A stretch of DNA of 64,000 nucleotides from Oceanidesulfovibrio marinus (lineage in GTDB: Bacteria > Desulfobacterota > Desulfovibrionia > Desulfovibrionales > Desulfovibrionaceae): contig NZ_CP039543.1 in the NCBI RefSeq assembly GCF_013085545.1, positions 3,379,322 through 3,443,321 of the forward strand, written 5' to 3'. How positions within the stretch are numbered: position 1 is the stretch's first letter; each line of letters begins with the position of its first letter. Shown in pieces: positions 1 to 64,000 of this stretch. A program made the position numbers and the translations under genes. Below the pieces are notes generated by a model. The model saw only the letters and a program-made list of their open reading frames with translations. It was not told where the DNA came from and did not search any database.

Positions 1-2364
1 GCCTTTGACAACCTCGCGATCAAGGGACCGGGCATAGCCCTGAACGGCGACCTGGCCTTACTTACGGAATCGGGCCTGGTCACGGGCTCCCTGGCCGGCG
101 GAGCAGAAGACCTGGGCCGGCTGGGCGCCTTCGCCAAGGTGGATCTGGGCGGCTCGTTGCAGACCTCCATCGCGCTCAAGGACGTCTCCGGCGCGCAGGC
201 CGTGGATCTCACGGCCACGCTGCGCAACGTGCAGGCCCCGGGCGCGGCCGTGGGCAGCGCGGATATCGAGGCGCATCTCACCGACGTCACGGCGGCGCCG
301 CAGGGCACGGCCCGTGTGCAGGTGCAGGAAATTTCGGCCAGTGGTTTCGCCGCCAGGTCCTTCTCCCTGACCGCCGACGGCGGCGGGAACGGCATGGACA
401 TCGGCCTGAAGCTGGATGGCCAGATCGAGGCCGGGGCAGAGCCCGCGCCTGTGGACCTCTCCCTGAATGGCCGACTGGAGCAGCCCGAGGGCGGCGTGCT
501 GTTCCGCCTCACCAAGCTTTCGGGGTCGCTGGACGAGCGTCCCCTGACCCTGCCGCAGCCCGGCTCCGTCTCCTTTACCGGCGGCAAGCTGGCCATCGAG
601 CCGCTGACCCTGGGCTGGGGCGACGCCCGCATCTCGGCCAAGGGCGGTTGGGGCGCGGAACGCGCCGACCTCACCGCCGGCATTGCGGATCTTACTGCGG
701 ACAGCGTGATGCAGCTCATCGGCAACCAGGCCGTGGGGCCGGAGGCGACCGTTGCGCTGCAGCTCGATGTGACAGGGCCGCTCTCCAGGCCGTCTGCCGA
801 CGTGACCGTGTCGGCCAAGGGCATGCGGATGCGCGTAGCCGAGGATTCTCCTCTGACGGCCATGAACGAGCTCAGCGTGGACGCCGAGGCCCACGTTACG
901 GGTGGCAAGCTCACGGCCACGGCCCAGGTGGGCGGCCTGCCGGACGGCCAGGCCAGGCTGGAGGCCGCGTTGCCCGCCACGTTCTCGCTGGAGCCCTTTG
1001 CCTTCGAGGTGCCCATGGACGGCGCGCTCTCGGCGAACGTGCAGGCCAGCACGGAGCTCAAGGGGTTCGAACCCGTGCTCGCATTTTTCGGCGTATCGGC
1101 CTCCGGCGCGTTCACGGCGGATTTCACCATAAACGGCACCCCGAGCAACCCCGGCTTCGGCGGCAAGGCCGCCATCAAGAACGGCCGCATCGAGTATGTA
1201 GATACGGGCTCCGTGGTCTCGAACCTCGACCTGGAGTTCGTGGCGGCGGACTCTCCTGAGAGCGATGCGCCGCGGCTCATCGTGAACCTGACCGCCGCGG
1301 ACGGCGAGAAGGGCTCGGTAAAGGTCAGCGGCTGGGTCGACGCCAATCCGGAAAAGGCCACGCCCTTCATGATCAACGTGGCCCTGGACCAGTTCACGGC
1401 CGTGCGCATGGACATGCTGCGCATGGCCGCCACGGGCAACGCCGCCCTGGAAGGCAATATGGAGAAGAGCCGTATCGTGGGCGGCATCTCCCTCGCCCCG
1501 GTGCAGGTCTGGCTGCCGGAGCAGCTCCCGCCCAGCGTGACCGACGTGGAGGTGGTGGACGTGCGGACCTTGGAGCAGACCGGGCCCGGGGAATCCGCGC
1601 AGAACGCCACGGAAAAGGCCGGGAAAGACAAACCCGCGGCGCCGGCCGCCTTTGACCCCACGCTGGAGCTGGGCGTGGAGGTGAAGGAGGGCATGCGCGT
1701 GCAGGGCATGGGCGTGGACACCACCTGGAAGGGCCGTCTCGACGTGAGCGGCCGGCTTTCCGGGCCAAAGCTCACCGGCAATGTCTCCACCACCCAGGGC
1801 AGCCTGGAGTTTCTGGGCAAAAAGTTCAACATCCGCAAGGGAACATTGAACTTCTGGGGGCAGAACCCGCCGTCGCCGCGGGTGGAGGTGGAGGCCACCA
1901 CACAGGCCGGCGACGTGTTGGCCATTATCCGCGTGTACGGGCAGGCGGACTCCCCGCAGTTCTCGCTGGCCTCGGAGCCCAGCCGCCCGCGCGACGAGAT
2001 CATTTCCTACATCCTCTTCGGCCGGGAGCTGAACAGCATCAGCCCGGTGCAGGCCATCAAGATTGCCCAGACCGCCACCATGATCGCGGCCGGCTCCGAC
2101 TTCATGTCCATCCAGCGCAACGCCTCCAAGCTTCCGTTCCTGAGCGGTGTGGATATCGGCTTGGCGGATACGGAAGGAGGCGGCGCCGTGGAGGTGGGCA
2201 CCGATGTATCCGAGGACGTGCATGTGAACGTGGAGCAGGGCCTGGGCAACAGCGCCACGCAGGTGGAGGTGGAGGTCGATCTTACCAGGAACTTCAGCGT
2301 GCGCGGCACGGTGGACGACCAGGGCGACCAGGGTGTGGGGGTGGACTGGCGACTCGATTACTGA
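1..2364 (+). CDS. tamB: Translocation and assembly module TamB, C-terminal part (5' truncated by window)
   Basis: The reading frame is open from the first base and ends at TGA 2362-2364, so the gene starts outside the window. About 787 residues are visible. They form the repetitive beta-rich pattern of the TamB/DUF490 family, and the last ~150 residues match the conserved C-terminal domain (near 'RDEIISYILFGRELNSI'), ending in a beta-strand with terminal aromatic Tyr. TamB proteins span the periplasm and work with an Omp85 partner in outer-membrane protein or lipid transport. The partner gene would be expected just upstream. An Asn-Ala-Thr sequon lies in a low-complexity insert near nt 1600. 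The family call is firm; the exact cargo is unknown. Confidence 0.85.
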   Translation, partial: AFDNLAIKGPGIALNGDLALLTESGLVTGSLAGGAEDLGRLGAFAKVDLGGSLQTSIALKDVSGAQAVDLTATLRNVQAPGAAVGSADIEAHLTDVTAAPQGTARVQVQEISASGFAARSFSLTADGGGNGMDIGLKLDGQIEAGAEPAPVDLSLNGRLEQPEGGVLFRLTKLSGSLDERPLTLPQPGSVSFTGGKLAIEPLTLGWGDARISAKGGWGAERADLTAGIADLTADSVMQLIGNQAVGPEATVALQLDVTGPLSRPSADVTVSAKGMRMRVAEDSPLTAMNELSVDAEAHVTGGKLTATAQVGGLPDGQARLEAALPATFSLEPFAFEVPMDGALSANVQASTELKGFEPVLAFFGVSASGAFTADFTINGTPSNPGFGGKAAIKNGRIEYVDTGSVVSNLDLEFVAADSPESDAPRLIVNLTAADGEKGSVKVSGWVDANPEKATPFMINVALDQFTAVRMDMLRMAATGNAALEGNMEKSRIVGGISLAPVQVWLPEQLPPSVTDVEVVDVRTLEQTGPGESAQNATEKAGKDKPAAPAAFDPTLELGVEVKEGMRVQGMGVDTTWKGRLDVSGRLSGPKLTGNVSTTQGSLEFLGKKFNIRKGTLNFWGQNPPSPRVEVEATTQAGDVLAIIRVYGQADSPQFSLASEPSRPRDEIISYILFGRELNSISPVQAIKIAQTATMIAAGSDFMSIQRNASKLPFLSGVDIGLADTEGGGAVEVGTDVSEDVHVNVEQGLGNSATQVEVEVDLTRNFSVRGTVDDQGDQGVGVDWRLDY

Positions 2365-2593
2365 TGTATGCATGTTGCTGTTCGAGCCAGCATGATTACT
2401 TGATTTGTATTGGGGAAAGGACTAGAGGAACGTATCATTTCACACAGACGGATAGACGTGTCGTATCATTCCTACATGCCGCCGGGGATACAACTCGACC
2501 GGCGCTTGCACACACAGCACTGTTCCTCGCATCATTCCGCGCGACAAATCCCGTCCAGCTTCGTCCGGGCAGGTTCCCGGCAGGACTTGAGCT

Positions 2594-3454
2594 ATGCGTA
2601 AGCTACCAATCATACTCGGCATCCTCTGCGTTCTCCTGGTGGGGGGCTATTTTACGGCCATGTACGTGGCGAACAAAATGGCCGACACCAAGCTGCGTGA
2701 GGCGCTGGCAAAAACCCAGGACAAGGCGGACGTGGCGTACGACTCCGTGTCCGTGAACCTGTGGAAGCAGAATCTTTCCATCGCCGACCTGAATGTGAAG
2801 CTCAAGAACGGCGCGCACTTCACGGTGGGCCGGGTTGTCGTGCACGACTACGACATCAAGCATCCCAAGCGCCCCCGCTACGCCACGGTCAGCGTCCACG
2901 GCATGTCCATTCCTGTGGACAAGGAGAACTTCCACGACGAGGTGGACTCCGTACGGGAGCTCGGGTTCCAGACCGTGGTGGCCGACGCCGCGCTGACCTA
3001 CCGCTGGGACCCGGATGTCCAGGGGCTGGTGCTGGACCCGCTGGATGTGCAGGTGAAGAACCTCGGCTCGTTCCAGCTGGCCACGGAAGTGGACCACATC
3101 AACGTCAAGGCCCTGCGCGCCCTGGAGATCGAGGACCTCGCCGTCAAGCGGCTGCACGTTACCTACAATGACGTGGTTTTCCTGCAGACCGTGATGCAGA
3201 ACACACGGAAGAATGAAGAGGAGCTCGTGCGCTACGTTTCCGAAGGCATCGACGAGGAGATCGTCAAGGCCAAAGACGAGGGCCGCGCGAACGCCGTCAA
3301 ATCGCTCACGGAGCTGGGCCGGTATGTGGAGCAACCCGGCAAGCTCGCCGTCGATGTCGTTCTGGACGATCCCGTAAAGGTCTCGGACGTCCTTGCCATG
3401 CGCAAGGTGACCGACATCATCAAGCTCTTTACCATCAGCATTTCCCAGCAATGA
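2594..3454 (+). CDS. Membrane-anchored periplasmic protein of unknown function (AsmA-like flavour)
   Basis: The product is 286 residues. One N-terminal hydrophobic helix (residues ~5-25) is followed by a soluble domain rich in alternating beta-strand pattern (for example 'VSVNLWKQNLSIADLNVKL'), which recalls AsmA/DUF748-type periplasmic proteins. I do not recognise a defined family. The start ATG 2594 has AGGA about 8 nt upstream. Its stop overlaps the start of the penicillin-binding protein gene by 4 nt (ATGA), so the two are translationally coupled. This suggests a role in envelope assembly or peptidoglycan synthesis. The preceding 229 nt after tamB hold no other gene and only a weak promoter-like TTGATT/TAGAGG pair near 2400-2428. 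Confidence 0.7.
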   Translation: MRKLPIILGILCVLLVGGYFTAMYVANKMADTKLREALAKTQDKADVAYDSVSVNLWKQNLSIADLNVKLKNGAHFTVGRVVVHDYDIKHPKRPRYATVSVHGMSIPVDKENFHDEVDSVRELGFQTVVADAALTYRWDPDVQGLVLDPLDVQVKNLGSFQLATEVDHINVKALRALEIEDLAVKRLHVTYNDVVFLQTVMQNTRKNEEELVRYVSEGIDEEIVKAKDEGRANAVKSLTELGRYVEQPGKLAVDVVLDDPVKVSDVLAMRKVTDIIKLFTISISQQ

Positions 3455-5946
3455 TTATGCGAACCCGCACCGGCATACTCCTCGTCGTTCTGGCGGCCGT
3501 GACAGCGTTCTCGCTGCCTGCCTTTGCCCGGCCCGAATTCCGCATCAGCAGCGTCAACGCCTCCCTGGCCGACGTCCCGGACTTCAAGGAGATAATGAAC
3601 TACAAGCCGGCGCTGACCACCACGGTGTACACGCGCGACGGCCGGGTTCTGGGCTATCTCTACCGGGAAAAGCGCTTCCTCGTGCCCCTCTCGGAAATGC
3701 CGGACTACCTCGTCCAGGCGTTCCTCGCCGCCGAGGACGCCAGCTTCTACGAGCACGAGGGCATCGACCTCACGGCCATCTTCCGCGCCTTTTCCAAGAA
3801 CGTGGCCGCCGGCGCCGTGGTGCAGGGGGGCTCCACCATCACGCAACAGATCGTCAAGCGGCTGCTCCTCTCCACAGAGCAGACCTATGTGCGCAAGGCC
3901 AAGGAGGCCATCCTGGCCTACCGCCTGGAGCGCCACCTCTCCAAGAAGGACATTCTGGCGATCTACCTCAACGACATCTTTCTGGGCGCAGGCGCCTACG
4001 GCGTGGAAGCCGGAGCGCGGACCTACTTCGGCAAGCACGTGCAGGACCTCAACCTGGCGGAAGCCGCCGTGCTGGCCGGCCTGCCCAAGGCGCCCTCCAA
4101 GTACAATCCGTACCACCGGCCGGAGGACGCCAAGGAGCGCCAGACCTACGTGCTGGGGCGGATGCTGGAGCTGGGCTGGATAACCCAGGCCCAGCATGAC
4201 GAGGCTCTGGCCCAGTCCCTGGTGTACAAGGAGATGGCCGACCCCTCCTGGAAGCTCGGCGCCTACTACCTCGAAGAGGTCCGGCGCTGGCTCATCGACT
4301 ACTTCAAGCCGGAGAACCTGGACCAGGAAGGCCAGGCCCTGGACCGTCTCGGCGAGGACGCCGTGTACGAGGGCGGTCTGCACGTGTTCACGGCCATCGA
4401 CCTGGAGCACCAGGCCGCGGCGGAAAAGGCCCTGCGCACTGGGCTGCGCGCCTCGTCCAAGCGCCGCGGCTGGCGCGGTCCCCTCCGCACACTGGAGCCG
4501 AATGAGATCGACGAGTACGCGGCGGCCAACGGACCGGACGACAAGGATCTGCAGGGGCTGTTGACCGGCGGCTGGATCAGGGTCGTGGTCACCAAGGTGG
4601 AAGCGGACAAGGCTACGGTCCGCGCCGGATCGCGCGAGGGCGTCATCCCCGTGGAGACGCTGCACTGGTGCCGCAAGCCCAACCTGGAGCGGCCCACCGA
4701 GGCCGTGCGGGCGGTGAAGGATGCGCGCGAAGTGCTGAACCCCGGCGACGTGGTCTGGGCTTCCTACCTGCCCACCAACTTCGAGCCGCGCATTCACAGC
4801 CTGCTCATGTTTTCGGAGTGGGACAGGAAGCTGCCGCCTGATCCTGAGTACCCGGCGACGCTGCCGGCAGAGGGCCCTCTGCCCCTTCGGCTGGAGCAGA
4901 TGCCTGTGGTGCAGGGCGGCGTGGTCTCCCTGGAACCGCCCACCGGCGAGGTGGTCGCCCTGGTCGGCGGCTACGACTTCCAGCACAGCCACTTCAACCG
5001 CGCCACCCAGGCCCACCGCCAGCCCGGCTCGGCCTTCAAGCCCATTGTCTACTCCGCAGCCATGGACAGCGGCTTCACCCCCGCCTCCGTGGTGGAAGAC
5101 CAGCCCATCGAGTACTGGGACCCGGTCACCAAGAAGCTCTGGAAGCCCCAGAACTACAAGGAAGAGTACTTCGGCCCGACCCTGCTGCGCACGGCCCTGG
5201 CCAAGTCGCGCAACATCGTTACCGTGCAGATCGCCGAGCGCATCGGCATCAACAAGATCATAGCCCGCGCCAAGGCCCTGGGGCTGGAGCCCGACTTCCC
5301 GCCGTACCTCTCCATCGCCCTGGGCTCGCAGGTGGTCCGGCCCATCAACCTCTGCAAGGCGTACACCGCCTTTGCCAGGGGCGGCACCACGGTCGATCCG
5401 CGGCTGGTGCTCTCCATCAGCTCTTCGCGTGGCCGCGAGATATACCACTCCGCGCCCGAGGTGCAGGAGGCCATCTCGCCGCAGAACGCCTACATCATGA
5501 CCACGTTGCTCAAGCACGTGGTGCAGACCGGCACAGGCACCAAGGCCAAGCTGCTGAACCGGCCCATCGCCGGCAAGACGGGCACCACCAACGACCAGCG
5601 CGATGCATGGTTCATGGGCTTCACGCCGTACCTGCTCACCGGCGTGTACGTGGGCTTCGACAACTTCTCGCCCATGGGCGACAAGGAGACCGGCTCCCGC
5701 GCTGCGCTGCCCATCTGGGTCAAGTACCGCATGCACGTGGAGGACGAGTACCCGGAAGAGGACTTCAAGACTCCGGGCGGCATCGTGTTCGAGAACGTGG
5801 CCGACGTGGGCCAGATGGAGGGCACCACGTGGTCGCTGCCGTTCATGGACGGCACGCAGCCCAGCGTCTCCGGCACGCACTGGGTCATGCAGAACGCGCC
5901 CATCGAGGAACAGGAGGACTTCCTGCTCAAGCAGATGTTCTACTGA
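3451..5946 (+). CDS. mrcA: Class A penicillin-binding protein (PBP1A type), bifunctional transglycosylase/transpeptidase
   Basis: The product is 831 residues, normal for PBP1A. The glycosyltransferase domain carries 'EDASFYEHEG' (catalytic Glu near residue 95) and 'GGSTITQQ'. The transpeptidase domain has all three active-site motifs: SAFK near residue 526, SRN near 588 and KTGT near 707. An insert between the domains fits the OB-like domain of PBP1A. It polymerises lipid II and cross-links peptidoglycan on the periplasmic face of the inner membrane. The N-terminus looks more like a cleavable signal peptide ending in AFA than a long signal anchor, which is unusual for the family. Start ATG 3451 overlaps the upstream stop. 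A terminator follows at 5979-6007. Confidence 0.95.
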   Translation: MIMRTRTGILLVVLAAVTAFSLPAFARPEFRISSVNASLADVPDFKEIMNYKPALTTTVYTRDGRVLGYLYREKRFLVPLSEMPDYLVQAFLAAEDASFYEHEGIDLTAIFRAFSKNVAAGAVVQGGSTITQQIVKRLLLSTEQTYVRKAKEAILAYRLERHLSKKDILAIYLNDIFLGAGAYGVEAGARTYFGKHVQDLNLAEAAVLAGLPKAPSKYNPYHRPEDAKERQTYVLGRMLELGWITQAQHDEALAQSLVYKEMADPSWKLGAYYLEEVRRWLIDYFKPENLDQEGQALDRLGEDAVYEGGLHVFTAIDLEHQAAAEKALRTGLRASSKRRGWRGPLRTLEPNEIDEYAAANGPDDKDLQGLLTGGWIRVVVTKVEADKATVRAGSREGVIPVETLHWCRKPNLERPTEAVRAVKDAREVLNPGDVVWASYLPTNFEPRIHSLLMFSEWDRKLPPDPEYPATLPAEGPLPLRLEQMPVVQGGVVSLEPPTGEVVALVGGYDFQHSHFNRATQAHRQPGSAFKPIVYSAAMDSGFTPASVVEDQPIEYWDPVTKKLWKPQNYKEEYFGPTLLRTALAKSRNIVTVQIAERIGINKIIARAKALGLEPDFPPYLSIALGSQVVRPINLCKAYTAFARGGTTVDPRLVLSISSSRGREIYHSAPEVQEAISPQNAYIMTTLLKHVVQTGTGTKAKLLNRPIAGKTGTTNDQRDAWFMGFTPYLLTGVYVGFDNFSPMGDKETGSRAALPIWVKYRMHVEDEYPEEDFKTPGGIVFENVADVGQMEGTTWSLPFMDGTQPSVSGTHWVMQNAPIEEQEDFLLKQMFY

Positions 5947-5978
5947 TGCGCGGCGCGCGGCCGCAACATGGTTTTAGG

Positions 5979-6007
5979 AAAGCGCCTCCTCAGGGGGGCG
6001 CTTTTTT
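5979..6007 (+). terminator. Rho-independent terminator after the PBP1A gene
   Basis: The left arm AAAGCGCCTCC pairs with a right arm ending GGCGCTTT through a 4-nt loop (one G-U pair), and the run continues as six T at 6002-6007. It lies 33 nt after the PBP1A stop. Confidence 0.85.
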
Positions 6008-6121
6008 GCTGGAAAAGGGTGCACAAGCAACCGATGTGTATGATAAACTGCACGACATGGCAGCTGGTTGCGCCGCATGATGGCGGCAGCGTTCGTAAAA
6101 AAGTGGGGGGATCGAATCACG

Positions 6122-7456
6122 ATGACAACGGCGATGACGGCGCGTACTCACAGGAAGACGCGAACGGGCAGATCGAGGCGAGCCCGCGCCATGGCTTTGC
6201 TGGCGTGCTCGCTTCTCTGGGCTGCGGCCGTGTTGGGCTGCGCAGGAAAGGCCACTCCTCCCATGGCGCCTGTTGTCAACGCCACGGCCGTTGCGGAGCC
6301 GCTGCCGGCTCCGGAGCCGACGCAGGTCTGTCTGCTGCTGCCTCTGAGCGGTCCCTACGCCGCCTATGCGCAGCGTATCCTTCAAGGCGCGCGGCTGGCC
6401 GTGTCGCATATCGCCGGGGCCGGCGTCCCGGTCTCGCTCTCTACCATAGACACCACAGGGGAGGACTGGGCGCGCTCCCTGGCCACGTTGCCGTCAGCCA
6501 TCCGCATAGTGGGCGGTCCCATGCGACCGGAGGCGCTGGGCGAGGTCCTGTCCGCGCCGGGAGCGTTCCGCCGGGCGCATCTGGCGTTCATGGCCGAGCT
6601 GCCGGCCGCCGTGACTACCGGGCAGAGCGGAGGCGCGGCGCGCGCCGTCGCGGAGGGCCGGGATGTCTGGCGGTTTTTCACCAGTGCGGCGGATAATGTG
6701 GATGCGCTTCTCAGCGGTGCGGAAGAGGTGGGCGCACGCGAACTCGGCGTGCTCTACCCGGACGAATCCTTTGGCGTGCGGCGGTCCATCCTGTTCCGGC
6801 AGATGGCCTCTGGCCGCGGCCTCCACGTCGCCGCTGCGCAGCGTTACACCCCGGACGATCCTCAGGGAGCAGCCAGGAGCGCGATGCGACTGCTGCAGGA
6901 GTCCGGCGGCCAGGAACTTGGCGCGGTCTACATTCCAGACGTCTGGTCCCAGGCGCGGCAGCTGATCCCCAACCTGCTCGTTCTGCAACGCCGGCGGCCG
7001 CTTATCCTGGGCTCGGCGCTGTGGGCGCAGACCATGGACATGCGCCGCCCGGACGATGCACTGCTTTTTTCGGGGTCGGTCTTCCCGGGCGCGTGGTGGT
7101 CGGGCAGCGACTCCCAGCCAGCACGAGCCCTGCGCCAGGGCATGGCCGCGTCCGGGGCTCGTCCCGGCTTCTGGGAGGCCCTTGGCTTCGATTTCGTGCG
7201 GCTTGCCTGTCGGATGGGCGATTTGCCCGAAAATTCCACGCCCCAGGACGTAACCGCCGCGCTGCAGAACGCCGCGCGCATGGACTGGGCCATGGCGCCG
7301 CTGCATTGGGATGCGGCCGGCCGGGCTGCGCAGGACCTCTATCTGCTCACTCCCACGCAAACAGGAGCCGAACCCGCCGACATGGACGCACTGCGCCAAC
7401 TGCTGGCGGTGCCGGACTCGCCAGCGACGCCGACAACGCCCGCGCGCAATCAGTAA
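6122..7456 (+). CDS. LpoA-like / periplasmic-binding-fold lipoprotein (putative PBP activator)
   Basis: From ATG 6122 the product is 444 residues. A basic N-terminus and hydrophobic stretch end in a lipobox 'VLGC' (Cys encoded near nt 6238), so it is an exported lipoprotein. The body ('LLLPLSGPYAAYAQRILQGA') is the type 1 periplasmic-binding fold shared by branched-chain amino-acid receptors and the C-domain of LpoA, the activator of PBP1A. The gene follows the PBP1A gene, which favours an Lpo-like role, but a terminator lies between them and a receptor role is not excluded. In-frame ATG 6068 and 6191 are alternative starts; G-rich sequence near 6106 mildly supports 6122. An Asn-Ala-Thr sequon sits just after the lipid-anchored Cys. 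Confidence 0.75.
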   Translation: MTTAMTARTHRKTRTGRSRRARAMALLACSLLWAAAVLGCAGKATPPMAPVVNATAVAEPLPAPEPTQVCLLLPLSGPYAAYAQRILQGARLAVSHIAGAGVPVSLSTIDTTGEDWARSLATLPSAIRIVGGPMRPEALGEVLSAPGAFRRAHLAFMAELPAAVTTGQSGGAARAVAEGRDVWRFFTSAADNVDALLSGAEEVGARELGVLYPDESFGVRRSILFRQMASGRGLHVAAAQRYTPDDPQGAARSAMRLLQESGGQELGAVYIPDVWSQARQLIPNLLVLQRRRPLILGSALWAQTMDMRRPDDALLFSGSVFPGAWWSGSDSQPARALRQGMAASGARPGFWEALGFDFVRLACRMGDLPENSTPQDVTAALQNAARMDWAMAPLHWDAAGRAAQDLYLLTPTQTGAEPADMDALRQLLAVPDSPATPTTPARNQ

Positions 7457-7590
7457 TCAGGAATAGCCCGAACAGCCGAACAGGGGCAGTGGTGCCGCGT
7501 CATCTTTGCGCGGGCAGGTCCGACAGGGACGCAGGCGTCCCGGTATTCTGACCGTTCTTGTCTCTATGAGGAATGGTGGCGCGGCGGTGC

Positions 7591-8370
7591 TCAGCGCAGC
7601 TGCTTGCACAGCTTCTTCACCTTGGGCGACATGGGGTCCATCTCCAGGGCCTTGGCCGCGGCGGCTTTGGCCACTGCATCCTTTCCTGCTTTTTGAGCGG
7701 CCTGGGCCAGCAGTACGGCCAGATCCACAGTGGGCCGCCCCAGCTGCTTCCACGCGCTTTGCAACCCGGCCAGCGCCTGCTCCGGCTCGTCCAGCGCGAT
7801 GTGCGTCCGCGCCAGGGCCAGGTGCGCATTCTCGTTGCCGTCGTCCAACTCCACGGCCTTTGTCAGATAGTCGAGGGCTGGCTTGTGCAGGCCGGCGTCC
7901 AACAGCCGCGTGCCTATGATGGTGAAAAGCACGTGCTCGTCCACGCACAGGCTGGTTGCTTCCTGGAACAGTTCCAGGGCTTCCTTGGCATTGTCCGACT
8001 GGAGCTGCTTGGTGCCGCGGATGAGGAGCTTGTCGATATTGAGCTTGCGTTCCTCGATCTCTTTTTCTGTAATCCGTGCCGCCTCTTCCTGAAGCTTTTT
8101 AAGGCGAGTGACAACGGCCATGAAGAGCTGCTTCTCGCCGCCGCTTTCGTACTGCAGGCCATCAGGCAGGGCGTTGCGGATTTCATCGGTCCTGTTGAGA
8201 AGCTGAACGATTTCCGTGACCTGTCCGGTAAAGCGCATCTTGTCCGCACCGAAGAGCTGGCCGGATGCCCCCTGTTTGAGCGCCTGGGCGAACGTCGCCA
8301 TGGTGCGCAGGATGTCATGCCGGTGGTAGTAGCCCTTGGCGCGGGCAAGGTTCTCGAAGGCCTCTTTCAT
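7591..8370 (-). CDS. Tetratricopeptide-repeat protein
   Basis: The product is 259 residues with no signal peptide or membrane segment, so it is probably cytoplasmic. The N-terminal ~110 residues are helical and charged; residues ~130-255 form TPR-like helix pairs ('ALDYLTKAVELDDGNENAHLALA', shown in part as the consensus A/L/G/Y/A pattern). TPR proteins act as protein-interaction scaffolds; no specific partner can be inferred. It is convergent with the upstream lipoprotein gene; the 134-nt gap holds a small GGGACG/CGTCCC hairpin (7526-7541) without a clear T-tract. A promoter candidate lies at 8409-8438. Confidence 0.75.
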   Translation of the reverse strand: MKEAFENLARAKGYYHRHDILRTMATFAQALKQGASGQLFGADKMRFTGQVTEIVQLLNRTDEIRNALPDGLQYESGGEKQLFMAVVTRLKKLQEEAARITEKEIEERKLNIDKLLIRGTKQLQSDNAKEALELFQEATSLCVDEHVLFTIIGTRLLDAGLHKPALDYLTKAVELDDGNENAHLALARTHIALDEPEQALAGLQSAWKQLGRPTVDLAVLLAQAAQKAGKDAVAKAAAAKALEMDPMSPKVKKLCKQLR

Positions 8371-8408
8371 TGCGATTTCACTTGGATCAATAGGAAGATT
8401 GACACCTG

Positions 8409-8438
8409 GATTTACGCGTAGGCCGCAGATTGCGTCAA
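8409..8438 (-). promoter_or_regulatory. Candidate sigma-70 promoter for the TPR gene
   Basis: On the minus strand TTGACG (8433-8438) is followed after 18 nt by TAAATC (8409-8414), about 40 nt before the TPR start codon. The -35 box is strong and the -10 box moderate. Confidence 0.45.
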
Positions 8439-8733
8439 GAGCGAAGAATCATAATGAAAAAGGTTGCAAAAAGCCGAGGTGCGCCACGCGGAAAAGGCGA
8501 TAGTGTGAAAGCCGACATGGAAAAGACGTCGGAACAAACAAATCCACAGGAAAAATAAAACAAAGTGAAAGTATTCCCATGTACAACGAGCCGAGCAGGG
8601 CGATGCAAGGCAAGAAAAAGGAATGTGGAAGCCTGGATTCGCGGAAGGCAAACGGCGACATACGCGTAGCGAGACGTATTTCCCGACAAATATAATGGGC
8701 TAACATGACGGCTTTGGAATGAAACCACATTCA

Positions 8734-8754
8734 AATCTACCTTCCAGGTAGATT
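8734..8754. repeat. Perfect inverted repeat (9-bp arms)
   Basis: AATCTACCT and AGGTAGATT are separated by TCC. There is no following T-tract, so this is not an obvious terminator. It may be an operator or a small RNA hairpin. Confidence 0.6.
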
Positions 8755-8821
8755 ATTATGTCTTGCAAACGGAAATGAAAGGGAATCAGGGATGTAGGGA
8801 GCAGCCTCTCCAACAAGATGG

Positions 8822-8839
8822 TTGTGAAAAGATGAACAA
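8822..8839. promoter_or_regulatory. Candidate Rex operator in front of nuo
   Basis: TTGTGAA-AAGA-TGAACAA matches 12 of 14 defined positions of the Rex palindrome TTGTGAA-N4-TTCACAA. It lies 16 nt before the TTGACT element and 123 nt before the nuoA start. Rex is a NADH/NAD+-sensing repressor, so control of a respiratory operon would make sense. Confidence 0.5.
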
Positions 8840-8962
8840 ACGTGACATTCATGCCTTGACTTCTTTTAATTAATTATGTTTTAGACACATGAACTTTTCA
8901 AAAACCCACAGCCATGGCTGCGAGTTCCGGTCCTCTTGACCGGCTCTAAGAGGAGTCCCGTA

Positions 8963-9340
8963 ATGGTCTTCACCTGGCTTAATGTGGCAATTCTCATCTG
9001 CCTAATCGTCGGCATTCTCTTTGCCGGGGGGCCGCTCATCGGCGCAGTGTTACTGGCGCCAAAAGCCAAAGGCGGCGCCTTCGGGATGCCGTATGAGTGC
9101 GGTATCCCTCCCCACGGTTCTTCCTGGGTGCGCTTCGGCATCAACTATTACTTCTACGCATTGCTGTTTCTCGCGTTCGACGTGGATGTGCTTTACCTCT
9201 TCCCGGTAGCGGCGCACTATCCGCAAAGCGCGGGGCTCGTGCCCTTCGTCAAGGTGCTCATCTTCCTCGTGGCGCTGGGGCTCGGCTGCGTATACTTCTG
9301 GAGGAAAGGGGTCTTCGAATGGCCGAAGAAAGCGTTTTAA
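8963..9340 (+). CDS. nuoA: NADH-quinone oxidoreductase subunit A
   Basis: The product is 125 residues from ATG 8963, which has an AAGAGGAG ribosome binding site about 6 nt upstream; an in-frame ATG at 8936 is less well placed. Three membrane helices are visible, with the conserved loop '[12 protein letters not shown]' after the first helix and '[10 protein letters not shown]' in the second. This is a membrane-arm subunit near the quinone site. It is the first gene of a 13-gene operon and overlaps nuoB by 22 nt. Confidence 0.93.
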
Positions 9341-9864
9341 AATCGGCGGTTACCGATCAGGAGAAGGCGATGATCTCCTGGTCCCTGCCGCAGAAGATTT
9401 TCGACGTCGCCCGGGCCATGTCGCTGTGGCCCATGACGTTCGGTCTGGCCTGTTGCGCCATCGAGATGATGGCCGTGGGCATGGCGCGGTTCGATATCTC
9501 CCGTTTCGGCGCGGAGGTTTTCCGGCCCTCGCCGCGGCAGTCCGACCTGATGATTGTGGCCGGCACCGTATCCAACAAGATGGCTCCGGCCCTGGTGCGG
9601 CTCTACGAGCAGATGCCCGCTCCCAAGTACGTCATGGCTCTGGGCAACTGCGCCATCGCCGGCGGCCCGTTCGTCTTCAAGGACCAGTACGGCATCGTGG
9701 AAGGCGTGGACAAGCTCGTGCCCGTGGACGTCTATGTGCCGGGCTGCCCGCCGCGGCCGGAAGGGCTGCTCGAAGGCCTGTTCCAGCTCCAGGAAAAGAT
9801 TACGGGACGTCGCTGGTGGCCTGATGCGCCGGCCGAGCCCTCTGCAAACAAGCCGGGTAAATAA
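9319..9864 (+). CDS. nuoB: NADH-quinone oxidoreductase subunit B (cluster N2)
   Basis: The product is 181 residues from ATG 9319, inside the 3' end of nuoA (translational coupling); the frame is open further upstream but conserved sequence begins here. All four ligands of the terminal 4Fe-4S cluster N2 are present: the CC pair in '[10 protein letters not shown]', the Cys in 'GNCAIAGG' and the Cys in 'PGCPPRPEG'. It passes electrons to quinone in the connecting module of complex I. Confidence 0.95.
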
Positions 9865-9883
9865 GCGAGACGAGGAGAACGAG

Positions 9884-10531
9884 GTGGCTGAGCGTAGCGA
9901 TTTCTCTTTTCTCGACGAGGTCGAGGCGACATGCCGTCTGGCCATGGATCCCGTGGCCACGGGCATCGATCTCTGTCTGATCCTCGAGCGCGAGGCGCTC
10001 ACGGCAGCCGTGGAGGCCATTGCCGGGGCGGAGTTCTTCCTCGAGGACGTCTCCGTTCTGGATGTGACCGAAGGGTACGACGCCCGCTACCACTTCCGGC
10101 GCTACGATACGCCGGGGCGCATCGAGCTGCGCGTCATCGCGCCGCACGACGATCCGCACATCCCCAGCATTGCAGGCATCTTCCAGGGCGCCGAGTGGCA
10201 CGAACGCGAGAGCATGGACTTCTACGGCGTAATCTTTGACGGGAACCCGAACCCCGAGCGGCTCCTGCTGATCGAGGGTTCCACCTTCAAGCCCCTGGAA
10301 AAGGACGACAAGTCCCGCAAGTCCTACCTCGACCTGATGCCCGAGTTCACCATCACGGAGTGCGCCGAGGGCCATCCGCTGGAGGAGCTCGCGGCCAAAC
10401 GGAAGGCCGAGCGCGAGGAAGCGGAACGCAAGGCCGCCGAAGAGGCCAAGAAGGCCGAGGAAGAGGCGGCGCGCAAAGCGGCGGAGGAAGAGGCCGCAAA
10501 ACAATCCGAGGAAGCCGGCGAAGCCGGTTAG
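9884..10531 (+). CDS. nuoC: NADH-quinone oxidoreductase subunit C with a charged C-terminal tail
   Basis: The start is GTG 9884, chosen because GAGGAG lies 6 nt upstream and the nuoB stop is 19 nt upstream. Of 215 residues, the first ~165 are the NuoC domain ('ESMDFYGVIFDGNPN' is the conserved E-R/S-x-D-x-[FY]-G signature region). The last ~45 residues are almost entirely Lys, Glu, Ala and Arg and should form a long charged helix, which standard NuoC lacks. NuoC and NuoD are separate genes here, unlike the E. coli fusion. Confidence 0.93.
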   Translation: MAERSDFSFLDEVEATCRLAMDPVATGIDLCLILEREALTAAVEAIAGAEFFLEDVSVLDVTEGYDARYHFRRYDTPGRIELRVIAPHDDPHIPSIAGIFQGAEWHERESMDFYGVIFDGNPNPERLLLIEGSTFKPLEKDDKSRKSYLDLMPEFTITECAEGHPLEELAAKRKAEREEAERKAAEEAKKAEEEAARKAAEEEAAKQSEEAGEAG

Positions 10532-10540
10532 GAAGCGACC

Positions 10541-11782
10541 ATGTCCGACGAGCAGCTCGACATGACCACGGAAAAGGTTTTGACGCCAGACGAGCCTTCG
10601 AAGATCAAGGCCAGCGGGTTCGACCCCGGCCTGCTCGAGGTGGGCGACGCCTACACCCGCCATTTCCAGGAAGGCCCCAGCGAAGACACCCTCATCATCA
10701 ATATGGGGCCGCAGCACCCGTCCACGCACGGCGTTCTGCGCATCGTCCTGGAGCTGGAAGGCGAGTACATCAAGAAAGCCGAACCGGTTCTTGGCTACGT
10801 GCACCGCATGCACGAAAAAATGGGCGAGAACCGCTCGGCCACGCAGTATCTGCCCAACATGGGCCGCACGGACTATCTGCACGCCCTGGCCTGGAACTGG
10901 GTCTGGGTGGGCGCCGTGGAGAAGCTGGGCGGCATCGAGGTGCCGGAGCGCGCGGAGTACATCCGGGTGCTCACCAACGAGGTCAACCGCATCACCTCGC
11001 ACCTCCTCTGGTGGGGCGCGTACCTGCTGGACCTCGGCGCATTCACGCCCATCATGTACGCCTTCCAGGACCGCGAAATCGCCATGGATCTGCTGCAGCG
11101 CTGCACCGGCTCGCGGCTGACCTACTGCTACTTCCGCTTCGGCGGCGTTTCCGCCGACCTGGACGACGTCTTCATGGACGGCATGCGCGAGTTCATCCCC
11201 TACATGCGCAAGCGGCTGCCCATGTACAAGGCGCTGGTCACCGAGAACCTCATCCTGCGCAAACGCGTCGAGGATGTGGGCGAGTTCAGCCAGGATATCT
11301 GCCGCCGCTACGGCGCGACCGGCCCGGTCAGCCGTGGCTCGGCCATTCCGTTCGATGTCCGCCGCGACGAGCCCTTCTCGGTGTACGACAAGCTCGACTT
11401 CGACATCCCCTTCTATGAAGAGGGCGACGCCATGGCGCGTTACCTGGTGCGCATCGACGAGATCGAAGAGAGCCTCAAGATCATCGAGCAATGCCTTGAC
11501 CGCCTGCCATCCGCCAAGGGCAAGCACATCGTGGACAAGGCGCCGAAAGCCACCTACAAGGCGCCGGCTGGCGAAGTGTACTACGCCGTGGAAAGCGCGC
11601 GCGGCGAGGTGGGCGTCCTGCTCTCCTCCGACGGCGGCGCCAATCCCTACCGCGTGAAGCTGCGCTCGCCGAGCTACTGCAACCTGCACCTCTTCGCCGA
11701 GGCCGCCCAGGGCGTGCTTCTTGGAGACGCCGTCTCCATTCTGGGCAGCCTGGACCTCGTCATCCCGGAGATCGACCGGTGA
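10541..11782 (+). CDS. nuoD: NADH-quinone oxidoreductase subunit D
   Basis: The product is 413 residues, the usual length. The quinone-site signature 'MGPQHPSTHGVLR' is near residue 50 and 'RGEVGVLLSSDGGANPYRVK' near the end, both typical of the 49-kDa subunit, which is derived from the hydrogenase large subunit but lacks its NiFe cysteines. It forms the quinone pocket with NuoB. Its stop overlaps the GTG start of nuoH by 4 nt. Confidence 0.95.
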   Translation: MSDEQLDMTTEKVLTPDEPSKIKASGFDPGLLEVGDAYTRHFQEGPSEDTLIINMGPQHPSTHGVLRIVLELEGEYIKKAEPVLGYVHRMHEKMGENRSATQYLPNMGRTDYLHALAWNWVWVGAVEKLGGIEVPERAEYIRVLTNEVNRITSHLLWWGAYLLDLGAFTPIMYAFQDREIAMDLLQRCTGSRLTYCYFRFGGVSADLDDVFMDGMREFIPYMRKRLPMYKALVTENLILRKRVEDVGEFSQDICRRYGATGPVSRGSAIPFDVRRDEPFSVYDKLDFDIPFYEEGDAMARYLVRIDEIEESLKIIEQCLDRLPSAKGKHIVDKAPKATYKAPAGEVYYAVESARGEVGVLLSSDGGANPYRVKLRSPSYCNLHLFAEAAQGVLLGDAVSILGSLDLVIPEIDR

Positions 11783-12768
11783 ACGCACTCATCACAAGCA
11801 TCCCGCCGGAACTGGTGCGCCTCGTCATCGCGCTCGTGGCGCTTGCGGCCTTCATTGGCCTCAACGGCCTGGTCCTCGTGTATCTGGAGCGGAAGGTCGC
11901 CGGCCACGTGCAGCGGCGTCCCGGTCCCTTCGAGGTCGGCCCGCACGGCATCATCCAGCCCGTGTGCGACGCGCTGAAGCTCGTGGGCAAGCAGCTCTTC
12001 ACCCCGCCCAAGGGCGACAAGCTGCTGTTCTGGCTCGCGCCGATCCTGTCCTTCACGCCCATTTTCGTGCTCTTCATCCCCATCGAGTTCGGGCCGGGCC
12101 TCTACGGCATCAACACGAACCTCGGCCTGCTGCTGATCCTGGCCTTTGCCGGGTTCAACGTGCTGGCCCTGTGTCTGGCCGGCTGGGGCTCCAACAACAA
12201 ATGGGGCCTGCTCGGCGCGGCCCGCGCCGTGTCGCAGTCCGTGGCCTACGAGATTCCGCTGCTGCTCTCCGTGCTGGCCATATGCTTCATGGCGGGCACG
12301 CTGAACCTGAGCGAGATCACGGCCCAGCAGGGATCGTGGTTCGGCGGCTGGTTCATCATCAAGCAGCCCATCGCCTTCCTCATCTTCCTGGTCTGCGGCG
12401 TGGCCGAGACCAACCGCGCCCCCTTCGACCTGCCTGAAGCGGAAAGCGAGCTGACCGCCGGTTTCCACACCGAGTACTCGGGCATGGGCTTCGGCCTCTT
12501 CTTCCTGGCCGAGTATGCAGAGATGATCGTCATCAGCGCGGTGGCTTCCGTGCTGTTCCTGGGCGGTTGGAAAAGCCCCATCGGCGTCGCGGACGGCGTG
12601 TGGTGGTTCCTCATCAAGATCTACGTACTGCTGCTGGTCATGATGTGGTTCCGCTGGACCTACCCGCGCGTGCGGTTCGACCAGATTCTCAACATCTGCT
12701 GGAAGTGGCTCATCCCGCTGGCCCTGGTGAACCTGCTCGTCACGGCCCTGGTGGTGAAACTCGTCTAG
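11779..12768 (+). CDS. nuoH: NADH-quinone oxidoreductase subunit H
   Basis: The product is 329 residues with eight predicted membrane helices and begins at GTG 11779 overlapping nuoD (GTGA). Conserved elements include 'YLERKVAGHVQRRPGP' in the first loop and 'ETNRAPFDLPEAESEL' near residue 210, which form the quinone entry channel and couple quinone reduction to ion movement. Confidence 0.95.
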   Translation: MNALITSIPPELVRLVIALVALAAFIGLNGLVLVYLERKVAGHVQRRPGPFEVGPHGIIQPVCDALKLVGKQLFTPPKGDKLLFWLAPILSFTPIFVLFIPIEFGPGLYGINTNLGLLLILAFAGFNVLALCLAGWGSNNKWGLLGAARAVSQSVAYEIPLLLSVLAICFMAGTLNLSEITAQQGSWFGGWFIIKQPIAFLIFLVCGVAETNRAPFDLPEAESELTAGFHTEYSGMGFGLFFLAEYAEMIVISAVASVLFLGGWKSPIGVADGVWWFLIKIYVLLLVMMWFRWTYPRVRFDQILNICWKWLIPLALVNLLVTALVVKLV

Positions 12769-12789
12769 CCGGAGCATTGGAAAGGAATC

Positions 12790-13386
12790 ATGAAACGCAC
12801 TTACCAAGTACGGCACTACAAGAAAAAGGGCCCGCAGAGCGTGGCGGCCGTGGTCGGCGATTTCTTCTCCGGCCTGTGGAGCCTCGTGGTGGGTCTCGGC
12901 GTGACGGGCCGCAACTTCGCGGACTCCCAGGTCACGGTCCACTACCCCCGCCAGGATGTGGGCGATGAGCAGCTCGTGGGTTATCGCGGTCACATCGAGC
13001 TGGTGCCCAAGCCCAAAGACCCGTTCGCGCCCAAGTGCATCCTGTGCATGATGTGCGCGCGGGTGTGCCCCTCCGGCTGCATCACCGTGAAGATGAAGAA
13101 GCAGCCCAAGGAGGAGCCGGTGGAGGAGGGCGCCAAGCCCAAGAAGGCGCCCAAAGAGGTGGGTGTCTTCCACCTCAACTACAACCTGTGCAGCCTGTGC
13201 TCGCTGTGCGTGCAGAGCTGTCCTGTAGGATCGCTGCGGCACTCCAGGGACGTCTATCTCTCCGGTTTCCAGAAGGAAGATTTCGAGTACGATCTCATGG
13301 AGCGGTTGCACAAGCAGGCCGAGGCCGCGCCCAAAAAGGCGCCGGCGCCGGAAAAAGAAGCCGAGACGGCAGAGGCCGCCGGCTAA
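12790..13386 (+). CDS. nuoI: NADH-quinone oxidoreductase subunit I (two 4Fe-4S ferredoxin-like subunit) with C-terminal tail
   Basis: The product is 198 residues. Two complete C-x2-C-x2-C-x3-CP motifs are present: 'CILCMMCARVCP' and 'CSLCSLCVQSCP'. Between them lies a Lys/Glu/Pro-rich insert, and the last ~30 residues are another Ala/Glu/Lys/Pro-rich tail. The subunit carries clusters N6a/N6b that feed NuoB. In this operon, lacking NuoEFG, NuoI is the likely entry point for electrons. GGAAAGGA lies about 7 nt before ATG 12790. Confidence 0.94.
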   Translation: MKRTYQVRHYKKKGPQSVAAVVGDFFSGLWSLVVGLGVTGRNFADSQVTVHYPRQDVGDEQLVGYRGHIELVPKPKDPFAPKCILCMMCARVCPSGCITVKMKKQPKEEPVEEGAKPKKAPKEVGVFHLNYNLCSLCSLCVQSCPVGSLRHSRDVYLSGFQKEDFEYDLMERLHKQAEAAPKKAPAPEKEAETAEAAG

Positions 13387-13404
13387 GCCCGGGTCGAGGA
13401 TATC

Positions 13405-13926
13405 ATGGACACCCAAAGTGCAGCCCTTTTGCTCTTTATCGTCTACGCCGTCGTGATTCTGGCCGGCGGTATCATGGCGGTCCTCTCCAAGAGCCTGGTG
13501 CGCGCCCTCGTAGGCCTCGTGCTCACGCTCTTCGGCGTGGCCGGCATGTACCTGCTCATGGCCGCGCCGTTTATCGCCCTCATGCAGATCCTCATCTACG
13601 TGGGAGCGGTCGCCGTGCTCATTTTCTTCGCGATCATGCTGACCAACGCGACCTCCAGCGGCGATGAAGCCAAGCCGCGATCGTTTGGCCGCGTCTTCCT
13701 GGCCCTGGTTGCCGCCGCGCTTCCCGCGGGCCTCCTGGCTGCCGTGGCCTGGTCCCAGGCTGCAGCCACAGGCGCTGTGCGGATGCCGGCGGAAGTGTCC
13801 ATCGACCAGCTCGGTAAAGCGCTGCTCAACGAGTACGTGCTCGTGTTCGAGCTCATCTCGGTGGTGCTTTTCGTAGCCATGGCCGGAGCCGTGTTGTTGG
13901 GATTCGAAAGGAGGAAGTCCAAGTGA
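13405..13926 (+). CDS. nuoJ: NADH-quinone oxidoreductase subunit J
   Basis: The product is 173 residues with five predicted membrane helices. 'LMQILIYVGAVAVLIFFAIML' region (nt ~13581-13641) is the conserved third helix containing the pi-bulge seen in NuoJ. It overlaps nuoK by 4 nt. Confidence 0.92.
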   Translation: MDTQSAALLLFIVYAVVILAGGIMAVLSKSLVRALVGLVLTLFGVAGMYLLMAAPFIALMQILIYVGAVAVLIFFAIMLTNATSSGDEAKPRSFGRVFLALVAAALPAGLLAAVAWSQAAATGAVRMPAEVSIDQLGKALLNEYVLVFELISVVLFVAMAGAVLLGFERRKSK

Positions 13927-14234
13927 GCGAGCCGCTCTTTCTTTACCAAGCCGTTGCCCTGCTGCTCTTGTTCCTGGGGATATTCGGTATCATCACTCGC
14001 AAGAGCCTGGTGGGCATGATCATCGCTGTGGAACTGATGCTCAACGGCGCAGGCCTCGCCATCGTGGCCTCCGGACAGCTGACGAGCGCGCCGGGCGACC
14101 TGGCCCAGCTCTCGTCGCTGCTTGTCATGGGACTCGCCGCGGCCGAAGCGACACTGGTGCTCGCCATCATCCTCGTGGTCGCAAAACGGTTCGGCACCGT
14201 GGAAATCGATCGCGTCTCGGAGCTCGAGGGATAA
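13923..14234 (+). CDS. nuoK: NADH-quinone oxidoreductase subunit K
   Basis: The product is 103 residues with three membrane helices and begins at GTG 13923 within the nuoJ stop. It matches MrpC/NuoK proteins ('LVGMIIAVELMLNGAGLAI', with the conserved membrane Glu in the second helix; a second Glu lies in 'AAAEATLVLAII'). These acidic residues belong to the central proton path. Confidence 0.93.
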   Translation: MSEPLFLYQAVALLLLFLGIFGIITRKSLVGMIIAVELMLNGAGLAIVASGQLTSAPGDLAQLSSLLVMGLAAAEATLVLAIILVVAKRFGTVEIDRVSELEG

Positions 14235-14238
14235 ACCC

Positions 14239-15720
14239 ATGCCAGAGATAATCACAACGAGCCGCGTGCTCCTGCCCCTCGCATTCACGTTCGCCGCGCC
14301 ATTCTTCATCTGGCTCTTGCGGAAGAACATCAACGTGCGCGAAGCCGTGAGCTTCACCGCCGCGATCCTGACCACGGCGTCCATGCTCCAGTTCGTGCCC
14401 GGCGTGCTGTCCGGCAAGATCTACACCATCACGGTCTTCACCATCCTCGAAGGCATCAATGTGAAGTTCTGTGTGGACGGCCTAGCCCTCATCTTCGGGC
14501 TTATCGCGCCGTTTTTGTGGATACTGGTCACCAGCTACAACATCGGGTACATGCGCGGGCTCTCCGAACACGCCCAGACGCGCTACTACTTCTGCTTCGC
14601 GGTGGCCATCTTCGGCGCCGTGGGTGTGGCCACAGCCGCGAACATCTTCACCCTCTATCTCTTCTACGAGATCATCTCGCTGTTCACGTACCCGCTGGTC
14701 GCGCATCACGAGGACGAAGAGGCCTTCATCGGCGCGCGCAAGTACTTCATCTACCTCATGGGTACGTCCAAGCTGTTCTTCCTGCCGGCCATGGTGCTCA
14801 CCTACGTACTGGCCGGCACGCTGGACTTCAACCTGGGCGACCTGGTGCACGGCATCTTCCCGCCCAACGCCGACCAGAACCTGGTGACGCTGACCTACAT
14901 CCTGTACATGGCGGGCCTGGCCAAGGCGGCGATCATGCCGTTCCACAACTGGCTGCCCTCGGCCATGGTCGCGCCCACGCCGGTCTCCGCATTGCTCCAC
15001 GCGGTGGCCGTTGTTAAGGCGGGCGTCTTCTCCGTGTGCCGCATGATCCTCTCCGGCTTCGGCCTGGAGCTCATGGACAAGTACTTCCTCGGAATTCCGA
15101 CGGCGTACGTGGCGGCCTTCACCATCGTGGTGGCCTCGTTCATTGCGCTGACAAAGGACGACATCAAGGCGCGGCTGGCCTACTCCACAGTGAGCCAGCT
15201 CTCCTACGTGGTCATCGGTGTGGCCATGCTCACGCCGCTGGCGGTGCAGGGCGGCCTCATGCACATCGCCCACCACGCCTTCAGCAAGATCACACTCTTT
15301 ATGGGCGCCGGCGCCATCTATGTCGCCACGCACACCAAGAAGATCAGCCTGATGCACGGCATGGGAAGGAGGATGCCCTGGACGTTCGGCGCCTTCTCCA
15401 TAGCCGCGCTATCCATGATCGGCGTACCGCCGGTCTGCGGCTTCGTCTCCAAGTGGTATATGGTCCGAGGCGCGGTGAGCATCCACGAGAACATCCTGCT
15501 CATTGCGCTCCTGGCCTCGACCCTGCTCAACGCGGGATACTTCGGCCCCATCATTTACAAGGCGTTCTTCCTGCCGGCCGCTCCGGGCGTGAAGCTGGAA
15601 GAGTACCGCGAGGCCTCGCCTGTCATGGTGGTCCCGCTGCTGATCACCGCCACGATCAGCGTGATCCTGGGTTTGTATCCGCAGATTTTCCTCAACTTCA
15701 TCAAGACCTTCTCCTTCTGA
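14239..15720 (+). CDS. Antiporter-like complex I subunit (NuoL/MrpD family), copy 1
   Basis: ATG 14239 gives 493 residues; the frame is open upstream into nuoK, but this ATG sits right after its stop. About 14 membrane helices carry the proton-conducting transporter domain. Key residues are visible: Glu in 'LYLFYEIISLFTYP' (TM5), Lys in 'AGLAKAAIMPFHNWLP' (TM7), Lys in 'VVKAGVF' (TM8) and Lys in 'FSKITLFMGAG' (TM12). It lacks the long lateral helix that ends true NuoL. It is shorter than NuoL and closer to MrpD in style. Confidence 0.88.
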   Translation: MPEIITTSRVLLPLAFTFAAPFFIWLLRKNINVREAVSFTAAILTTASMLQFVPGVLSGKIYTITVFTILEGINVKFCVDGLALIFGLIAPFLWILVTSYNIGYMRGLSEHAQTRYYFCFAVAIFGAVGVATAANIFTLYLFYEIISLFTYPLVAHHEDEEAFIGARKYFIYLMGTSKLFFLPAMVLTYVLAGTLDFNLGDLVHGIFPPNADQNLVTLTYILYMAGLAKAAIMPFHNWLPSAMVAPTPVSALLHAVAVVKAGVFSVCRMILSGFGLELMDKYFLGIPTAYVAAFTIVVASFIALTKDDIKARLAYSTVSQLSYVVIGVAMLTPLAVQGGLMHIAHHAFSKITLFMGAGAIYVATHTKKISLMHGMGRRMPWTFGAFSIAALSMIGVPPVCGFVSKWYMVRGAVSIHENILLIALLASTLLNAGYFGPIIYKAFFLPAAPGVKLEEYREASPVMVVPLLITATISVILGLYPQIFLNFIKTFSF

Positions 15721-15731
15721 GGTATTGAAGC

Positions 15732-16205
15732 ATGTTCACCGACACATTGGGCGACTGGCTGGAGCTGCAGCGGCGGCGAGCAAAATTCTGGTTGAATTTG
15801 CTCTTCATCGCTCTCCTCATCTTGGTGCTCGTGAACGTCTTCGTGCGGCCCGCGCCGCAGGGGGAGGAAATCCACCCGGCCGGACACATCACGGAAAGCT
15901 CCGAGCTGGAGCGTCAGGCGCACGGGCCTCTGGAGGTCGAGCCCCTCAAGGAGCAGGAGGCTGAGCACCACGAGGAAGCCGCCATGGAAGGTCACGGTGA
16001 GGAAGCACACGGCGGGGCCGCCCACGGTGGGCACGGCAACGCTCCCATGGGCTTCTTCGACGTGGATGCGCCGCACTTCGAAATCGACGGCTGGCCCGGC
16101 TTCTGGCCGCTGTTCGGGTTCATCTGCGCCACCGCCATGATTCTGGTGCTCAAGAAGATCGTGGCCAAAGTGCTCGGCAGAAGAGAGGATTTCTATGCTG
16201 ACTAG
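15732..16205 (+). CDS. Small two-helix membrane protein with His/Glu-rich loop, putative extra complex I subunit
   Basis: The product is 157 residues. One membrane helix lies at residues ~22-38 ('LLFIALLILVLVNVFV') and a second near residues 118-137. Between them lies a loop of about 75 residues rich in His, Glu and Gly ('HGEEAHGGAAHGGHGNAPMG'). I do not recognise a family. It sits inside the nuo operon, 11 nt after one antiporter-like gene and overlapping the next by 11 nt, so it is surely co-translated with the complex. It may bridge antiporter subunits or bind metal through the His cluster; both ideas are inference. Confidence 0.8.
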   Translation: MFTDTLGDWLELQRRRAKFWLNLLFIALLILVLVNVFVRPAPQGEEIHPAGHITESSELERQAHGPLEVEPLKEQEAEHHEEAAMEGHGEEAHGGAAHGGHGNAPMGFFDVDAPHFEIDGWPGFWPLFGFICATAMILVLKKIVAKVLGRREDFYAD

Positions 16206-18006
16206 CTTTTTCCACCCAGCCGCGCTGTTCATACCGGCAGCACTGATCACGCCGTTCCTGCCGCGCAACATTGTGCGCTGGATCACGCTCCTCGTGCCTG
16301 CCCTGGCGCTGGCCGCGATCTACTGCATGGACAACGGTGCCCACTGGGAGATCCACTACCTCGGGCTGAAGCTGACTTTCGGACGAGTGGACCAGCTCTC
16401 CATTATCTTCGCCCACGTGTTCGCCATCCAGTCATTCCTCGGCTTCGTGTTCGCCTTCCACCTCAAGAACAAGACGCAGCACATCGCGGCGCTGCTCTAC
16501 GTGGGCGGCGCATTCGGCTCGGTCTTTGCCGGGGACTACCTGACCCTGTTCATCTTCTGGGAGCTCATGAGCGTGGCCTCCACGTTCCTGGTGCTCTTCA
16601 ACCGCGAGAACAAGCTCGCGGCCGGGGCGGCGTTCCGGTACTTCCTGTTCCACACCATGGGCGGTCTGCTGCTCCTGGGCGGACTGCTGCTCCGCTCCCA
16701 GGCTCTGGGCACCTTCGACTTCCTGCCCACGGACCCCCACGCCCTGCAGCTCTATGACTACCTGATCATGGCCGGCTTCTGCGTGAACGCGGCCGTGGTT
16801 CCGCTGCACGCCTGGCTGCCGGACACCTACCCCGAAGCCACGGTTACGGGCGCGGTGTTCATGTCCGCCTTCACCACCAAGACCGCGGTCTACGTCCTGG
16901 CCAGAGGCTTTGCCGGGGTCGAGATTCTGGCCATCGCCGGAACGATAATGGCTGTCTACGGCGTCTTTTACGCGACCATCGAGAACAACGCGCGGCGCAT
17001 CCTCTCCTACCACATCGTCTCTCAGGTGGGATACATGGTCGCCGGCGTGGGCATAGGCACAGCCATGACGGTCAACGGCGCCTGCGCACACGCCTACGCA
17101 CACATTCTGTACAAGGGCCTGCTCTTCATGGGCGCCGGCTGTCTGCTCTACTCCGCAGGCACGGCCAAGCTCACGGAGCTGGGCGGTCTGGTCCGGCGGC
17201 TGCCGCTGGTCTTCATCTTCTACATGGTCGCGGCCCTGTCCATCTCGGGCATGCCATTCTTCAACGGCTTCGTATCCAAGACCATGACCATCGCCGGCGC
17301 AGCCAGCGCCCACCGCACCTGGCTGGCCATCGGGCTGGAGATCGCCGCGGTCGGTACGTTCCTCTCAGTCGGCTTGAAGCTGCCGTACTTCGCCTTCTAC
17401 TCCAAGCCGGAAAACAAGATGCCACTGAAGAAGATCCCCGTGAACATGTACGTCGCCATGGCGCTGGGCTCCTTCTTCTGTATTCTCACCGGTTTGTGGC
17501 CCAGCCTGCTGTACAGGCTGCTGCCCTTCCAGCCGGGAATCGAGCCCTATAGCCAGTACGTGACGATGTCCCCCTACGTGTATACGCCGTACACCCTGTG
17601 GCACATGCTCCAGGCCTTCATGCTCCTGGGCTTCACAGGACTCGGCTTCTACGTGCTGCGCAAGGTCGTGGTGCCGCATGCGCAACGCAACCTCGATTTC
17701 GAGTACTTGTACAGGCTGTTCGGCCGCGGCTTCATGAAGCTTGTGAGCTGGCCGGCCGCCGCAATCGACTCGGTATGGGGAGAGGTCTACAGGACAGTGG
17801 GCCTGGCCTTCCTCAAGGTCACGGCCAAGGGCGCCTCGATCTTCGACCGCAAAGGAATCGACGGCGCGCTCGATGGAAGTGTCTACGGCGTGGGTCGCGG
17901 GGGTCATGCCCTGGCCCGTACTCAAACCGGCAAACTCCAAGGCTACCTCGCAACGGCGCTGATCATCGGACTCATCGTCTTCGCCGTCGCCTGGTTCATG
18001 GGTTAA
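16195..18006 (+). CDS. Antiporter-like complex I subunit (NuoL/MrpA-D family), copy 2, with C-terminal extension
   Basis: The product is 603 residues, near NuoL in length, with about 14-16 membrane helices plus a C-terminal part containing an amphipathic region and a final membrane helix, which may act as the lateral helix does in NuoL. TM5 Glu is present ('LFIFWELMSVASTF'), as are Lys residues in 'FTTKTAVYVLARG' and 'ILYKGLLFMGAG'. At the usual TM7 Lys position the sequence reads 'GFCVNAAVVPLHAWLP', that is Asn instead of Lys. It starts at ATG 16195 inside the preceding gene. Confidence 0.88.
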   Translation: MLTSFFHPAALFIPAALITPFLPRNIVRWITLLVPALALAAIYCMDNGAHWEIHYLGLKLTFGRVDQLSIIFAHVFAIQSFLGFVFAFHLKNKTQHIAALLYVGGAFGSVFAGDYLTLFIFWELMSVASTFLVLFNRENKLAAGAAFRYFLFHTMGGLLLLGGLLLRSQALGTFDFLPTDPHALQLYDYLIMAGFCVNAAVVPLHAWLPDTYPEATVTGAVFMSAFTTKTAVYVLARGFAGVEILAIAGTIMAVYGVFYATIENNARRILSYHIVSQVGYMVAGVGIGTAMTVNGACAHAYAHILYKGLLFMGAGCLLYSAGTAKLTELGGLVRRLPLVFIFYMVAALSISGMPFFNGFVSKTMTIAGAASAHRTWLAIGLEIAAVGTFLSVGLKLPYFAFYSKPENKMPLKKIPVNMYVAMALGSFFCILTGLWPSLLYRLLPFQPGIEPYSQYVTMSPYVYTPYTLWHMLQAFMLLGFTGLGFYVLRKVVVPHAQRNLDFEYLYRLFGRGFMKLVSWPAAAIDSVWGEVYRTVGLAFLKVTAKGASIFDRKGIDGALDGSVYGVGRGGHALARTQTGKLQGYLATALIIGLIVFAVAWFMG

Positions 18007-18021
18007 CGGGAGCTTAAGGAC

Positions 18022-19626
18022 ATGCAGGAGACCGGATTCCCCGTTCTTTCCGTGCTCATCTTCTTTCCGATCGGAGCCGCTGCGCTGCTCATGCTCTCAC
18101 GGGCAAACGAGTTCGCGGCTCGGATGTTCACCCTGTGCGCCGGGCTCATCGAAATCGCCTTTGCGATTCCGCTGATAACCCGGTTCCAGCTCGGCAACCC
18201 CGGCTTCCAGTTTACGGAGTTCGCCGAATGGGTGCCGCGCCTGGGGCTTTCCTACCACTTGGCCGTGGACGGCGTGAGCTACCTCATGGTGCTGCTCACT
18301 GTCCTCCTCCTGCCGCTGTGCGTGCTCTGCTCGTGGACGTACATAGGACGCCGGGTCAAGGAGTTCCACGTCAACCTGCTGTTCATGACGGCGGCGTGCG
18401 TGGGCGTGTTCTCGGCGCTCGACTTCGTCCTGTTCTACGTCTTCTGGGAGGCGATGCTCGTACCCATGTACCTGCTCATCGCCATCTGGGGCGGCGACCA
18501 GCGGCGCTATGCATCGCTCAAGTTCTTCCTCTACACGCTGGCGGGCTCCACGCTGTTCCTGGCGGCCATTGTGGCCTTCTACACGCAGACCGGGACCTTC
18601 TCCATCCCCGAGCTGATGAACAGCGAGTTCTCCCGCACCTTCCAGTACTGGACCTTCGGGGCCATGGCCCTGGCCTTCGCCATCAAGGTGCCCATGTTCC
18701 CGTTCCACACCTGGCTTCCGGCGGCCCACGTGCAGGCGCCCGCGGCCGGCTCGGTCATACTGGCCTCCGTGCTGCTGAAGATGGGAACCTACGGCTTCCT
18801 GCGCTTCTGCCTGCCCATCACGCCGTTGGCGGCCGAGCACTTCGCCCCGCTGATGATCGGCATATCCATCGCTTCCATCATCTACGGCGGCTTCGTGGCC
18901 CTGGGACAACAGGATATGAAGAAGCTGATCGCCTACAGCTCCGTGGCGCACATGGGTTTCGTCACCCTGGGCATCTTCATGTTCAACCAACGCGGCCTGG
19001 AAGGCGCGCTGTTCGTCATGCTCAACCACGGCATCGTCACGGGCGCACTCTTTATGATGGTCGGCGCTATCTACGAACGCAGCCACAGCCGCGAGATCGT
19101 GGAAAACATGGGCCTGGGCAAGTACCTGCCGGCGTACATGGGCTTCTTCGGCCTCTTTGCGGTGGCCTCCTTCGGCTTCCCCGGGCTGAACAGCTTCGTG
19201 GGCGAGGCCCTGGTGCTCATCGGTGCGTTCCAGGACAAGCTGCTCATCGGTCTGCTGGCCATTCCCGGAGCCATGCTCGCGGCGGCGTACATGCTGCGCC
19301 TCGGCCTGAAGATGGCCTGGGGCCAGCCTGCATCGCCCAAGGGTAGGGGCTGGGCCGACCTCAACCTGCGTGAGTGGGTTTATCTCGCGCCCATGGCCGT
19401 CCTCACGGTGTACCTGGGCCTGGCGCCGGGCATCGTCATGAAGGTTGTCAGCCCGTCCGTGGGCAAGGTCCTGGCCGATTATAACGCCAAGATCGAACGC
19501 GCGAGTGCGGTCGCCGAGAACGAGGCGACGCCGCGAGAGGTGGCCGAAGCGCGGTTGAACGCGGCCGGTCTCTCCCTCGACGAAACCTCAAACGACCTGA
19601 ACGCCGCGGCTGCGGCCCTCAGGTAG
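18022..19626 (+). CDS. nuoM: NADH-quinone oxidoreductase subunit M
   Basis: The product is 534 residues with about 14 membrane helices. Typical NuoM features are 'LFYVFWEAMLVPMYLLIAIW' (TM5 Glu), 'FAIKVPMFPFHTWLPAAHV' (TM7 Lys) and 'LLKMGTYGFLRF' (TM8 Lys). The last ~50 residues after the membrane domain are a soluble Ala/Glu-rich tail. The gene is 15 nt after the preceding subunit with AGCTTAAGGA upstream. Confidence 0.94.
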   Translation: MQETGFPVLSVLIFFPIGAAALLMLSRANEFAARMFTLCAGLIEIAFAIPLITRFQLGNPGFQFTEFAEWVPRLGLSYHLAVDGVSYLMVLLTVLLLPLCVLCSWTYIGRRVKEFHVNLLFMTAACVGVFSALDFVLFYVFWEAMLVPMYLLIAIWGGDQRRYASLKFFLYTLAGSTLFLAAIVAFYTQTGTFSIPELMNSEFSRTFQYWTFGAMALAFAIKVPMFPFHTWLPAAHVQAPAAGSVILASVLLKMGTYGFLRFCLPITPLAAEHFAPLMIGISIASIIYGGFVALGQQDMKKLIAYSSVAHMGFVTLGIFMFNQRGLEGALFVMLNHGIVTGALFMMVGAIYERSHSREIVENMGLGKYLPAYMGFFGLFAVASFGFPGLNSFVGEALVLIGAFQDKLLIGLLAIPGAMLAAAYMLRLGLKMAWGQPASPKGRGWADLNLREWVYLAPMAVLTVYLGLAPGIVMKVVSPSVGKVLADYNAKIERASAVAENEATPREVAEARLNAAGLSLDETSNDLNAAAAALR

Positions 19627-19645
19627 CCAGACGCGGAGAACGACG

Positions 19646-21073
19646 GTGAACCCCGAATATCGGCTCGATCTCTGTTGGCCCGAGTTGTTCCAGCTCGGCA
19701 TCATAGTGCTGCTCTTCATCCAGGCTCTGGCCAAGGGAGAGCGCCCCAAGAACGTGAACTGGGTTCCCTATTTCGCCGCCGGCGGAATCGTGGTCTCCGT
19801 GCTTTCGCTCGGATTCACAGGGACGATCTTCTACGGAGCCTACTCCGTGGATAAGCTCTCCCAGTTCTTCAAGCTCGCCGTGGCTGTGGGCTTCGCCATC
19901 ACGAGCCTCAACGCGGTCAAGCCGCCGGACATCGAGGGCGACAAACGGCCGGACTACATGCTCTTCCTCGCTTTCTCGGCGTTCGGGCTCATGGTCCTGG
20001 CCTCGGCCGTGGAGCTCATCACGATCTACGTGGCGCTGGAGATATCCTCCTACAGCGTCTACGCGCTTATCCCACTGCGGGCCAACGACCGCCATGCGGC
20101 CGAAGGCGGCATCAAGTACATCATGTTCGGCGCCGTGGCCACGGCCGTGGCCCTGTTCGGCTACGCCTACGTGCTGGCCGGCGCGCACTCCAGCTATATC
20201 GCGGACCTTCAGGGCCTCACCCTGACATTCCAGGCCCAGCCCTGGGTGGTTGTCGGCCTCTCGCTCTTCCTGGTCGGCTTCCTATTCAAGCTGGCGCTCT
20301 TCCCGTTCCACTTCTGGTGCCCGGATGTGTATGAAGGCACGGCCAACGAGACGGCGGCATTTGCCGCCACGCTGCCCAAGCTGGGCGCCGCCGTGGTGCT
20401 GGTGCGCTTTGCCGCGCTGATCGTCCCCGGCTGGCCCATCGCCACGTTCCTCGCCGTGCTCGGCGCGGTCTCCATGACCTTCGGCAACCTCGCGGCCCTG
20501 GCCCAGCGCGACGTCAAGCGGCTGCTCGGCTACTCGTCCATCGCCCACGCCGGCTACATCATGATGGGCCTGGTTTCCGGAACGGCCGAGGGCCTGGCCG
20601 CGGCCAGCTTCTACGCCCTGGTCTACGTGCTCATGAACCTGGCCTGCTTCTGGGTCATTTGCCGCATCTCCCACACGGGCAAGAACATCACCCTGGACGA
20701 TCTGGACGGTCTGGCTCAGCGCGAGCCTGCGCTGGCCGTGGTGCTCGCCGTGGGTGCCTTCGCCCTGGTGGGCCTGCCGCCCACCGCCGGATTCATGGGC
20801 AAGCTGTTCCTGCTGCAATCCCTGTGGGACAATGGCTACAACTGGCTGGTCATCGTGGCCGTGCTGAACACAGCCATAGCCATCTACTACTATCTGGGCC
20901 TGGTTCGCCACGCCTACACCCACGAGAAGGACGTGCCGCGCAACGCCGTCAGGGCCTCGGTCTCAGCGCAGGTCTGGGGCACGGTGCTGGCCATCGTGCT
21001 GCTCGTTCTCGGCGCCGCGCCTGCGCCGGTGTTCGACCTGGCCATGCAGGCAGGAGTCGCTCTGCTGCCGTAG
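19646..21073 (+). CDS. nuoN: NADH-quinone oxidoreductase subunit N
   Basis: The product is 475 residues from GTG 19646 (CGGAGAA upstream). It has about 14 membrane helices with 'YVALEISSYSVYAL' (TM5 Glu), 'FLFKLALFPFHFWCPDVYEG' (TM7 Lys and the NuoN-specific CPDVYEG) and 'LLGYSSIAHAGYIMMG'. It is the last gene of the operon; a terminator follows 26 nt later. Confidence 0.95.
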   Translation: MNPEYRLDLCWPELFQLGIIVLLFIQALAKGERPKNVNWVPYFAAGGIVVSVLSLGFTGTIFYGAYSVDKLSQFFKLAVAVGFAITSLNAVKPPDIEGDKRPDYMLFLAFSAFGLMVLASAVELITIYVALEISSYSVYALIPLRANDRHAAEGGIKYIMFGAVATAVALFGYAYVLAGAHSSYIADLQGLTLTFQAQPWVVVGLSLFLVGFLFKLALFPFHFWCPDVYEGTANETAAFAATLPKLGAAVVLVRFAALIVPGWPIATFLAVLGAVSMTFGNLAALAQRDVKRLLGYSSIAHAGYIMMGLVSGTAEGLAAASFYALVYVLMNLACFWVICRISHTGKNITLDDLDGLAQREPALAVVLAVGAFALVGLPPTAGFMGKLFLLQSLWDNGYNWLVIVAVLNTAIAIYYYLGLVRHAYTHEKDVPRNAVRASVSAQVWGTVLAIVLLVLGAAPAPVFDLAMQAGVALLP

Positions 21074-21099
21074 GAGCTACCGGATACGCGAAAATATGT

Positions 21100-21147
21100 C
21101 GGCCGGGCCGTGTCCTTTCTGGGATGCCGCCCGGCCGTTCTCGTTTT
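21100..21147 (+). terminator. Rho-independent terminator of the nuo operon
   Basis: CGGCCGGGC (21100-21108) pairs with GCCCGGCCG (21129-21137) and is followed by TTCTCGTTTT. The loop is 20 nt. Confidence 0.75.
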
Positions 21148-21174
21148 GCGCGATGGCGCGGACAGGGGTATAGT
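21146..21174 (+). promoter_or_regulatory. Sigma-70 type promoter for the HsdR_N-like gene
   Basis: TTGCGC (21146-21151) and TATAGT (21169-21174) are spaced by 17 nt. The predicted transcript would start a few nt before the AGGAGG at 21187-21192. Confidence 0.6.
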
Positions 21175-21197
21175 GGGTGCTGTTGCAGGAGGCGCAC

Positions 21198-21815
21198 ATG
21201 CACGACATCAGTCTCGGGCACAGCATAGAGGACTACCTCACCGGCGAGGCCGTGGAGGCGACCACATACGAGGATATACGGCAGGCGCTGGCCAGGCTGC
21301 TGGTGGAGGAACGGGGCTGGCCGGCCGAACGGCTCAAGCCGCGCTATCCTGTCCAGGCCACGATCAACGAGCGGCAGTACACGCGGGTCGTGGATCTTGC
21401 CGGGTTCGACGGGGCAGGCCGACCGCTGATTTTGGTGCTCTTTGCGCCGGGGGACGTGACCACGTACGAGCGGGAGAGCCTGGCCGCGGCACGGCTTGTG
21501 GAGAACGGACCGGCTCCGTTGGTGGCGGTGACTGACTCACGGGACGCGGTGCTTCTGGCCACGGCGGACGGCCAGCGGCTGGAGCAGGGCATGCACGCGT
21601 TGCCCTCGCCGGAGCGCGCCAAAGAGCTGGCGGCGGCGCATCCGGTGGAGCCGCTCGATGAGACGCGCCGGTGCATGGAGTCCAGAATTCTGTACGCCTA
21701 CAGTGAGTCGCTTTACGACTGCTGCGGCGGCGCGGCCTGCGCCGCGGAGGGCAGGGGGGCGCGGTTCTCCGGAACGGATGACGAACCGGAGAACGGCGGG
21801 GGGACGGCTATTTGA
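21198..21815 (+). CDS. Type I restriction HsdR N-terminal-domain-like protein
   Basis: ATG 21198 is chosen over ATG 21177 because AGGAGG lies 5 nt upstream of it. The product is 205 residues. It resembles stand-alone HSDR_N_2 domain proteins, which share a PD-(D/E)xK-like nuclease core with the restriction subunit HsdR ('ETTYEDIRQALARLLVEERG'-type start followed by 'RPLILVLFAPG'). No hsdM or hsdS gene is nearby, so it is not a working type I system; such solitary proteins are common in these bacteria and of unknown function. A CC-x5-C cysteine group lies near the C-terminus. It has its own promoter and its 3' end overlaps the convergent gene by 8 nt. Confidence 0.7.
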   Translation: MHDISLGHSIEDYLTGEAVEATTYEDIRQALARLLVEERGWPAERLKPRYPVQATINERQYTRVVDLAGFDGAGRPLILVLFAPGDVTTYERESLAAARLVENGPAPLVAVTDSRDAVLLATADGQRLEQGMHALPSPERAKELAAAHPVEPLDETRRCMESRILYAYSESLYDCCGGAACAAEGRGARFSGTDDEPENGGGTAI

Positions 21816-22068
21816 TGCCGAGCAGGGCCTTGGCTACGGCCTCGTCGTACAGGCCAAGGGGATCGCGGTCCGGCTTGTCGTACATTTTGGCGGCCTCGAC
21901 GACCACATCGCGAGAAAGCCACGGGTGCCGCTCCCAGATCTCGGGATTCTCGGCCGAGTAGAGCCGGAACTCCACCGCGCCGGGCGTCTCCCCGCTTTCT
22001 CGCACATACATGCGAACCTGCTTGTCGGCGGGATTGGGATAGTAGTAGTGTCCTTTATCGTCGTGCAT
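21808..22068 (-). CDS. Small conserved-looking protein of unknown function
   Basis: The product is 86 residues, soluble, with no signal peptide and a balanced charge. ATG 22068 is preceded by GAGGAG at a good distance on the minus strand, which supports it as a real gene. I do not recognise a family. It is convergent with the HsdR_N-like gene and divergent from dsrA. Confidence 0.65.
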   Translation of the reverse strand: MHDDKGHYYYPNPADKQVRMYVRESGETPGAVEFRLYSAENPEIWERHPWLSRDVVVEAAKMYDKPDRDPLGLYDEAVAKALLGIK

Positions 22069-22517
22069 GGCATTCTCCTCGGTGCATCCGTACAGGGGGC
22101 ATGACCGAAGAAACGCAATGAGTCAAGCCCGATAAAGACACCTGCGCCGGGATGAAATCCGGGCTGTTTGCAGAGAGAAAGCCGGCCTCGCGTATGGTTT
22201 TCCAGAGGGGTGTCAAGAGGGCGTCTATAGAGCGATGGACGGTGCATGCGGAATGTATGAAATCGGCCAATGACGGCGGCTGAGGGATTGTGAAGGAAAG
22301 CGCGTAAGACCCGATTTCGGTTGACAAACAACCTGAATACTTCTAGCGTGTGCATCTGCCATAGGCCGATAAACTAAGAGTTCATGCGCCCTCACGAACG
22401 TGCCATGGGCATTTTCGACAGGACGCAAATCGCTCTCGTGGCCGGAACGTGCGTCTCCCCCGGAGCGGGAGCGTGTGATGATGCTGTTCAACCAACCAAG
22501 CATGTGGAGGTAAGGCA
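22069..22517. other. 449-nt dsr upstream region
   Basis: The region holds the promoter side of the 86-residue minus gene and the dsr promoter/leader. A -35/-10 pair is at 22321-22349. A TTGTGAA half-site at 22288-22294 resembles one arm of a Rex site, but the second arm is poor. The leader (about 165 nt if transcription starts near 22355) contains a CTCCC/GGGAG hairpin (22455-22471). GTGGAGGTAAGG precedes dsrA. No gene is called here. Confidence 0.6.
22321..22349 (+). promoter_or_regulatory. Candidate dsr operon promoter
   Basis: A perfect TTGACA (22321-22326) is followed after 17 nt by TAGCGT (22344-22349); TACTTC at 22338 is an alternative -10. The -35 is strong, the -10 weak. Confidence 0.5.
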
Positions 22518-23831
22518 ATGGCGAAACATCCAACTCCAATGTTGGACGAACTCGAAAAGGGGCCCTGGCCCAGCTTCGTGTCCGACATTAAGCAGGAGGC
22601 TGAGGCCCGCGCCAAGAATGAGAAAGGCCTGGACTATCAGATTCCTGTGGACTGTCCGGAGGACCTGCTCGGCGTACTTGAGCTCACCTATCATGACCAG
22701 GAGACCCACTGGAAGCACGGCGGCATCGTCGGCGTGTTCGGTTACGGCGGCGGCGTTATCGGCCGTTACTGTGACCAGCCGCAGCAGTTCCCGGGCGTCG
22801 CGCACTTCCACACCGTGCGCGTCAACCAGCCCTCCGGTAAGTACTACACCACCGATTACCTGCGTTCGATCTGCGACCTGTGGGATCTTCGCGGCTCCGG
22901 TCTGACCAACATGCACGGCTCCACTGGTGACATCGTGCTGCTCGGTACGACCACTCCCCAGCTCGAAGAAATCTTCTACGAGCTGACCCACAACCTGAAC
23001 ACCGACCTCGGTGGTTCCGGCTCCAACCTGCGTACCCCGGCCGCGTGCCTCGGTAAGTCCCGCTGCGAGTATGCCTGCTACGACTCCCAGCTGCTCTGCC
23101 ACACGCTGACCAACGAGTACCAGGATGAGCTGCACCGTCCGGCGTTCCCCTACAAGTTCAAGTTCAAGTTCGACGCCTGCCCGAACGGCTGCGTGGCTGC
23201 CATCGCTCGTTCCGACTTCTCCGTCATCGGCATGTGGAAGGACGACATCAAGATCGACCAGGAGAAGGTCAAGGCCTACGTGGGCGGCGAGTTCGCTCCC
23301 AACGCCGGCGCTCACTCCGGTCGTGACTGGGGCAAGTTCGACATCGAAGCCGAAGTCGTGGATCGCTGCCCGACCAGCTGCATGTCCTGGGACGGCTCCA
23401 CGCTGAAGATCGACAACTCCGAGTGCGTTCGCTGCATGCACTGCATCAACGTCATGCCTCGCGCTCTGAAGATCGGCGACGAGACCGGCGCCTCCATCTG
23501 CTGCGGCGCCAAGGCTCCTATCCTGGACGGCGCCCAGATGGGCTCCCTGCTCGTGCCCTTCATCCCGGTCGAAGAGCCCTTCGACGAGATCAAGGAAGTC
23601 ATCGAGAATATCTGGGATTGGTGGATGGAAGAGGGCAAGAACCGCGAGCGCCTGGGCGAGACCATGAAGCGCATGGGCTTCCAGAAGCTGCTTGAGGTTA
23701 CTGGCATTGACGCGATTCCGCAGCACGTGTCCGAGCCCCGGAACAACCCCTACATCTTCTTCAAGGAAGAAGAGGTTCCTGGTGGTTGGACCCGCGACAT
23801 CGCCGATTACCGCTCTCGTCACCAAAGATAA
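22518..23831 (+). CDS. dsrA: Dissimilatory sulfite reductase alpha subunit
   Basis: The product is 437 residues, standard for DsrA. The siroheme/4Fe-4S ligand pattern C-x5-C ('CLGKSRC', near residues 176-182) and C-x3-C ('CPNGC') is intact, and a ferredoxin domain near residue 300 carries 'CVRCMHCINVMP'. With DsrB it reduces sulfite with six electrons in the cytoplasm, delivering sulfur to DsrC. Codons are strongly biased to forms such as GGT, CGT and C-ending codons, fitting very high expression. The ribosome binding site GGAGGTAAGG precedes ATG 22518. Confidence 0.98.
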   Translation: MAKHPTPMLDELEKGPWPSFVSDIKQEAEARAKNEKGLDYQIPVDCPEDLLGVLELTYHDQETHWKHGGIVGVFGYGGGVIGRYCDQPQQFPGVAHFHTVRVNQPSGKYYTTDYLRSICDLWDLRGSGLTNMHGSTGDIVLLGTTTPQLEEIFYELTHNLNTDLGGSGSNLRTPAACLGKSRCEYACYDSQLLCHTLTNEYQDELHRPAFPYKFKFKFDACPNGCVAAIARSDFSVIGMWKDDIKIDQEKVKAYVGGEFAPNAGAHSGRDWGKFDIEAEVVDRCPTSCMSWDGSTLKIDNSECVRCMHCINVMPRALKIGDETGASICCGAKAPILDGAQMGSLLVPFIPVEEPFDEIKEVIENIWDWWMEEGKNRERLGETMKRMGFQKLLEVTGIDAIPQHVSEPRNNPYIFFKEEEVPGGWTRDIADYRSRHQR

Positions 23832-23849
23832 CCCTAGGAGGAACGAGAA

Positions 23850-25010
23850 ATGGCTTTCATTTCTTCCGGATACAATCCGGACAAGCCGATGGAAGATCGT
23901 ATCACCGACATCGGCCCCCGGAAATTCGACGAATTCCTGCCCCCCGTCATCAAGAAGAACTTCGGCGAGTGGGACTATCACGAGATCCTCGAGCCCGGCA
24001 TCCTGGTCCACGTGGCCAAGAGCGGCGACAAGGTCTACACCATCCGCTGCGGCGGCGCGCGCCTGATGACCACCTCGCACATCCGCGAGATGCTCGAGAT
24101 CGCCGACAAGCACTGCGGCGGCCACCTGCGCTTCACCACCCGCAACAACGTTGAGTTCATGGTGGATGACGAAGCGAAGATGAAGGCCCTCAAAGAGGAC
24201 CTCGCTTCCCGCAAGTTCGCTGGCGGCTCCAACAAGTTCCCCATCGGCGGAACCGGTGCCGGTATCACCAACATCGTGCACACCCAGGGTTGGGTTCACT
24301 GCCACACCCCGGCCACCGATGCTTCCGGCCCGGTGAAGGCCGTCATGGATGATTGCTACGAGCACTTCACCTCCATGGACCTTCCGGCTCCCCTGCGCAT
24401 CTCCCTGGCCTGCTGCCTGAACATGTGCGGCGCCGTGCACGCTTCGGACATCGGCCTTGTGGGTATCCACCGCAAGCCCCCCATCATCGACCACTCCGTG
24501 CTCGACAACGTGTGCGAGATCCCGCTGGCCGTTTCCGCGTGTCCGCTGGGCGCCATCAAGCCCACCAAGACCGAGCTCCAGGGCGAGAAGGTGAACACCG
24601 TCGCCGTCAACGAGAACCGCTGCATGTACTGCGGTAACTGCTACACCATGTGCCCCGCGCTGCCCCTGGCCGACAAGGAAGGCGACGGTATCGCAATCAT
24701 GGTTGGCGGCAAGATCTCCAACCGCATCTCCGAGCCCAAGTTCTCGAAGGTCGTGGTTGCCTACGTGCCCAACGAGCCGCCTCGTTGGCCCACCCTCACC
24801 AAGACGGTCAAGAACATCGTCGAGGTGTACTCCAAGAACGCTCGCAAGTACGAGCGCCTGGGTGACTGGGCAGAGCGCATCGGCTGGGAGAAGTTCTTCG
24901 AGCTGACGGGCATTCCCTTCACCCACCACTGCATCGACGACTTCCGGGATCCGGCGTACTACACCTGGAGACAGTCCACGCAGTTCAAGTTCACCAGCCA
25001 CGTCAAGTAG
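23850..25010 (+). CDS. dsrB: Dissimilatory sulfite reductase beta subunit
   Basis: The product is 386 residues. The catalytic siroheme/4Fe-4S motif is seen as '[10 protein letters not shown]' and '[13 protein letters not shown]', and the ferredoxin domain as '[15 protein letters not shown]'. It pairs with DsrA as alpha2beta2 and holds the functional siroheme. It is 18 nt after dsrA with AGGAGG upstream of ATG. Codon bias is as strong as in dsrA. Confidence 0.98.
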
Positions 25011-25030
25011 CTGGCGACCTGACATTCCAA

Positions 25031-25060
25031 CCGGGCGCGGCCATTGTCGGCTGCGCCCGG
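25031..25060 (+). promoter_or_regulatory. Strong intercistronic hairpin between dsrB and dsrD
   Basis: A 12-bp stem (CCGGGCGCGGCC against GGCTGCGCCCGG, one G-U pair) closes a 6-nt loop ATTGTC. It starts 20 nt after the dsrB stop. No T-tract follows, so it is more likely a 3'-end stabiliser or partial attenuator than a full terminator. Confidence 0.7.
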
Positions 25061-25088
25061 TCAACCTTCAGCCTGAAGGGGCTTCACA

Positions 25089-25310
25089 ATGGACGAAGAT
25101 AAGCAAAAAGTTATCGAATTCCTTGAAAGCAAGAAAGGCAAGACCAAGTTCTACTTCAACGACTTCGCCAAGGCGCTGCCCGATAAGAAGCCTCGCGAGA
25201 TCAAGAAGGTGCTCACCGCCCTCGTCAACGATGGCAAGCTTGAGTTCTGGTCTTCCGGTTCCACCACCATGTATGGTCTCACGGGCGCTGGCAAGCAGGA
25301 AGAAGGCTAA
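25089..25310 (+). CDS. dsrD: Dissimilatory sulfite reductase accessory protein DsrD
   Basis: The product is 73 residues with the winged-helix pattern of DsrD ('KVIEFLESKKGKTKFYFNDF' start) and many Lys residues. DsrD is known to bind and stimulate DsrAB. Position directly after dsrB is the standard arrangement in sulfate reducers. AAGGGG lies upstream of ATG 25089. Confidence 0.96.
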   Translation: MDEDKQKVIEFLESKKGKTKFYFNDFAKALPDKKPREIKKVLTALVNDGKLEFWSSGSTTMYGLTGAGKQEEG

Positions 25311-25375
25311 GCCGCGCCGCGGTCTTCCGCTATACGCGCAAAGGCCGTCGCCTGGCGGCCGCCTGAGAAGACCGT

Positions 25376-26815
25376 ATGAACTCGCCGACTTCGTCCGGGG
25401 CTGTGACTCTGCCGCGGGTTATCGTTTCCGGCCTCTCCGGAGGCGCGGGAAAAACGCTAGTCTCCCTCGGACTCTGCCGCGCCTGGGCGCGAGCCGGCTC
25501 AATAGTTCAGCCTTTTAAAAAGGGTCCGGACTACATCGACGCCGCATGGCTCGCCCTTGCAGGACGAACTGCCGCGACGAATCTGGACCCTTTTCTCTTT
25601 CCATCCGACACTCTCGTCTCCCTCTTTCTCCACGCTGCCGCCGGACGCGAAATCGCCGTCATCGAAGGCAATCGCGGCCTCTTCGACGGCAAGGATGAGG
25701 ACGGCTCCGCCTCCACGGCCGAGCTGGCGCGCACCCTGCGCTGCCCCGTCGTTCTCGTACTCGACATCACCAAGATGACCCGCACGGCCGCTGCCGTGGT
25801 CGCCGGGGTCAAGGCGTTCGAGAAGGACCTGCCCCTGGCCGGCGTGATCCTCAATCGCGTGGCCGGCGAACGCCATCAGAACCTCGCCACACGCTGCATC
25901 GAGCGCGACACGGACGTGCCGGTGCTCGGCGCGCTGCCCAAGCTCCCGGGCAACCCCATCCCGGAGCGGCACATGGGCCTGGTGGGCGACCGGGACATGA
26001 CCGCGTCTGACGCCATCCTCAATTCCCTCGCAGATATCATCGAAGAGCACTGCGATGTGCCGCGCATCCGTGAGGCGGCCGAGGCGGCAGGCCCCATCGA
26101 CAAGCCGGACAAGCCCTTCTTCCTCGACGCCGAACCGGCCGGCAGCAAGGTGCGCATCGGCGTGGCCAAGGACGAGGCCTTCTGGTTCTACTACCCGGAG
26201 AACCTCAAAGCCCTGGAGCTTGCCGGCGCCAAGCTTGTGGAGGTCGATCTGCTCCGTCCGGCCGACTGGCCCGACCTGCACGGCCTCTACATCGGCGGCG
26301 GCTTCCCGGAGCTCAAGGCCAAGGAGCTGGCCTCCAACAACATCATCCGCCAGCGCGTGCGCGCCCTGGCCGAGATGGAGCTGCCCATCTACGCCGAGTG
26401 TGGCGGCTTCATGTACCTGTGCGACGCCCTGGTGGTGGATGGCCTGGAGTTCCCCATGGCCGGTGTATTCCCAGTGCGCACGGAGCTGTGCGGCAAGCCG
26501 CAGGGCCTGGGCTACGTGGAAGCGAAGGTGGTTGCCAAGAACCCGTTCCACGATGAAGGCGCCGTCATCAAGGGCCACGAGTTCCACTACTCCCTGTGCA
26601 GCGCGGCCGACGGTACGGTGCTCAACTTCGCGCTCAAGATGAACCGCGGCCACGGCATCCTCGCCGGCCTGGACGGCCTGCTCTACAAGAATACCTGGGC
26701 TTCCTACACGCACCTCCACGCCGTGGGCGAGCCGCACTGGGCAAAGCGCTTTGTGGCCGCGGCCATCGCCTACCGGCGCGCCGTGGAAGGCAAGCCTGCC
26801 GGCCGCAGCGTCTGA
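25376..26815 (+). CDS. dsrN: DsrN-like siroheme amidase (CbiA/CobB-family glutamine amidotransferase)
   Basis: The product is 479 residues with the two domains of cobyrinic acid a,c-diamide synthase: an N-terminal P-loop ATPase ('GLSGGAGKTLVSLGL', near residue 20) and a C-terminal class I glutamine amidotransferase with nucleophile Cys in 'YAECGGFMYL' and a later catalytic His region ('GHEFHYS'). By sequence alone it could be CobB/CbiA of cobalamin synthesis. Its place straight after dsrABD, with no other cobalamin genes near, favours the DsrN role: amidation of siroheme for sulfite reductase. The 65-nt gap to dsrD contains a GGCCG/CGGCC hairpin. Confidence 0.85.
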   Translation: MNSPTSSGAVTLPRVIVSGLSGGAGKTLVSLGLCRAWARAGSIVQPFKKGPDYIDAAWLALAGRTAATNLDPFLFPSDTLVSLFLHAAAGREIAVIEGNRGLFDGKDEDGSASTAELARTLRCPVVLVLDITKMTRTAAAVVAGVKAFEKDLPLAGVILNRVAGERHQNLATRCIERDTDVPVLGALPKLPGNPIPERHMGLVGDRDMTASDAILNSLADIIEEHCDVPRIREAAEAAGPIDKPDKPFFLDAEPAGSKVRIGVAKDEAFWFYYPENLKALELAGAKLVEVDLLRPADWPDLHGLYIGGGFPELKAKELASNNIIRQRVRALAEMELPIYAECGGFMYLCDALVVDGLEFPMAGVFPVRTELCGKPQGLGYVEAKVVAKNPFHDEGAVIKGHEFHYSLCSAADGTVLNFALKMNRGHGILAGLDGLLYKNTWASYTHLHAVGEPHWAKRFVAAAIAYRRAVEGKPAGRSV

Positions 26816-26853
26816 GCTATACACCTCCCGCAATCGTTTGCTATGCATGGCCG

Positions 26854-27576
26854 ATGCTGATCGCCGTGCTTTCGGATATCCACGCGAATCTCATGGCCTT
26901 CCAGGCCGTCCTGGCGGACATCGACGCGTATGACGTGCGCGCCATCTACTCCCTGGGCGACAACGTGGGCTACGGCCCGGAGCCGGACAAGGTCATCAAG
27001 CTGCTGCAGCAGCGCGCCATTCCCTCCGTGCTGGGCAACCACGAGCTCGGCCTGCTCAGCGCAGACCAGCGCAGCTGGTTCAACAGCCACGCCAGGCAGG
27101 CCCTGGCGCGCACGCGCGAGCTCCTCTCGGAAGAGTCCATGCGCCACATCAGCCACATGCCGCTGGCCATGGTCAAGTACGGCTGCCGCATGGTGCACGG
27201 CTTCCCGCCGGAGTCGGCCCTCACCTACCTCTTTGTCATGGAGGATACGGACCTGGCCGCCAGCTTCCGCCGTATGCGCGAGCATATCTGCTTCGTGGGA
27301 CACACCCACGAGCTCGCCCTGGTCAGCTGGGACGGCCGCACGGTGGAGCATTCCGAGCTTGAGGAGCACACGCAGTTCGCGCCCACCCGCCGCTACATCG
27401 CCAACATCGGCAGCGTGGGCCAGCCGCGCGACGGCGACAACCGCGCCAAGTACGTGCTCTACGACACGGTGCGCCGCGAGATGACCCTGCGCAAGGTGGC
27501 TTACGACATCAAGACCACGGCGGAGTCTATTGTGGAAAAAGGACTCCCCAGGCAATACGCGGACAGGCTCTGGTAG
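26854..27576 (+). CDS. Metallophosphoesterase (PP2A/ApaH-like)
   Basis: The product is 240 residues from ATG 26854; the frame is open upstream but conserved sequence starts here. The dinuclear metal-site motifs are all present in order: 'LSDIHAN', 'GDNVGYGP', 'GNHE' and 'GHTHE', with another His in 'MVHGFPP'. This subgroup (COG0639 style) includes Ser/Thr phosphatases and nucleotide hydrolases. It ends 1 nt before a Ser/Thr kinase gene, which suggests that it may reverse the kinase reaction. Substrate is not determined by sequence. Confidence 0.85.
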   Translation: MLIAVLSDIHANLMAFQAVLADIDAYDVRAIYSLGDNVGYGPEPDKVIKLLQQRAIPSVLGNHELGLLSADQRSWFNSHARQALARTRELLSEESMRHISHMPLAMVKYGCRMVHGFPPESALTYLFVMEDTDLAASFRRMREHICFVGHTHELALVSWDGRTVEHSELEEHTQFAPTRRYIANIGSVGQPRDGDNRAKYVLYDTVRREMTLRKVAYDIKTTAESIVEKGLPRQYADRLW

Positions 27577-27577
27577 A

Positions 27578-29011
27578 ATGCTGATCGGTCGCTACGAAGT
27601 TCTCGGCCTGCTGGGCAAGGGCGGCATGGGCGCGGTGTACAAGGCGCGGCTGCCCGAGCTGGGCAAGATCGTGGCCCTCAAGCTGCTGGCCCCGGTGGAG
27701 CAGCTCGCCGACCTCGTGGGCATGGACGCGCTGGAGAGCCAGTTCGTGGCCGAGGCGCGGCTCATGGCGCGGCTCAATCATCCCAACCTCAGCGCCGTGT
27801 GGGATCTGGATGAGGACCAGCGCGGCCGGCCGTACTTTGTGCTGGAGTACGCCTGCCACAACCTCGGCGGCGTCATGGGCGAGACCTACCGCGTGGAGGA
27901 GCCCAGCCGCCGGCTGCGTCCGGAAAAGGCGTTCCGCTACACGCGACAGACCCTGCACGCCCTGGCGCGCATGCACTACGCGGGTGTCATCCACCGCGAC
28001 ATCAAGCCCTTCAACCTGCTCCTCAGCGACGAGGACACGGTCAAGGTCATCGATTTCGGTCTGTCCAAGCTGCGCGGCGAGGTGGACCCCAACCGCCACC
28101 CGGGCGTCAAGGTCGGCTCGCCGTACTACGCGGCCCCAGAGCAGGAGGACGACCCGGACTCGGCAGGGCCGCCGGCAGACCTCTACGCTGTGGGCGTCAC
28201 CCTGTACCGCATGCTCTCGGGCCGGCTGCCGCATGGCGATGTGGGCGCGTGCGGGTTTGGTCTGCCACAGGGCAAGGAGCCGGACGCCGGTGACGAGGAC
28301 GGCCTCTCGCGCGAGGCGCCGCTGGACTCCACCGTGCTCAGCGACGCGCTCTACAGCCAGTGCGAGGCGTTCTTCCGGAAAGCCCTGGCCCCCAACCCGG
28401 CGGACAGGTACCAGACCGCCGAGGCCATGTGCGCCGACCTCGACGCCTTTGAGGCGCGCTGGCGCGAGGAGGTGGAGGCCATCTGTGCCGTGCCGGAAAA
28501 CTGGCTGGATGAGGCGGACGAGCCGCAGCCCGAGCAGGTCGCCGTGCGGAGCGAGCCCATCAAGACAGGCCCGCGCTTCGAGCTGGAGGCGTTCGGTCTG
28601 GACCACCTGGGCCGGCCGGCAGCGGGGCGTCGGCCAACCTTTGAGCCGTTGGGCGGCACCGTGCGCGACCCGGCCGCCAGGCTCGTCTGGCAGCGGTCCG
28701 GTTCGCCGTATCCCATGGGCTGGGACGAGGCCAAGGCGTACGTGGATGCGCTCAACACACAGAATTTTGCGGGCTGCAATCGCTGGCGGCTGCCCACCGT
28801 GGCCGAGCTGTCCCGGCTGCTGGACCCGGCCGGCGAGGTGCGCGACTACTGCATGGACCCGCTCTTCGACCACGAGCAGCGCTATCTCTGGAGCGCGGAC
28901 CGCCGCACCTTCACCCAGGCGTGGATGGTCAACGCGGTCATGGGCTACGTGGACCGCGCAGACATGACCTGCCGGCTCTGGGCGCGCGCCGTGTGCACGG
29001 AGGAGGACTGA
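27578..29011 (+). CDS. Ser/Thr protein kinase with C-terminal DUF1566 (Lcl)-type domain
   Basis: ATG 27578 gives 477 residues; an in-frame ATG at 27530 lies inside the upstream gene. The kinase domain (~1-300) is complete: glycine loop 'LGKGGMGAVYKA', Lys in 'VALKLL', 'IHRDIKPFNLL' and 'IDFGLSKL'. After a linker, the last ~120 residues match the DUF1566 pattern ('RLVWQRSG', 'CNRWRLPTVAEL', 'YLWSADR'), a domain common in exported and sensory proteins. No membrane helix separates the two, so the protein looks cytoplasmic. It overlaps the next gene by 1 nt. Confidence 0.88.
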   Translation: MLIGRYEVLGLLGKGGMGAVYKARLPELGKIVALKLLAPVEQLADLVGMDALESQFVAEARLMARLNHPNLSAVWDLDEDQRGRPYFVLEYACHNLGGVMGETYRVEEPSRRLRPEKAFRYTRQTLHALARMHYAGVIHRDIKPFNLLLSDEDTVKVIDFGLSKLRGEVDPNRHPGVKVGSPYYAAPEQEDDPDSAGPPADLYAVGVTLYRMLSGRLPHGDVGACGFGLPQGKEPDAGDEDGLSREAPLDSTVLSDALYSQCEAFFRKALAPNPADRYQTAEAMCADLDAFEARWREEVEAICAVPENWLDEADEPQPEQVAVRSEPIKTGPRFELEAFGLDHLGRPAAGRRPTFEPLGGTVRDPAARLVWQRSGSPYPMGWDEAKAYVDALNTQNFAGCNRWRLPTVAELSRLLDPAGEVRDYCMDPLFDHEQRYLWSADRRTFTQAWMVNAVMGYVDRADMTCRLWARAVCTEED

Positions 29012-29733
29012 TGGATCTGGTCTGCGACCGCTGCGGCGAGTGCTGCCGGCGCTCCACCCCGGCCCTGCATCAGGAGGACCTGGCGCTTATCGGCGGTGAC
29101 GGCGGGTTCGATCTCGTGCATCTGGTCACCTTCCGCCGCGGCGAGCTGGTGCACGATCAGATCCGCGGCGAGCTGGTGCCGCTGGAGCAGGAGGTGGTCA
29201 AGCTGCGCTCCCTGCCGGGCGGCTGGGCCTGCATGTTTTTGTTGGAGCCGGAATCCGGAGAGGTAACGGCCGGCTGCGCGCGCTACCAGGCCAGGCCCCT
29301 GGAGTGCCGGTTGCTGCTGTGCAAGGACCCAGAGCCCCTGGCCGCGGCCTACGACACGGGCCGGATCACCCGGCATGACATCGTGGGCGCAGAAGGGCCG
29401 ATCGCCGAACTCATCGCGGCGCACGAGGCCCGGTGCGGCTACAAGGACCTCGCACAATGGGCGCGGCGGCTGCATGCGGATGCAACCGATACGGCTGCGC
29501 AGGAGGCCATTCTCGCGGCCGTGCGCTTCGACGCCGGAGCGCGGAGCATGCTCCTGGAGCGGCTGCCGGCAATGGACGATGCGGACAAGGCGGCCGTGGC
29601 AGCCTGCTGCCTGGGCCGGCCGCTGACAGAGACCATCCCAGCCATGTTCGGCCTGGAATTGCGAAAGAGCGCCGACGGCGCTATCCACTTGGCGGCGCGC
29701 GGCGTTATCCACCATCCGGCCGCGCGGCCGTAA
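29011..29733 (+). CDS. YkgJ-family cysteine-cluster protein
   Basis: ATG 29011 overlaps the kinase stop (TGATG) and has GGAGGA upstream; the product is 240 residues. The N-terminus carries 'CDRCGECCRRSTPAL', and further Cys in 'GCARYQARPLECRLLLC' completes the metal-binding cluster typical of the YkgJ/UPF0153 family (Zn or Fe-S chelation is presumed, not proven). The C-terminal ~100 residues are helical and family-specific. Co-translation with the kinase suggests a shared function, possibly redox or metal sensing. Confidence 0.8.
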   Translation: MDLVCDRCGECCRRSTPALHQEDLALIGGDGGFDLVHLVTFRRGELVHDQIRGELVPLEQEVVKLRSLPGGWACMFLLEPESGEVTAGCARYQARPLECRLLLCKDPEPLAAAYDTGRITRHDIVGAEGPIAELIAAHEARCGYKDLAQWARRLHADATDTAAQEAILAAVRFDAGARSMLLERLPAMDDADKAAVAACCLGRPLTETIPAMFGLELRKSADGAIHLAARGVIHHPAARP

Positions 29734-29760
29734 GCGAACCTCAGCGAGCAAGGAATCACC

Positions 29761-30735
29761 ATGTATATCGTCACCGGCGGCGCCGGCTTCCTGGGCAGCG
29801 CCATGGTCTGGCAGCTCAACCAGATGGGCGTGCAGGACATCATCGTCGTGGACAACCTCGGCAAGAGCGAGAAGTGGCGCAACCTGCGCAACCTCGCCTA
29901 CACCGATTACTTCCACAAGGACACGTTCATGGAGATGATGCTCCACGGCGAGGAACCGTGGGACGCACCGCAGGCCGTCATCCATCTCGGCGCGTGCTCC
30001 TCCACCACGGAGCGCGACGTGGACTACCTCTGGGAGAACAACCTGCGCTACACCCAGACGCTCTGCGCCTGGACCCTGGAGCACGGCGCGCGCTTCATCA
30101 ACGCCTCCAGCGCCGCCACTTACGGCGACGGTTCCCAAGGCTTCAACGACGATCCGGATGCGCTGGACGACCTGCGGCCCCTCAACCCGTACGGCTACTC
30201 CAAGCACCGCTTCGACCTCTGGGCCAGGAACGCGGGCCTGCTCGAAAATATCGTCAGCCTCAAGTTCTTCAATGTGTTCGGGCCGAACGAGTACCACAAG
30301 GGCGAGATGCGCTCCATGGTCTGCAAGGCGTACGAGCAGATTGCGGCGCACGGCTCGCTCAAGCTCTTCCAGTCCCACCGCGAGGACTACGCGGACGGCG
30401 GCCAGAAGCGCGACTTTGTCTACGTGAAGGACTGCGCCAGGGTCATGGCCTGGTTCCTGGAAAACCCGGAGGCCAACGGCCTGTTCAACGTGGGCACGGG
30501 CAAGGCGCGCACCTGGAACGACCTGGCCGAAGCCGTGTTCGCGGCCATGGATAACTTCATGCGTGTCGAGTACATCCCCATGCCCGAGGCCATTCGCGAC
30601 TGCTACCAGTACTTCACCGAGGCGAGCATGGACCACCTGGCGGCCGTGGGCGCGCCGGTGCCAGGCACCTCGCTGGAAGACGCCGTGGCCGACTACGTGA
30701 CGCAGTACCTGGCTACGGATGACAGGTACCTGTAA
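29761..30735 (+). CDS. hldD: ADP-L-glycero-D-manno-heptose 6-epimerase
   Basis: The product is 324 residues, a short-chain dehydrogenase-fold enzyme. NADP-binding 'TGGAGFLGS' opens the protein, and the catalytic 'SSAATYG' and 'YGYSKHRFD' (Y-x3-K) follow; 'FFNVFGPNEYHKGEMRSM' is characteristic of HldD/RfaD. It makes the heptose precursor for the lipopolysaccharide inner core. It is 27 nt after the YkgJ-like gene and ends at a terminator. Confidence 0.92.
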   Translation: MYIVTGGAGFLGSAMVWQLNQMGVQDIIVVDNLGKSEKWRNLRNLAYTDYFHKDTFMEMMLHGEEPWDAPQAVIHLGACSSTTERDVDYLWENNLRYTQTLCAWTLEHGARFINASSAATYGDGSQGFNDDPDALDDLRPLNPYGYSKHRFDLWARNAGLLENIVSLKFFNVFGPNEYHKGEMRSMVCKAYEQIAAHGSLKLFQSHREDYADGGQKRDFVYVKDCARVMAWFLENPEANGLFNVGTGKARTWNDLAEAVFAAMDNFMRVEYIPMPEAIRDCYQYFTEASMDHLAAVGAPVPGTSLEDAVADYVTQYLATDDRYL

Positions 30736-30744
30736 AGGAAATTA

Positions 30745-30860
30745 TTCCAAAGTGTTTCAGAGATTTCTGTCTACAAAAGTAGGCAAATAAAAATCTTTGG
30801 AAAGGGGGTCCGGGGGAAGAACCTTTCTATAGAAAGGTTTGCCCCCTGTTTTCTTTTCTT
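30745..30860. repeat. Composite intergenic palindromic element
   Basis: An 8-bp inverted repeat TTCCAAAG (30745-30752) / CTTTGGAA (30795-30802) precedes a GGGGG-flanked 20-bp perfect palindrome (30820-30839, AACCTTTCTA and its complement) that ends in CCCCC and a T-rich tract. The architecture resembles intergenic repeats that recur in Desulfovibrio chromosomes. Confidence 0.5.
30812..30860. terminator. Terminator between convergent hldD and mutL
   Basis: GGGGG (30812-30816) pairs with CCCCC (30842-30846) around the palindrome centred at 30829/30830. On the plus strand it is followed by TGTTTTCTTTTCTT, a good T-tract; on the minus strand the T-rich part is more distant. Confidence 0.75.
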
Positions 30861-30890
30861 AGACAGCCGGCGGAGATTTTTGGACAGCCG

Positions 30891-32801
30891 TCAGCCGCGG
30901 CGTTTGAAAAGCTTGGCAAGATCGTCCGGGCTCCAGGAGATGAGCACGGGCCGGCCATGGGGGCAGTAGTCGCGGTCCTCGCAGCCGGCCCAGGCTTCGA
31001 GCAGGGCCATGGCCTCGTCCGGAGCCAAAGGCTCGCCGGCCTTGAGCGCCATGCGGCAGGAGAGCATGGCCCAGACGGCCGAGAGGTCGTCCACGCGCTC
31101 GGCGAGGCAGGACTGCAGAAACTCGCGCGCCTTGGCCGGGGAGAGACCGCCGGGAACGGCGTGGATGGAGAGCTTGGCGCCCTCGGACACGAGTGAGAAG
31201 CCGAGCCGCTCCAGCTCCACGGCAAGCTCCATGAACCGTTGCGCCTCGGACGGGTGCAGGGGCAGCTCCATGGGCACGGCCAATGGCCGGGAGCCCGCGT
31301 CCCTGGCGTTGCGAAGCTTGTCGAAGAGCACGCGTTCGTGCGCGGCGTGCTGATCCAGCACGGCCAATCCGCCGTGATCCAGACGCAGCAGCAAATAGGT
31401 GGCAGCCACCTGCCCGAGGTACTCGAACCCGCGGCCGGCAGCGCCGGGCCCGACGTGGCTCGCGTCACGCACCGCAGGGGCCTCTGTGGAAGAAACCTCG
31501 GCAGGGGCAAAGGGCAGCGGCGCCTGGGAGCGATCCGGCTGCGATGAACGCGGCGGCGTGAGCGGTGGCGCGCTGCGCGTAAACGGTGGCGGCTCCGGCG
31601 TGGTCAGGGAGCCGGCATAGCTGGCCGAGGACTCGTTGAGGGCGGCCGGTCGACGCTCTGGCGGTTGGGCGTGGGGCTCGCGACGTTGCTCCTGCGGGAT
31701 GTCTGGCGCCGAGGATGTGGCTGCGACGCCCTGGGAAGAGGAATCTGCGGCAGGTGTGTGCAGAGGACGGTCGCCCAGGGCCGCGCCGGGCAGGGAGCCC
31801 TCCAGCCCGTGGACAATGGCCCGCCGCACCAGGGAGAAGACGGCGCGTTCGTCGCGGAAGCGCACCTCGGCCTTGGCCGGGTGCACGTTCACGTCCACCT
31901 CGTGCGGGTCGAGCTCCAGAAAGAGCGCCACCTGCGGATGCTCGCGCGAGAGCAGCCGGCCGGAGTAGGCGTCGCGCACGGCGCGCAGCAGGAGCTTGTC
32001 CTGCACCGGCCGTCCGTTGACGGCAAAGAGGATGCGGTCGGGCCGGCCCTGGGCCGATCCGGGGTGGCCGATGAGCCCGTACACACGGCGGCCGTGCGCC
32101 GACTCGTGCACCTGGATGAGCCCTTCGGTGACGGCAGGCGGCCAGACCACGGCCAGCCGCTCGCGCAGGGTCTGCCCGGCCAGGAAGCGCAGCACCTCGC
32201 GGCCGCCGGATTCCAGCCGGAAGTCGACCTCGGGCCGGGTCAGGGCCAGGCGGGTGAAGATCTCGGTGCAGCGGCGGTTCTCGGTGGCCGGGGTCTTGAG
32301 GAACTTGAGCCGCGCCGGGACGTTGGTGAAGAGCTCTCGCACGGTGATGCGCGTGCCGCGTTGCATGGCTACGGGCTTGCTGGACTCCAGCCGGCCGTGC
32401 ACCACCTCCAGGGCGTGGCCCGACTCGCCGTCCGGACTGGAGGCGATAGTGAAGGTGGAGACCGAGGCGATGGAGGCCAGGGCCTCGCCGCGGAAGCCGT
32501 AGCTGCCCACGGCCAGAAGCTCCTCAAAGGTGGCCACCTTGCTGGTGGCATGGCGCATCACGGCCAGCTCCAGCTCCTCGGCGCCCATGCCGTGGCCGTC
32601 GTCCTGGACCTCCACGAGCCCCTGCCCGCCACGATCCAGGGTAACCGAGATGCGCGAGGCCCGCGCGTCCAGGCTGTTCTCCACCAGCTCCTTGAGCACG
32701 CTGGCCGGGCGCTCCACCACCTCGCCCGCGGCAATCTGGTTGCGCAGGGCCGGGGGCAGTTCGCGGATGGGGCGTCGGGTGGGTATTGCGTCGTTGGTCA
32801 T
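30891..32801 (-). CDS. mutL: DNA mismatch repair protein MutL (endonuclease type)
   Basis: The product is 636 residues. The N-terminal GHKL ATPase has 'LVENSLDARA', 'DDGHGM' and 'GSYGFRGEALASI'. A Pro/Ser-rich linker (~350-440) leads to a C-terminal domain with the endonuclease motifs 'DQHAAHERVLFD', 'SCRMALKAGE', 'CPHGRP' and a terminal 'FKR'. The first motif ends in Asp where the family consensus DQHA-x2-E-x4-E has Glu. It would nick DNA in MutS-dependent repair in an organism without MutH. Confidence 0.94.
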   Translation of the reverse strand: MTNDAIPTRRPIRELPPALRNQIAAGEVVERPASVLKELVENSLDARASRISVTLDRGGQGLVEVQDDGHGMGAEELELAVMRHATSKVATFEELLAVGSYGFRGEALASIASVSTFTIASSPDGESGHALEVVHGRLESSKPVAMQRGTRITVRELFTNVPARLKFLKTPATENRRCTEIFTRLALTRPEVDFRLESGGREVLRFLAGQTLRERLAVVWPPAVTEGLIQVHESAHGRRVYGLIGHPGSAQGRPDRILFAVNGRPVQDKLLLRAVRDAYSGRLLSREHPQVALFLELDPHEVDVNVHPAKAEVRFRDERAVFSLVRRAIVHGLEGSLPGAALGDRPLHTPAADSSSQGVAATSSAPDIPQEQRREPHAQPPERRPAALNESSASYAGSLTTPEPPPFTRSAPPLTPPRSSQPDRSQAPLPFAPAEVSSTEAPAVRDASHVGPGAAGRGFEYLGQVAATYLLLRLDHGGLAVLDQHAAHERVLFDKLRNARDAGSRPLAVPMELPLHPSEAQRFMELAVELERLGFSLVSEGAKLSIHAVPGGLSPAKAREFLQSCLAERVDDLSAVWAMLSCRMALKAGEPLAPDEAMALLEAWAGCEDRDYCPHGRPVLISWSPDDLAKLFKRRG

Positions 32802-32925
32802 GGAGCGTTTCGGGAAAGCCTGGTGCAGTGCGGATGGTCGTCAATAACAAAACGATTCCATGCGCGCGTATCCGTGTCAAGGCAGACGATTGTCCGGCGC
32901 AGGTTGTTCATGATAAGTAGTTCCG

Positions 32926-33627
32926 ATGCAAGAGAATCCATCGCAGCCCGCCCCGCCGTTACTTGTTCTGGAAGGGGCGCACTTCGCCTACCCCGGCGGG
33001 GGAACCGTGTTCGCCGGTGTGGACTTCAACCTGCGCGCCGGGGAGTTCGCCCTTGTCACAGGGCCTTCCGGAGGCGGCAAGTCCAGCCTGCTGCGGCTGC
33101 TCAGCCGGCTGGATGCGCCCAGCGCGGGCAGGCTGCTGCTGGACGGCGAGGATGCGGCCGCCATACGGCCGGAAGTCTTCCGCCGCCGGGTCATCCACAT
33201 GCAGCAGACGCCGGTGCTGCAGGATGACTCCATCCGCAACAACCTGCTGCTGCCGTTCGGGTTCGCCATCACCAAAAGCGAGGGACCGGAGCCGCCTGAC
33301 GACGCGGCCATGCGCGCGGCGCTGGAGCGCTTTCTGCTCGCCGATCTCGGCCTGGACAAGAAGGCCACGGAGTGCTCGGTGGGCCAACGGCAGCGGCTCT
33401 GCCTCATACGGGCGCTGTTCATGCGGCCGCGAGCCCTGTTGCTGGACGAACCGGTCTCGGCCCTGGACGCCGAGTCGGCCGGGGTGGTGATGCGCGAGGT
33501 GGAGCGGGTCAACCGCGAGGACAATGTGGCCGTGGTCTGCGTGACGCACCACGGGTATGAGCCGCCGGCAGATGCCGTACACTGGCGCGTGGCCGGGGGA
33601 GAGGCGCGCCGGGTCGATGAGGAGTGA
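32926..33627 (+). CDS. ABC transporter ATP-binding protein (FetA/YbbL-like), no adjacent permease
   Basis: The product is 233 residues. Walker A 'GPSGGGKSSL', a signature 'CSVGQRQRLCLIRAL' (SVGQR instead of LSGGQ) and Walker B 'ALLLDEPVSALD' are present. The short length and Q-loop spacing resemble FetA/YbbL, which works with the FetB permease in iron homeostasis. The following genes do not encode a permease. It is divergent from mutL. Confidence 0.85.
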   Translation: MQENPSQPAPPLLVLEGAHFAYPGGGTVFAGVDFNLRAGEFALVTGPSGGGKSSLLRLLSRLDAPSAGRLLLDGEDAAAIRPEVFRRRVIHMQQTPVLQDDSIRNNLLLPFGFAITKSEGPEPPDDAAMRAALERFLLADLGLDKKATECSVGQRQRLCLIRALFMRPRALLLDEPVSALDAESAGVVMREVERVNREDNVAVVCVTHHGYEPPADAVHWRVAGGEARRVDEE

Positions 33628-33775
33628 CGCCTGATTCGGAATCCCGCGCGGTGTGACGCTGAATTCTTTCAGGCCACACGCTTAAGGCCTGGCCAAAGCG
33701 GCCGATAGGCATGGGTAAGCGGGGCGCAGCCCATCCGCGCTCCGAAACCGCGCAGCACGTCTGCAGGAGCAGCCC

Positions 33776-34078
33776 ATGGAAGGCCGCATCGACATCCAAC
33801 GCGTCGCATTGTCCCTGATCACCGGACCAAAACGCTTTGATCCCGCTCTCCTCTATGTGGAATGCCTGGAGTGCGGCCGGCCGGTGCTCTGGCGGCCCGC
33901 ACGCACACGCAGCCTCATCGAGGCCGCTGGCCTGCTTCCCGAAGAGCTCGACTACTCCTGCCTCATCGGCACGTACGGCTGCCCGCACTGCGCGCCGGAG
34001 CTGAAGAGCTTCAAGACCATGCTCGTGCGGGTGGAGTCGTACGCGGGATGCGGCGAGAGCGCCGCAGGCAGGGCGTAG
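33776..34078 (+). CDS. Small Cys-pair protein of unknown function
   Basis: The product is 100 residues. 'CLECG' and 'CPHC' form a likely zinc-ribbon-type four-Cys site at residues ~27-30 and ~65-68. GCAGGAG precedes ATG 33776. I do not recognise a family. It is convergent with purE; a CCGCCGG/CCGGCGG hairpin (34107-34126) lies in the gap. Confidence 0.6.
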   Translation: MEGRIDIQRVALSLITGPKRFDPALLYVECLECGRPVLWRPARTRSLIEAAGLLPEELDYSCLIGTYGCPHCAPELKSFKTMLVRVESYAGCGESAAGRA

Positions 34079-34189
34079 AGCAAGTCGCCGGCGTAGTCGA
34101 TCGTTACCGCCGGATCAAGCCGGCGGCGTGTCCGTGCGACAACCCCCGTGCGACAGCCCCGGCCAGGGTGAATATTACCGGATCGGAAT

Positions 34190-34687
34190 CTAGATCGCGC
34201 CGTTTTCCAGGTTGAATGCGGCTTCGTCCACTGCTTCCTTGAACCCATCGCGAACGTCCCTGAGTCGCGCCGCAATGGCCTCATCCTTGAGGGCGAGTAT
34301 CTGCGTGGCGAGCCAGGCCGCGTTGCGCGCGCCGGAGCGATCCAGGGCCATGGTGGCTACGGGGAAGCCCTGCGGCATCTGCACGGTGGAGAGCAGGGCG
34401 TCCATGCCACCCAGGGAGGATGCCGTGAGCGGTACGCCGATGACGGGTTTGAGGGTGCGTGCGGCCACGGCGCCGGCCAGGTGGGCGGCCATGCCGGCTC
34501 CGCAGATAAAAATCTCGCAGCCTTCGCCTTCCAGCTCGCGGATAAGCTTTTCGGTGCGCTCCGGGGTGCGGTGGGCCGAGGTGATGGTGAAGCGGTGGTT
34601 GATCTCCATCGAGTCCAGAATGTCAGCGCATGGGCGCATGAGCTCCTCGTCCGAGGCGCTGCCCATGAAGATTGCTACCTTGATCAT
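34190..34687 (-). CDS. purE: N5-carboxyaminoimidazole ribonucleotide mutase (PurE)
   Basis: The product is 165 residues. 'FMGSASDEELM' and 'SAHRTPER' are the substrate-binding motifs of PurE, with 'GAGMAAHLAGAVAA' following. It rearranges N5-CAIR to CAIR in purine synthesis. The start ATG 34687 has GGAGG upstream; an in-frame ATG at 34720 is not preferred. It is downstream of purD on the same strand with a 233-nt structured gap. Confidence 0.95.
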   Translation of the reverse strand: MIKVAIFMGSASDEELMRPCADILDSMEINHRFTITSAHRTPERTEKLIRELEGEGCEIFICGAGMAAHLAGAVAARTLKPVIGVPLTASSLGGMDALLSTVQMPQGFPVATMALDRSGARNAAWLATQILALKDEAIAARLRDVRDGFKEAVDEAAFNLENGAI

Positions 34688-34920
34688 GAATCCTCCAGGA
34701 TTACAAACAATTGAAAGCACATGAAGGACGGCGCACCGGGGGACGGTGCGCGGCCCTCCATGGAAGAATAGGGGTGCGGCCAGCGGCCGCCGATTATTAC
34801 TTGGAGCACCAAGTCGTTATCTTCGTGCTCCCGCGGCATTTGCCGCGAGGCCCCGCCCGAGGCGTGGCCGTTCTTATAATTGGAGAGCGAAAATACAGTT
34901 ATTTTCTGCTCCCGGTACTA
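34688..34920 (-). other. purD-purE spacer with three hairpins
   Basis: Three inverted repeats are seen: GGAGCAC...GTGCTCC with an AAG/CTT extension (34803-34831), CGCGGC-ATTT-GCCGCG (34832-34847) and an imperfect GAGC-AAAATA/TATTTT-GCTC structure just after the purD stop (about 34875-34910). No gene is seen. The structures could attenuate or stabilise the message between the two genes. Confidence 0.5.
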
Positions 34921-36192
34921 TTAGCGGGCCAGGCCCTTGTCGCCGATGTCGCGGCGCACGTAGCTGTTCTCGAAACGGATGCGGTCCACGGCCTCGTAGG
35001 CACGCTCCTTGGCCGCCTTGAGGTCGTCTCCCAGGGCCGTGACGCCCAGGACGCGGCCGCCGGAGGTGACGAGCCGGCCGGCCTCGATTTTGGTGCCGGC
35101 CTGGAACACGGTGACCCCCTCCAGCTCCTCGGCCTCGTCGATGCCCTCGATGGCCATGCCCGTGCGGTAGGAGCCGGGGTAACCTTGGCTGGCCATGACC
35201 ACGCAGCAGCTTGTCTGCGGCTTCCAGGCGATCATGGACGGCTCCAGCCGGCCTTCCACACAGGCGAGCATCAGCTCGGCCAGGTCGCTGTCGAGCCGCG
35301 CCAGCAGGGGCTGGCACTCGGGGTCGCCGAAGCGTACGTTGTACTCCAGAACCTTGTACGCGCCGTCCTTGACCATCAGGCCGGCATAGAGCATGCCGAT
35401 GAAGGGGTGGCCGGAGGCGGCCATGGCCTCGACCACGGGCCGGGCCACGAGGTCGCAGACCTTTTCCAGCTCGGACTCGGGCAGGATGGGGGCCGGGCTG
35501 TAGGCGCCCATGCCGCCGGTGTTGGGGCCGGTGTCGCCTTCGCCCACGGCCTTGTGGTCCTGGGACGAGGCCAGGGGCACGACGGTCTTGCCGTCGCACA
35601 GAGCCAGGAAGGAGGCTTCCTCGCCCTCCAGGGCCTCCTCGATGACCACGCGCTCGCCGGCCATGCCAAAGGACTGCTTGCGCATGCACGTGTCCAGGGC
35701 TTTCTCGGCTTCCTCGCGGGTGGCGGCCACGGTTACGCCCTTGCCGGCGGCCAGGCCGTCGGCCTTGATGACCACGGGGATGGGGTGCTTGTCGAGGTAC
35801 GCCTTGGCCGAGTCGTAGTCGTCAAAGGTGGCGGAACGGGCCGTGGGCACGCCGGTGTGCTCCATGACGAGCTTGGCAAAGGACTTGCTGCCTTCGAGCT
35901 GGGCCGCGTAGGCGTCCGGACCGAAACAGGGGATGTCCTGCTTGGCCATGGCGTTGGCTAGGCCGAGCACCAGTGGCACCTCTGGACCCACCACGCAGAG
36001 ATCCACGCCGCGCTCCTTGGCAAAACGCGCCAGGGCCGGTACGTGGCTGTCCGGGATGGGCACGTTTTCCGCGATGCCGGCCGTGCCGCCGTTGCCTGGT
36101 GCCACGAAGATGTCGTCAACCTTGGGGCTTTGTGCGAGCTTCCAGGCAAGGGCATGCTCACGGCCGCCCGAGCCGACGATAAGAATCTTCAC
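34921..36192 (-). CDS. purD: Phosphoribosylamine-glycine ligase
   Basis: The product is 423 residues, the normal length, with 'LIVGSGGREHALAWKL' at the N-terminus, an ATP-grasp core ('VIKADGLAAGKGV') and 'NTGGMGAYSPAP'. It converts phosphoribosylamine and glycine to GAR. The start is GTG 36192 with AGGAGG upstream. It is the first gene of the purD-purE unit. Confidence 0.95.
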   Translation of the reverse strand: MKILIVGSGGREHALAWKLAQSPKVDDIFVAPGNGGTAGIAENVPIPDSHVPALARFAKERGVDLCVVGPEVPLVLGLANAMAKQDIPCFGPDAYAAQLEGSKSFAKLVMEHTGVPTARSATFDDYDSAKAYLDKHPIPVVIKADGLAAGKGVTVAATREEAEKALDTCMRKQSFGMAGERVVIEEALEGEEASFLALCDGKTVVPLASSQDHKAVGEGDTGPNTGGMGAYSPAPILPESELEKVCDLVARPVVEAMAASGHPFIGMLYAGLMVKDGAYKVLEYNVRFGDPECQPLLARLDSDLAELMLACVEGRLEPSMIAWKPQTSCCVVMASQGYPGSYRTGMAIEGIDEAEELEGVTVFQAGTKIEAGRLVTSGGRVLGVTALGDDLKAAKERAYEAVDRIRFENSYVRRDIGDKGLAR

Positions 36193-36407
36193 GAGTTATC
36201 CTCCTGGGGAAAATCCCCGGCCGGGTGCGACTTTTCCGCCGGGATCATACGTGCTAGGAAAATCTCCTTCCGAACAACGGGGAACAATCGAAACAGGCTA
36301 AAGAATTTTTGTTCCGGAAACAAGGCGGCTTCCCCGCGCCGCCGGCGGCCGCCGGAGGCGGCCTGTTATCCGGGTGTCACGTCATATATGCGCCGGGAGG
36401 CGTACCC

Positions 36408-37697
36408 ATGAGCCAGACCCACCGTTTCATTCCCTCCCTTTCCGCCGACGAAATCGCCGCAAAACAGCTCGACGGTCTCCAGTGGACCCTGCGCCACGCC
36501 TATGAGAACAGCCCGCAACACAGAGCCAAGCTGGACGCCGCCGGCGTACAACCCGGCGACGTGCGCAGCCTGGACGATCTGGAAAAGCTGCCCTTCACCT
36601 CGGTGGAGGACCTGCGCGACGGCTACCCGCTGCCGCTCCTCAGCGTTCCGGAAGAAGACGTCGTGCGCATCCACGCGTCCTCCGGCACCACGGGCAAGCG
36701 CAAGATCCTGGCCTATACCCAGAACGACATCGACACCTGGAAGGAGATGTTCGCGCGCTGCTACGAGCTGGCCGGCCTGACCCGGCTGGACCGCGTGCAG
36801 ATTGCCGTGGGCTACGGCCTGTGGACGGCCGGCGCCGGGTTCCAGCTCGGCTGCGAGCGGTTCGGGGCGACGGCTGTGCCCATCGGTCCCGGCAACCTGG
36901 AGATGCAGCTCGCCCTGGCCGAAGACATGCAGTCCACCTGCCTGTGCTCCACGGCGTCCATGGCCCTGCTTATGGGCGAGGAGGCGGAGAAGCGCGGCAT
37001 GACCGACCGGTTGGCCCTGAGGCGCTGCATCTTCGGCGCGGAGACGCACAGCAGGAAGATGCGCGAGGCGTTCACGGAAAAGCTGGGTCTGGAGGACAGC
37101 TTCGACATCGCCGGCCTGACCGAGCTGTACGGCCCGGGCTCGGCCCTGGAGTGCTCGGCCCACGAAGGCCTGCACTACTGGGCGGACATTTATATCCTGG
37201 AGATCATCGACCCGCAGACGCTCAAGCCCGTGGAGCCGGGCGAGGTGGGCGAGATGGTGGTGACGACCCTGCGCAAGGAGGCCGCGCCGCTGATCCGCTA
37301 CCGCACGCGGGACCTGTCGCGGCTGATCCCCGGCGAGTGCTCCTGCGGCGTCACCCTGCCGCGGCATGCGCCGATCATAGGCCGCTCCGACGACATGATC
37401 ATCTACCGCGGGGTGAACATCTACCCCGGACAGATCGCCGACGTGCTGGAGCACTTCCCGCGGCTTTCCTCGGAGTACCGCATCTTCCTGGAGCGGCGCG
37501 AAGGCCGCGACAACATGACCATCCAGGTGGAGCGCAAACCCGGGCTGGACCCGGCCGGAGACAAAGAGAGCGCGGCGAACTTCGGCGTGGCCCTGCGCGA
37601 CAAGCTGCTGGCGCGGGCAACGGTGGAGATTCTGGATCCGGGCGAGCTGCCGCGGTCCTTTGCCAAGTCCAAGCGGGTGGTGGACGACCGGGAGTAG
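36408..37697 (+). CDS. Phenylacetate-CoA ligase family enzyme (PaaK-like)
   Basis: ATG 36408 has GGGAGG upstream and gives 429 residues; the open frame reaches back to 36309 but is unlikely to be coding. Adenylation motifs are 'SSGTTGKRK' (P-loop), 'TELYGPG', 'YRTRDLSR' and 'GRSDDMIIYRGVNIYPGQI'. The family makes acyl-CoA from aryl acids; in anaerobes it often serves aromatic amino-acid fermentation. No iorAB genes are adjacent, so the substrate is uncertain. A strong terminator follows. Confidence 0.88.
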   Translation: MSQTHRFIPSLSADEIAAKQLDGLQWTLRHAYENSPQHRAKLDAAGVQPGDVRSLDDLEKLPFTSVEDLRDGYPLPLLSVPEEDVVRIHASSGTTGKRKILAYTQNDIDTWKEMFARCYELAGLTRLDRVQIAVGYGLWTAGAGFQLGCERFGATAVPIGPGNLEMQLALAEDMQSTCLCSTASMALLMGEEAEKRGMTDRLALRRCIFGAETHSRKMREAFTEKLGLEDSFDIAGLTELYGPGSALECSAHEGLHYWADIYILEIIDPQTLKPVEPGEVGEMVVTTLRKEAAPLIRYRTRDLSRLIPGECSCGVTLPRHAPIIGRSDDMIIYRGVNIYPGQIADVLEHFPRLSSEYRIFLERREGRDNMTIQVERKPGLDPAGDKESAANFGVALRDKLLARATVEILDPGELPRSFAKSKRVVDDRE

Positions 37698-37782
37698 AAG
37701 CCCTCCAACAATGACCGTTCGCCAAATGGTGACGCCGGGCTCATCCCTTCACCATCACGGCAGGTGGCTTGCGTCAAAAATC

Positions 37783-37818
37783 AAAACCCTCGCGTACTTC
37801 TGCATACGCGAGGGTTTT
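37783..37818. terminator. Bidirectional terminator
   Basis: AAAACCCTCGCGTA and TACGCGAGGGTTTT form a perfect 14-bp stem with an 8-nt loop between two convergent genes. A/T ends on both sides give T-tracts on both strands. Confidence 0.9.
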
Positions 37819-37899
37819 GAATATTCTGTGCACCTTCACGGTGCGGCCGCTGCACGGCCTGTCGGAAGAAAGCTTTCAGCAGTTTGTCGGGAAGTCTGC

Positions 37900-39363
37900 T
37901 CAGGCCGCCTGGCCTTCTGTGGAGAGCTCCAGCATCTGCCGGGCCCACGTGGTGGCCAGGGCGTGGGAGGCCGCAGCGGTCTCGGGAGCGAGGTCGGCCT
38001 GTTGCAGCGTCTCCAGAGCATCGTCCCACAACCCGCCGTCCAGGGCGTTGAGCAGCGAGAACCACTTGGAGTACTCCGAGTCCTCTCCGAGCAGGGCGTC
38101 TTTGATCGGCTCGTCCAGGGGCAGGTCGGAGGTGGCCTGCTCCATGGTGGTGCCCAGCAGGATGTCCAGCATGGAAAAAAGCCCGACAAGGAACATGGAC
38201 TCGGCAGAGCCGGGCGGCTTCGGCATGCAACGGGAGATAAGCTCCATGAACCGCGCCCTGCGCACGGAAAGAAACGCCAGCTCCTTGCCCAGGGGACCGG
38301 GCTCCAGCTCCGTGAGCACCGCGGCCATGATCCAGTGGCGGAGGGCGTCGCTGCCCAGGAGGCTCACGGCCTGCTGGAGCGAGGATATCTTCCGCGCAAA
38401 GCCGTAGTAGGCGGAGTTGATGTGCCGCAGCAGGCGGTAGCTCAAGGAGACGTCCGTGGCGATGAGCTGCGCCAGCTCGGCCACCTCGAAGTCCTGCGAC
38501 GCCAGCTTGCTCAGAAGCCGCAGCTTGGCCAGCTTGCTCGACGGTAGCGAGCGGCCTGAAATGAGCCGCGGCCGCATCAGCCTGTTGCCCTGGAACAGGT
38601 CATAACACAGGGCCTGCGCCAACTGGAGGCTCTTGGAGGTGGCGACCTTTTCGGCAAGCAGGGTGAACTGCCCGTGCTGGCGGATTTTCTGGGTCGTCTT
38701 GATGAGGTCGACGTGTTCGAGCGCCATGAAGTCCATCTTGACGATGTCCACGAGATCCAGAAATGGCTCCAGCTCGGGCTGGCCGGAGTAGTCGTCCAGG
38801 GCGAAGCTGTAGCCGGCGTCCTTGTACCGCCGGATGGCCTTCAGCACCTCGTCAGTGGGGGGCGTGTCTTCCAGGACCTCGGCCACGATGTGCTCCGGCG
38901 GCAGGGCGTAAAGGGCGTCCTGCACCAGCAGATCGTGGGTGAAGTTGATGCAGAACTTGCGTTCTTTCTCCATGGGGCCGGCGGCCAGGGAGAGGCCGTC
39001 CGCAATGATCTTGGACGTGGCGAGGTCGGGATTGTCGAACGAGGCGACAGTGGCTTCCGCGCAGCTGCGGAAGAGCAGCTCATAGCCCCAGATGTGGCCG
39101 GCGCGGTCGAAAATGGGCTGCCGTGCGACAAAGATGGGAAAGTGGGGCGGGAGGCAGAAGGGGGATGACGTATCCTCCTCGGAATCCGGACCCGTAGACG
39201 TTGGGTCATTGGACGCCGAAGCCGAGCCGTCGGATTTGAAGCCCACCGCGGCTCTGCGCAACGGGAATATACGTTTCGCCAAAATCTCCCCCGAATCCGT
39301 TGACGGCAGGGAGACGGACAGGGCCGGCTGCGCTACAGCAGAATGCACGGCGAGCCAAGCCAC
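37900..39363 (-). CDS. EAL-HDOD (YuxH-type) signalling protein
   Basis: The product is 487 residues from GTG 39363; the first ~75 residues are low-complexity, so an internal start is possible. An EAL domain (~77-270) reads 'YELLFRS' at the ExLxR position, with 'INFTHD', 'ALDDYSG', 'VKMDF', 'LAEKV' and 'FQGNRL', so most metal- and c-di-GMP-contact residues appear kept. An HDOD domain (~275-480) follows. Proteins of this type act in c-di-GMP-linked control of motility and development. Enzyme activity cannot be judged from sequence alone. Confidence 0.85.
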   Translation of the reverse strand: MAWLAVHSAVAQPALSVSLPSTDSGEILAKRIFPLRRAAVGFKSDGSASASNDPTSTGPDSEEDTSSPFCLPPHFPIFVARQPIFDRAGHIWGYELLFRSCAEATVASFDNPDLATSKIIADGLSLAAGPMEKERKFCINFTHDLLVQDALYALPPEHIVAEVLEDTPPTDEVLKAIRRYKDAGYSFALDDYSGQPELEPFLDLVDIVKMDFMALEHVDLIKTTQKIRQHGQFTLLAEKVATSKSLQLAQALCYDLFQGNRLMRPRLISGRSLPSSKLAKLRLLSKLASQDFEVAELAQLIATDVSLSYRLLRHINSAYYGFARKISSLQQAVSLLGSDALRHWIMAAVLTELEPGPLGKELAFLSVRRARFMELISRCMPKPPGSAESMFLVGLFSMLDILLGTTMEQATSDLPLDEPIKDALLGEDSEYSKWFSLLNALDGGLWDDALETLQQADLAPETAAASHALATTWARQMLELSTEGQAA

Positions 39364-39420
39364 GGCGGACCGCCCCCCGGGGTGCCGTACTGATACGCCA
39401 ATAAGCAGTTAAAATAGCTC

Positions 39421-39449
39421 TTTTAAAAAATACACCGCATATTAGGCAA
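39421..39449 (-). promoter_or_regulatory. Candidate promoter for the EAL-HDOD gene
   Basis: On the minus strand TTGCCT (39444-39449) and TTAAAA (39421-39426) are spaced by 17 nt in an AT-rich gap after argC. Confidence 0.45.
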
Positions 39450-39476
39450 CGAATTACCCGCTATGCAAGGGAAAAA

Positions 39477-40538
39477 TCACGGCATCAGCGGCGCCATGGC
39501 GAGCCCCTCGGACAGGGGGAAATCGCTCATAAGGTTCGCGCAAGCCACGGCCTGGCCGGATGCACCGCGGCACAGGTTGTCGATGGCCGAAACCACGATG
39601 ACGCGGTTTGTGCGCGTATCACAGACCAGACCGATGTCGCAGTACATGGTGCCGCGCACCCAGCGCGTTTCCGGCAGCCGGCCCAGGGGCAGAACCCGGA
39701 CGAACTCGTGCTCGGCGTAGGCGTCCGTATAGAGCTCGTGGATGGACTCGGCCGTGGGCGTTTCACCTGTGGTGCGCGTGTACAGCGTGGTCAGGATGCC
39801 GCGGTTGATGGGCAGAAGGTGCGGGTTGAAGGAGACAGTGAGCGACGAGCCCGCGATGCGCGAGAGTTCCTGCTCGATCTCCGGGGTGTGGCGGTGCTTG
39901 CCCAGGTTGTAGGCGCGGAAGGAGTCCGAGACCTCGCAGAACAGCGTGCCTGTGGCGGCCTTGCGGCCGGCGCCCGTGGCCCCGGACTTGGAGTCGGCCA
40001 CGATGGAGTCTGTCTCGATCAGGTCGTGGCGCAGAAGCGGCAGCAGGCCCAGGATGACGGAGGTGGGGTAGCAGCCGGGGTTGGCGATGAGCCGCGCTCT
40101 GGCGATGGCGTCGGCGTAGAGCTCCGGCAGGCCGTAAACAGCCTCCTGGATCAGCGCGACGTGGCGATGCTCCAGGCCGTACCACTGGGCGTAGACGGCG
40201 GCGTCGCGCAGCCGGAAGTCGGCCGAGAGGTCCACCACCTTCACGTCGCGGGCGATGAGCTCGGCGGCCATGTCCATGGCAGCGCCGTGCGGCACGGCCA
40301 GAAAGACCAGGGAGCAGGCCTTGGCGATCTGGTCCGGGTCGGGCTGGCTGATCTCGATGGAGCCCATGTCCATCCCCTGGAGGAAGGGATAGATATCCAC
40401 CAGCTTCTTGCCGGCCTCGGCGCGGGAGGTGGCGGTGACCAGCTCGAAAGAAGGGTGGTGCGCCAGGATGCGCGCGAGCTCCATGCCGGTATAGCCCGTC
40501 ACGCCTACCAGGCCGACGGGGATGCGCTCGATGCTCAT
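39477..40538 (-). CDS. argC: N-acetyl-gamma-glutamyl-phosphate reductase
   Basis: The product is 353 residues. The NADP site 'GVTGYTGMELARIL' and the catalytic Cys in 'NPGCYPTSVILGLLP' define ArgC. It performs the third step of arginine synthesis. No other arg gene is adjacent; it is 9 nt after the DUF1844 gene in a minus-strand run. Confidence 0.95.
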   Translation of the reverse strand: MSIERIPVGLVGVTGYTGMELARILAHHPSFELVTATSRAEAGKKLVDIYPFLQGMDMGSIEISQPDPDQIAKACSLVFLAVPHGAAMDMAAELIARDVKVVDLSADFRLRDAAVYAQWYGLEHRHVALIQEAVYGLPELYADAIARARLIANPGCYPTSVILGLLPLLRHDLIETDSIVADSKSGATGAGRKAATGTLFCEVSDSFRAYNLGKHRHTPEIEQELSRIAGSSLTVSFNPHLLPINRGILTTLYTRTTGETPTAESIHELYTDAYAEHEFVRVLPLGRLPETRWVRGTMYCDIGLVCDTRTNRVIVVSAIDNLCRGASGQAVACANLMSDFPLSEGLAMAPLMP

Positions 40539-40547
40539 GGAAGATCC

Positions 40548-40889
40548 TTACTTGCGGTGCATGACGTACTTCATGCGCAGTTCATAGAGAATGCCGTCGA
40601 TGAGCTTGGCCTCGTCGGCGTCCAGGCAGGAGCTGGTCTTTTCCTTGAGCATGGCGATGATGTCGACGGTGTGCTTGGCCAGCGGCAGGTTCTCCATGGT
40701 CTGGCCGGTGTCCGGATCGGGCACTTCGCCCAGGTGGACCAGCGCCGAAGAGCTCAGGGAGAGGATGAATGTGGAAAAGGTGACCTGCGGGTAGGGGCAG
40801 TCGTGCTGGCCGGAATGGCACTCGCCTGCGCCGGTCTGGGCCTCGCCCGCCCGGGTCTCGTCCTTGGGTGTGGAATTCTCGTCTGCCAT
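40548..40889 (-). CDS. DUF1844 domain protein
   Basis: ATG 40889 (CAGGAG upstream) gives 113 residues. The conserved part ('FSTFILSLSSSALVHLGEVP' and the C-terminal helix 'LIDGILYELRMKY') matches DUF1844, a small family of unknown function. The N-terminal ~45 residues are variable and contain a C-x7-C pair. It sits between polA and argC. Confidence 0.82.
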   Translation of the reverse strand: MADENSTPKDETRAGEAQTGAGECHSGQHDCPYPQVTFSTFILSLSSSALVHLGEVPDPDTGQTMENLPLAKHTVDIIAMLKEKTSSCLDADEAKLIDGILYELRMKYVMHRK

Positions 40890-40927
40890 GAAACAATGCT
40901 CCTGAACGTTTGGTGCGTCGGTACTGC

Positions 40928-43543
40928 CTAGTGGGCGGAACCCCAGTCGCGGCCCGTGCCCCACTCCACGAGGAGCGGCACATCGAGGTCGACCACGCCG
41001 GACATGAGCGCTTCGAGACGGGTCCCGGCCTCGCGGGCCGCATCGTCCGATTCGCCTTCTCCGGCGGGCACTTCGAGGAGCAGCTCGTCGTGTACCTGGA
41101 GGATAAGACGTGCATTGAGGCTTTGCAAGGCATGGTCGCGCGCAACGGCGAGCATGGCGAGCTTGATGATGTCCGCGGCGCTGCCCTGGACCACAGTGTT
41201 GATGGCCTGGCGCCGCGCCTGGCTCTGGAGCTGGGAGTTGCGGGAGTAGAGATCCGGCAGCAGCCGGCGGCGGTTGGCCAGGGTGGTCACGTACCCCTGC
41301 TCGCGGGCTTTTTCCTCGATGCTTTCGTAGAAGTCGCGCAGCACGGAGAGGCGCGAGAAGTAGCGGTCGATAAAAGCCTTGGCCTCTTTGAGCGGGACAG
41401 AAAGCTCCTGGGCGAGCTTCTGCGGACCCATGCCGTAGATCAGGCCGAAGTTGATGGTCTTGGCGTTGCGGCGCTCGTCCGGCGAGACCTCCTCCGGGCT
41501 CTTGTCAAAGAGCAGCCCGGCCGTGCGGGAGTGGATGTCCTGGTTCTTGCGGAACGCCTCCAGCAGGGTCGGGTCCTGGGACATGTGCGCCAGCACGCGC
41601 AGCTCGATCTGGGAGTAGTCCGCGGCAACGAGCAGATGGCCGGGCGCGGCGATGAAGCACGAGCGCATCCGGCTGCCCATGGGTCCGCGGATGGGGATGT
41701 TCTGCAGGTTCGGCCCGGATGATGAAAGCCGGCCCGTGGCCGTGGCGGTCTGGTTAAAGGTGGTGTGGATGCGGCCGTCCTTTGGGTCCACCAGCTTGGG
41801 CATTGGCTCCAGGTAGGTGGAGCGCAGCTTCTCCATCTTGCGGTACTCCAGGATGGTGGAGACGATGGGGTGCTTGTCGGCCAGACGTTCCAGCACGGCC
41901 TGGGAGGTGGAGGCCGAGCCGCCGGGCGTCTTGCCGGCCGGTTTGAGCTCCAGATCGGTGAACAGCACCTCGGCAAGCTGCTGGCTGGAGCGCGGGTTGA
42001 ACTCCTTGCCGGCCAGCTCCATGACCTTGTCGTTCAGGGCCTGGGCCTGGGTGGTGACCTCGTCCAGGAACTCGGCGAATGCCTCCATGTCGATGGCCAC
42101 GCCGCAACGCTCCATGGCGGCGAGCACAGTGACCAGGGGCATCTCCAGATCGCGGAAAAGCTCGTGCATCTGCGCGGCGTCCAGGCGCTGATTCAATAGC
42201 CTGCCGAGCTCCAGGCCGCCGCTGGCAAGGTCCTTGGGCCGGGTGGGCAGCTCCGGCTCGTAGCGCTGCAACAGATGGGGCAGGGAGTAGTCCCGCTCCT
42301 CGGGCTCCAGCAGGTAGGCGGCCACGGAGATGTCGGACCAGCGGGCGGTCTCCACGGCCTCGAACACGGGATGGACGCGCAAAAGCTCCTTGAGCGCCGG
42401 GCAGTAGACACGCTCCGCCCCGGCGAGCTTTGTGGCCAGCGGCTCCAGCGGACCGACGTAGCGGCAGCCGGCCTTCTCGCCGGCAACGGCCAGGAGCAGC
42501 CCTTTCCCACTTTCTTGCTGCGGTACGAGGCAGACCTCCTTGCCTGCCACGGCGGGCAGGGCGTTGGGGCCGGAGATCTCGTCCAGCTCCGGGGCGTCGT
42601 CCTTGGACGCGCCTGCGCCGAACAGGGGCAGCTCCTCGGCGTGCACGCGGATGGCCTTTTCCTTGGGCATCTCGCGCAGCAGGGAGCGGAACTCGTACTC
42701 TTCCAGAAAGTGCGCGAGCTCCTTGATATTCGGCGCCTGGGTCTGAAGCGTGGTCAGGTCGATGTCTGCGCAGTCCGTGTCCAGGCGGGTGAGCTTTCTG
42801 AAGATGAAAATGTCGTCGCCGTGGTCCTTGAGCTTGTTGCGCTCGGCCTTGGTGAGGTCGCCGCCGCCCTTGATCGCGGCGGAAAGGTCCTCCAGCGTGG
42901 GGTAGCGCCGCATCAGCTTCTCGGCGGTCTTGGGGCCCACGCCGGGCACGCCGGGGATGTTGTCGGCGGAGTCGCCGATCAGAGCCTGGAAGTCCGGCCA
43001 CTGCTGGGGGCTGAGGCCCGTCTCCTTGGTGAAGGAGTCCAGGGTGACGAGCTTTTCCTGCTTGCCGCCCGGGTCCCACATGACCACCTCGGGAGCCAGG
43101 AGCTGCTTGAGGTCCTTGTCCGCGCCCACGATGACCACGGGCCGTTCGGCCTGCGCCTTTTTGGAGACCGCGGCGATGACGTCGTCCGCCTCGCACGCTT
43201 CCGAGACCACTACCGGGCAGCCCAGCAGCTCAAGCGCTTCACGGATGGGTGCGAGCTGCGCTTTGAGGTTCTCGGGCATGGCCATGCGCTGGGCCTTGTA
43301 CGGCTCGTACAGCTCGTGGCGGAAGTTGGGGCCCGGGCCGTCCAGGATGAAGGCCATGTGGCTGGGCTCTTCCTCGCGCAGCAGCCGGAGCATCAGCCGC
43401 ATGACGATGAACAGCGCATTGGTGGGAAAGCCGTCGGCGCGTTGCAGATCCGGAAAGGCGTAGAACGCGCGATAGACGTACGTGGAGCCGTCGATGAGGT
43501 AGAGCGGGTCTTTTTCGAACCCGAGTCGTTCTTTCAGGGACAT
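40928..43543 (-). CDS. polA: DNA polymerase I
   Basis: The product is 871 residues. The 5'-3' exonuclease domain begins 'LIDGSTYVYRAFYAFP'. The polymerase domain has motif A 'DYSQIELRVLAH', motif B 'RRNAKTINFGLIYGM' and motif C 'VHDELLLEVP'. In the middle domain I do not find the Asp-x-Glu of exonuclease motif I or the other acidic ligands, so proofreading is probably lost, as in several bacterial Pol I enzymes. It acts in Okazaki fragment maturation and repair. Confidence 0.95.
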   Translation of the reverse strand: MSLKERLGFEKDPLYLIDGSTYVYRAFYAFPDLQRADGFPTNALFIVMRLMLRLLREEEPSHMAFILDGPGPNFRHELYEPYKAQRMAMPENLKAQLAPIREALELLGCPVVVSEACEADDVIAAVSKKAQAERPVVIVGADKDLKQLLAPEVVMWDPGGKQEKLVTLDSFTKETGLSPQQWPDFQALIGDSADNIPGVPGVGPKTAEKLMRRYPTLEDLSAAIKGGGDLTKAERNKLKDHGDDIFIFRKLTRLDTDCADIDLTTLQTQAPNIKELAHFLEEYEFRSLLREMPKEKAIRVHAEELPLFGAGASKDDAPELDEISGPNALPAVAGKEVCLVPQQESGKGLLLAVAGEKAGCRYVGPLEPLATKLAGAERVYCPALKELLRVHPVFEAVETARWSDISVAAYLLEPEERDYSLPHLLQRYEPELPTRPKDLASGGLELGRLLNQRLDAAQMHELFRDLEMPLVTVLAAMERCGVAIDMEAFAEFLDEVTTQAQALNDKVMELAGKEFNPRSSQQLAEVLFTDLELKPAGKTPGGSASTSQAVLERLADKHPIVSTILEYRKMEKLRSTYLEPMPKLVDPKDGRIHTTFNQTATATGRLSSSGPNLQNIPIRGPMGSRMRSCFIAAPGHLLVAADYSQIELRVLAHMSQDPTLLEAFRKNQDIHSRTAGLLFDKSPEEVSPDERRNAKTINFGLIYGMGPQKLAQELSVPLKEAKAFIDRYFSRLSVLRDFYESIEEKAREQGYVTTLANRRRLLPDLYSRNSQLQSQARRQAINTVVQGSAADIIKLAMLAVARDHALQSLNARLILQVHDELLLEVPAGEGESDDAAREAGTRLEALMSGVVDLDVPLLVEWGTGRDWGSAH

Positions 43544-43596
43544 GGCCCGGAACTATACGGACTTGCGTCCGAAAAGACCAGAGGCCGGAAGGTTTA

Positions 43597-45561
43597 TCAG
43601 AGGCTGGCGAAACGCTCGATGGCCTTCTTGTATGCGGCAATGCCCTCGGCCAGTCCCTCGGCCTGACGCTTCAGGTATGTCTTGGACTTGAGCCGCTTGG
43701 CCTCGGTGTGGTTCGTTATGTAGCCGAGCTCCACCAGGACGGATGGCATGCGCGCGCCCATGAGCACGTAGAACGGTGCCGAGCGCACGCCCTGGTCGCG
43801 GATCTTGTAGTGCTTGCGCAGAGAGGTGATGGCGGCGGACTGCACGGAGTTGGCCAGCTCGCGCGACTCCTTCATCTTGGAGGAGAGCATCAGGTCCGTG
43901 AGGATGAACTGGAGATCGGAGATTTTCTTGGTGGAGACGGCGTTTTCCCGCGCGGCCACGCGTACGGCGTCGTCCGAGGTGGCGAGGTCCAGGTAGTACG
44001 TCTCCATGCCGCTGATCTTGTTCGACGTGGGGAAGGCGTTGCAGTGGACGGAGACGAAGAGATCGGCCTTTTTCACGTTGGCCAGGGCCGTGCGCTCCTC
44101 CAGGGGAATGAAGATGTCCTTTTCGCGGGTGTAGAGGACCTCGAATCCCTTTTCCTTCAGGTTCTCGCCCAGCAGCTTGGCGAACTGGAGGTTGACGTTC
44201 TTCTCGATCACGCCGTTGGCCATGGCGCCGGGGTCCTTGCCGCCGTGGCCTGCGTCGATCATGATTGTGCCGATGGTCAGGCCGAGTTGCTCCACAAGCT
44301 GGTCGGCGTGCTTCTTGCGGTCCGGGGTGAGGTCGTAGTTCACCTTGGCCTCGCCGGAGGATTTCGCGCCGCCGGCAGAGGGCTTGGCGTTGTCCGCCAC
44401 CGTGGCCGGCTCCTTCTTCACGGGCTCGCGGACAGGGCGCTTGACCGGCCTGAGGGGATTGTCGCCAACAGGCTGGCGTACGGCCTGGGCCGCGGCCTGC
44501 GCCGCTTCCTTCAGGGCCTGCTCTTTGAGGCTGGCAGGGTCGAGGTTGGCGTCCGGCGCGGAGACGTCGATGAGCAGGCGGTAGTCCTCGCCGCTCTCCA
44601 TGGCGAAAATCTTGTACTTGCGGATGTCCTGGAAATCGAGAACCACGCGCGCCTTGGTGGGGGTGTTCTGCCCTGCGCGAACCCGGCGCAGGATACCGTC
44701 GGAGATGGCCAGGTCGTTGTTGACGTTGTTGGCCAGGCGGGTGTGCTCGAAGTCGATGTAGAGGCGGTGGGGCTTGTTGGCAGCCGCGTTGGGGCCCAGC
44801 ACGTTGTAGGTGTAGGCCGCTTCCTTGTTCAGCACCACCACCACGCGGGAGAACTCGTCCGAGGACTGGTAGCGCACGTCGATGAGCCGGGCGTCACCGG
44901 GCGGCACGTTGCGTTTCGCCGGAGCCTCGGCCACGGCCTTTGCGCCGGCGTCGGTGGATTGCAGCTCGGCGGGATCAGGCTTGCCGGTGGGCGTCGCGGC
45001 GATGACCGCGTGCTCCTCGCCCACGATCTCCGCGCGCAGGGCCTTGGCCCGCTCCACCATGTCGCCCTCAGGATAGGTGGCGATCTGCGCGTCGAGCACG
45101 TCCACGGCCTTGGGCGCGTTCTTGAGGTGCTGATACTCGATGACCGCCATGTGGTAGAGGGCGTCGTCCGACCAGGAGTGGCCGGGATAGCGCGTGGCCA
45201 CGCGCTGGAAGTAGTCCACGGCCACGCGGAAGTCGGTCTTCAGATAGGAGCGCTTGCCGAGCTCGTAGTTGACCCGGCCGACGTAGAACAGGGCCTTGGG
45301 CGCATAGGGGCCTTCGGGCGACTCCTTGAACACGGCGAGGAACCGTGTTTCCAGGGATTGCCAGTGGGAGCGGTACTGTGCGCGCTTCGAGTCCTGCCGC
45401 AGGGAGTGGAAGTCCTTCCACGCGGACTTGAACTCGGCCTCGGCGTTGGCCGAAGCCGCGCCTGCCCAGAGCATGATGCACAGACACGCCGCCAGTACGG
45501 CGGCGAGGCGCTTTCTTGCGTTTGTTTTCAGGATGGTATCGAGCATGTCAGTAACCCGCAC
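43597..45561 (-). CDS. N-acetylmuramoyl-L-alanine amidase (AmiC type) with AMIN domain
   Basis: The product is 654 residues from GTG 45561 (AAAGGGG 5 nt upstream); ATG 45546 is the alternative. A signal peptide ending near 'GAASANA' is followed by a TPR-like helical region, an AMIN domain (~215-330, 'RVVVVLNKEAAYTY'), a Pro/Lys-rich linker, and a zinc amidase_3 domain with 'IMIDAGHGGKDPG', 'VSVHCNA' and 'VLVELGYITN'. It cleaves peptide side chains from glycan in the periplasm, usually during cell separation. Confidence 0.93.
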   Translation of the reverse strand: MRVTDMLDTILKTNARKRLAAVLAACLCIMLWAGAASANAEAEFKSAWKDFHSLRQDSKRAQYRSHWQSLETRFLAVFKESPEGPYAPKALFYVGRVNYELGKRSYLKTDFRVAVDYFQRVATRYPGHSWSDDALYHMAVIEYQHLKNAPKAVDVLDAQIATYPEGDMVERAKALRAEIVGEEHAVIAATPTGKPDPAELQSTDAGAKAVAEAPAKRNVPPGDARLIDVRYQSSDEFSRVVVVLNKEAAYTYNVLGPNAAANKPHRLYIDFEHTRLANNVNNDLAISDGILRRVRAGQNTPTKARVVLDFQDIRKYKIFAMESGEDYRLLIDVSAPDANLDPASLKEQALKEAAQAAAQAVRQPVGDNPLRPVKRPVREPVKKEPATVADNAKPSAGGAKSSGEAKVNYDLTPDRKKHADQLVEQLGLTIGTIMIDAGHGGKDPGAMANGVIEKNVNLQFAKLLGENLKEKGFEVLYTREKDIFIPLEERTALANVKKADLFVSVHCNAFPTSNKISGMETYYLDLATSDDAVRVAARENAVSTKKISDLQFILTDLMLSSKMKESRELANSVQSAAITSLRKHYKIRDQGVRSAPFYVLMGARMPSVLVELGYITNHTEAKRLKSKTYLKRQAEGLAEGIAAYKKAIERFASL

Positions 45562-45589
45562 ACCTGCCCCTTTCGCCGGAAAACCGACG

Positions 45590-47437
<1,848 letters not shown>

Positions 47438-47497
47438 GGACGGACTCCTAGCGGGACATTGTGTCCGGTAACAGTTTGCGGAAGCGGCTCCGCCGGT

Positions 47498-48136
47498 TCA
47501 TTGCGCCTCTCCGGCCCGGGCGAGAAACTCGGGCCAACCTTGCAGCAGGGCCTTGAGGGCCTGGCCGCGGTGGCTGCGCCTGTTCTTTTCCTCGGGGGCG
47601 AGCTGCGCCGAAGTGCAGCCGGCGTCCGGCACGAGGAAGAGCGGGTCGTAGCCGAAGCCGTTGTCGCCGCCGGGCTCCAGGGCGATGCGTCCTTCCCAGG
47701 CACGCTCGGCCACAAGGGTCTCTTCGTTGGGCGCTGCCGCGGCCATGCAGCAGACGAACCGCGCGGTGCGTTTATCCATGGGCACGCCCTGCAGGGCGGC
47801 CAGAAGCTTGGCGTTGTTGCGCGCATCCTGGGTCATCGCTTCGCCGCCGGGCACGTCGCCGGGCTGGGCGTAACGGGCGGAGTAGACGCCGGGCGCGCCG
47901 TCCAGGGCGTCCACTGCCAGGCCGGAGTCGTCGGCCACGGCAATGTGTCCCGTGGCGCGGGCCACGGTGAGCGCCTTGAACAGGGCGTTCTCGGCAAAGG
48001 TTTCGCCGTCTTCGGGAATCTCGCCGATCTCGGGGAAGCGGTCGAGGCCCAGGACCTCGACCCCGTAAGGTTCAAGCAGCCGCGTGAGCTCGGCGATCTT
48101 GCCGGCGTTGCGGGTGGCCAGGACCAGTGTCGTCAC
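47498..48136 (-). CDS. rdgB: dITP/XTP pyrophosphatase (RdgB/HAM1)
   Basis: The product is 212 residues. 'LATRNAGKIAEL', 'DDSGLAVDAL', 'GFGYDPLFLVP' and 'RRSHRGQAL' are the family motifs. It removes non-canonical purine nucleotides such as dITP and XTP. It is 60 nt upstream of glmS on the same strand. Confidence 0.93.
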   Translation of the reverse strand: MTTLVLATRNAGKIAELTRLLEPYGVEVLGLDRFPEIGEIPEDGETFAENALFKALTVARATGHIAVADDSGLAVDALDGAPGVYSARYAQPGDVPGGEAMTQDARNNAKLLAALQGVPMDKRTARFVCCMAAAAPNEETLVAERAWEGRIALEPGGDNGFGYDPLFLVPDAGCTSAQLAPEEKNRRSHRGQALKALLQGWPEFLARAGEAQ

Positions 48137-48399
48137 AAATCGTCTCCAGTCGTCGGCAGCGCGGCGTTTTCCCGTACGCCATCGGACGCATGCGGCATGC
48201 CGGCGGTCTTGAAAAAAAGCGCATGGGAAAGCGCTGTCGAAAAACGTCCGCTTTCTTCGATATCAAAGAGTATAGATAAACTCAAGAGATCATCTACAAA
48301 GACAAGGGATGTCGCGGGCTTGGCGTCGCCGGAGGCGCGGGAAAACCGCACGGGAAAAGCGTTTTGAATAAGCTGCTGTAATAATATGGTATTATACAA

Positions 48400-49944
48400 C
48401 TACTCTGAGCCGTTCGCACTCTCCTGGCCGAGTTCGGCGTCCGCGTCTTCGTCCACAGCCAGGACCGGAGGCAACAGGAGGCGCACCGTAGTGCCCTGAC
48501 CCACGCGGCTGGTCAGCTCCACCTGGCCCCCCATTTCCTCGATGATTTTTTTGGTCATGGCAAGCCCCAGGCCGGCGCCCTGGTTCTTGGTGGAGAAGAA
48601 CGGGTTGAAGACCTTTTCCCGCAGGTCCTCGGCAATGCCGGGACCATTGTCCTCGGCCTCCAGGGAGATGAACTGGTCGCGCATGCCGGTGCGCAGTTGC
48701 AGCTTGCCGCCGCCCTGCATGGCTTCCATGGCGTTGCGGATGAGGTTGATGACGCACTGCTTGAGGAGGTCGGCGTCGCCCTTGGCGCGGGCGATGGAGT
48801 CGTCCAGCTCCATGCAGCAGGAGATCTTCTGGGAGTCGCAGGCCAGGCCGAAAAGCTCCATGGTCTCGCGCACCATGGCGTTCACGTCCACCCAGTCCTG
48901 CTTGGCGTCCGTGGGCCGGGCGAAGTTGGTGGTGGACTTGAGAATGCTGTCCAGCCGTTTGGACTCCTCCAGGATGATGGAGACCTTCTCGCGGTCGTTC
49001 TCCCCAAGGGCGGAGGAGCGCATCAGCGCATTGGCGAACCCGGCGATGGCGAAGAGCGGGTTGCGGATCTCGTGGGCGATGTAGGTGGAGAGCTCGCCGA
49101 TGGCGGCCATCTTCTCCGACTGCGCGAGGCGTTGCTCCATGTGCGTGCGGTTGGTGATGTCCCGGCGCATCTCCACCACGGCGCGGATCTCGCCCTCGGC
49201 GTTGAACACGGGATAGGTGTAGATGCGGTAGTAGCGCATCCGGCCGTCCTTATCCACGTAGGTGTACACGCTCTCGGCCTTCTGGCGGGTCTCCATGGTC
49301 TTGCTCAGGGGGCACTGAGCATCCAGGGTGCAGCAGAACGAGCCGCCCTCGATGTCCGAGCACTGGCCGCCGATGAGCCTCTCCTTGGGCTGGTGCACCC
49401 GTTGCGGCAGGTGGTTGTTCATGTCCAGGATGGTGCCGTCCGGAGCGAGGAGCACGATGTCTTCTTGGACCTCGTCGAACAAGGTGTTAAAGATCGAGCG
49501 TGTGTAGGAGAGGTCGCCCACGCACTTGCCGAACTCGTGCATGGAGTGTAGCAGCCGGCTGAAGCATCCTGCCGAGCGGGCGTTGATGGCCGAGACCGTG
49601 GGAGGCAGCGAGGCGCGGAGCGCGAGGAAGTGCTCGGAGTCGCCGCTCAGGTCCAGCAGCAGCTCCAGATCGGGCACTGCGGCCAGGAGGTCCGGAACAC
49701 TGGAGAAGACGGGGTTGGCAGCGGCATGGGCCGCCACTTGGGCCGGAGGATCGGCAGCGGGATCGCCGCCGTTCATGACAACAACGCCGCCTATGGCCAT
49801 CCAGGGGCATGAGGAGCGGAACTCGGCCGTGTTGACGAGCTCGACGAACTCGTCGAGAGCCGTGTGTGGCCCTACGGCGCCGATGAGGAACGCCTTGGCG
49901 TCGGTGTCCGTATCCGGAGGGTTTTGTCTCGTGTGCTCGGGCAT
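48400..49944 (-). CDS. PAS-domain sensor histidine kinase with Cys-rich PAS
   Basis: The product is 514 residues without membrane helices, so it is a soluble kinase. Residues ~15-150 form an N-terminal domain with a Rossmann-like start ('AFLIGAVGPH'). A PAS domain (~165-290) contains 'CSDIEGGSFCCTLDAQCPLS', four Cys that could bind metal or sense redox state. The kinase core has H-box 'IAHEIRNPLFAIAGF', N-box 'LIRNAMEAM', and 'DNGPGI' and 'GAGLGLAM'. No response regulator gene is adjacent. The 263 nt between it and rdgB contain no confident gene. Confidence 0.88.
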   Translation of the reverse strand: MPEHTRQNPPDTDTDAKAFLIGAVGPHTALDEFVELVNTAEFRSSCPWMAIGGVVVMNGGDPAADPPAQVAAHAAANPVFSSVPDLLAAVPDLELLLDLSGDSEHFLALRASLPPTVSAINARSAGCFSRLLHSMHEFGKCVGDLSYTRSIFNTLFDEVQEDIVLLAPDGTILDMNNHLPQRVHQPKERLIGGQCSDIEGGSFCCTLDAQCPLSKTMETRQKAESVYTYVDKDGRMRYYRIYTYPVFNAEGEIRAVVEMRRDITNRTHMEQRLAQSEKMAAIGELSTYIAHEIRNPLFAIAGFANALMRSSALGENDREKVSIILEESKRLDSILKSTTNFARPTDAKQDWVDVNAMVRETMELFGLACDSQKISCCMELDDSIARAKGDADLLKQCVINLIRNAMEAMQGGGKLQLRTGMRDQFISLEAEDNGPGIAEDLREKVFNPFFSTKNQGAGLGLAMTKKIIEEMGGQVELTSRVGQGTTVRLLLPPVLAVDEDADAELGQESANGSE

Positions 49945-50158
49945 GCGTGTCTAAGCGGAGCCCCCTCAGCTCGTTCAGTCTACCGGTAAAACCGGCCTGC
50001 TCGGAATGATGTGATATTCGAGCCTACACTTTTTCCGAGGCATATGAAAAGGGGGGGTGATTGGTTTGGCCTCGTCCTTTCCGGCACAAGGCGGCGGGAA
50101 ATGCGGCTGAATGAACGCAACCACCTGTCTCGAGAACATTTTTGAATGGAATGTCCAC

Positions 50159-51553
50159 ATGGATCACCCCATACGAGTTCATGTCACGAGCCTCGGTTGT
50201 CCGAAAAACACCGTGGACACGGAGCGGCTGGTGGGCGCCCTCTCGCCGGGAATGGAGCTCACGCCCCATCCTGACGACGCCGACCTCATCCTGGTGAACA
50301 CCTGCGCCTTCATCCATCCGGCCGTGGAGGAGTCCATCGAGACGATTCTGGAGCTGGTGCGCACGGCAGAGGAGGAGAACCCCACGGCCGTAGTGGCCGT
50401 GGCCGGGTGCCTGGTGCAGCGCTACGGCGCAGACGAGCTGGCCGCCGAGATGCCGGAGGTGGATCTGTGGCTTGTTCCGGATGACTGGCCGCGCTGGCAC
50501 GGCCTGGTCCTTGCGGCTGTGGAGGCACGCCGCGCCGGCGGCCTCTTCAAGTTCGCCGGCGGGCAGAGCGATGCGGCGGACACAGTCGGGGCTCTGGATC
50601 TGAAGCCGGGCAGCCTGCGCTCGCTCTCCACCACGGCCGGGCATGCCTATCTGAAGGTGAGCGAAGGCTGCGACCACGCCTGCGGTTTCTGCACCATCCC
50701 GTCCATCAAGGGGCCGCATGTGAGCTTCGACGCCGACGCCCTGGTGGCCGAGGCCGAGGCCCTGGTCGCCGGCAGGCACGGACCGCCGGTCAAGGAGCTC
50801 GTGCTCGTGGGCCAGGATCTCACGGCCTGGGGTCGGACCGGGGGTACGGGCTCGAAATCTCTGACGGCGCTGCTGGAGCGCCTACTGAAGATCAACGGCC
50901 TGACCTGGCTGCGGACCATGTATCTCTACCCGGCCGGGCTGGACGAGCGGCTGCTGGACTTCTACAGGGCCAACGCCGATCCGCAGGGAACCCTGCTGCC
51001 GTACTTCGACATTCCGCTGCAGCATGCGCATCCGGATATCCTGCGCAGGATGGGGCGGCCGTTCTCCGGCGATCCCATGCGCGTGGTGGAGCGGGTGCGC
51101 GCCAAGGTGCCGGAATCGGTGCTGCGCACCACGTTCATCGTGGGCTATCCCGGCGAGGAGGAGCAGCACTTCGAGGCGCTGGAGCAGTTTGTGCGCGAGG
51201 TGCGCTTCCAGCATCTGGGGGTGTTCCCCTACTGGCCGGAGGAGGGCACGCCGGCGGCGGCCATGGAGAACCAGGTGGAGGACGCGGTGAAGCAGGAGCG
51301 GCTCGCGCGGCTCATGAGCATGCAGGCGGAGATCAGCGCGGAGCTGCTGGAGGCTTACGTGGACGAGGAGATGGACGTGCTGGTGGACGACATGGTGCCG
51401 GACTGGCCGGGTCTGCACCGGGGCCGGGTGTGGCTGCAGGCGCCGGATGTGGATGGGGTTACCTATATCTCCGGTAAGGGAGTTCATCCGGGAGTCGTAG
51501 TCAAAGCGCTGGTGGAAGACTCGAAAACCTACGATCTAGTAGCGCTGTCTTGA
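50159..51553 (+). CDS. rimO: Ribosomal protein S12 methylthiotransferase
   Basis: ATG 50159 gives 464 residues; ATG 50111 is possible, and neither has a clear ribosome binding site. The N-terminal cluster domain has Cys in 'VTSLGCPKNTVDTE', 'VNTCAFI' and 'VAGCLVQRY'; the radical SAM core has 'CDHACGFC'; a TRAM domain ends the protein. It methylthiolates the S12 aspartate. It is divergent from the histidine kinase and upstream of rpsA. Confidence 0.92.
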   Translation: MDHPIRVHVTSLGCPKNTVDTERLVGALSPGMELTPHPDDADLILVNTCAFIHPAVEESIETILELVRTAEEENPTAVVAVAGCLVQRYGADELAAEMPEVDLWLVPDDWPRWHGLVLAAVEARRAGGLFKFAGGQSDAADTVGALDLKPGSLRSLSTTAGHAYLKVSEGCDHACGFCTIPSIKGPHVSFDADALVAEAEALVAGRHGPPVKELVLVGQDLTAWGRTGGTGSKSLTALLERLLKINGLTWLRTMYLYPAGLDERLLDFYRANADPQGTLLPYFDIPLQHAHPDILRRMGRPFSGDPMRVVERVRAKVPESVLRTTFIVGYPGEEEQHFEALEQFVREVRFQHLGVFPYWPEEGTPAAAMENQVEDAVKQERLARLMSMQAEISAELLEAYVDEEMDVLVDDMVPDWPGLHRGRVWLQAPDVDGVTYISGKGVHPGVVVKALVEDSKTYDLVALS

Positions 51554-51562
51554 ATATAACAG

Positions 51563-51591
51563 TTGTCAACCCTGTTTTTCTCTGTTAGACG
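51563..51591 (+). promoter_or_regulatory. Candidate rpsA promoter
   Basis: TTGTCA (51563-51568) and TAGACG (51586-51591) are spaced by 17 nt just after rimO. Confidence 0.45.
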
Positions 51592-51629
51592 ACGGGTTCC
51601 TTTGAATTAGGAAGGATGTGTTTAAGGCC

Positions 51630-51648
51630 TGACCCGTATTGCGGGTCA
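51630..51648 (+). promoter_or_regulatory. Hairpin in the rpsA leader
   Basis: TGACCCG and CGGGTCA form a 7-bp stem with loop TATTG, 38 nt before the rpsA start. The leader lacks a Shine-Dalgarno sequence near ATG 51686. In E. coli the rpsA leader also lacks one and uses hairpins for S1 autoregulation. Confidence 0.5.
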
Positions 51649-51685
51649 AGTGTGTAACCTTTTGTCATTTTGAGTGAATCCCTTT

Positions 51686-53413
51686 ATGTCCAACGAGTCA
51701 ACCCAAAAAGACCTTTTGATGACCGATGGGGGCCTGGATTTCGAGGCTGCCCTTGAAGATTACCTTAACGCGGATTTCGGCGCCCTCGAAGAAGGCTCCA
51801 TTGTCCAGGGCGAGGTAGTCAAGGCAGACGAGAACACCGTCCTCGTCGACGTCAACTTCAAATCTGAAGGCCAGATCCCTGCGCAAGAGTTTACCGACGC
51901 CGAAGGCAACCTGACGGTGAGCGTTGGTGACAAGGTCGATGTCTTCGTCGTCCGCAAGGACGAGCTGGAAGGGACGTTGATCCTTTCGCGCGACAAGGCC
52001 AAGCGCATGCAGCTCTTCGACAAGCTCGAAGAGATTCAGGAAAAGGACGACACGATCCACGGCCGTATCGTGCGCCGCATCAAAGGCGGTTACACGGTGG
52101 ATCTTGGCGGCCTGGAAGCGTTCCTGCCCGGTTCGCATGTTGATCTGCGACCCGTGCCGGACATGGACGCGCTCGTGGGCGAGGAATTCGATTTCCGCGT
52201 ATTGAAGATCAACCGCCGCCGGTCCAACGTCATTGTCTCCCGCCGCGTGCTGCTCGAAGAAGAGCGCGAGTCCAAGCGCACCGAGCTGCTCAAGACGCTG
52301 GAGGAAGGCCAGACCGTTACCGGTAAGGTCAAGAATATCACCGAGTACGGCGTGTTCGTCGATCTGGGCGGCCTCGACGGCCTGCTGCACATCACGGACA
52401 TGTCCTGGAAGCGCATCAAGCATCCCAAGGAAATGGTCAAGCTGGGCCAGGAGCTGGAGCTCAAGGTCCTTAACTTCGACAAGGAATCCAAGAAGGTTTC
52501 CCTGGGCCTCAAGCAGCTCGTGCCCGATCCGTGGGAAGACATCACCGAGAAATACCCCGAGGGCAAGCGCCTGGAAGGCAAGGTCACCAACCTGGTGGAC
52601 TACGGCGCCTTCGTGGAGCTGGAGCCCGGCGTCGAGGGCCTGGTGCACATCTCCGAGATGTCCTGGACCCGCAAGCTGCGCCACCCCTCCCAGATGGTGA
52701 AGGTGGGCGACGAGGTCGAGGTGGTCATCCTGGGCGTCGACCCCGACAAGAAGCGCATCTCCCTCGGTATGAAGCAGGTCAGCCCGAACCCCTGGGATCT
52801 CGTGGCTGAGAAGTACCCCGAGGGCACCGTGCTCGAAGGTACCATCAAGAACATCACCGAGTTCGGTATCTTCATCGGCATCGAGGACGGCATCGACGGC
52901 CTCATCCACGTCTCGGACATCTCCTGGACCAAGAAGATCCGCCACCCCGAGGAAATCTACCAGGTCGGCGACACCGTCCAGGCCAAGGTCCTCACCGTGG
53001 ACAAGGAGAACGAGAAGTTCACCCTCGGCATCAAGCAGCTCAACGAGGACCCGTGGACCCAGGTTCCCATGCGCTACCCCGTAGGCAGCCTTGTTCGCGG
53101 CACCGTGACCAACATCACCGACTTTGGTCTCTTTGTTGAGGTCGAGGAAGGCATCGAGGGCCTGGTGCACGTCTCCGAGATCTCCATGAAGAAGGTCAAG
53201 AGCCCCTCCGAGATGTTCACCGAGGGCGCGGAGATCGAAGCCAAGGTCATCCATGTCAGCGCTGAAGAGCGCCGGCTCGGCCTCTCCATCAAGCAGATCA
53301 AGGAAGAGGAAGAGCGCAAGAAGCCCAAGGAGTTCCGTTCCTCCGGCGAGGAAGCCGGCACCACCCTGGGCGACCTGTTGAAGCAAAAGCTGGAAGGGGA
53401 CGGTGACGAGTAG
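51686..53413 (+). CDS. rpsA: 30S ribosomal protein S1
   Basis: ATG 51686 gives 575 residues; GTG 51674 and ATG 51719 are alternatives and none has a good ribosome binding site. Six S1/OB repeats are seen, each opening with a 'G-x-V-x-x-I-x-x-[YF]-G-x-F-V' pattern, for example 'GKVKNITEYGVFVDLGG'. It binds mRNA and helps initiation. Codons are biased as in highly expressed genes. The end overlaps the sppA start. Confidence 0.96.
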   Translation: MSNESTQKDLLMTDGGLDFEAALEDYLNADFGALEEGSIVQGEVVKADENTVLVDVNFKSEGQIPAQEFTDAEGNLTVSVGDKVDVFVVRKDELEGTLILSRDKAKRMQLFDKLEEIQEKDDTIHGRIVRRIKGGYTVDLGGLEAFLPGSHVDLRPVPDMDALVGEEFDFRVLKINRRRSNVIVSRRVLLEEERESKRTELLKTLEEGQTVTGKVKNITEYGVFVDLGGLDGLLHITDMSWKRIKHPKEMVKLGQELELKVLNFDKESKKVSLGLKQLVPDPWEDITEKYPEGKRLEGKVTNLVDYGAFVELEPGVEGLVHISEMSWTRKLRHPSQMVKVGDEVEVVILGVDPDKKRISLGMKQVSPNPWDLVAEKYPEGTVLEGTIKNITEFGIFIGIEDGIDGLIHVSDISWTKKIRHPEEIYQVGDTVQAKVLTVDKENEKFTLGIKQLNEDPWTQVPMRYPVGSLVRGTVTNITDFGLFVEVEEGIEGLVHVSEISMKKVKSPSEMFTEGAEIEAKVIHVSAEERRLGLSIKQIKEEEERKKPKEFRSSGEEAGTTLGDLLKQKLEGDGDE

Positions 53414-54299
53414 CGGCGATTTCAGCCAGCGCCACCCGTTTCTTTTCGGATTCGCACTTCTCGCGGCAGTCGTGGTCTTCATGGTTGGAGCCACGGCTGC
53501 CGTTCGTCTTTGGATACTGAACGGGGATGGCGGCATGAGCGGCGAGCGCTACGGCCTCGTGCGCGTGGAAGGGGAAATCGGGGACTCCGAGTCCGTGGTG
53601 GATTTCCTGGACACGCTGCGCGAGGACTCGGACGTGCCCGGCGTGCTCATCCGCATCGACTCCCCGGGCGGCGTGGTCGGTCCGGCGCAGGAGATCTATG
53701 CCGCGGTCAAGAAGCTCGCCGCGGTCAAGCCCGTGGTCGTCTCCATGGGCTCCCTTGCCGCTTCCGGCGGCTACTACGTGGCCTGTCCGGCAGAGACCAT
53801 CGTAGCCAACCCCGGCACCCTCACCGGCTCCATCGGCGTCATCATGTCCCTGGGCAGCTGGCAGGACCTCATGGGCAAGATCGGCTACACCTACGAAGCC
53901 ATCACCTCCGGCGAGATGAAGGATGCCGGCTCGCCTTATCGCGAACTCACGCCCAAGGAGCGCGCCTACTTCCAGAGCCTTGTGGACGACCTCTTCTCGC
54001 AGTTTGTGGAAGACGTGGCCGAGGGCCGGCACATGGACGAGGCCAAGGTGCGCGAGCTGGCAGACGGCCGTGTCTACAGCGGACGCCAGGCCAAGAAGCT
54101 CGGCCTGGTGGACCAGCTCGGCGGTTTCGAGGACGCCAAGGACGTGCTGCGCAAGAAGACCGGCAAGGGCGACCTGCCCTTTGACGAAGGTCCGGTCGAG
54201 GAGGAGAGCCTGCTCGACAGGGTCATCGGCAGCGTCGTCTCCCACGTGGACGGCGCCAGGACGCAACAAGGCCCGCGCTTCGAGTACTCCCTCCGCTAG
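53403..54299 (+). CDS. sppA: Signal peptide peptidase SppA (short form)
   Basis: The product is 298 residues from GTG 53403, which overlaps rpsA by 11 nt with AAGGGGAC upstream. One N-terminal membrane helix (~12-35) is followed by a Clp-like protease domain. The nucleophile Ser is in 'GSLAASGGYYV', and the general base Lys is likely the one in 'SGEMKDAGSPYR'. It degrades cleaved signal peptides in the membrane. Confidence 0.92.
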   Translation: MTSSGDFSQRHPFLFGFALLAAVVVFMVGATAAVRLWILNGDGGMSGERYGLVRVEGEIGDSESVVDFLDTLREDSDVPGVLIRIDSPGGVVGPAQEIYAAVKKLAAVKPVVVSMGSLAASGGYYVACPAETIVANPGTLTGSIGVIMSLGSWQDLMGKIGYTYEAITSGEMKDAGSPYRELTPKERAYFQSLVDDLFSQFVEDVAEGRHMDEAKVRELADGRVYSGRQAKKLGLVDQLGGFEDAKDVLRKKTGKGDLPFDEGPVEEESLLDRVIGSVVSHVDGARTQQGPRFEYSLR

Positions 54300-54436
54300 G
54301 GCGCTTCAGCCCGCACCGTTGTACAATCTGTGATCGCTGCGGCGCGTTGCGCCGTGTTCGCGCTCATGCCGCGTAGCGGCTTCCGCTCACCAGCCTCACT
54401 GTCTCGCTTGTGGCCAGCGTTTCCGGCCCGCCTGGT
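54300..54436. other. Gap with two small hairpins between sppA and the NAT-repeat gene
   Basis: CGGCGC-GTT-GCGCCG (54340-54354) and GCCGC-GTA-GCGGC (54368-54380) lie between the convergent genes. Neither has a clear T-tract; they may still help end transcription. Confidence 0.4.
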
Positions 54437-54778
54437 TCACTGCTGACCGGCATCGCCCGTCGCATTTCTCGCTGCGTCATTCGCGGCGTTGTCCATTCCG
54501 TTCCCTGTCGCATTGGCTGCCGCAGTCGCCGTCGAGTTATCCGTCGCATTCCCCGTTGCATTACCTGTTGCGTTGTCCTCCGAGACATACGGGCCCTCCG
54601 GCGCGTAGCGCCCGCCGTGGCGTTCCTCGCGCCAGCGGCGCACCAAGGGCGAGGGCGCGTCGTCGTAGCGGTTCGGGTAGCGGCGGTAGAGCCCGCGGTC
54701 CAGCCTCGACTGCGCATGCACAGGGGCCGCGCAGGACAAAGCGATGAGCATGGCCCAGGCAAGCAGTACATATCGCAT
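54437..54778 (-). CDS. Secreted protein with Asn-Ala-Thr sequon cluster
   Basis: ATG 54778 has GGAGG upstream and gives 113 residues. A signal peptide ends at 'APVHAQS' (cleavage after AQ or HA). A short Arg/Tyr-rich middle is followed by a C-terminal ~45 residues made almost only of Asn, Ala, Thr, Gly and Asp, with six N-x-S/T sequons (for example 'EDNATGNATGNATDNST'). The sequon codons differ from each other, so it is not a recent DNA repeat expansion. The family is unknown. The tail looks like an N-glycosylation acceptor. Confidence 0.7.
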   Translation of the reverse strand: MRYVLLAWAMLIALSCAAPVHAQSRLDRGLYRRYPNRYDDAPSPLVRRWREERHGGRYAPEGPYVSEDNATGNATGNATDNSTATAAANATGNGMDNAANDAARNATGDAGQQ

Positions 54779-54855
54779 GGCCGTCCTCCTTGTGGCGTCA
54801 GCGGTCGGTATTGGCTGCACCATAGCACAGGCGGCGGGCGTCCGATATCTGTATA

Positions 54856-54886
54856 AAAAGAAGGCAGCCGTCATGCGACGGCTGCC
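54856..54886 (-). terminator. Minus-strand terminator
   Basis: A perfect 10-bp stem (GGCAGCCGTC / GACGGCTGCC, 54863-54886, 4-nt loop) is followed on the minus strand by TTCTTTTT. It ends the transcript of the Gly/Tyr-rich gene 146 nt downstream of its stop. Confidence 0.85.
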
Positions 54887-55032
54887 AGGGCGGGTCAGAC
54901 GGAAGGAAAGTTTCGGGAAGACGGGCCAAGGGGGGCCAGGAGCCCGTCTTCCCTACGGACGGCAGGAGGGTGGCCCAACAATGCGCTCTCGTCCTGTGCG
55001 GCGTCAGGCCAAGAGCACGATCGTTGGAAAGG

Positions 55033-55323
55033 CTACCGGTTGGTGGTGCCGCCGGTGTTCAGTCGGCGGGGTGTGTTCTGCCGGTACGTGTCGTAGCTCA
55101 TATGGGAACCGTCCTGGCTCCCCGTCCAGCAGGGTGCGTAACCGTAACCGCGGTTCTGGTTGTTGTATGCGGCGTGGTTGTAGCCGTGTCCCATGCCCAT
55201 GCCGCATGGTCCGTGCCCATATCGATACCCCTGGCGGGCCGTGTTGGGGCCGGCGGCAAAGGAATGGCCGGCCAGGAGAATGAGCGCTGCGAAGAGTGTT
55301 GCGATGAAAAAGGCGTTGCGCAT
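55033..55323 (-). CDS. Small secreted Gly/Tyr/Asn/His-rich protein
   Basis: The product is 96 residues. A signal peptide ends at 'GHSFAAG' (AxA-type site). The mature part is rich in Gly, Tyr, His and Asn ('YGHGPCGMGMGHGYNH') and has two Cys. GAGGAG precedes ATG 55323. No family is recognised. A sigma-54 type promoter lies 42 nt upstream and a terminator downstream, so it forms its own unit. Confidence 0.7.
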   Translation of the reverse strand: MRNAFFIATLFAALILLAGHSFAAGPNTARQGYRYGHGPCGMGMGHGYNHAAYNNQNRGYGYAPCWTGSQDGSHMSYDTYRQNTPRRLNTGGTTNR

Positions 55324-55364
55324 GATGTCTGCTCCTCTTTTTTCGTTGCGTTCGACTCTAGAAA

Positions 55365-55381
55365 AGCATCACTCATGCCAA
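55365..55381 (-). promoter_or_regulatory. Candidate sigma-54 promoter
   Basis: On the minus strand TTGGCATGAGTGATGCT matches the -24/-12 consensus TTGGCACG-N4-TTGCT with two mismatches and the exact 10-nt spacing between GG and GC. The predicted start is about 32 nt before the ATG of the Gly/Tyr-rich gene. Confidence 0.6.
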
Positions 55382-55539
55382 ACCGACATGGTTCAGCTTA
55401 CAGGCTGCAATTGTTGATAAAAATGGAAATCAGGCTGCGCGGCGAGAGCTGAACAGGCGTATATAAAGTATACAGCGTGTCTAAAAGCTATACGAATAGT
55501 TCTGAAAGAAATGTACGGGTTGCGTGGCCGCCGTGCATC

Positions 55540-55571
55540 AAAAAGGCGACGGCTGGGCTGGCCGTCGCCTT
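55540..55571 (-). terminator. Rubredoxin terminator (minus strand)
   Basis: AAGGCGACGGC / GCCGTCGCCTT form an 11-bp perfect stem with a 7-nt loop; on the minus strand TTTTTG follows. It lies about 35 nt after the rubredoxin stop. Confidence 0.9.
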
Positions 55572-55605
55572 GCTGTGGAGAGCGCGCGAGTCGATCTGCT
55601 CCCGC

Positions 55606-55836
55606 TCATATGGTCGGTGTCTCGCACTTGGAAAGATCGTCCTTGGTGGAGCCCGGTCCGGCAAGGGGCTTGAAGCACTTCCTGGTCGCCCCGCAGATAG
55701 GGCACCGCCACGTATCGGGAAGGTCTTCGAACTTCGTGCCCTTGGGAATCTTGCCCTTGCGGTCGCCCTTGTCCGGGTCGTAGATGTAACCGCAGTTCAC
55801 GGTCTGACATTGGTACATTTCTTCCGGTCTGGACAT
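55606..55836 (-). CDS. Rubredoxin-like protein with C-x4-C first motif
   Basis: ATG 55836 (AAGGAGG upstream) gives 76 residues. The pattern is '[16 protein letters not shown]' ... '[13 protein letters not shown]', so the first iron-binding pair is C-x4-C instead of the usual C-x2-C. A tail of ~20 residues with an extra Cys follows. Rubredoxins are cytoplasmic one-electron carriers that often serve oxygen or superoxide reduction. C-x4-C rubredoxins have, as I recall, been described in Desulfovibrio as a second type. Confidence 0.88.
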
Positions 55837-56095
55837 GCTGCCTCCTTGTGGGATGTCAATGAATCTGCTTGCGCCGCCAGACCCGTCGAGTGCATTGACG
55901 GGTCCACATCCCCTTACTATGAGAGTCAAACACGCCGAGCAAAAGTCAAGGCGCTGCGCGCGGTTTCGATGCCCTGAACAAAGGTTTTCAGCCAGGGCTT
56001 TTCCTTGGGGGACAAACCATGTAGAGAGGCGTCTCCCGCAGTCGCAGCCGTTTACATTCATGCATCCAAGTCAGTCTGTGCAACCGGAGGCTCAC

Positions 56096-57268
56096 GTGTC
56101 CGAAGAACACGTCGTCAACAAGACCCTCGACTCGATCAACGAACGAATTCGCAAAGGCAAGGCCGTTGTCCTGACGGCCGAAGAGATGACCAAAGCCGTG
56201 TCCGAGATGGGCAAGGTGGAGGCGGCCAAGGAGGTGGACGTCGTCACCACCGGCACGTTCTCGCCCATGTGCTCCTCGGGCATGCTCTTCAACATCGGCC
56301 AGCGCGGGGAGTCCATGCGCGTCTCCCAGATGACGGTCAACGATGTGCCGGCCTACGCCGGCATCGCCGCCGTGGACTGCTACCTGGGCGCCACCGAGAC
56401 CTCCCTGGACGATCCGCTGAACAAGGTCTACCCCGGCGAGTTCAAGTACGGCGGCGGCCACGTCATCGAGGACCTGGTCCGCGGCCGCTCGGTGCACATC
56501 ACGGCCTCGTCCTACGGCACGGACTGCTACCCCCGCCGCTCTCTGGAGCTGGACGTGACGCTGGAGGATCTGCCCTTTGCGCAGCTTCTCAACCCGCGCA
56601 ATGGCTACCAGAACTACAACGTGGCCGTGAACCTGGACGACAAGATCATCTACACATACATGGGGCCGCTCAAGCCGGGCGTGCGCAATGCGAACTTCGC
56701 CACGGCCGGCTGTCTCTCGCCGCTTTTCAACGATCCCCTGTTCAAAACCATCGGCCTGGGCACCAAGATATTCCTGGGCGGCGGCGTGGGCTGGGTGCTG
56801 GGTCCTGGCACGCAGCACAACCCGTCCCCGCCGCGCACGGAGCGGGGCGTTCCCACCCGGCCCGCCGGCACCATGATGGTGCGCGGGGAGATGAAGAACA
56901 TGGACGGCCGCTTCCTGCGCGGCGTCTCCATGCTGGGCTACGGCTGCTCCCTGGCAGTGGGGCTGGGCGTGCCCATCCCCGTGCTCAACGAGGAGATCGC
57001 CTGGTACACCGGCGTCTCGGATGAGGACATCATCATGCCGGTGAAGGATTACGGCGAGGACTACCCCAAGGGTTCGCCCCGGGTGCTGGCAGAGGTGAGC
57101 TACGCCGATCTCAAGAGCGGCCAGATAGAGCTGATGGGCAAGAAGGTGCAGACCGTGCCCATGACGAGCTACATGCTCTCGCTTGAAGTGGCCGAGACGC
57201 TCAAGAGCTGGATTCTCGAAAAAGGCTTCACCCTGACAGCTCCGCAGGAGCTGTTGCCGTCATCCTGA
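56096..57268 (+). CDS. Homocysteine biosynthesis protein (DUF39 / HcyBio)
   Basis: GTG 56096 is chosen because GGAGG lies 5 nt upstream and conserved sequence begins there; ATG 56060 is in frame but has no binding site. The product is 390 residues and matches the DUF39 family ('TTGTFSPMCSSGMLFN', 'PSPPRTERGVPTRPAGTMM', 'RGVSMLGYGCSLAVGLGVP'). In methanogens and sulfate reducers these proteins help convert aspartate semialdehyde and sulfide to homocysteine. Conserved Cys in 'CSSG' and 'YGCS' are candidate functional residues. It overlaps the next gene by 1 nt. Confidence 0.88.
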   Translation: MSEEHVVNKTLDSINERIRKGKAVVLTAEEMTKAVSEMGKVEAAKEVDVVTTGTFSPMCSSGMLFNIGQRGESMRVSQMTVNDVPAYAGIAAVDCYLGATETSLDDPLNKVYPGEFKYGGGHVIEDLVRGRSVHITASSYGTDCYPRRSLELDVTLEDLPFAQLLNPRNGYQNYNVAVNLDDKIIYTYMGPLKPGVRNANFATAGCLSPLFNDPLFKTIGLGTKIFLGGGVGWVLGPGTQHNPSPPRTERGVPTRPAGTMMVRGEMKNMDGRFLRGVSMLGYGCSLAVGLGVPIPVLNEEIAWYTGVSDEDIIMPVKDYGEDYPKGSPRVLAEVSYADLKSGQIELMGKKVQTVPMTSYMLSLEVAETLKSWILEKGFTLTAPQELLPSS

Positions 57269-58077
57269 TGCAGCTGGCAGCGCTCAACGAAAAGCTCGAC
57301 CGCCTGCGCGGCGTCATGGATGATCTGACTCCCGCGCTGCTTGCCGTGTCCGGCGGTCTGGACAGCAGGCTGCTCGCCCACCTGTGTTGGGAGTGGGAGC
57401 ACGACGTGGAGGCGGTGTTTTTCCGCGGCGTGCATGTGAGCCCCTCGGATGCGTCCTGGGCGCGCGCCTGGCTCCACGACAGCGGCCAGCCCTACCACGT
57501 GCTCTCGTTCAATCCGGTGAGCAATCCCAAGGTCTACGCCAACTGCCGGCTGCGCTGCTACTACTGCAAGACTGCGTGCTTCTCCAAGGCGCGCTACCTG
57601 GCCAACGAGCGCTCCATTCCGTACCTGCTGGACGGCAGCAATGTCTCGGATACGGAGGAGTACCGTCCTGGCAGGCAGGCCCTGCTGGAGCTCGATGTGC
57701 AGAGCCCCTTCGTGCTGGCCGGCATGACCAAGGACGACATCCGCGCGGCGGCGCGGCTGACCAAGCTGGAACGGCCCAACCAGCCGTCGCGGCCATGCCT
57801 GCTCACCCGACTGGAGTACGGCATCCCGCCGTCCGAGGAGTGCCTGGCTCGGCTGGGCCTGGCCGAGGATGCGCTTTGCCGCATGGGGTTACGCCAGTTC
57901 CGGCTGCGGGTAACGCGCTCCGGCGCCGCCCTGCACATAGCCCGGGAGGAGGCGGCCACGTGGTACGCCATCCGCGACTGGGCCATGGCGCGGTTGGTGG
58001 AGGAAGGGTTCGAGGACGTGGGCGTGGTGTTCACCACCAGGCTCTCGGGCTTTTTCGACAGAAACAAGGACAAATAA
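57268..58077 (+). CDS. LarE-like PP-loop sulfur transferase
   Basis: The product is 269 residues. The PP-loop 'SGGLDSRLL' binds ATP; 'CRLRCYYCKTACF' is a Cys group and 'RPCLLTRLEYG' matches the LarE region with the sulfur-donating Cys. LarE moves sulfur to a nickel-pincer cofactor; homologues have other sulfur-transfer roles. Translational coupling (TGATG) to the DUF39 gene suggests a sulfur-assimilation role here. No larB or larC is near. Confidence 0.82.
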   Translation: MQLAALNEKLDRLRGVMDDLTPALLAVSGGLDSRLLAHLCWEWEHDVEAVFFRGVHVSPSDASWARAWLHDSGQPYHVLSFNPVSNPKVYANCRLRCYYCKTACFSKARYLANERSIPYLLDGSNVSDTEEYRPGRQALLELDVQSPFVLAGMTKDDIRAAARLTKLERPNQPSRPCLLTRLEYGIPPSEECLARLGLAEDALCRMGLRQFRLRVTRSGAALHIAREEAATWYAIRDWAMARLVEEGFEDVGVVFTTRLSGFFDRNKDK

Positions 58078-58241
58078 GTCCGCGGTGCCTATTCTCGCGC
58101 TGGACAATTATTTCCAGTTTTATTATTCGGACTCTTTCCGCTGATCTCGGCAGTCCTGCCGATACCTACGGACTTTCACACATGCGCCGCCCCTGCGCCA
58201 CTTTGCGGGTCCGGCGCGACACTATACTGAAGGAGCTGACT

Positions 58242-58352
58242 ATGTCCCGTCACAAGAAGCATGAGCGCGCTAAAGAGCTCGATCGCAAGCGTCATCGCCG
58301 CAAAGAGCGCCTCAAAGAGCGCATCAAGGAAGCCAAGCAGGCCAAATCCTAG
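58242..58352 (+). CDS. 36-residue very basic protein
   Basis: The frame from ATG 58242 ends at TAG 58350-58352. AAGGAG lies 6 nt upstream and TATACT at 58223-58228 could be its -10 box. The peptide is almost all Lys, Arg, Glu, His and Ala ('HKKHERAKELDRKRHRRKER') and should be one long charged helix. Good translation signals in a gap between genes support it. It may bind nucleic acid or ribosomes; that is a guess. Confidence 0.6.
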   Translation: MSRHKKHERAKELDRKRHRRKERLKERIKEAKQAKS

Positions 58353-58390
58353 TCGGCCTTCCGCCCGTTTTTCCCTGCAGGTCGTTTCCC

Positions 58391-58411
58391 GGCCGGGTAT
58401 CGCACCCGGCC
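58391..58411 (+). terminator. Hairpin after the 36-codon gene
   Basis: GGCCGGGT and ACCCGGCC form a perfect 8-bp stem with a 5-nt loop. No strong T-tract follows, so termination is uncertain. Confidence 0.45.
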
Positions 58412-58537
58412 GTCAGGCGCAGGAAGCGCGCCTTCCCGCTGACGGCCTGTTCCAGGACGCACGCTCGGATTCCACGCCTTGCTGCTGACCTGCCCCGTGC
58501 GCATACGCGCGGCAGGAAAAGCTCGCCTCCCGGTGCG

Positions 58538-58566
58538 TTGACAAGCACCGGTTCGCTGCTTACTTG
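58538..58566 (+). promoter_or_regulatory. Candidate promoter for the FmdB-like gene
   Basis: A perfect TTGACA (58538-58543) is followed after 17 nt by TACTTG (58561-58566). The -10 is weak. Confidence 0.4.
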
Positions 58567-58622
58567 CAGTGTTGTCGTCCGATTTATTTCGAGATTTCAC
58601 TATTCCATCGTGGAGGCTCGTC

Positions 58623-58994
58623 ATGCCTATTTATGAATATCGTTGCGAGGATTGCGGACAAATTTTCGAGGAGTGGCAGAAAAACTTCGACGAAAAGAAG
58701 GTCAACTGCCCGGTCTGCGGCCACAACTCCGAACGCATCATCTCCAATACCTCGTTCATCCTCAAGGGCTCCGGCTGGTACGTCACTGACTACTGCGACC
58801 GCAAGTCCAGCTCGTCCGGTAACGGCTCGTCTGGTAACGGCTCCTCCGGCAACGGCAATGGCACGTCCGGCAAGAAGGCCGATTCCAACGGCTCATCCGG
58901 CGCGTCCAAGTCCGACGCCAAGACCACGGCTTCCAAGTCCAAGCCGGCCGAGAGCAAGCCTGCCGCCAAGTCCTCCGGATCGGCGCAGGCGTAA
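58623..58994 (+). CDS. FmdB-family zinc-ribbon protein with Ser/Gly/Lys-rich tail
   Basis: ATG 58623 gives 123 residues. The first ~50 are the FmdB regulatory domain: 'MPIYEYRCEDCG' and 'CPVCG' form the zinc ribbon, followed by 'SFILKGSGWYVTDY'. The remaining ~70 residues are low-complexity Ser, Gly, Asn and Lys with a repeated SGNGS pattern. The family is tied to regulation of formamide and amide genes in a few cases, but is mostly of unknown function. It precedes purB. Confidence 0.88.
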   Translation: MPIYEYRCEDCGQIFEEWQKNFDEKKVNCPVCGHNSERIISNTSFILKGSGWYVTDYCDRKSSSSGNGSSGNGSSGNGNGTSGKKADSNGSSGASKSDAKTTASKSKPAESKPAAKSSGSAQA

Positions 58995-59078
58995 CGCCGC
59001 GAAATTTCATGCAGTCCCTGGGCAGCCCGCACACGGCTGCCCATTTTTTTCAGGTCCATACCTTCAGGAAGACCACCG

Positions 59079-60377
59079 ATGATCGAACGCTACACACGTC
59101 CCGAGATGGCTGCGCTCTGGAGCCTTGAAAACAAGTTCAAAGCCTGGCTCGAAGTGGAGATCGCCATCTGCGAGGGCTGGCACGAACTCGGCCGCATCCC
59201 CGCGGACGCCATGCGCGACATCCGCGAGAAATCCGCCATCGACGTGGATCGCATCCTCGAGATCGAGGAGACCACCCGCCACGACGTCATCGCATTCCTC
59301 ACCGCGCTGGAGGAAAAAGTCGGCCCGGCCGCGCGCTTTATCCATCTGGGCTGCACCTCCTCCGACATCGTGGACACGGCTAACGCCCTGTTGCTCATGC
59401 GGGCCGGCGCCAAGGTGGACGAGGACATGGGCCTGCTCCTGGAGACTCTGGAAGAGCTCGCCTTCAAGCACAAGTCCGTGCTCTGCATGGGCCGCACCCA
59501 CGGCATCCACGCCGAGCCCACCAGCTTCGGCCTCAAGATGGCCGGGTACTACGCCGAGTTCACGCGCCACCGCGAGCGCTTGGCCAGCGCGCGGGAGTCC
59601 GTGCGCGTGGGCAAGATCTCCGGCGCCGTGGGCACGTACGCCAACCTCGACCCCGAGGTGGAGCGCATCGCCTGCGAGCGTCTGGGTCTGGCCGTGGACC
59701 CCGTGTCCACGCAGATTGTGCAGCGCGACCGCTACGCCCACTTCTTCACGGCCCTGGGCGTTGCCGCCGGCGGTCTGGAGCGCCTCGCCGTGGAGCTGCG
59801 CCATCTGCAGCGCACCGAGGTCCTGGAAGCCGAGGAAGGATTCGCCAAGGGGCAGAAGGGCTCCTCGGCCATGCCGCACAAGAAGAACCCCATTTCCGCC
59901 GAGAACCTGACCGGCCTTATGCGCCTGGTGCGCTCCAACTCCCTGGCCTCCATGGAGGACCAGGCCCTCTGGCACGAGCGCGACATCAGCCACTCCTCGG
60001 TGGAGCGCGTGATCATGCCGGACAGCACCATTCTCATGGACTACGCCCTTGCCCGCATGCGCGGCGTGCTGGACCGGCTGGTGATCAAGCCGGAGAACAT
60101 GCTGCGCAACATGGAGCGCTCTTACGGGCTGGTGTACTCCCAGCGCGTGCTGCTGGCGCTGGTGGAGGCGGGCATGGACCGCCAGGAAGCGTACGTGCTG
60201 GTGCAGCGCCAGGCCATGCGCGCCTGGGAGGAGGGCCGCTCCTTCGAGACGTTCGTGCGCGGCGACGAGGAGATCTGCGGCAAGCTGACGCCTGAGGCCC
60301 TGGACGCCGCCTTTGATCCCGGCTATTTCCTCCGCCATGAGGATTTGATCTTCAAACGCGTCTTCGGTCGCTCCTGA
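59079..60377 (+). CDS. purB: Adenylosuccinate lyase
   Basis: The product is 432 residues. The fumarase-superfamily signature 'GSSAMPHKKNPISAEN' is near residue 263, with 'HLGCTSSDIVDTANA' and 'GRTHGIHAEPTSFG' upstream. It acts twice in purine synthesis, on SAICAR and adenylosuccinate. It is followed after 42 nt by pyrE. Confidence 0.97.
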   Translation: MIERYTRPEMAALWSLENKFKAWLEVEIAICEGWHELGRIPADAMRDIREKSAIDVDRILEIEETTRHDVIAFLTALEEKVGPAARFIHLGCTSSDIVDTANALLLMRAGAKVDEDMGLLLETLEELAFKHKSVLCMGRTHGIHAEPTSFGLKMAGYYAEFTRHRERLASARESVRVGKISGAVGTYANLDPEVERIACERLGLAVDPVSTQIVQRDRYAHFFTALGVAAGGLERLAVELRHLQRTEVLEAEEGFAKGQKGSSAMPHKKNPISAENLTGLMRLVRSNSLASMEDQALWHERDISHSSVERVIMPDSTILMDYALARMRGVLDRLVIKPENMLRNMERSYGLVYSQRVLLALVEAGMDRQEAYVLVQRQAMRAWEEGRSFETFVRGDEEICGKLTPEALDAAFDPGYFLRHEDLIFKRVFGRS

Positions 60378-60405
60378 TCGAGCCGCTGCCCGCAACAAAT
60401 TACTG

Positions 60406-60421
60406 ACGAAGGAGCCTTCGT
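60406..60421 (+). promoter_or_regulatory. Hairpin covering the pyrE ribosome binding site and start
   Basis: ACGAAG-GAGC-CTTCGT is a perfect 6-bp stem with a 4-nt loop. It contains the AAGGAG binding site and the first two bases of the GTG start codon (60420-60422). Confidence 0.55.
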
Positions 60422-61025
60422 GAACATCGACTCCAAAGAGTCCAGACGCGAGCGCCTGGCCGCACTGCTGATCGAGAAATCGTATCGCGAGGGCGACTTC
60501 ACGCTCACCTCCGGCCGCAAGAGCGACTACTACTTCGACTGCAAGCAGACCGCCCTGCATCCCGAGGGCGGCTATCTGCTCGGCAAGCTGCTGCTGGCCG
60601 AGGTGCTGGCCATGGGCGAGTCGATCCACGGCGTCGGCGGCATGACGTTGGGCGCCGATCCGCTGGTTTCCGCCGTGAGCGTGCTGTCTCATGCCGAGGT
60701 GCTGGCCGGCCGGGTGAACGCCCGTCCGCTGCCCGCCTTCATCGTGCGCAAGAAACCCAAGGGCCATGGCACGGATCAATATCTGGAGGGGCTTGCCAAC
60801 TTCCCGACTGGCGCGCCGGTGGTGATGCTGGAGGACGTGGTGACCACGGGCGGAACCCTGCTTACAGCGTGCGAACGCGTCGCCGCGGCCGGGCTCCGGG
60901 TTGCAGGCATTGTCAGCGTGCTGGACCGTCAAGAAGGCGGCGCCGAGGCCATTGCCCAGGCCGGGTATCATTTGGTCAGCTTGTTCACCCGATCCTCGCT
61001 GCTGAAGGCCGCAGGCCGCGGCTAA
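60420..61025 (+). CDS. pyrE: Orotate phosphoribosyltransferase
   Basis: The product is 201 residues from GTG 60420. 'TLTSGRKSDYYFDCK' is the orotate-binding region and 'MLEDVVTTGGTLLTA' is the PRPP-binding motif. It makes OMP in pyrimidine synthesis. It is the second gene of a purB-pyrE unit that ends at a small terminator. Confidence 0.95.
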   Translation: MNIDSKESRRERLAALLIEKSYREGDFTLTSGRKSDYYFDCKQTALHPEGGYLLGKLLLAEVLAMGESIHGVGGMTLGADPLVSAVSVLSHAEVLAGRVNARPLPAFIVRKKPKGHGTDQYLEGLANFPTGAPVVMLEDVVTTGGTLLTACERVAAAGLRVAGIVSVLDRQEGGAEAIAQAGYHLVSLFTRSSLLKAAGRG

Positions 61026-61082
61026 TCTACTCTATGGACAATATTCGGGGTGTGGGATACGTGAGAGTCTACACAACGCCCT

Positions 61083-61104
61083 GGATGTAACATCCGTATT
61101 TTTT
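61083..61104 (+). terminator. Terminator after pyrE
   Basis: GGATG-TAA-CATCC is followed by GTATTTTTT. The stem is only 5 bp, but the T-run is good. Confidence 0.55.
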
Positions 61105-61135
61105 ACAGAAAATGTAGAGAAAGTGCCGAGAACTC

Positions 61136-61165
61136 TTGACCCTGGAAGTATTAATCTGATATAAT
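61136..61165 (+). promoter_or_regulatory. Strong sigma-70 type promoter
   Basis: TTGACC (61136-61141) and a perfect TATAAT (61160-61165) are spaced by 18 nt. TATAAC at 61175 is a second -10-like box. The predicted start is near 61172, almost 300 nt before the next gene. Confidence 0.65.
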
Positions 61166-61171
61166 TGAATT

Positions 61172-61328
61172 TAGTATAACCAGGAATGAGCCGGAAGCTC
61201 CAGTGCGGGCGCAGGAGCACGAATTTTTGTGGTGTTAAGAAAATAGCAAATTTTCCGAGAGGTAAGCAGAACCGAAACAGCTGACCGGGGGGACAGCGCT
61301 CGGATTTGATGTCAGTCGAACAGAGCCT
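61172..61328 (+). ncRNA. Possible structured leader RNA or small RNA
   Basis: Downstream of the sigma-70 promoter are a hairpin (GCTCC-AG-TGCG/CGCA-GGAGC, 61197-61218) followed by ATTTTTG, and a helix CCGAG (61255-61259) / CTCGG (61299-61303) enclosing a GCTGACC/GGACAGC stem. I could not match it to a known riboswitch class. It could also be enhancer DNA for the sigma-54 promoter. Confidence 0.3.
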
Positions 61329-61345
61329 TTGGCACGGTTCGTGCT
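61329..61345 (+). promoter_or_regulatory. Near-consensus sigma-54 promoter
   Basis: TTGGCACG-GTTC-GTGCT matches the TTGGCACG-N4-TTGCT consensus at all but one defined position, with GG and GC separated by exactly 10 nt. The predicted start is near 61356, about 108 nt before the GTG of the L,D-transpeptidase gene. Confidence 0.75.
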
Positions 61346-61463
61346 GGAATGGGGAGCCTGCGATTGAGTAACACTATGAAAAGGACCAGGCCCGGACTTC
61401 GGCTTCCGGGGTTGGGCCGTCCGCTGCCGAGCAACGTAGCGGAATCGCCGTAAGGAGGAGACT

Positions 61464-62765
61464 GTGCGCGTTTTCGCAGTTCTTCTGGCTCTTTTGATGA
61501 TCCTGTCCGCCCCCGGAATTGCTGCTGCAGGCGATTCGGGCGTTCAGGCGGCCAAAGTGGGATGGGATGCCCACATCAGCGGTCATTCCGCTGGCCCGCC
61601 GCTTCTCATTGGCGTCAGCAAAAAAAATCAGCAACTGTATCTTTTCCAGCAGAGAAGTCCGCTCGCCGTCAAGCAGAGCTTTGTCTGTACCACGGGCGAG
61701 ATGACCGGCGACAAGTTCATCGAGGGTGACTTGCGCACTCCAGAGGGCGTCTACTTTACCGAGCGCCGGCTGGACAGCGGTCTGGACCCTGATCTGTATG
61801 GCAAGCTCGCCTACACGCTCAATTTTCCCAACCCCGTGGACAGGCTCAAGGGCAAGACTGGCTCCGGCATCTGGATTCATGGCCGCGGCCATGCCGTGAC
61901 CCCGCGCGAGACCAAGGGGTGCGTTGCTTTGTACAACCCGGACATGTCCAGGCTGGAAAACGACCTCGACATCGGTCTGCCCGTCATCATTGCCGAGGAT
62001 CTGGAATGGAATCCCGGTGATTCAAATGCCCCGGCTCCGGAGAACCTGGAGGTCCTGGTCAAGCAGTGGGCTCTGGCCTGGCAGGCGCAGTCCGACAAGT
62101 TTTTTGATTTCTACGATTCGGAGAAGTTCACCAAGGCGCAGGGAACCACCTTCGCGGCGTTCCGCCAGCACAAGGAGTCCCTGTTTCACCATCTGGACTG
62201 GATTCAGGTCGCCGCCAACGACGTGATCGTCCTGCCCGGACCCGATTACTGGGTGACGGTGTTTTCACAGTACTACCGGTCCCCGAATCTGACGAGCGCG
62301 GGCGTCAAACGGCTGTATTGGCAAAAGGAGGCCGATGGCGCGCTACGCATTGTGGGCAAGGAGTTCCTTGAAGGGGACGCCGCCTTGGCCCAAAAGCTGG
62401 AGAAAGAGTACCTGCAGCGGGTGACAACGGAAATGAACGGGTTTGTGGATGCCTGGCGCTCCTCGTGGGAGCGCGGCGATCTCGATGCCTACGCGCAGTA
62501 TTACGACAAGAACGCCAATCAGGGGGGACGCCGCGGCATCGAAGCGATCCGCGAGCACAAGCAGGTCGTCTGGCGTGACCAGCCTCCGCAGCGCATTTCC
62601 ATCAAGGATATGAACGTGTCTCTGGATCCGCGGGGGGTTCAGATCAGGTTCAGGCAGAAGTACGAAGCTGCGGGAAATTATTCCGACCTGGGATTGAAGA
62701 CTTTGGTCGTCGCCCCTACCAAGAAGGGCTGGCGCATTCTCAGCGAGGACTGGAGAGTCCTGTAG
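61464..62765 (+). CDS. L,D-transpeptidase (YkuD) with C-terminal NTF2-like domain
   Basis: GTG 61464 has AAGGAGGAG 5 nt upstream; the product is 433 residues. A signal peptide ends near 'PGIAAAGD'. The YkuD domain (~45-180) carries 'IHGRGHAVTPRETKGCVAL', with catalytic His and Cys in the usual HG...GC arrangement, though the residue before GC is Lys rather than Ser. The last ~110 residues are an NTF2/SnoaL-like domain ('AWRSSWERGDLDAYAQYY'). It would form 3-3 cross-links or attach proteins to peptidoglycan in the periplasm. It is 1 nt from the next gene. Confidence 0.9.
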   Translation: MRVFAVLLALLMILSAPGIAAAGDSGVQAAKVGWDAHISGHSAGPPLLIGVSKKNQQLYLFQQRSPLAVKQSFVCTTGEMTGDKFIEGDLRTPEGVYFTERRLDSGLDPDLYGKLAYTLNFPNPVDRLKGKTGSGIWIHGRGHAVTPRETKGCVALYNPDMSRLENDLDIGLPVIIAEDLEWNPGDSNAPAPENLEVLVKQWALAWQAQSDKFFDFYDSEKFTKAQGTTFAAFRQHKESLFHHLDWIQVAANDVIVLPGPDYWVTVFSQYYRSPNLTSAGVKRLYWQKEADGALRIVGKEFLEGDAALAQKLEKEYLQRVTTEMNGFVDAWRSSWERGDLDAYAQYYDKNANQGGRRGIEAIREHKQVVWRDQPPQRISIKDMNVSLDPRGVQIRFRQKYEAAGNYSDLGLKTLVVAPTKKGWRILSEDWRVL

Positions 62766-62766
62766 A

Positions 62767-63579
62767 ATGGGTGGGAAGAAATACAGCGTCATCCTGATGC
62801 GGGATGACGATCACGTACGTCGTTACCGGATGAGCTCCATCTGGTTCAGGTTCGCGATCTATTCATTTATTTTCCTGATCCTTGTTTCGGCCGGGGGCAT
62901 CTATCTCGGGCTGAAGTACTGGAACAAGTACCTCGATGTAAGCGCCACCAACCAGGCGCTGCAGGAGGAGATCCAGACTCAGGATGTGGAGCTGGAGAGG
63001 CTGCGCAACATGGAGCGTATGGTCATGGAGCACCAGACGCTGCCTGACAACGCCACGGCGGAGGACAACGCAACCGGCGTGAACGCCACTGCGGCTGTGC
63101 GCGCAACCGAGCAGGCCAACGCCACGCCCACCGAGACCGTTGCGACGGAGGCCAACGCCACGCCCGAAGCCAATGCAACGCCCACGGCGGCGGTATCCCC
63201 ATACGAGCACGTCACGCCGGTCGAGCTCATGCAGGGCCTGGATAAGGGCGAGACCGCCATCAACGAGCTGAACCTGAAGGAGACCGGCGACGGCTACGCT
63301 ATCCATTTCCTGATCCGGAACGAGAAAGACCGCGGCGTCCTTTCCGGCATGGTCTCCCTGGCGCTCGTGGACCAGGAGGGCGCGATCCGTCCCATCGATG
63401 CGCCCAAGGAGGCGCTCGACTTCACCATCCAGCGCTTCAAGACCATCAATGTGACGTTCAAGACGCCGGATGGGTTGGAAAAAGACAAGACATACGGGCT
63501 GTTGGTCAAGGTAACCAACAAAGCCGGCGAGCTTGTCTTCAGCAAGGTCTACCACCTCCCGGACATTCTCTCCTCATAG
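62767..63579 (+). CDS. Membrane-anchored protein with coiled coil and Asn-Ala-Thr sequon linker
   Basis: The product is 270 residues. One membrane helix (~26-49) follows a short basic cytoplasmic N-terminus; a coiled coil (~58-88) leads to a linker (~92-142) with six NAT sequons, several preceded by Glu at position -2 ('AEDNATG', 'TEANATP', 'PEANATP'). A C-terminal beta-rich domain (~160-270) ends in 'FSKVYHLPDILSS'. It lies 1 nt after the L,D-transpeptidase gene, so the two probably work together in the envelope. No family is recognised. Confidence 0.82.
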   Translation: MGGKKYSVILMRDDDHVRRYRMSSIWFRFAIYSFIFLILVSAGGIYLGLKYWNKYLDVSATNQALQEEIQTQDVELERLRNMERMVMEHQTLPDNATAEDNATGVNATAAVRATEQANATPTETVATEANATPEANATPTAAVSPYEHVTPVELMQGLDKGETAINELNLKETGDGYAIHFLIRNEKDRGVLSGMVSLALVDQEGAIRPIDAPKEALDFTIQRFKTINVTFKTPDGLEKDKTYGLLVKVTNKAGELVFSKVYHLPDILSS

Positions 63580-63618
63580 ACGTTTCGCCCGGCCGGCTCT
63601 TGCTGTATATTGCCGGGT

Positions 63619-64000
63619 ATGTATTGCTTCCTCGCATTGCCCCTCAGGCGGATGGCCGTCGATCCGAACTGGCTCGAAGGATTTCTCGAAGCCAGGATTT
63701 TGTTCGACAAGGTCATGTCCGAGCCGATGCTCGCCTCCCGCGACTCGTCTGCACCGGATTGCAGCGACGATATCGATGGCGACTCCACGGTGGCGCCGCC
63801 CACGCTGATGCCCGAGATAGGCATTGATGCGCACACGGGCCAGCGCTTGGGGCTGGCCTGGTGCCGCGGCCTCGCCGCGCGGCTGGAGGACAACGGGCTT
63901 GAATGCGCGGTCCATCTTCCCTTCCTTGATCTCCATCCCGCCAGCCTCGACAACAATATCCTTCTTGGAACCAGGCAGAGCCTGGAGCGCGCCATCGAGT
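63619..64000 (+). CDS. TIM-barrel (xylose-isomerase-like / sugar phosphate isomerase-epimerase) protein, N-terminal part
   Basis: The frame from ATG 63619 stays open to the window end (127 codons seen). 'VHLPFLDLHPASLD' followed by a helix 'TRQSLERAIE' is the first strand-helix pattern of AP-endonuclease-2-type TIM barrels. The ribosome binding site is weak and TTG 63610 is an alternative start. The exact function cannot be given from this fragment. Confidence 0.6.
   Translation, partial: MYCFLALPLRRMAVDPNWLEGFLEARILFDKVMSEPMLASRDSSAPDCSDDIDGDSTVAPPTLMPEIGIDAHTGQRLGLAWCRGLAARLEDNGLECAVHLPFLDLHPASLDNNILLGTRQSLERAIE

Follow-up and report, generated by a model that had tools for sequence, protein, structure and literature searches.

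Two genes in a 64,000-nt stretch of DNA (the window) from a bacterium of the Desulfovibrio group encode putative exported proteins, here called P1 and P2, in which glycosylation sequons are crowded into short segments. Are these segments acceptors for N-linked glycosylation, or does the order of their residues follow from composition and repeat expansion?

Sequon-rich segments of P1 and P2

P1 (54437..54778, minus strand) is 113 aa long. It opens with a signal peptide, recognised by eye; a short charged mature part follows, and after it a tail rich in sequons. An earlier start in the same frame, at 54874, is possible. The six sequons originally claimed for the tail are present between residues 69 and 105 (N69, N73, N77, N81, N89 and N105; 54458..54574, minus strand). 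All are N-x-T: five are NAT and one, at N81, is NST. P1 has no match in Pfam or NCBIfam, and its matches among 119 genomes are confined to its own genome, that of the genus mate G001 and, as a weak match, that of G098.

P2 (62767..63579, plus strand) is a single-pass membrane protein of 270 aa. A single-sequence model (pTM 0.40) predicts an N-terminal helix (residues 16–88, membrane segment plus coiled coil), a disordered linker (pLDDT below 50 over residues 90–146) and a C-terminal beta domain (163–263). Six NAT sequons do indeed lie within the predicted disordered linker, at N95, N101, N106, N118, N130 and N136 (63049..63180, plus strand), and one further sequon, NVT at N228, lies in the C-terminal domain. 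Homologues occur in 81 of the 119 genomes, its own counted. Since P2 has no Pfam match, two NCBIfam matches that both fall below cut-off, a model of pTM 0.40 and, in a structure search, generic beta-sandwich matches only (TM to the query at most 0.29 among the 50 matches listed), we leave it without a family name. A single base separates P2 from an upstream gene (61464..62765, plus strand) whose product combines YkuD (L,D-transpeptidase fold; PF03734, 1.3e-12) with a Cds6 C-terminal NTF2-like domain (PF24125, 3.6e-31); its match to NCBIfam LdtF_DpaA_YafK is far under cut-off.

Single NAT sites were also found where the original prediction placed them: one at 6278..6286 (plus strand), 13 residues after the lipobox Cys of a lipoprotein that it named LpoA-like (ORF 6068-7456, plus strand), and one in ORF 139-2364, which it named TamB.

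Codons vary between repeats, as had been remarked, with five forms at the seven P2 sequons and five at the six of P1, yet in part of the P1 array a tandem repeat of 12 bp, though degenerate, is still legible (54501-54562, 66% matches), so duplication may have produced some of it. For the P2 cluster a tandem-repeat origin was discarded, since the search found no such array there. Pro, which lowers N-glycosylation when it comes after a sequon, directly follows three of the six P2 NAT sites. Glu stands at −2 in one of the six P1 sequons and three of the six P2 NAT sites: the claim that several sites have it holds, but as a rule it fails across the genome's cluster sites (see below).

Sequon order within and among genomes

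Sequons were counted in a 1.058-Mb sample (22% of the genome), with gene calls and export classes assigned by a simple custom script and NAT counts compared with 200 shuffles within blocks of 40 residues. NAT proved enriched in exported relative to cytoplasmic proteins, as the original prediction would have it: exported proteins hold 30 in 32,630 aa (block-shuffle mean 6.5, sd 2.4) and cytoplasmic proteins 28 in 161,349 aa (23.5, sd 4.8). With the window removed the counts are 24 against 5.7 expected (exported) and 25 against 22.1 (cytoplasmic), and NAT-bearing proteins make up 12 of 112 exported and 23 of 502 cytoplasmic proteins (Fisher P = 0.021). Per-residue Fisher tests (P = 3e-7 in this genome, P = 0.013 in other genomes pooled) overstate the effect because NAT sites concentrate in few proteins; the claim of enrichment rests instead on the shuffles and on the Fisher test that counts proteins. 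N-x-T is raised in exported proteins (82 observed, 57.7 expected); N-x-S shows no rise there (47 against 58.9). Clusters of at least three NAT occur in 5 of 334 exported or membrane proteins and in none of 537 cytoplasmic proteins of the sample. NAT clusters exceed chance.

The 35 cluster sites of the genome, which were picked by the N-X-S/T pattern itself (X not Pro), all have the relaxed acceptor form (that pattern with any residue at −2, in exported proteins), and Thr is found at 33 of them. The Campylobacter-type form, with D or E at −2, occurs at six (five Glu, one Asp).

On a different account the segments would be commonplace disordered linkers of a GC-rich genome, rich in Ala, Thr, Asn and Pro and unmodified, and their NAT order a by-product of composition or repeat expansion. 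The segments are of low complexity, the P1 repeat fits such an origin, and N-x-S/T clusters exist in genomes lacking the transferase STT3: G025 and G009, each in one exported protein, and G045, in one cytoplasmic-class protein. We nonetheless consider this account unlikely. Order matters, the reversed TAN occurring only 5 times in exported proteins (30 NAT) and 18 times in cytoplasmic proteins (28 NAT); the 200 block-shuffles yielded no cluster of three or more NAT in any protein class; codons differ between sites; and sequons are retained in diverged segments of G001, a member of the same genus. In seven such orthologous segments 13 of 19 Asn lie in sequons (null 2.5; 0 of 5000 shuffles as high). 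Eleven matching segments from four relatives without STT3 have 2 of 19 Asn in sequons (null 1.9).

Comparisons over more genomes give mixed results. Outside the genus, P2 linkers of at least 60 aa have 17 of 42 Asn in sequons in 12 genomes with STT3 (null 6.9; 0 of 2000 shuffles as high) and 4 of 41 in 11 genomes without it (null 5.0), a comparison that ignores kinship and uses a length threshold set post hoc. Linker sequon density over 50 genomes with and 31 without STT3 gave no significant difference (Mann-Whitney P = 0.22, kinship ignored), and at least three linker sequons occur in 5 of the 50 and in 1 of the 31, namely G063. A genus mate of G063, G035, has STT3. Exported proteins of four other STT3-bearing genomes are enriched in NAT (9 against 3.7) and not in N-x-T (34 against 32.1). 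In the AT-rich G017 the three N-x-T clusters all fall in cytoplasmic-class proteins, exported proteins having none, and the ChaN insert, which is short in most cases, has no sequons in any of five STT3-bearing genomes outside the genus. On the evidence of sequence, the original interpretation of the clusters as N-glycosylated linkers is supported.

Candidate transferases

A search of the genome for pglB, which the original prediction expected to be present, returned two STT3/PglB homologues: STT3-A (786 aa), on the same chromosome as P1 and P2 but elsewhere, and STT3-B (697 aa; C1:1163002-1165092). STT3-A aligns with PglB chains of solved structure (best E 1.1e-25) and keeps DTD, SVIE and WWDWG, which we take to be the DXD, TIXE-type Glu and WWDXG catalytic motifs; D150, D152, S366, E369, W512, W513, D514 and G516 are invariant across STT3-A and seven homologues. 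Its domain scores exceed cut-off for PF21436 (69.2 bits, cut-off 23) and PF02516 (47.3 bits, cut-off 24.5; 50.5 bits in another search). Against the NCBIfam PglB equivalog NF050801 it scores 103.9 bits, below a cut-off of 1300 that, judging by its height, was probably set for sequences close to Campylobacter PglB; STT3-A is therefore filed as a PglB-type homologue and not as that equivalog. Its C-terminal tail itself contains five sequons, in five codon forms, and is missing in G001.

That STT3-B glycosylates the sites in place of STT3-A is very improbable: its PF02516 score is higher (93.4 bits against 50.5) and its neighbours, read from their sequences, look glycosyltransferase-like, but it reads WANWDIA at the PglB core where WWDxG is expected, its lower third-position GC (0.66) and a nearby transposase-like ORF suggest that it was recently gained, and the sequon-keeping G001 has the STT3-A orthologue as its single STT3 match.

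Proposed role and comparison with known systems

P1 and P2 probably carry segments that evolved naturally as multi-site acceptors of N-linked glycosylation, with STT3-A the most likely transferase. Both proteins would be exported, with their sequon stretches flexible and periplasmic; STT3-A would most likely move a lipid-linked oligosaccharide onto the Asn of N-x-T sites, and the product would be extended linkers and tails densely coated with sugar. Several envelope proteins of the genome appear to bear such segments, the tail of STT3-A included, and a DUF4350 protein with N-x-T sites is a further candidate acceptor. We infer site occupancy, the enzyme responsible and the identity of the glycan; the effect may be linker stiffening, solubility or protection from proteases. 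More tentatively, and with rather less than even confidence, we suggest that the genus evolved bacterial mucin-like domains by N-glycosylation, selection acting on the density of sugar and not on exact position, and that the transferase is among its own substrates, glycosylation of its sequon tail serving perhaps to tune or tether it. Disordered linkers under a dense sugar coat have been a subject of discussion for O-glycosylation and for eukaryotic mucins; occupancy of the sites here would mean that bacteria have them too, made by N-glycosylation.

The kind of transferase is already known; the many-sequon segments look like a previously undescribed variation, and in the titles and abstract openings of the open-licence literature we found no description of N-sequon clusters among the envelope proteins of Desulfovibrio. 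Engineered glycotags, in which recombinant proteins are given tandem DQNAT, likewise gather a number of sequons in a flexible tail at the end of a protein, whereas the segments here are natural and irregular, with varied flanks and codons; if occupied, they would be useful as acceptor tags for relaxed transferases.

STT3-A shares the STT3/PglB core and the DXD, TIXE-type and WWDxG motifs with PglB of Campylobacter jejuni and C. lari. C. jejuni PglB is mostly confined to sites that have an acid at −2 (PMC4894442), in contrast to the cluster sites here; with an acid at only 6 of 35, theirs is therefore not the Campylobacter sequon. Judged by its pattern, it is the relaxed Desulfovibrio PglB kind: the same source describes PglB of D. 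gigas, D. desulfuricans and D. vulgaris as glycosylating N-X-T with relaxed −2 specificity, and the glycan of D. gigas HmcA as lying in TANGT (PMC4894442). Common to both systems are a PglB-type transferase, N-X-T without an acid at −2 and an exported acceptor, and DgPglB and STT3-A (the latter by alignment) both have Arg at the place of ClPglB R331 (PMC4894442). Native acceptors of Desulfovibrio-type PglB are scarcely known, the one site named in the cited passages being single and in a cytochrome, HmcA (PMC4894442), whereas here many sequons crowd the disordered segments of a number of proteins, the transferase among them: the genome supplies a list of candidate multi-site acceptors together with a clear candidate for their transferase.

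Sequon clusters in exported proteins

Two exported proteins of the window gave rise to the original prediction of N-glycosylated linkers, and both do carry six N-x-S/T sequons, mostly NAT. P1 (54437-54778, minus strand; 113 residues) has a signal peptide, recognised by eye, and carries sequons in its tail at N69, 73, 77, 81, 89 and 105. P2 (62767-63579, plus strand; 270 residues) has NAT at N95, 101, 106, 118, 130 and 136. Modelled by AlphaFold2 from its sequence alone (mean pLDDT 66.9, pTM 0.40), P2 drops below pLDDT 50 at residues 90-146, between a helix (16-88) and a beta domain (163-263); thus the six NAT sit in a predicted disordered linker that joins a membrane-anchored coiled coil to the C-terminal domain. 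A Pfam search with P2 returned no match; a YkuD/Cds6_C gene lies upstream, 1 base apart, the pair spanning 61464-63579. Beside P1, at 55033-55323, is a small exported protein rich in Gly/Tyr/His/Asn (96 aa; no Pfam match). The protein at 58623-58994, presumably FmdB-like, has a Gly/Ser/Asn tail with SSGNG repeats (15-bp tandem repeat at 58810-58856) outside the NAT pattern.

The comparison of exported with cytoplasmic proteins proposed along with the prediction came out in its favour. The sample covered 1.058 Mb of a chromosome of 4.76 Mb: the window plus 50 stretches, with 871 genes called by a simple codon model and classes assigned by hydrophobicity. The exported class held 30 NAT in 32,630 aa against a shuffle mean of 6.5, the membrane class 27 in 93,072 aa (12.8) and the cytoplasmic class 28 in 161,349 aa (23.5); TAN, the tripeptide in reverse order, occurred 5, 13 and 18 times, respectively. 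At least three NAT within 45 residues were found in 3/116 exported, 2/218 membrane and 0/537 cytoplasmic proteins, and never in 200 shuffles of any class. Retrained gene calls (875 genes) gave similar counts (exported NAT 30 versus 6.7). With the window excluded, NAT numbered 24 versus 5.7 in 112 exported proteins and 25 versus 22.1 in 502 cytoplasmic ones, and NAT-bearing proteins 12/112 versus 23/502 (Fisher P = 0.021). Because the script picked late starts, P1 was overlooked in the first run and classed as cytoplasmic in the second, and an LpoA-like lipoprotein and a multihaem cytochrome were misclassed as cytoplasmic; these errors count against the enrichment, not toward it.

The sample contains further carriers on the chromosome (C1). 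Seven NAT occur in a DUF4350 membrane protein (C1:53276-55060), four NAT plus an NGT in a ChaN-type lipoprotein (C1:3901984-3903273), and four NAT each in an ABC_transp_aux protein (C1:3705390-3706829), in the protein directly downstream of it and, on the minus strand, in an OmpA-domain protein with a coiled coil (C1:3906796-3908058). A lipoprotein (C1:3567389-3568837) has three. A multihaem cytochrome (PF13447; C1:4509752-4511134, L022 9753-11135, minus strand) has four sequons shortly after a signal peptide that precedes the called start. Two N-x-S/T-rich proteins (in stretches L012 and L020) lie outside the NAT pattern and, by sequence reading, resemble flagellar hook-type proteins.

Sequons in related genomes

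G001, the sole genus mate in the genome set, has sequons in P2 (4), the P1 tail (3), DUF4350 (2), the cytochrome N-terminus (2), ChaN (1) and ABC_transp_aux (1), and none at the end of STT3-A, a transferase homologue. Pooled, these segments, selected from the O. marinus genome alone, hold 13 sequons among 19 Asn (null 2.5; 0/5000 shuffles reach 13). Outside this count are the C-tail of ChaN, free of sequons in G001, and another stretch of DUF4350, with one; the comparison with relatives omits the OmpA-domain protein. Part of the P2 sites of G001 may be inherited in place. Eleven segments from four genomes lacking STT3 (G025, G031, G045, G068) gave 2 sequons among 19 Asn (null 1.9).

PF02516, the STT3 domain, matched in 69 of 119 genomes (65 above cut-off). 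G053 and G056 were also scored STT3+, from a protein search with STT3-B, the second transferase homologue; STT3- genomes gave no match in either search, STT3-A not having served as query. P2 homologues occur in 81 of the 119 genomes, O. marinus included, and across all 81 linker sequon density showed no significant difference between STT3+ and STT3- (P = 0.22). Linkers with at least three sequons were found in 5/50 STT3+ genomes (O. marinus, G001, G017, G019, G055) and 1/31 STT3- genomes (G063; G035, of the same genus, has STT3). Uncorrected for kinship, the 48 STT3+ genomes outside the genus had 22 sequons among 117 Asn (shuffle null 15.4, P = 0.04) and the 31 STT3- genomes 8 among 72 (null 8.4). 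For linkers of at least 60 residues, a cut chosen post hoc, and again uncorrected for kinship, the counts were 17 among 42 Asn (null 6.9) in 12 STT3+ genomes and 4 among 41 (null 5.0) in 11 STT3- genomes.

Other segments in STT3+ genomes outside the genus were mixed: no sequons in the ChaN insert (five of five genomes; long in G065 only) or in the cytochrome N-terminus of G024, and 2 (G024) and 3 (G015) in the ABC_transp_aux region. Pooled over proteome samples, exported residues of four STT3+ genomes (G001, G017, G040, G065) held 9 NAT in 17,738 (null 3.7; TAN 3), those of four STT3- genomes (G009, G025, G045, G068) 3 in 29,146 (null 6.1; TAN 5); for all N-x-T the figures were 34 versus 32.1 and 56 versus 50.3. 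On these counts the strong pattern is a trait of the genus, with weaker or separate instances in other STT3+ lineages.

Candidate transferases and sequon form

The pglB search suggested with the prediction yielded, via PF02516, two STT3/PglB homologues on the chromosome. STT3-A (C1:171950-174310, L003 3951-6311; 786 aa) matches PF21436 and PF02516 above cut-off. Its alignment to solved PglB chains gives E 1.1e-25 for 5ogl and 6gxc and 8.9e-24 for 3rce, which a legend in PMC4894442 identifies as the C. lari enzyme. STT3-A retains D150/D152, SVIE and WWDWG, with their key residues invariant across it and seven homologues. Five N-x-T sequons occupy its last ~27 residues; the G001 orthologue (L172) is without them. 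The divergent STT3-B (C1:1163002-1165092, L004 13003-15096; 697 aa) scores higher with PF02516, has WANWDIA instead of WWDxG and a lower third-position GC, and adjoins ORFs that read as glycosyltransferase-like and transposase-like. Six matches to PF02397 (phosphoglycosyl transferase-type) in the genome make initiation of lipid-linked glycans plausible.

We propose that proteins are exported across the inner membrane and that STT3-A would then move a lipid-linked glycan onto Asn of flexible segments. Judged from sequence, this would explain the tripeptide order and Thr preference, as well as the export bias, persistence through divergence and presence of the enzyme. In the periplasm the glycans may keep linkers extended, soluble and protease-resistant.

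Glu at -2, which the prediction had likened to the bacterial PglB sequon, finds no support as a rule: nine segments of the genome contain 35 cluster sites, of which only 6 have an acid at -2, in disagreement with the Campylobacter rule; 33 of the 35 have Thr in third place and 27 read NAT. Exported proteins show an excess of N-x-T (82 versus 57.7 expected) but not of N-x-S (47 versus 58.9). Such a form fits a relaxed, Thr-preferring transferase. Twelve residues past the SVIE Glu, STT3-A has an Arg aligned with the Arg in the solved chains taken here as ClPglB R331. An Arg at the R331 position is also present in D. gigas PglB, yet that enzyme is the most relaxed described in the available text of PMC4894442; the native D. 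gigas glycoprotein named there is, like the sequon-bearing protein at C1:4509752-4511134, a multihaem cytochrome.
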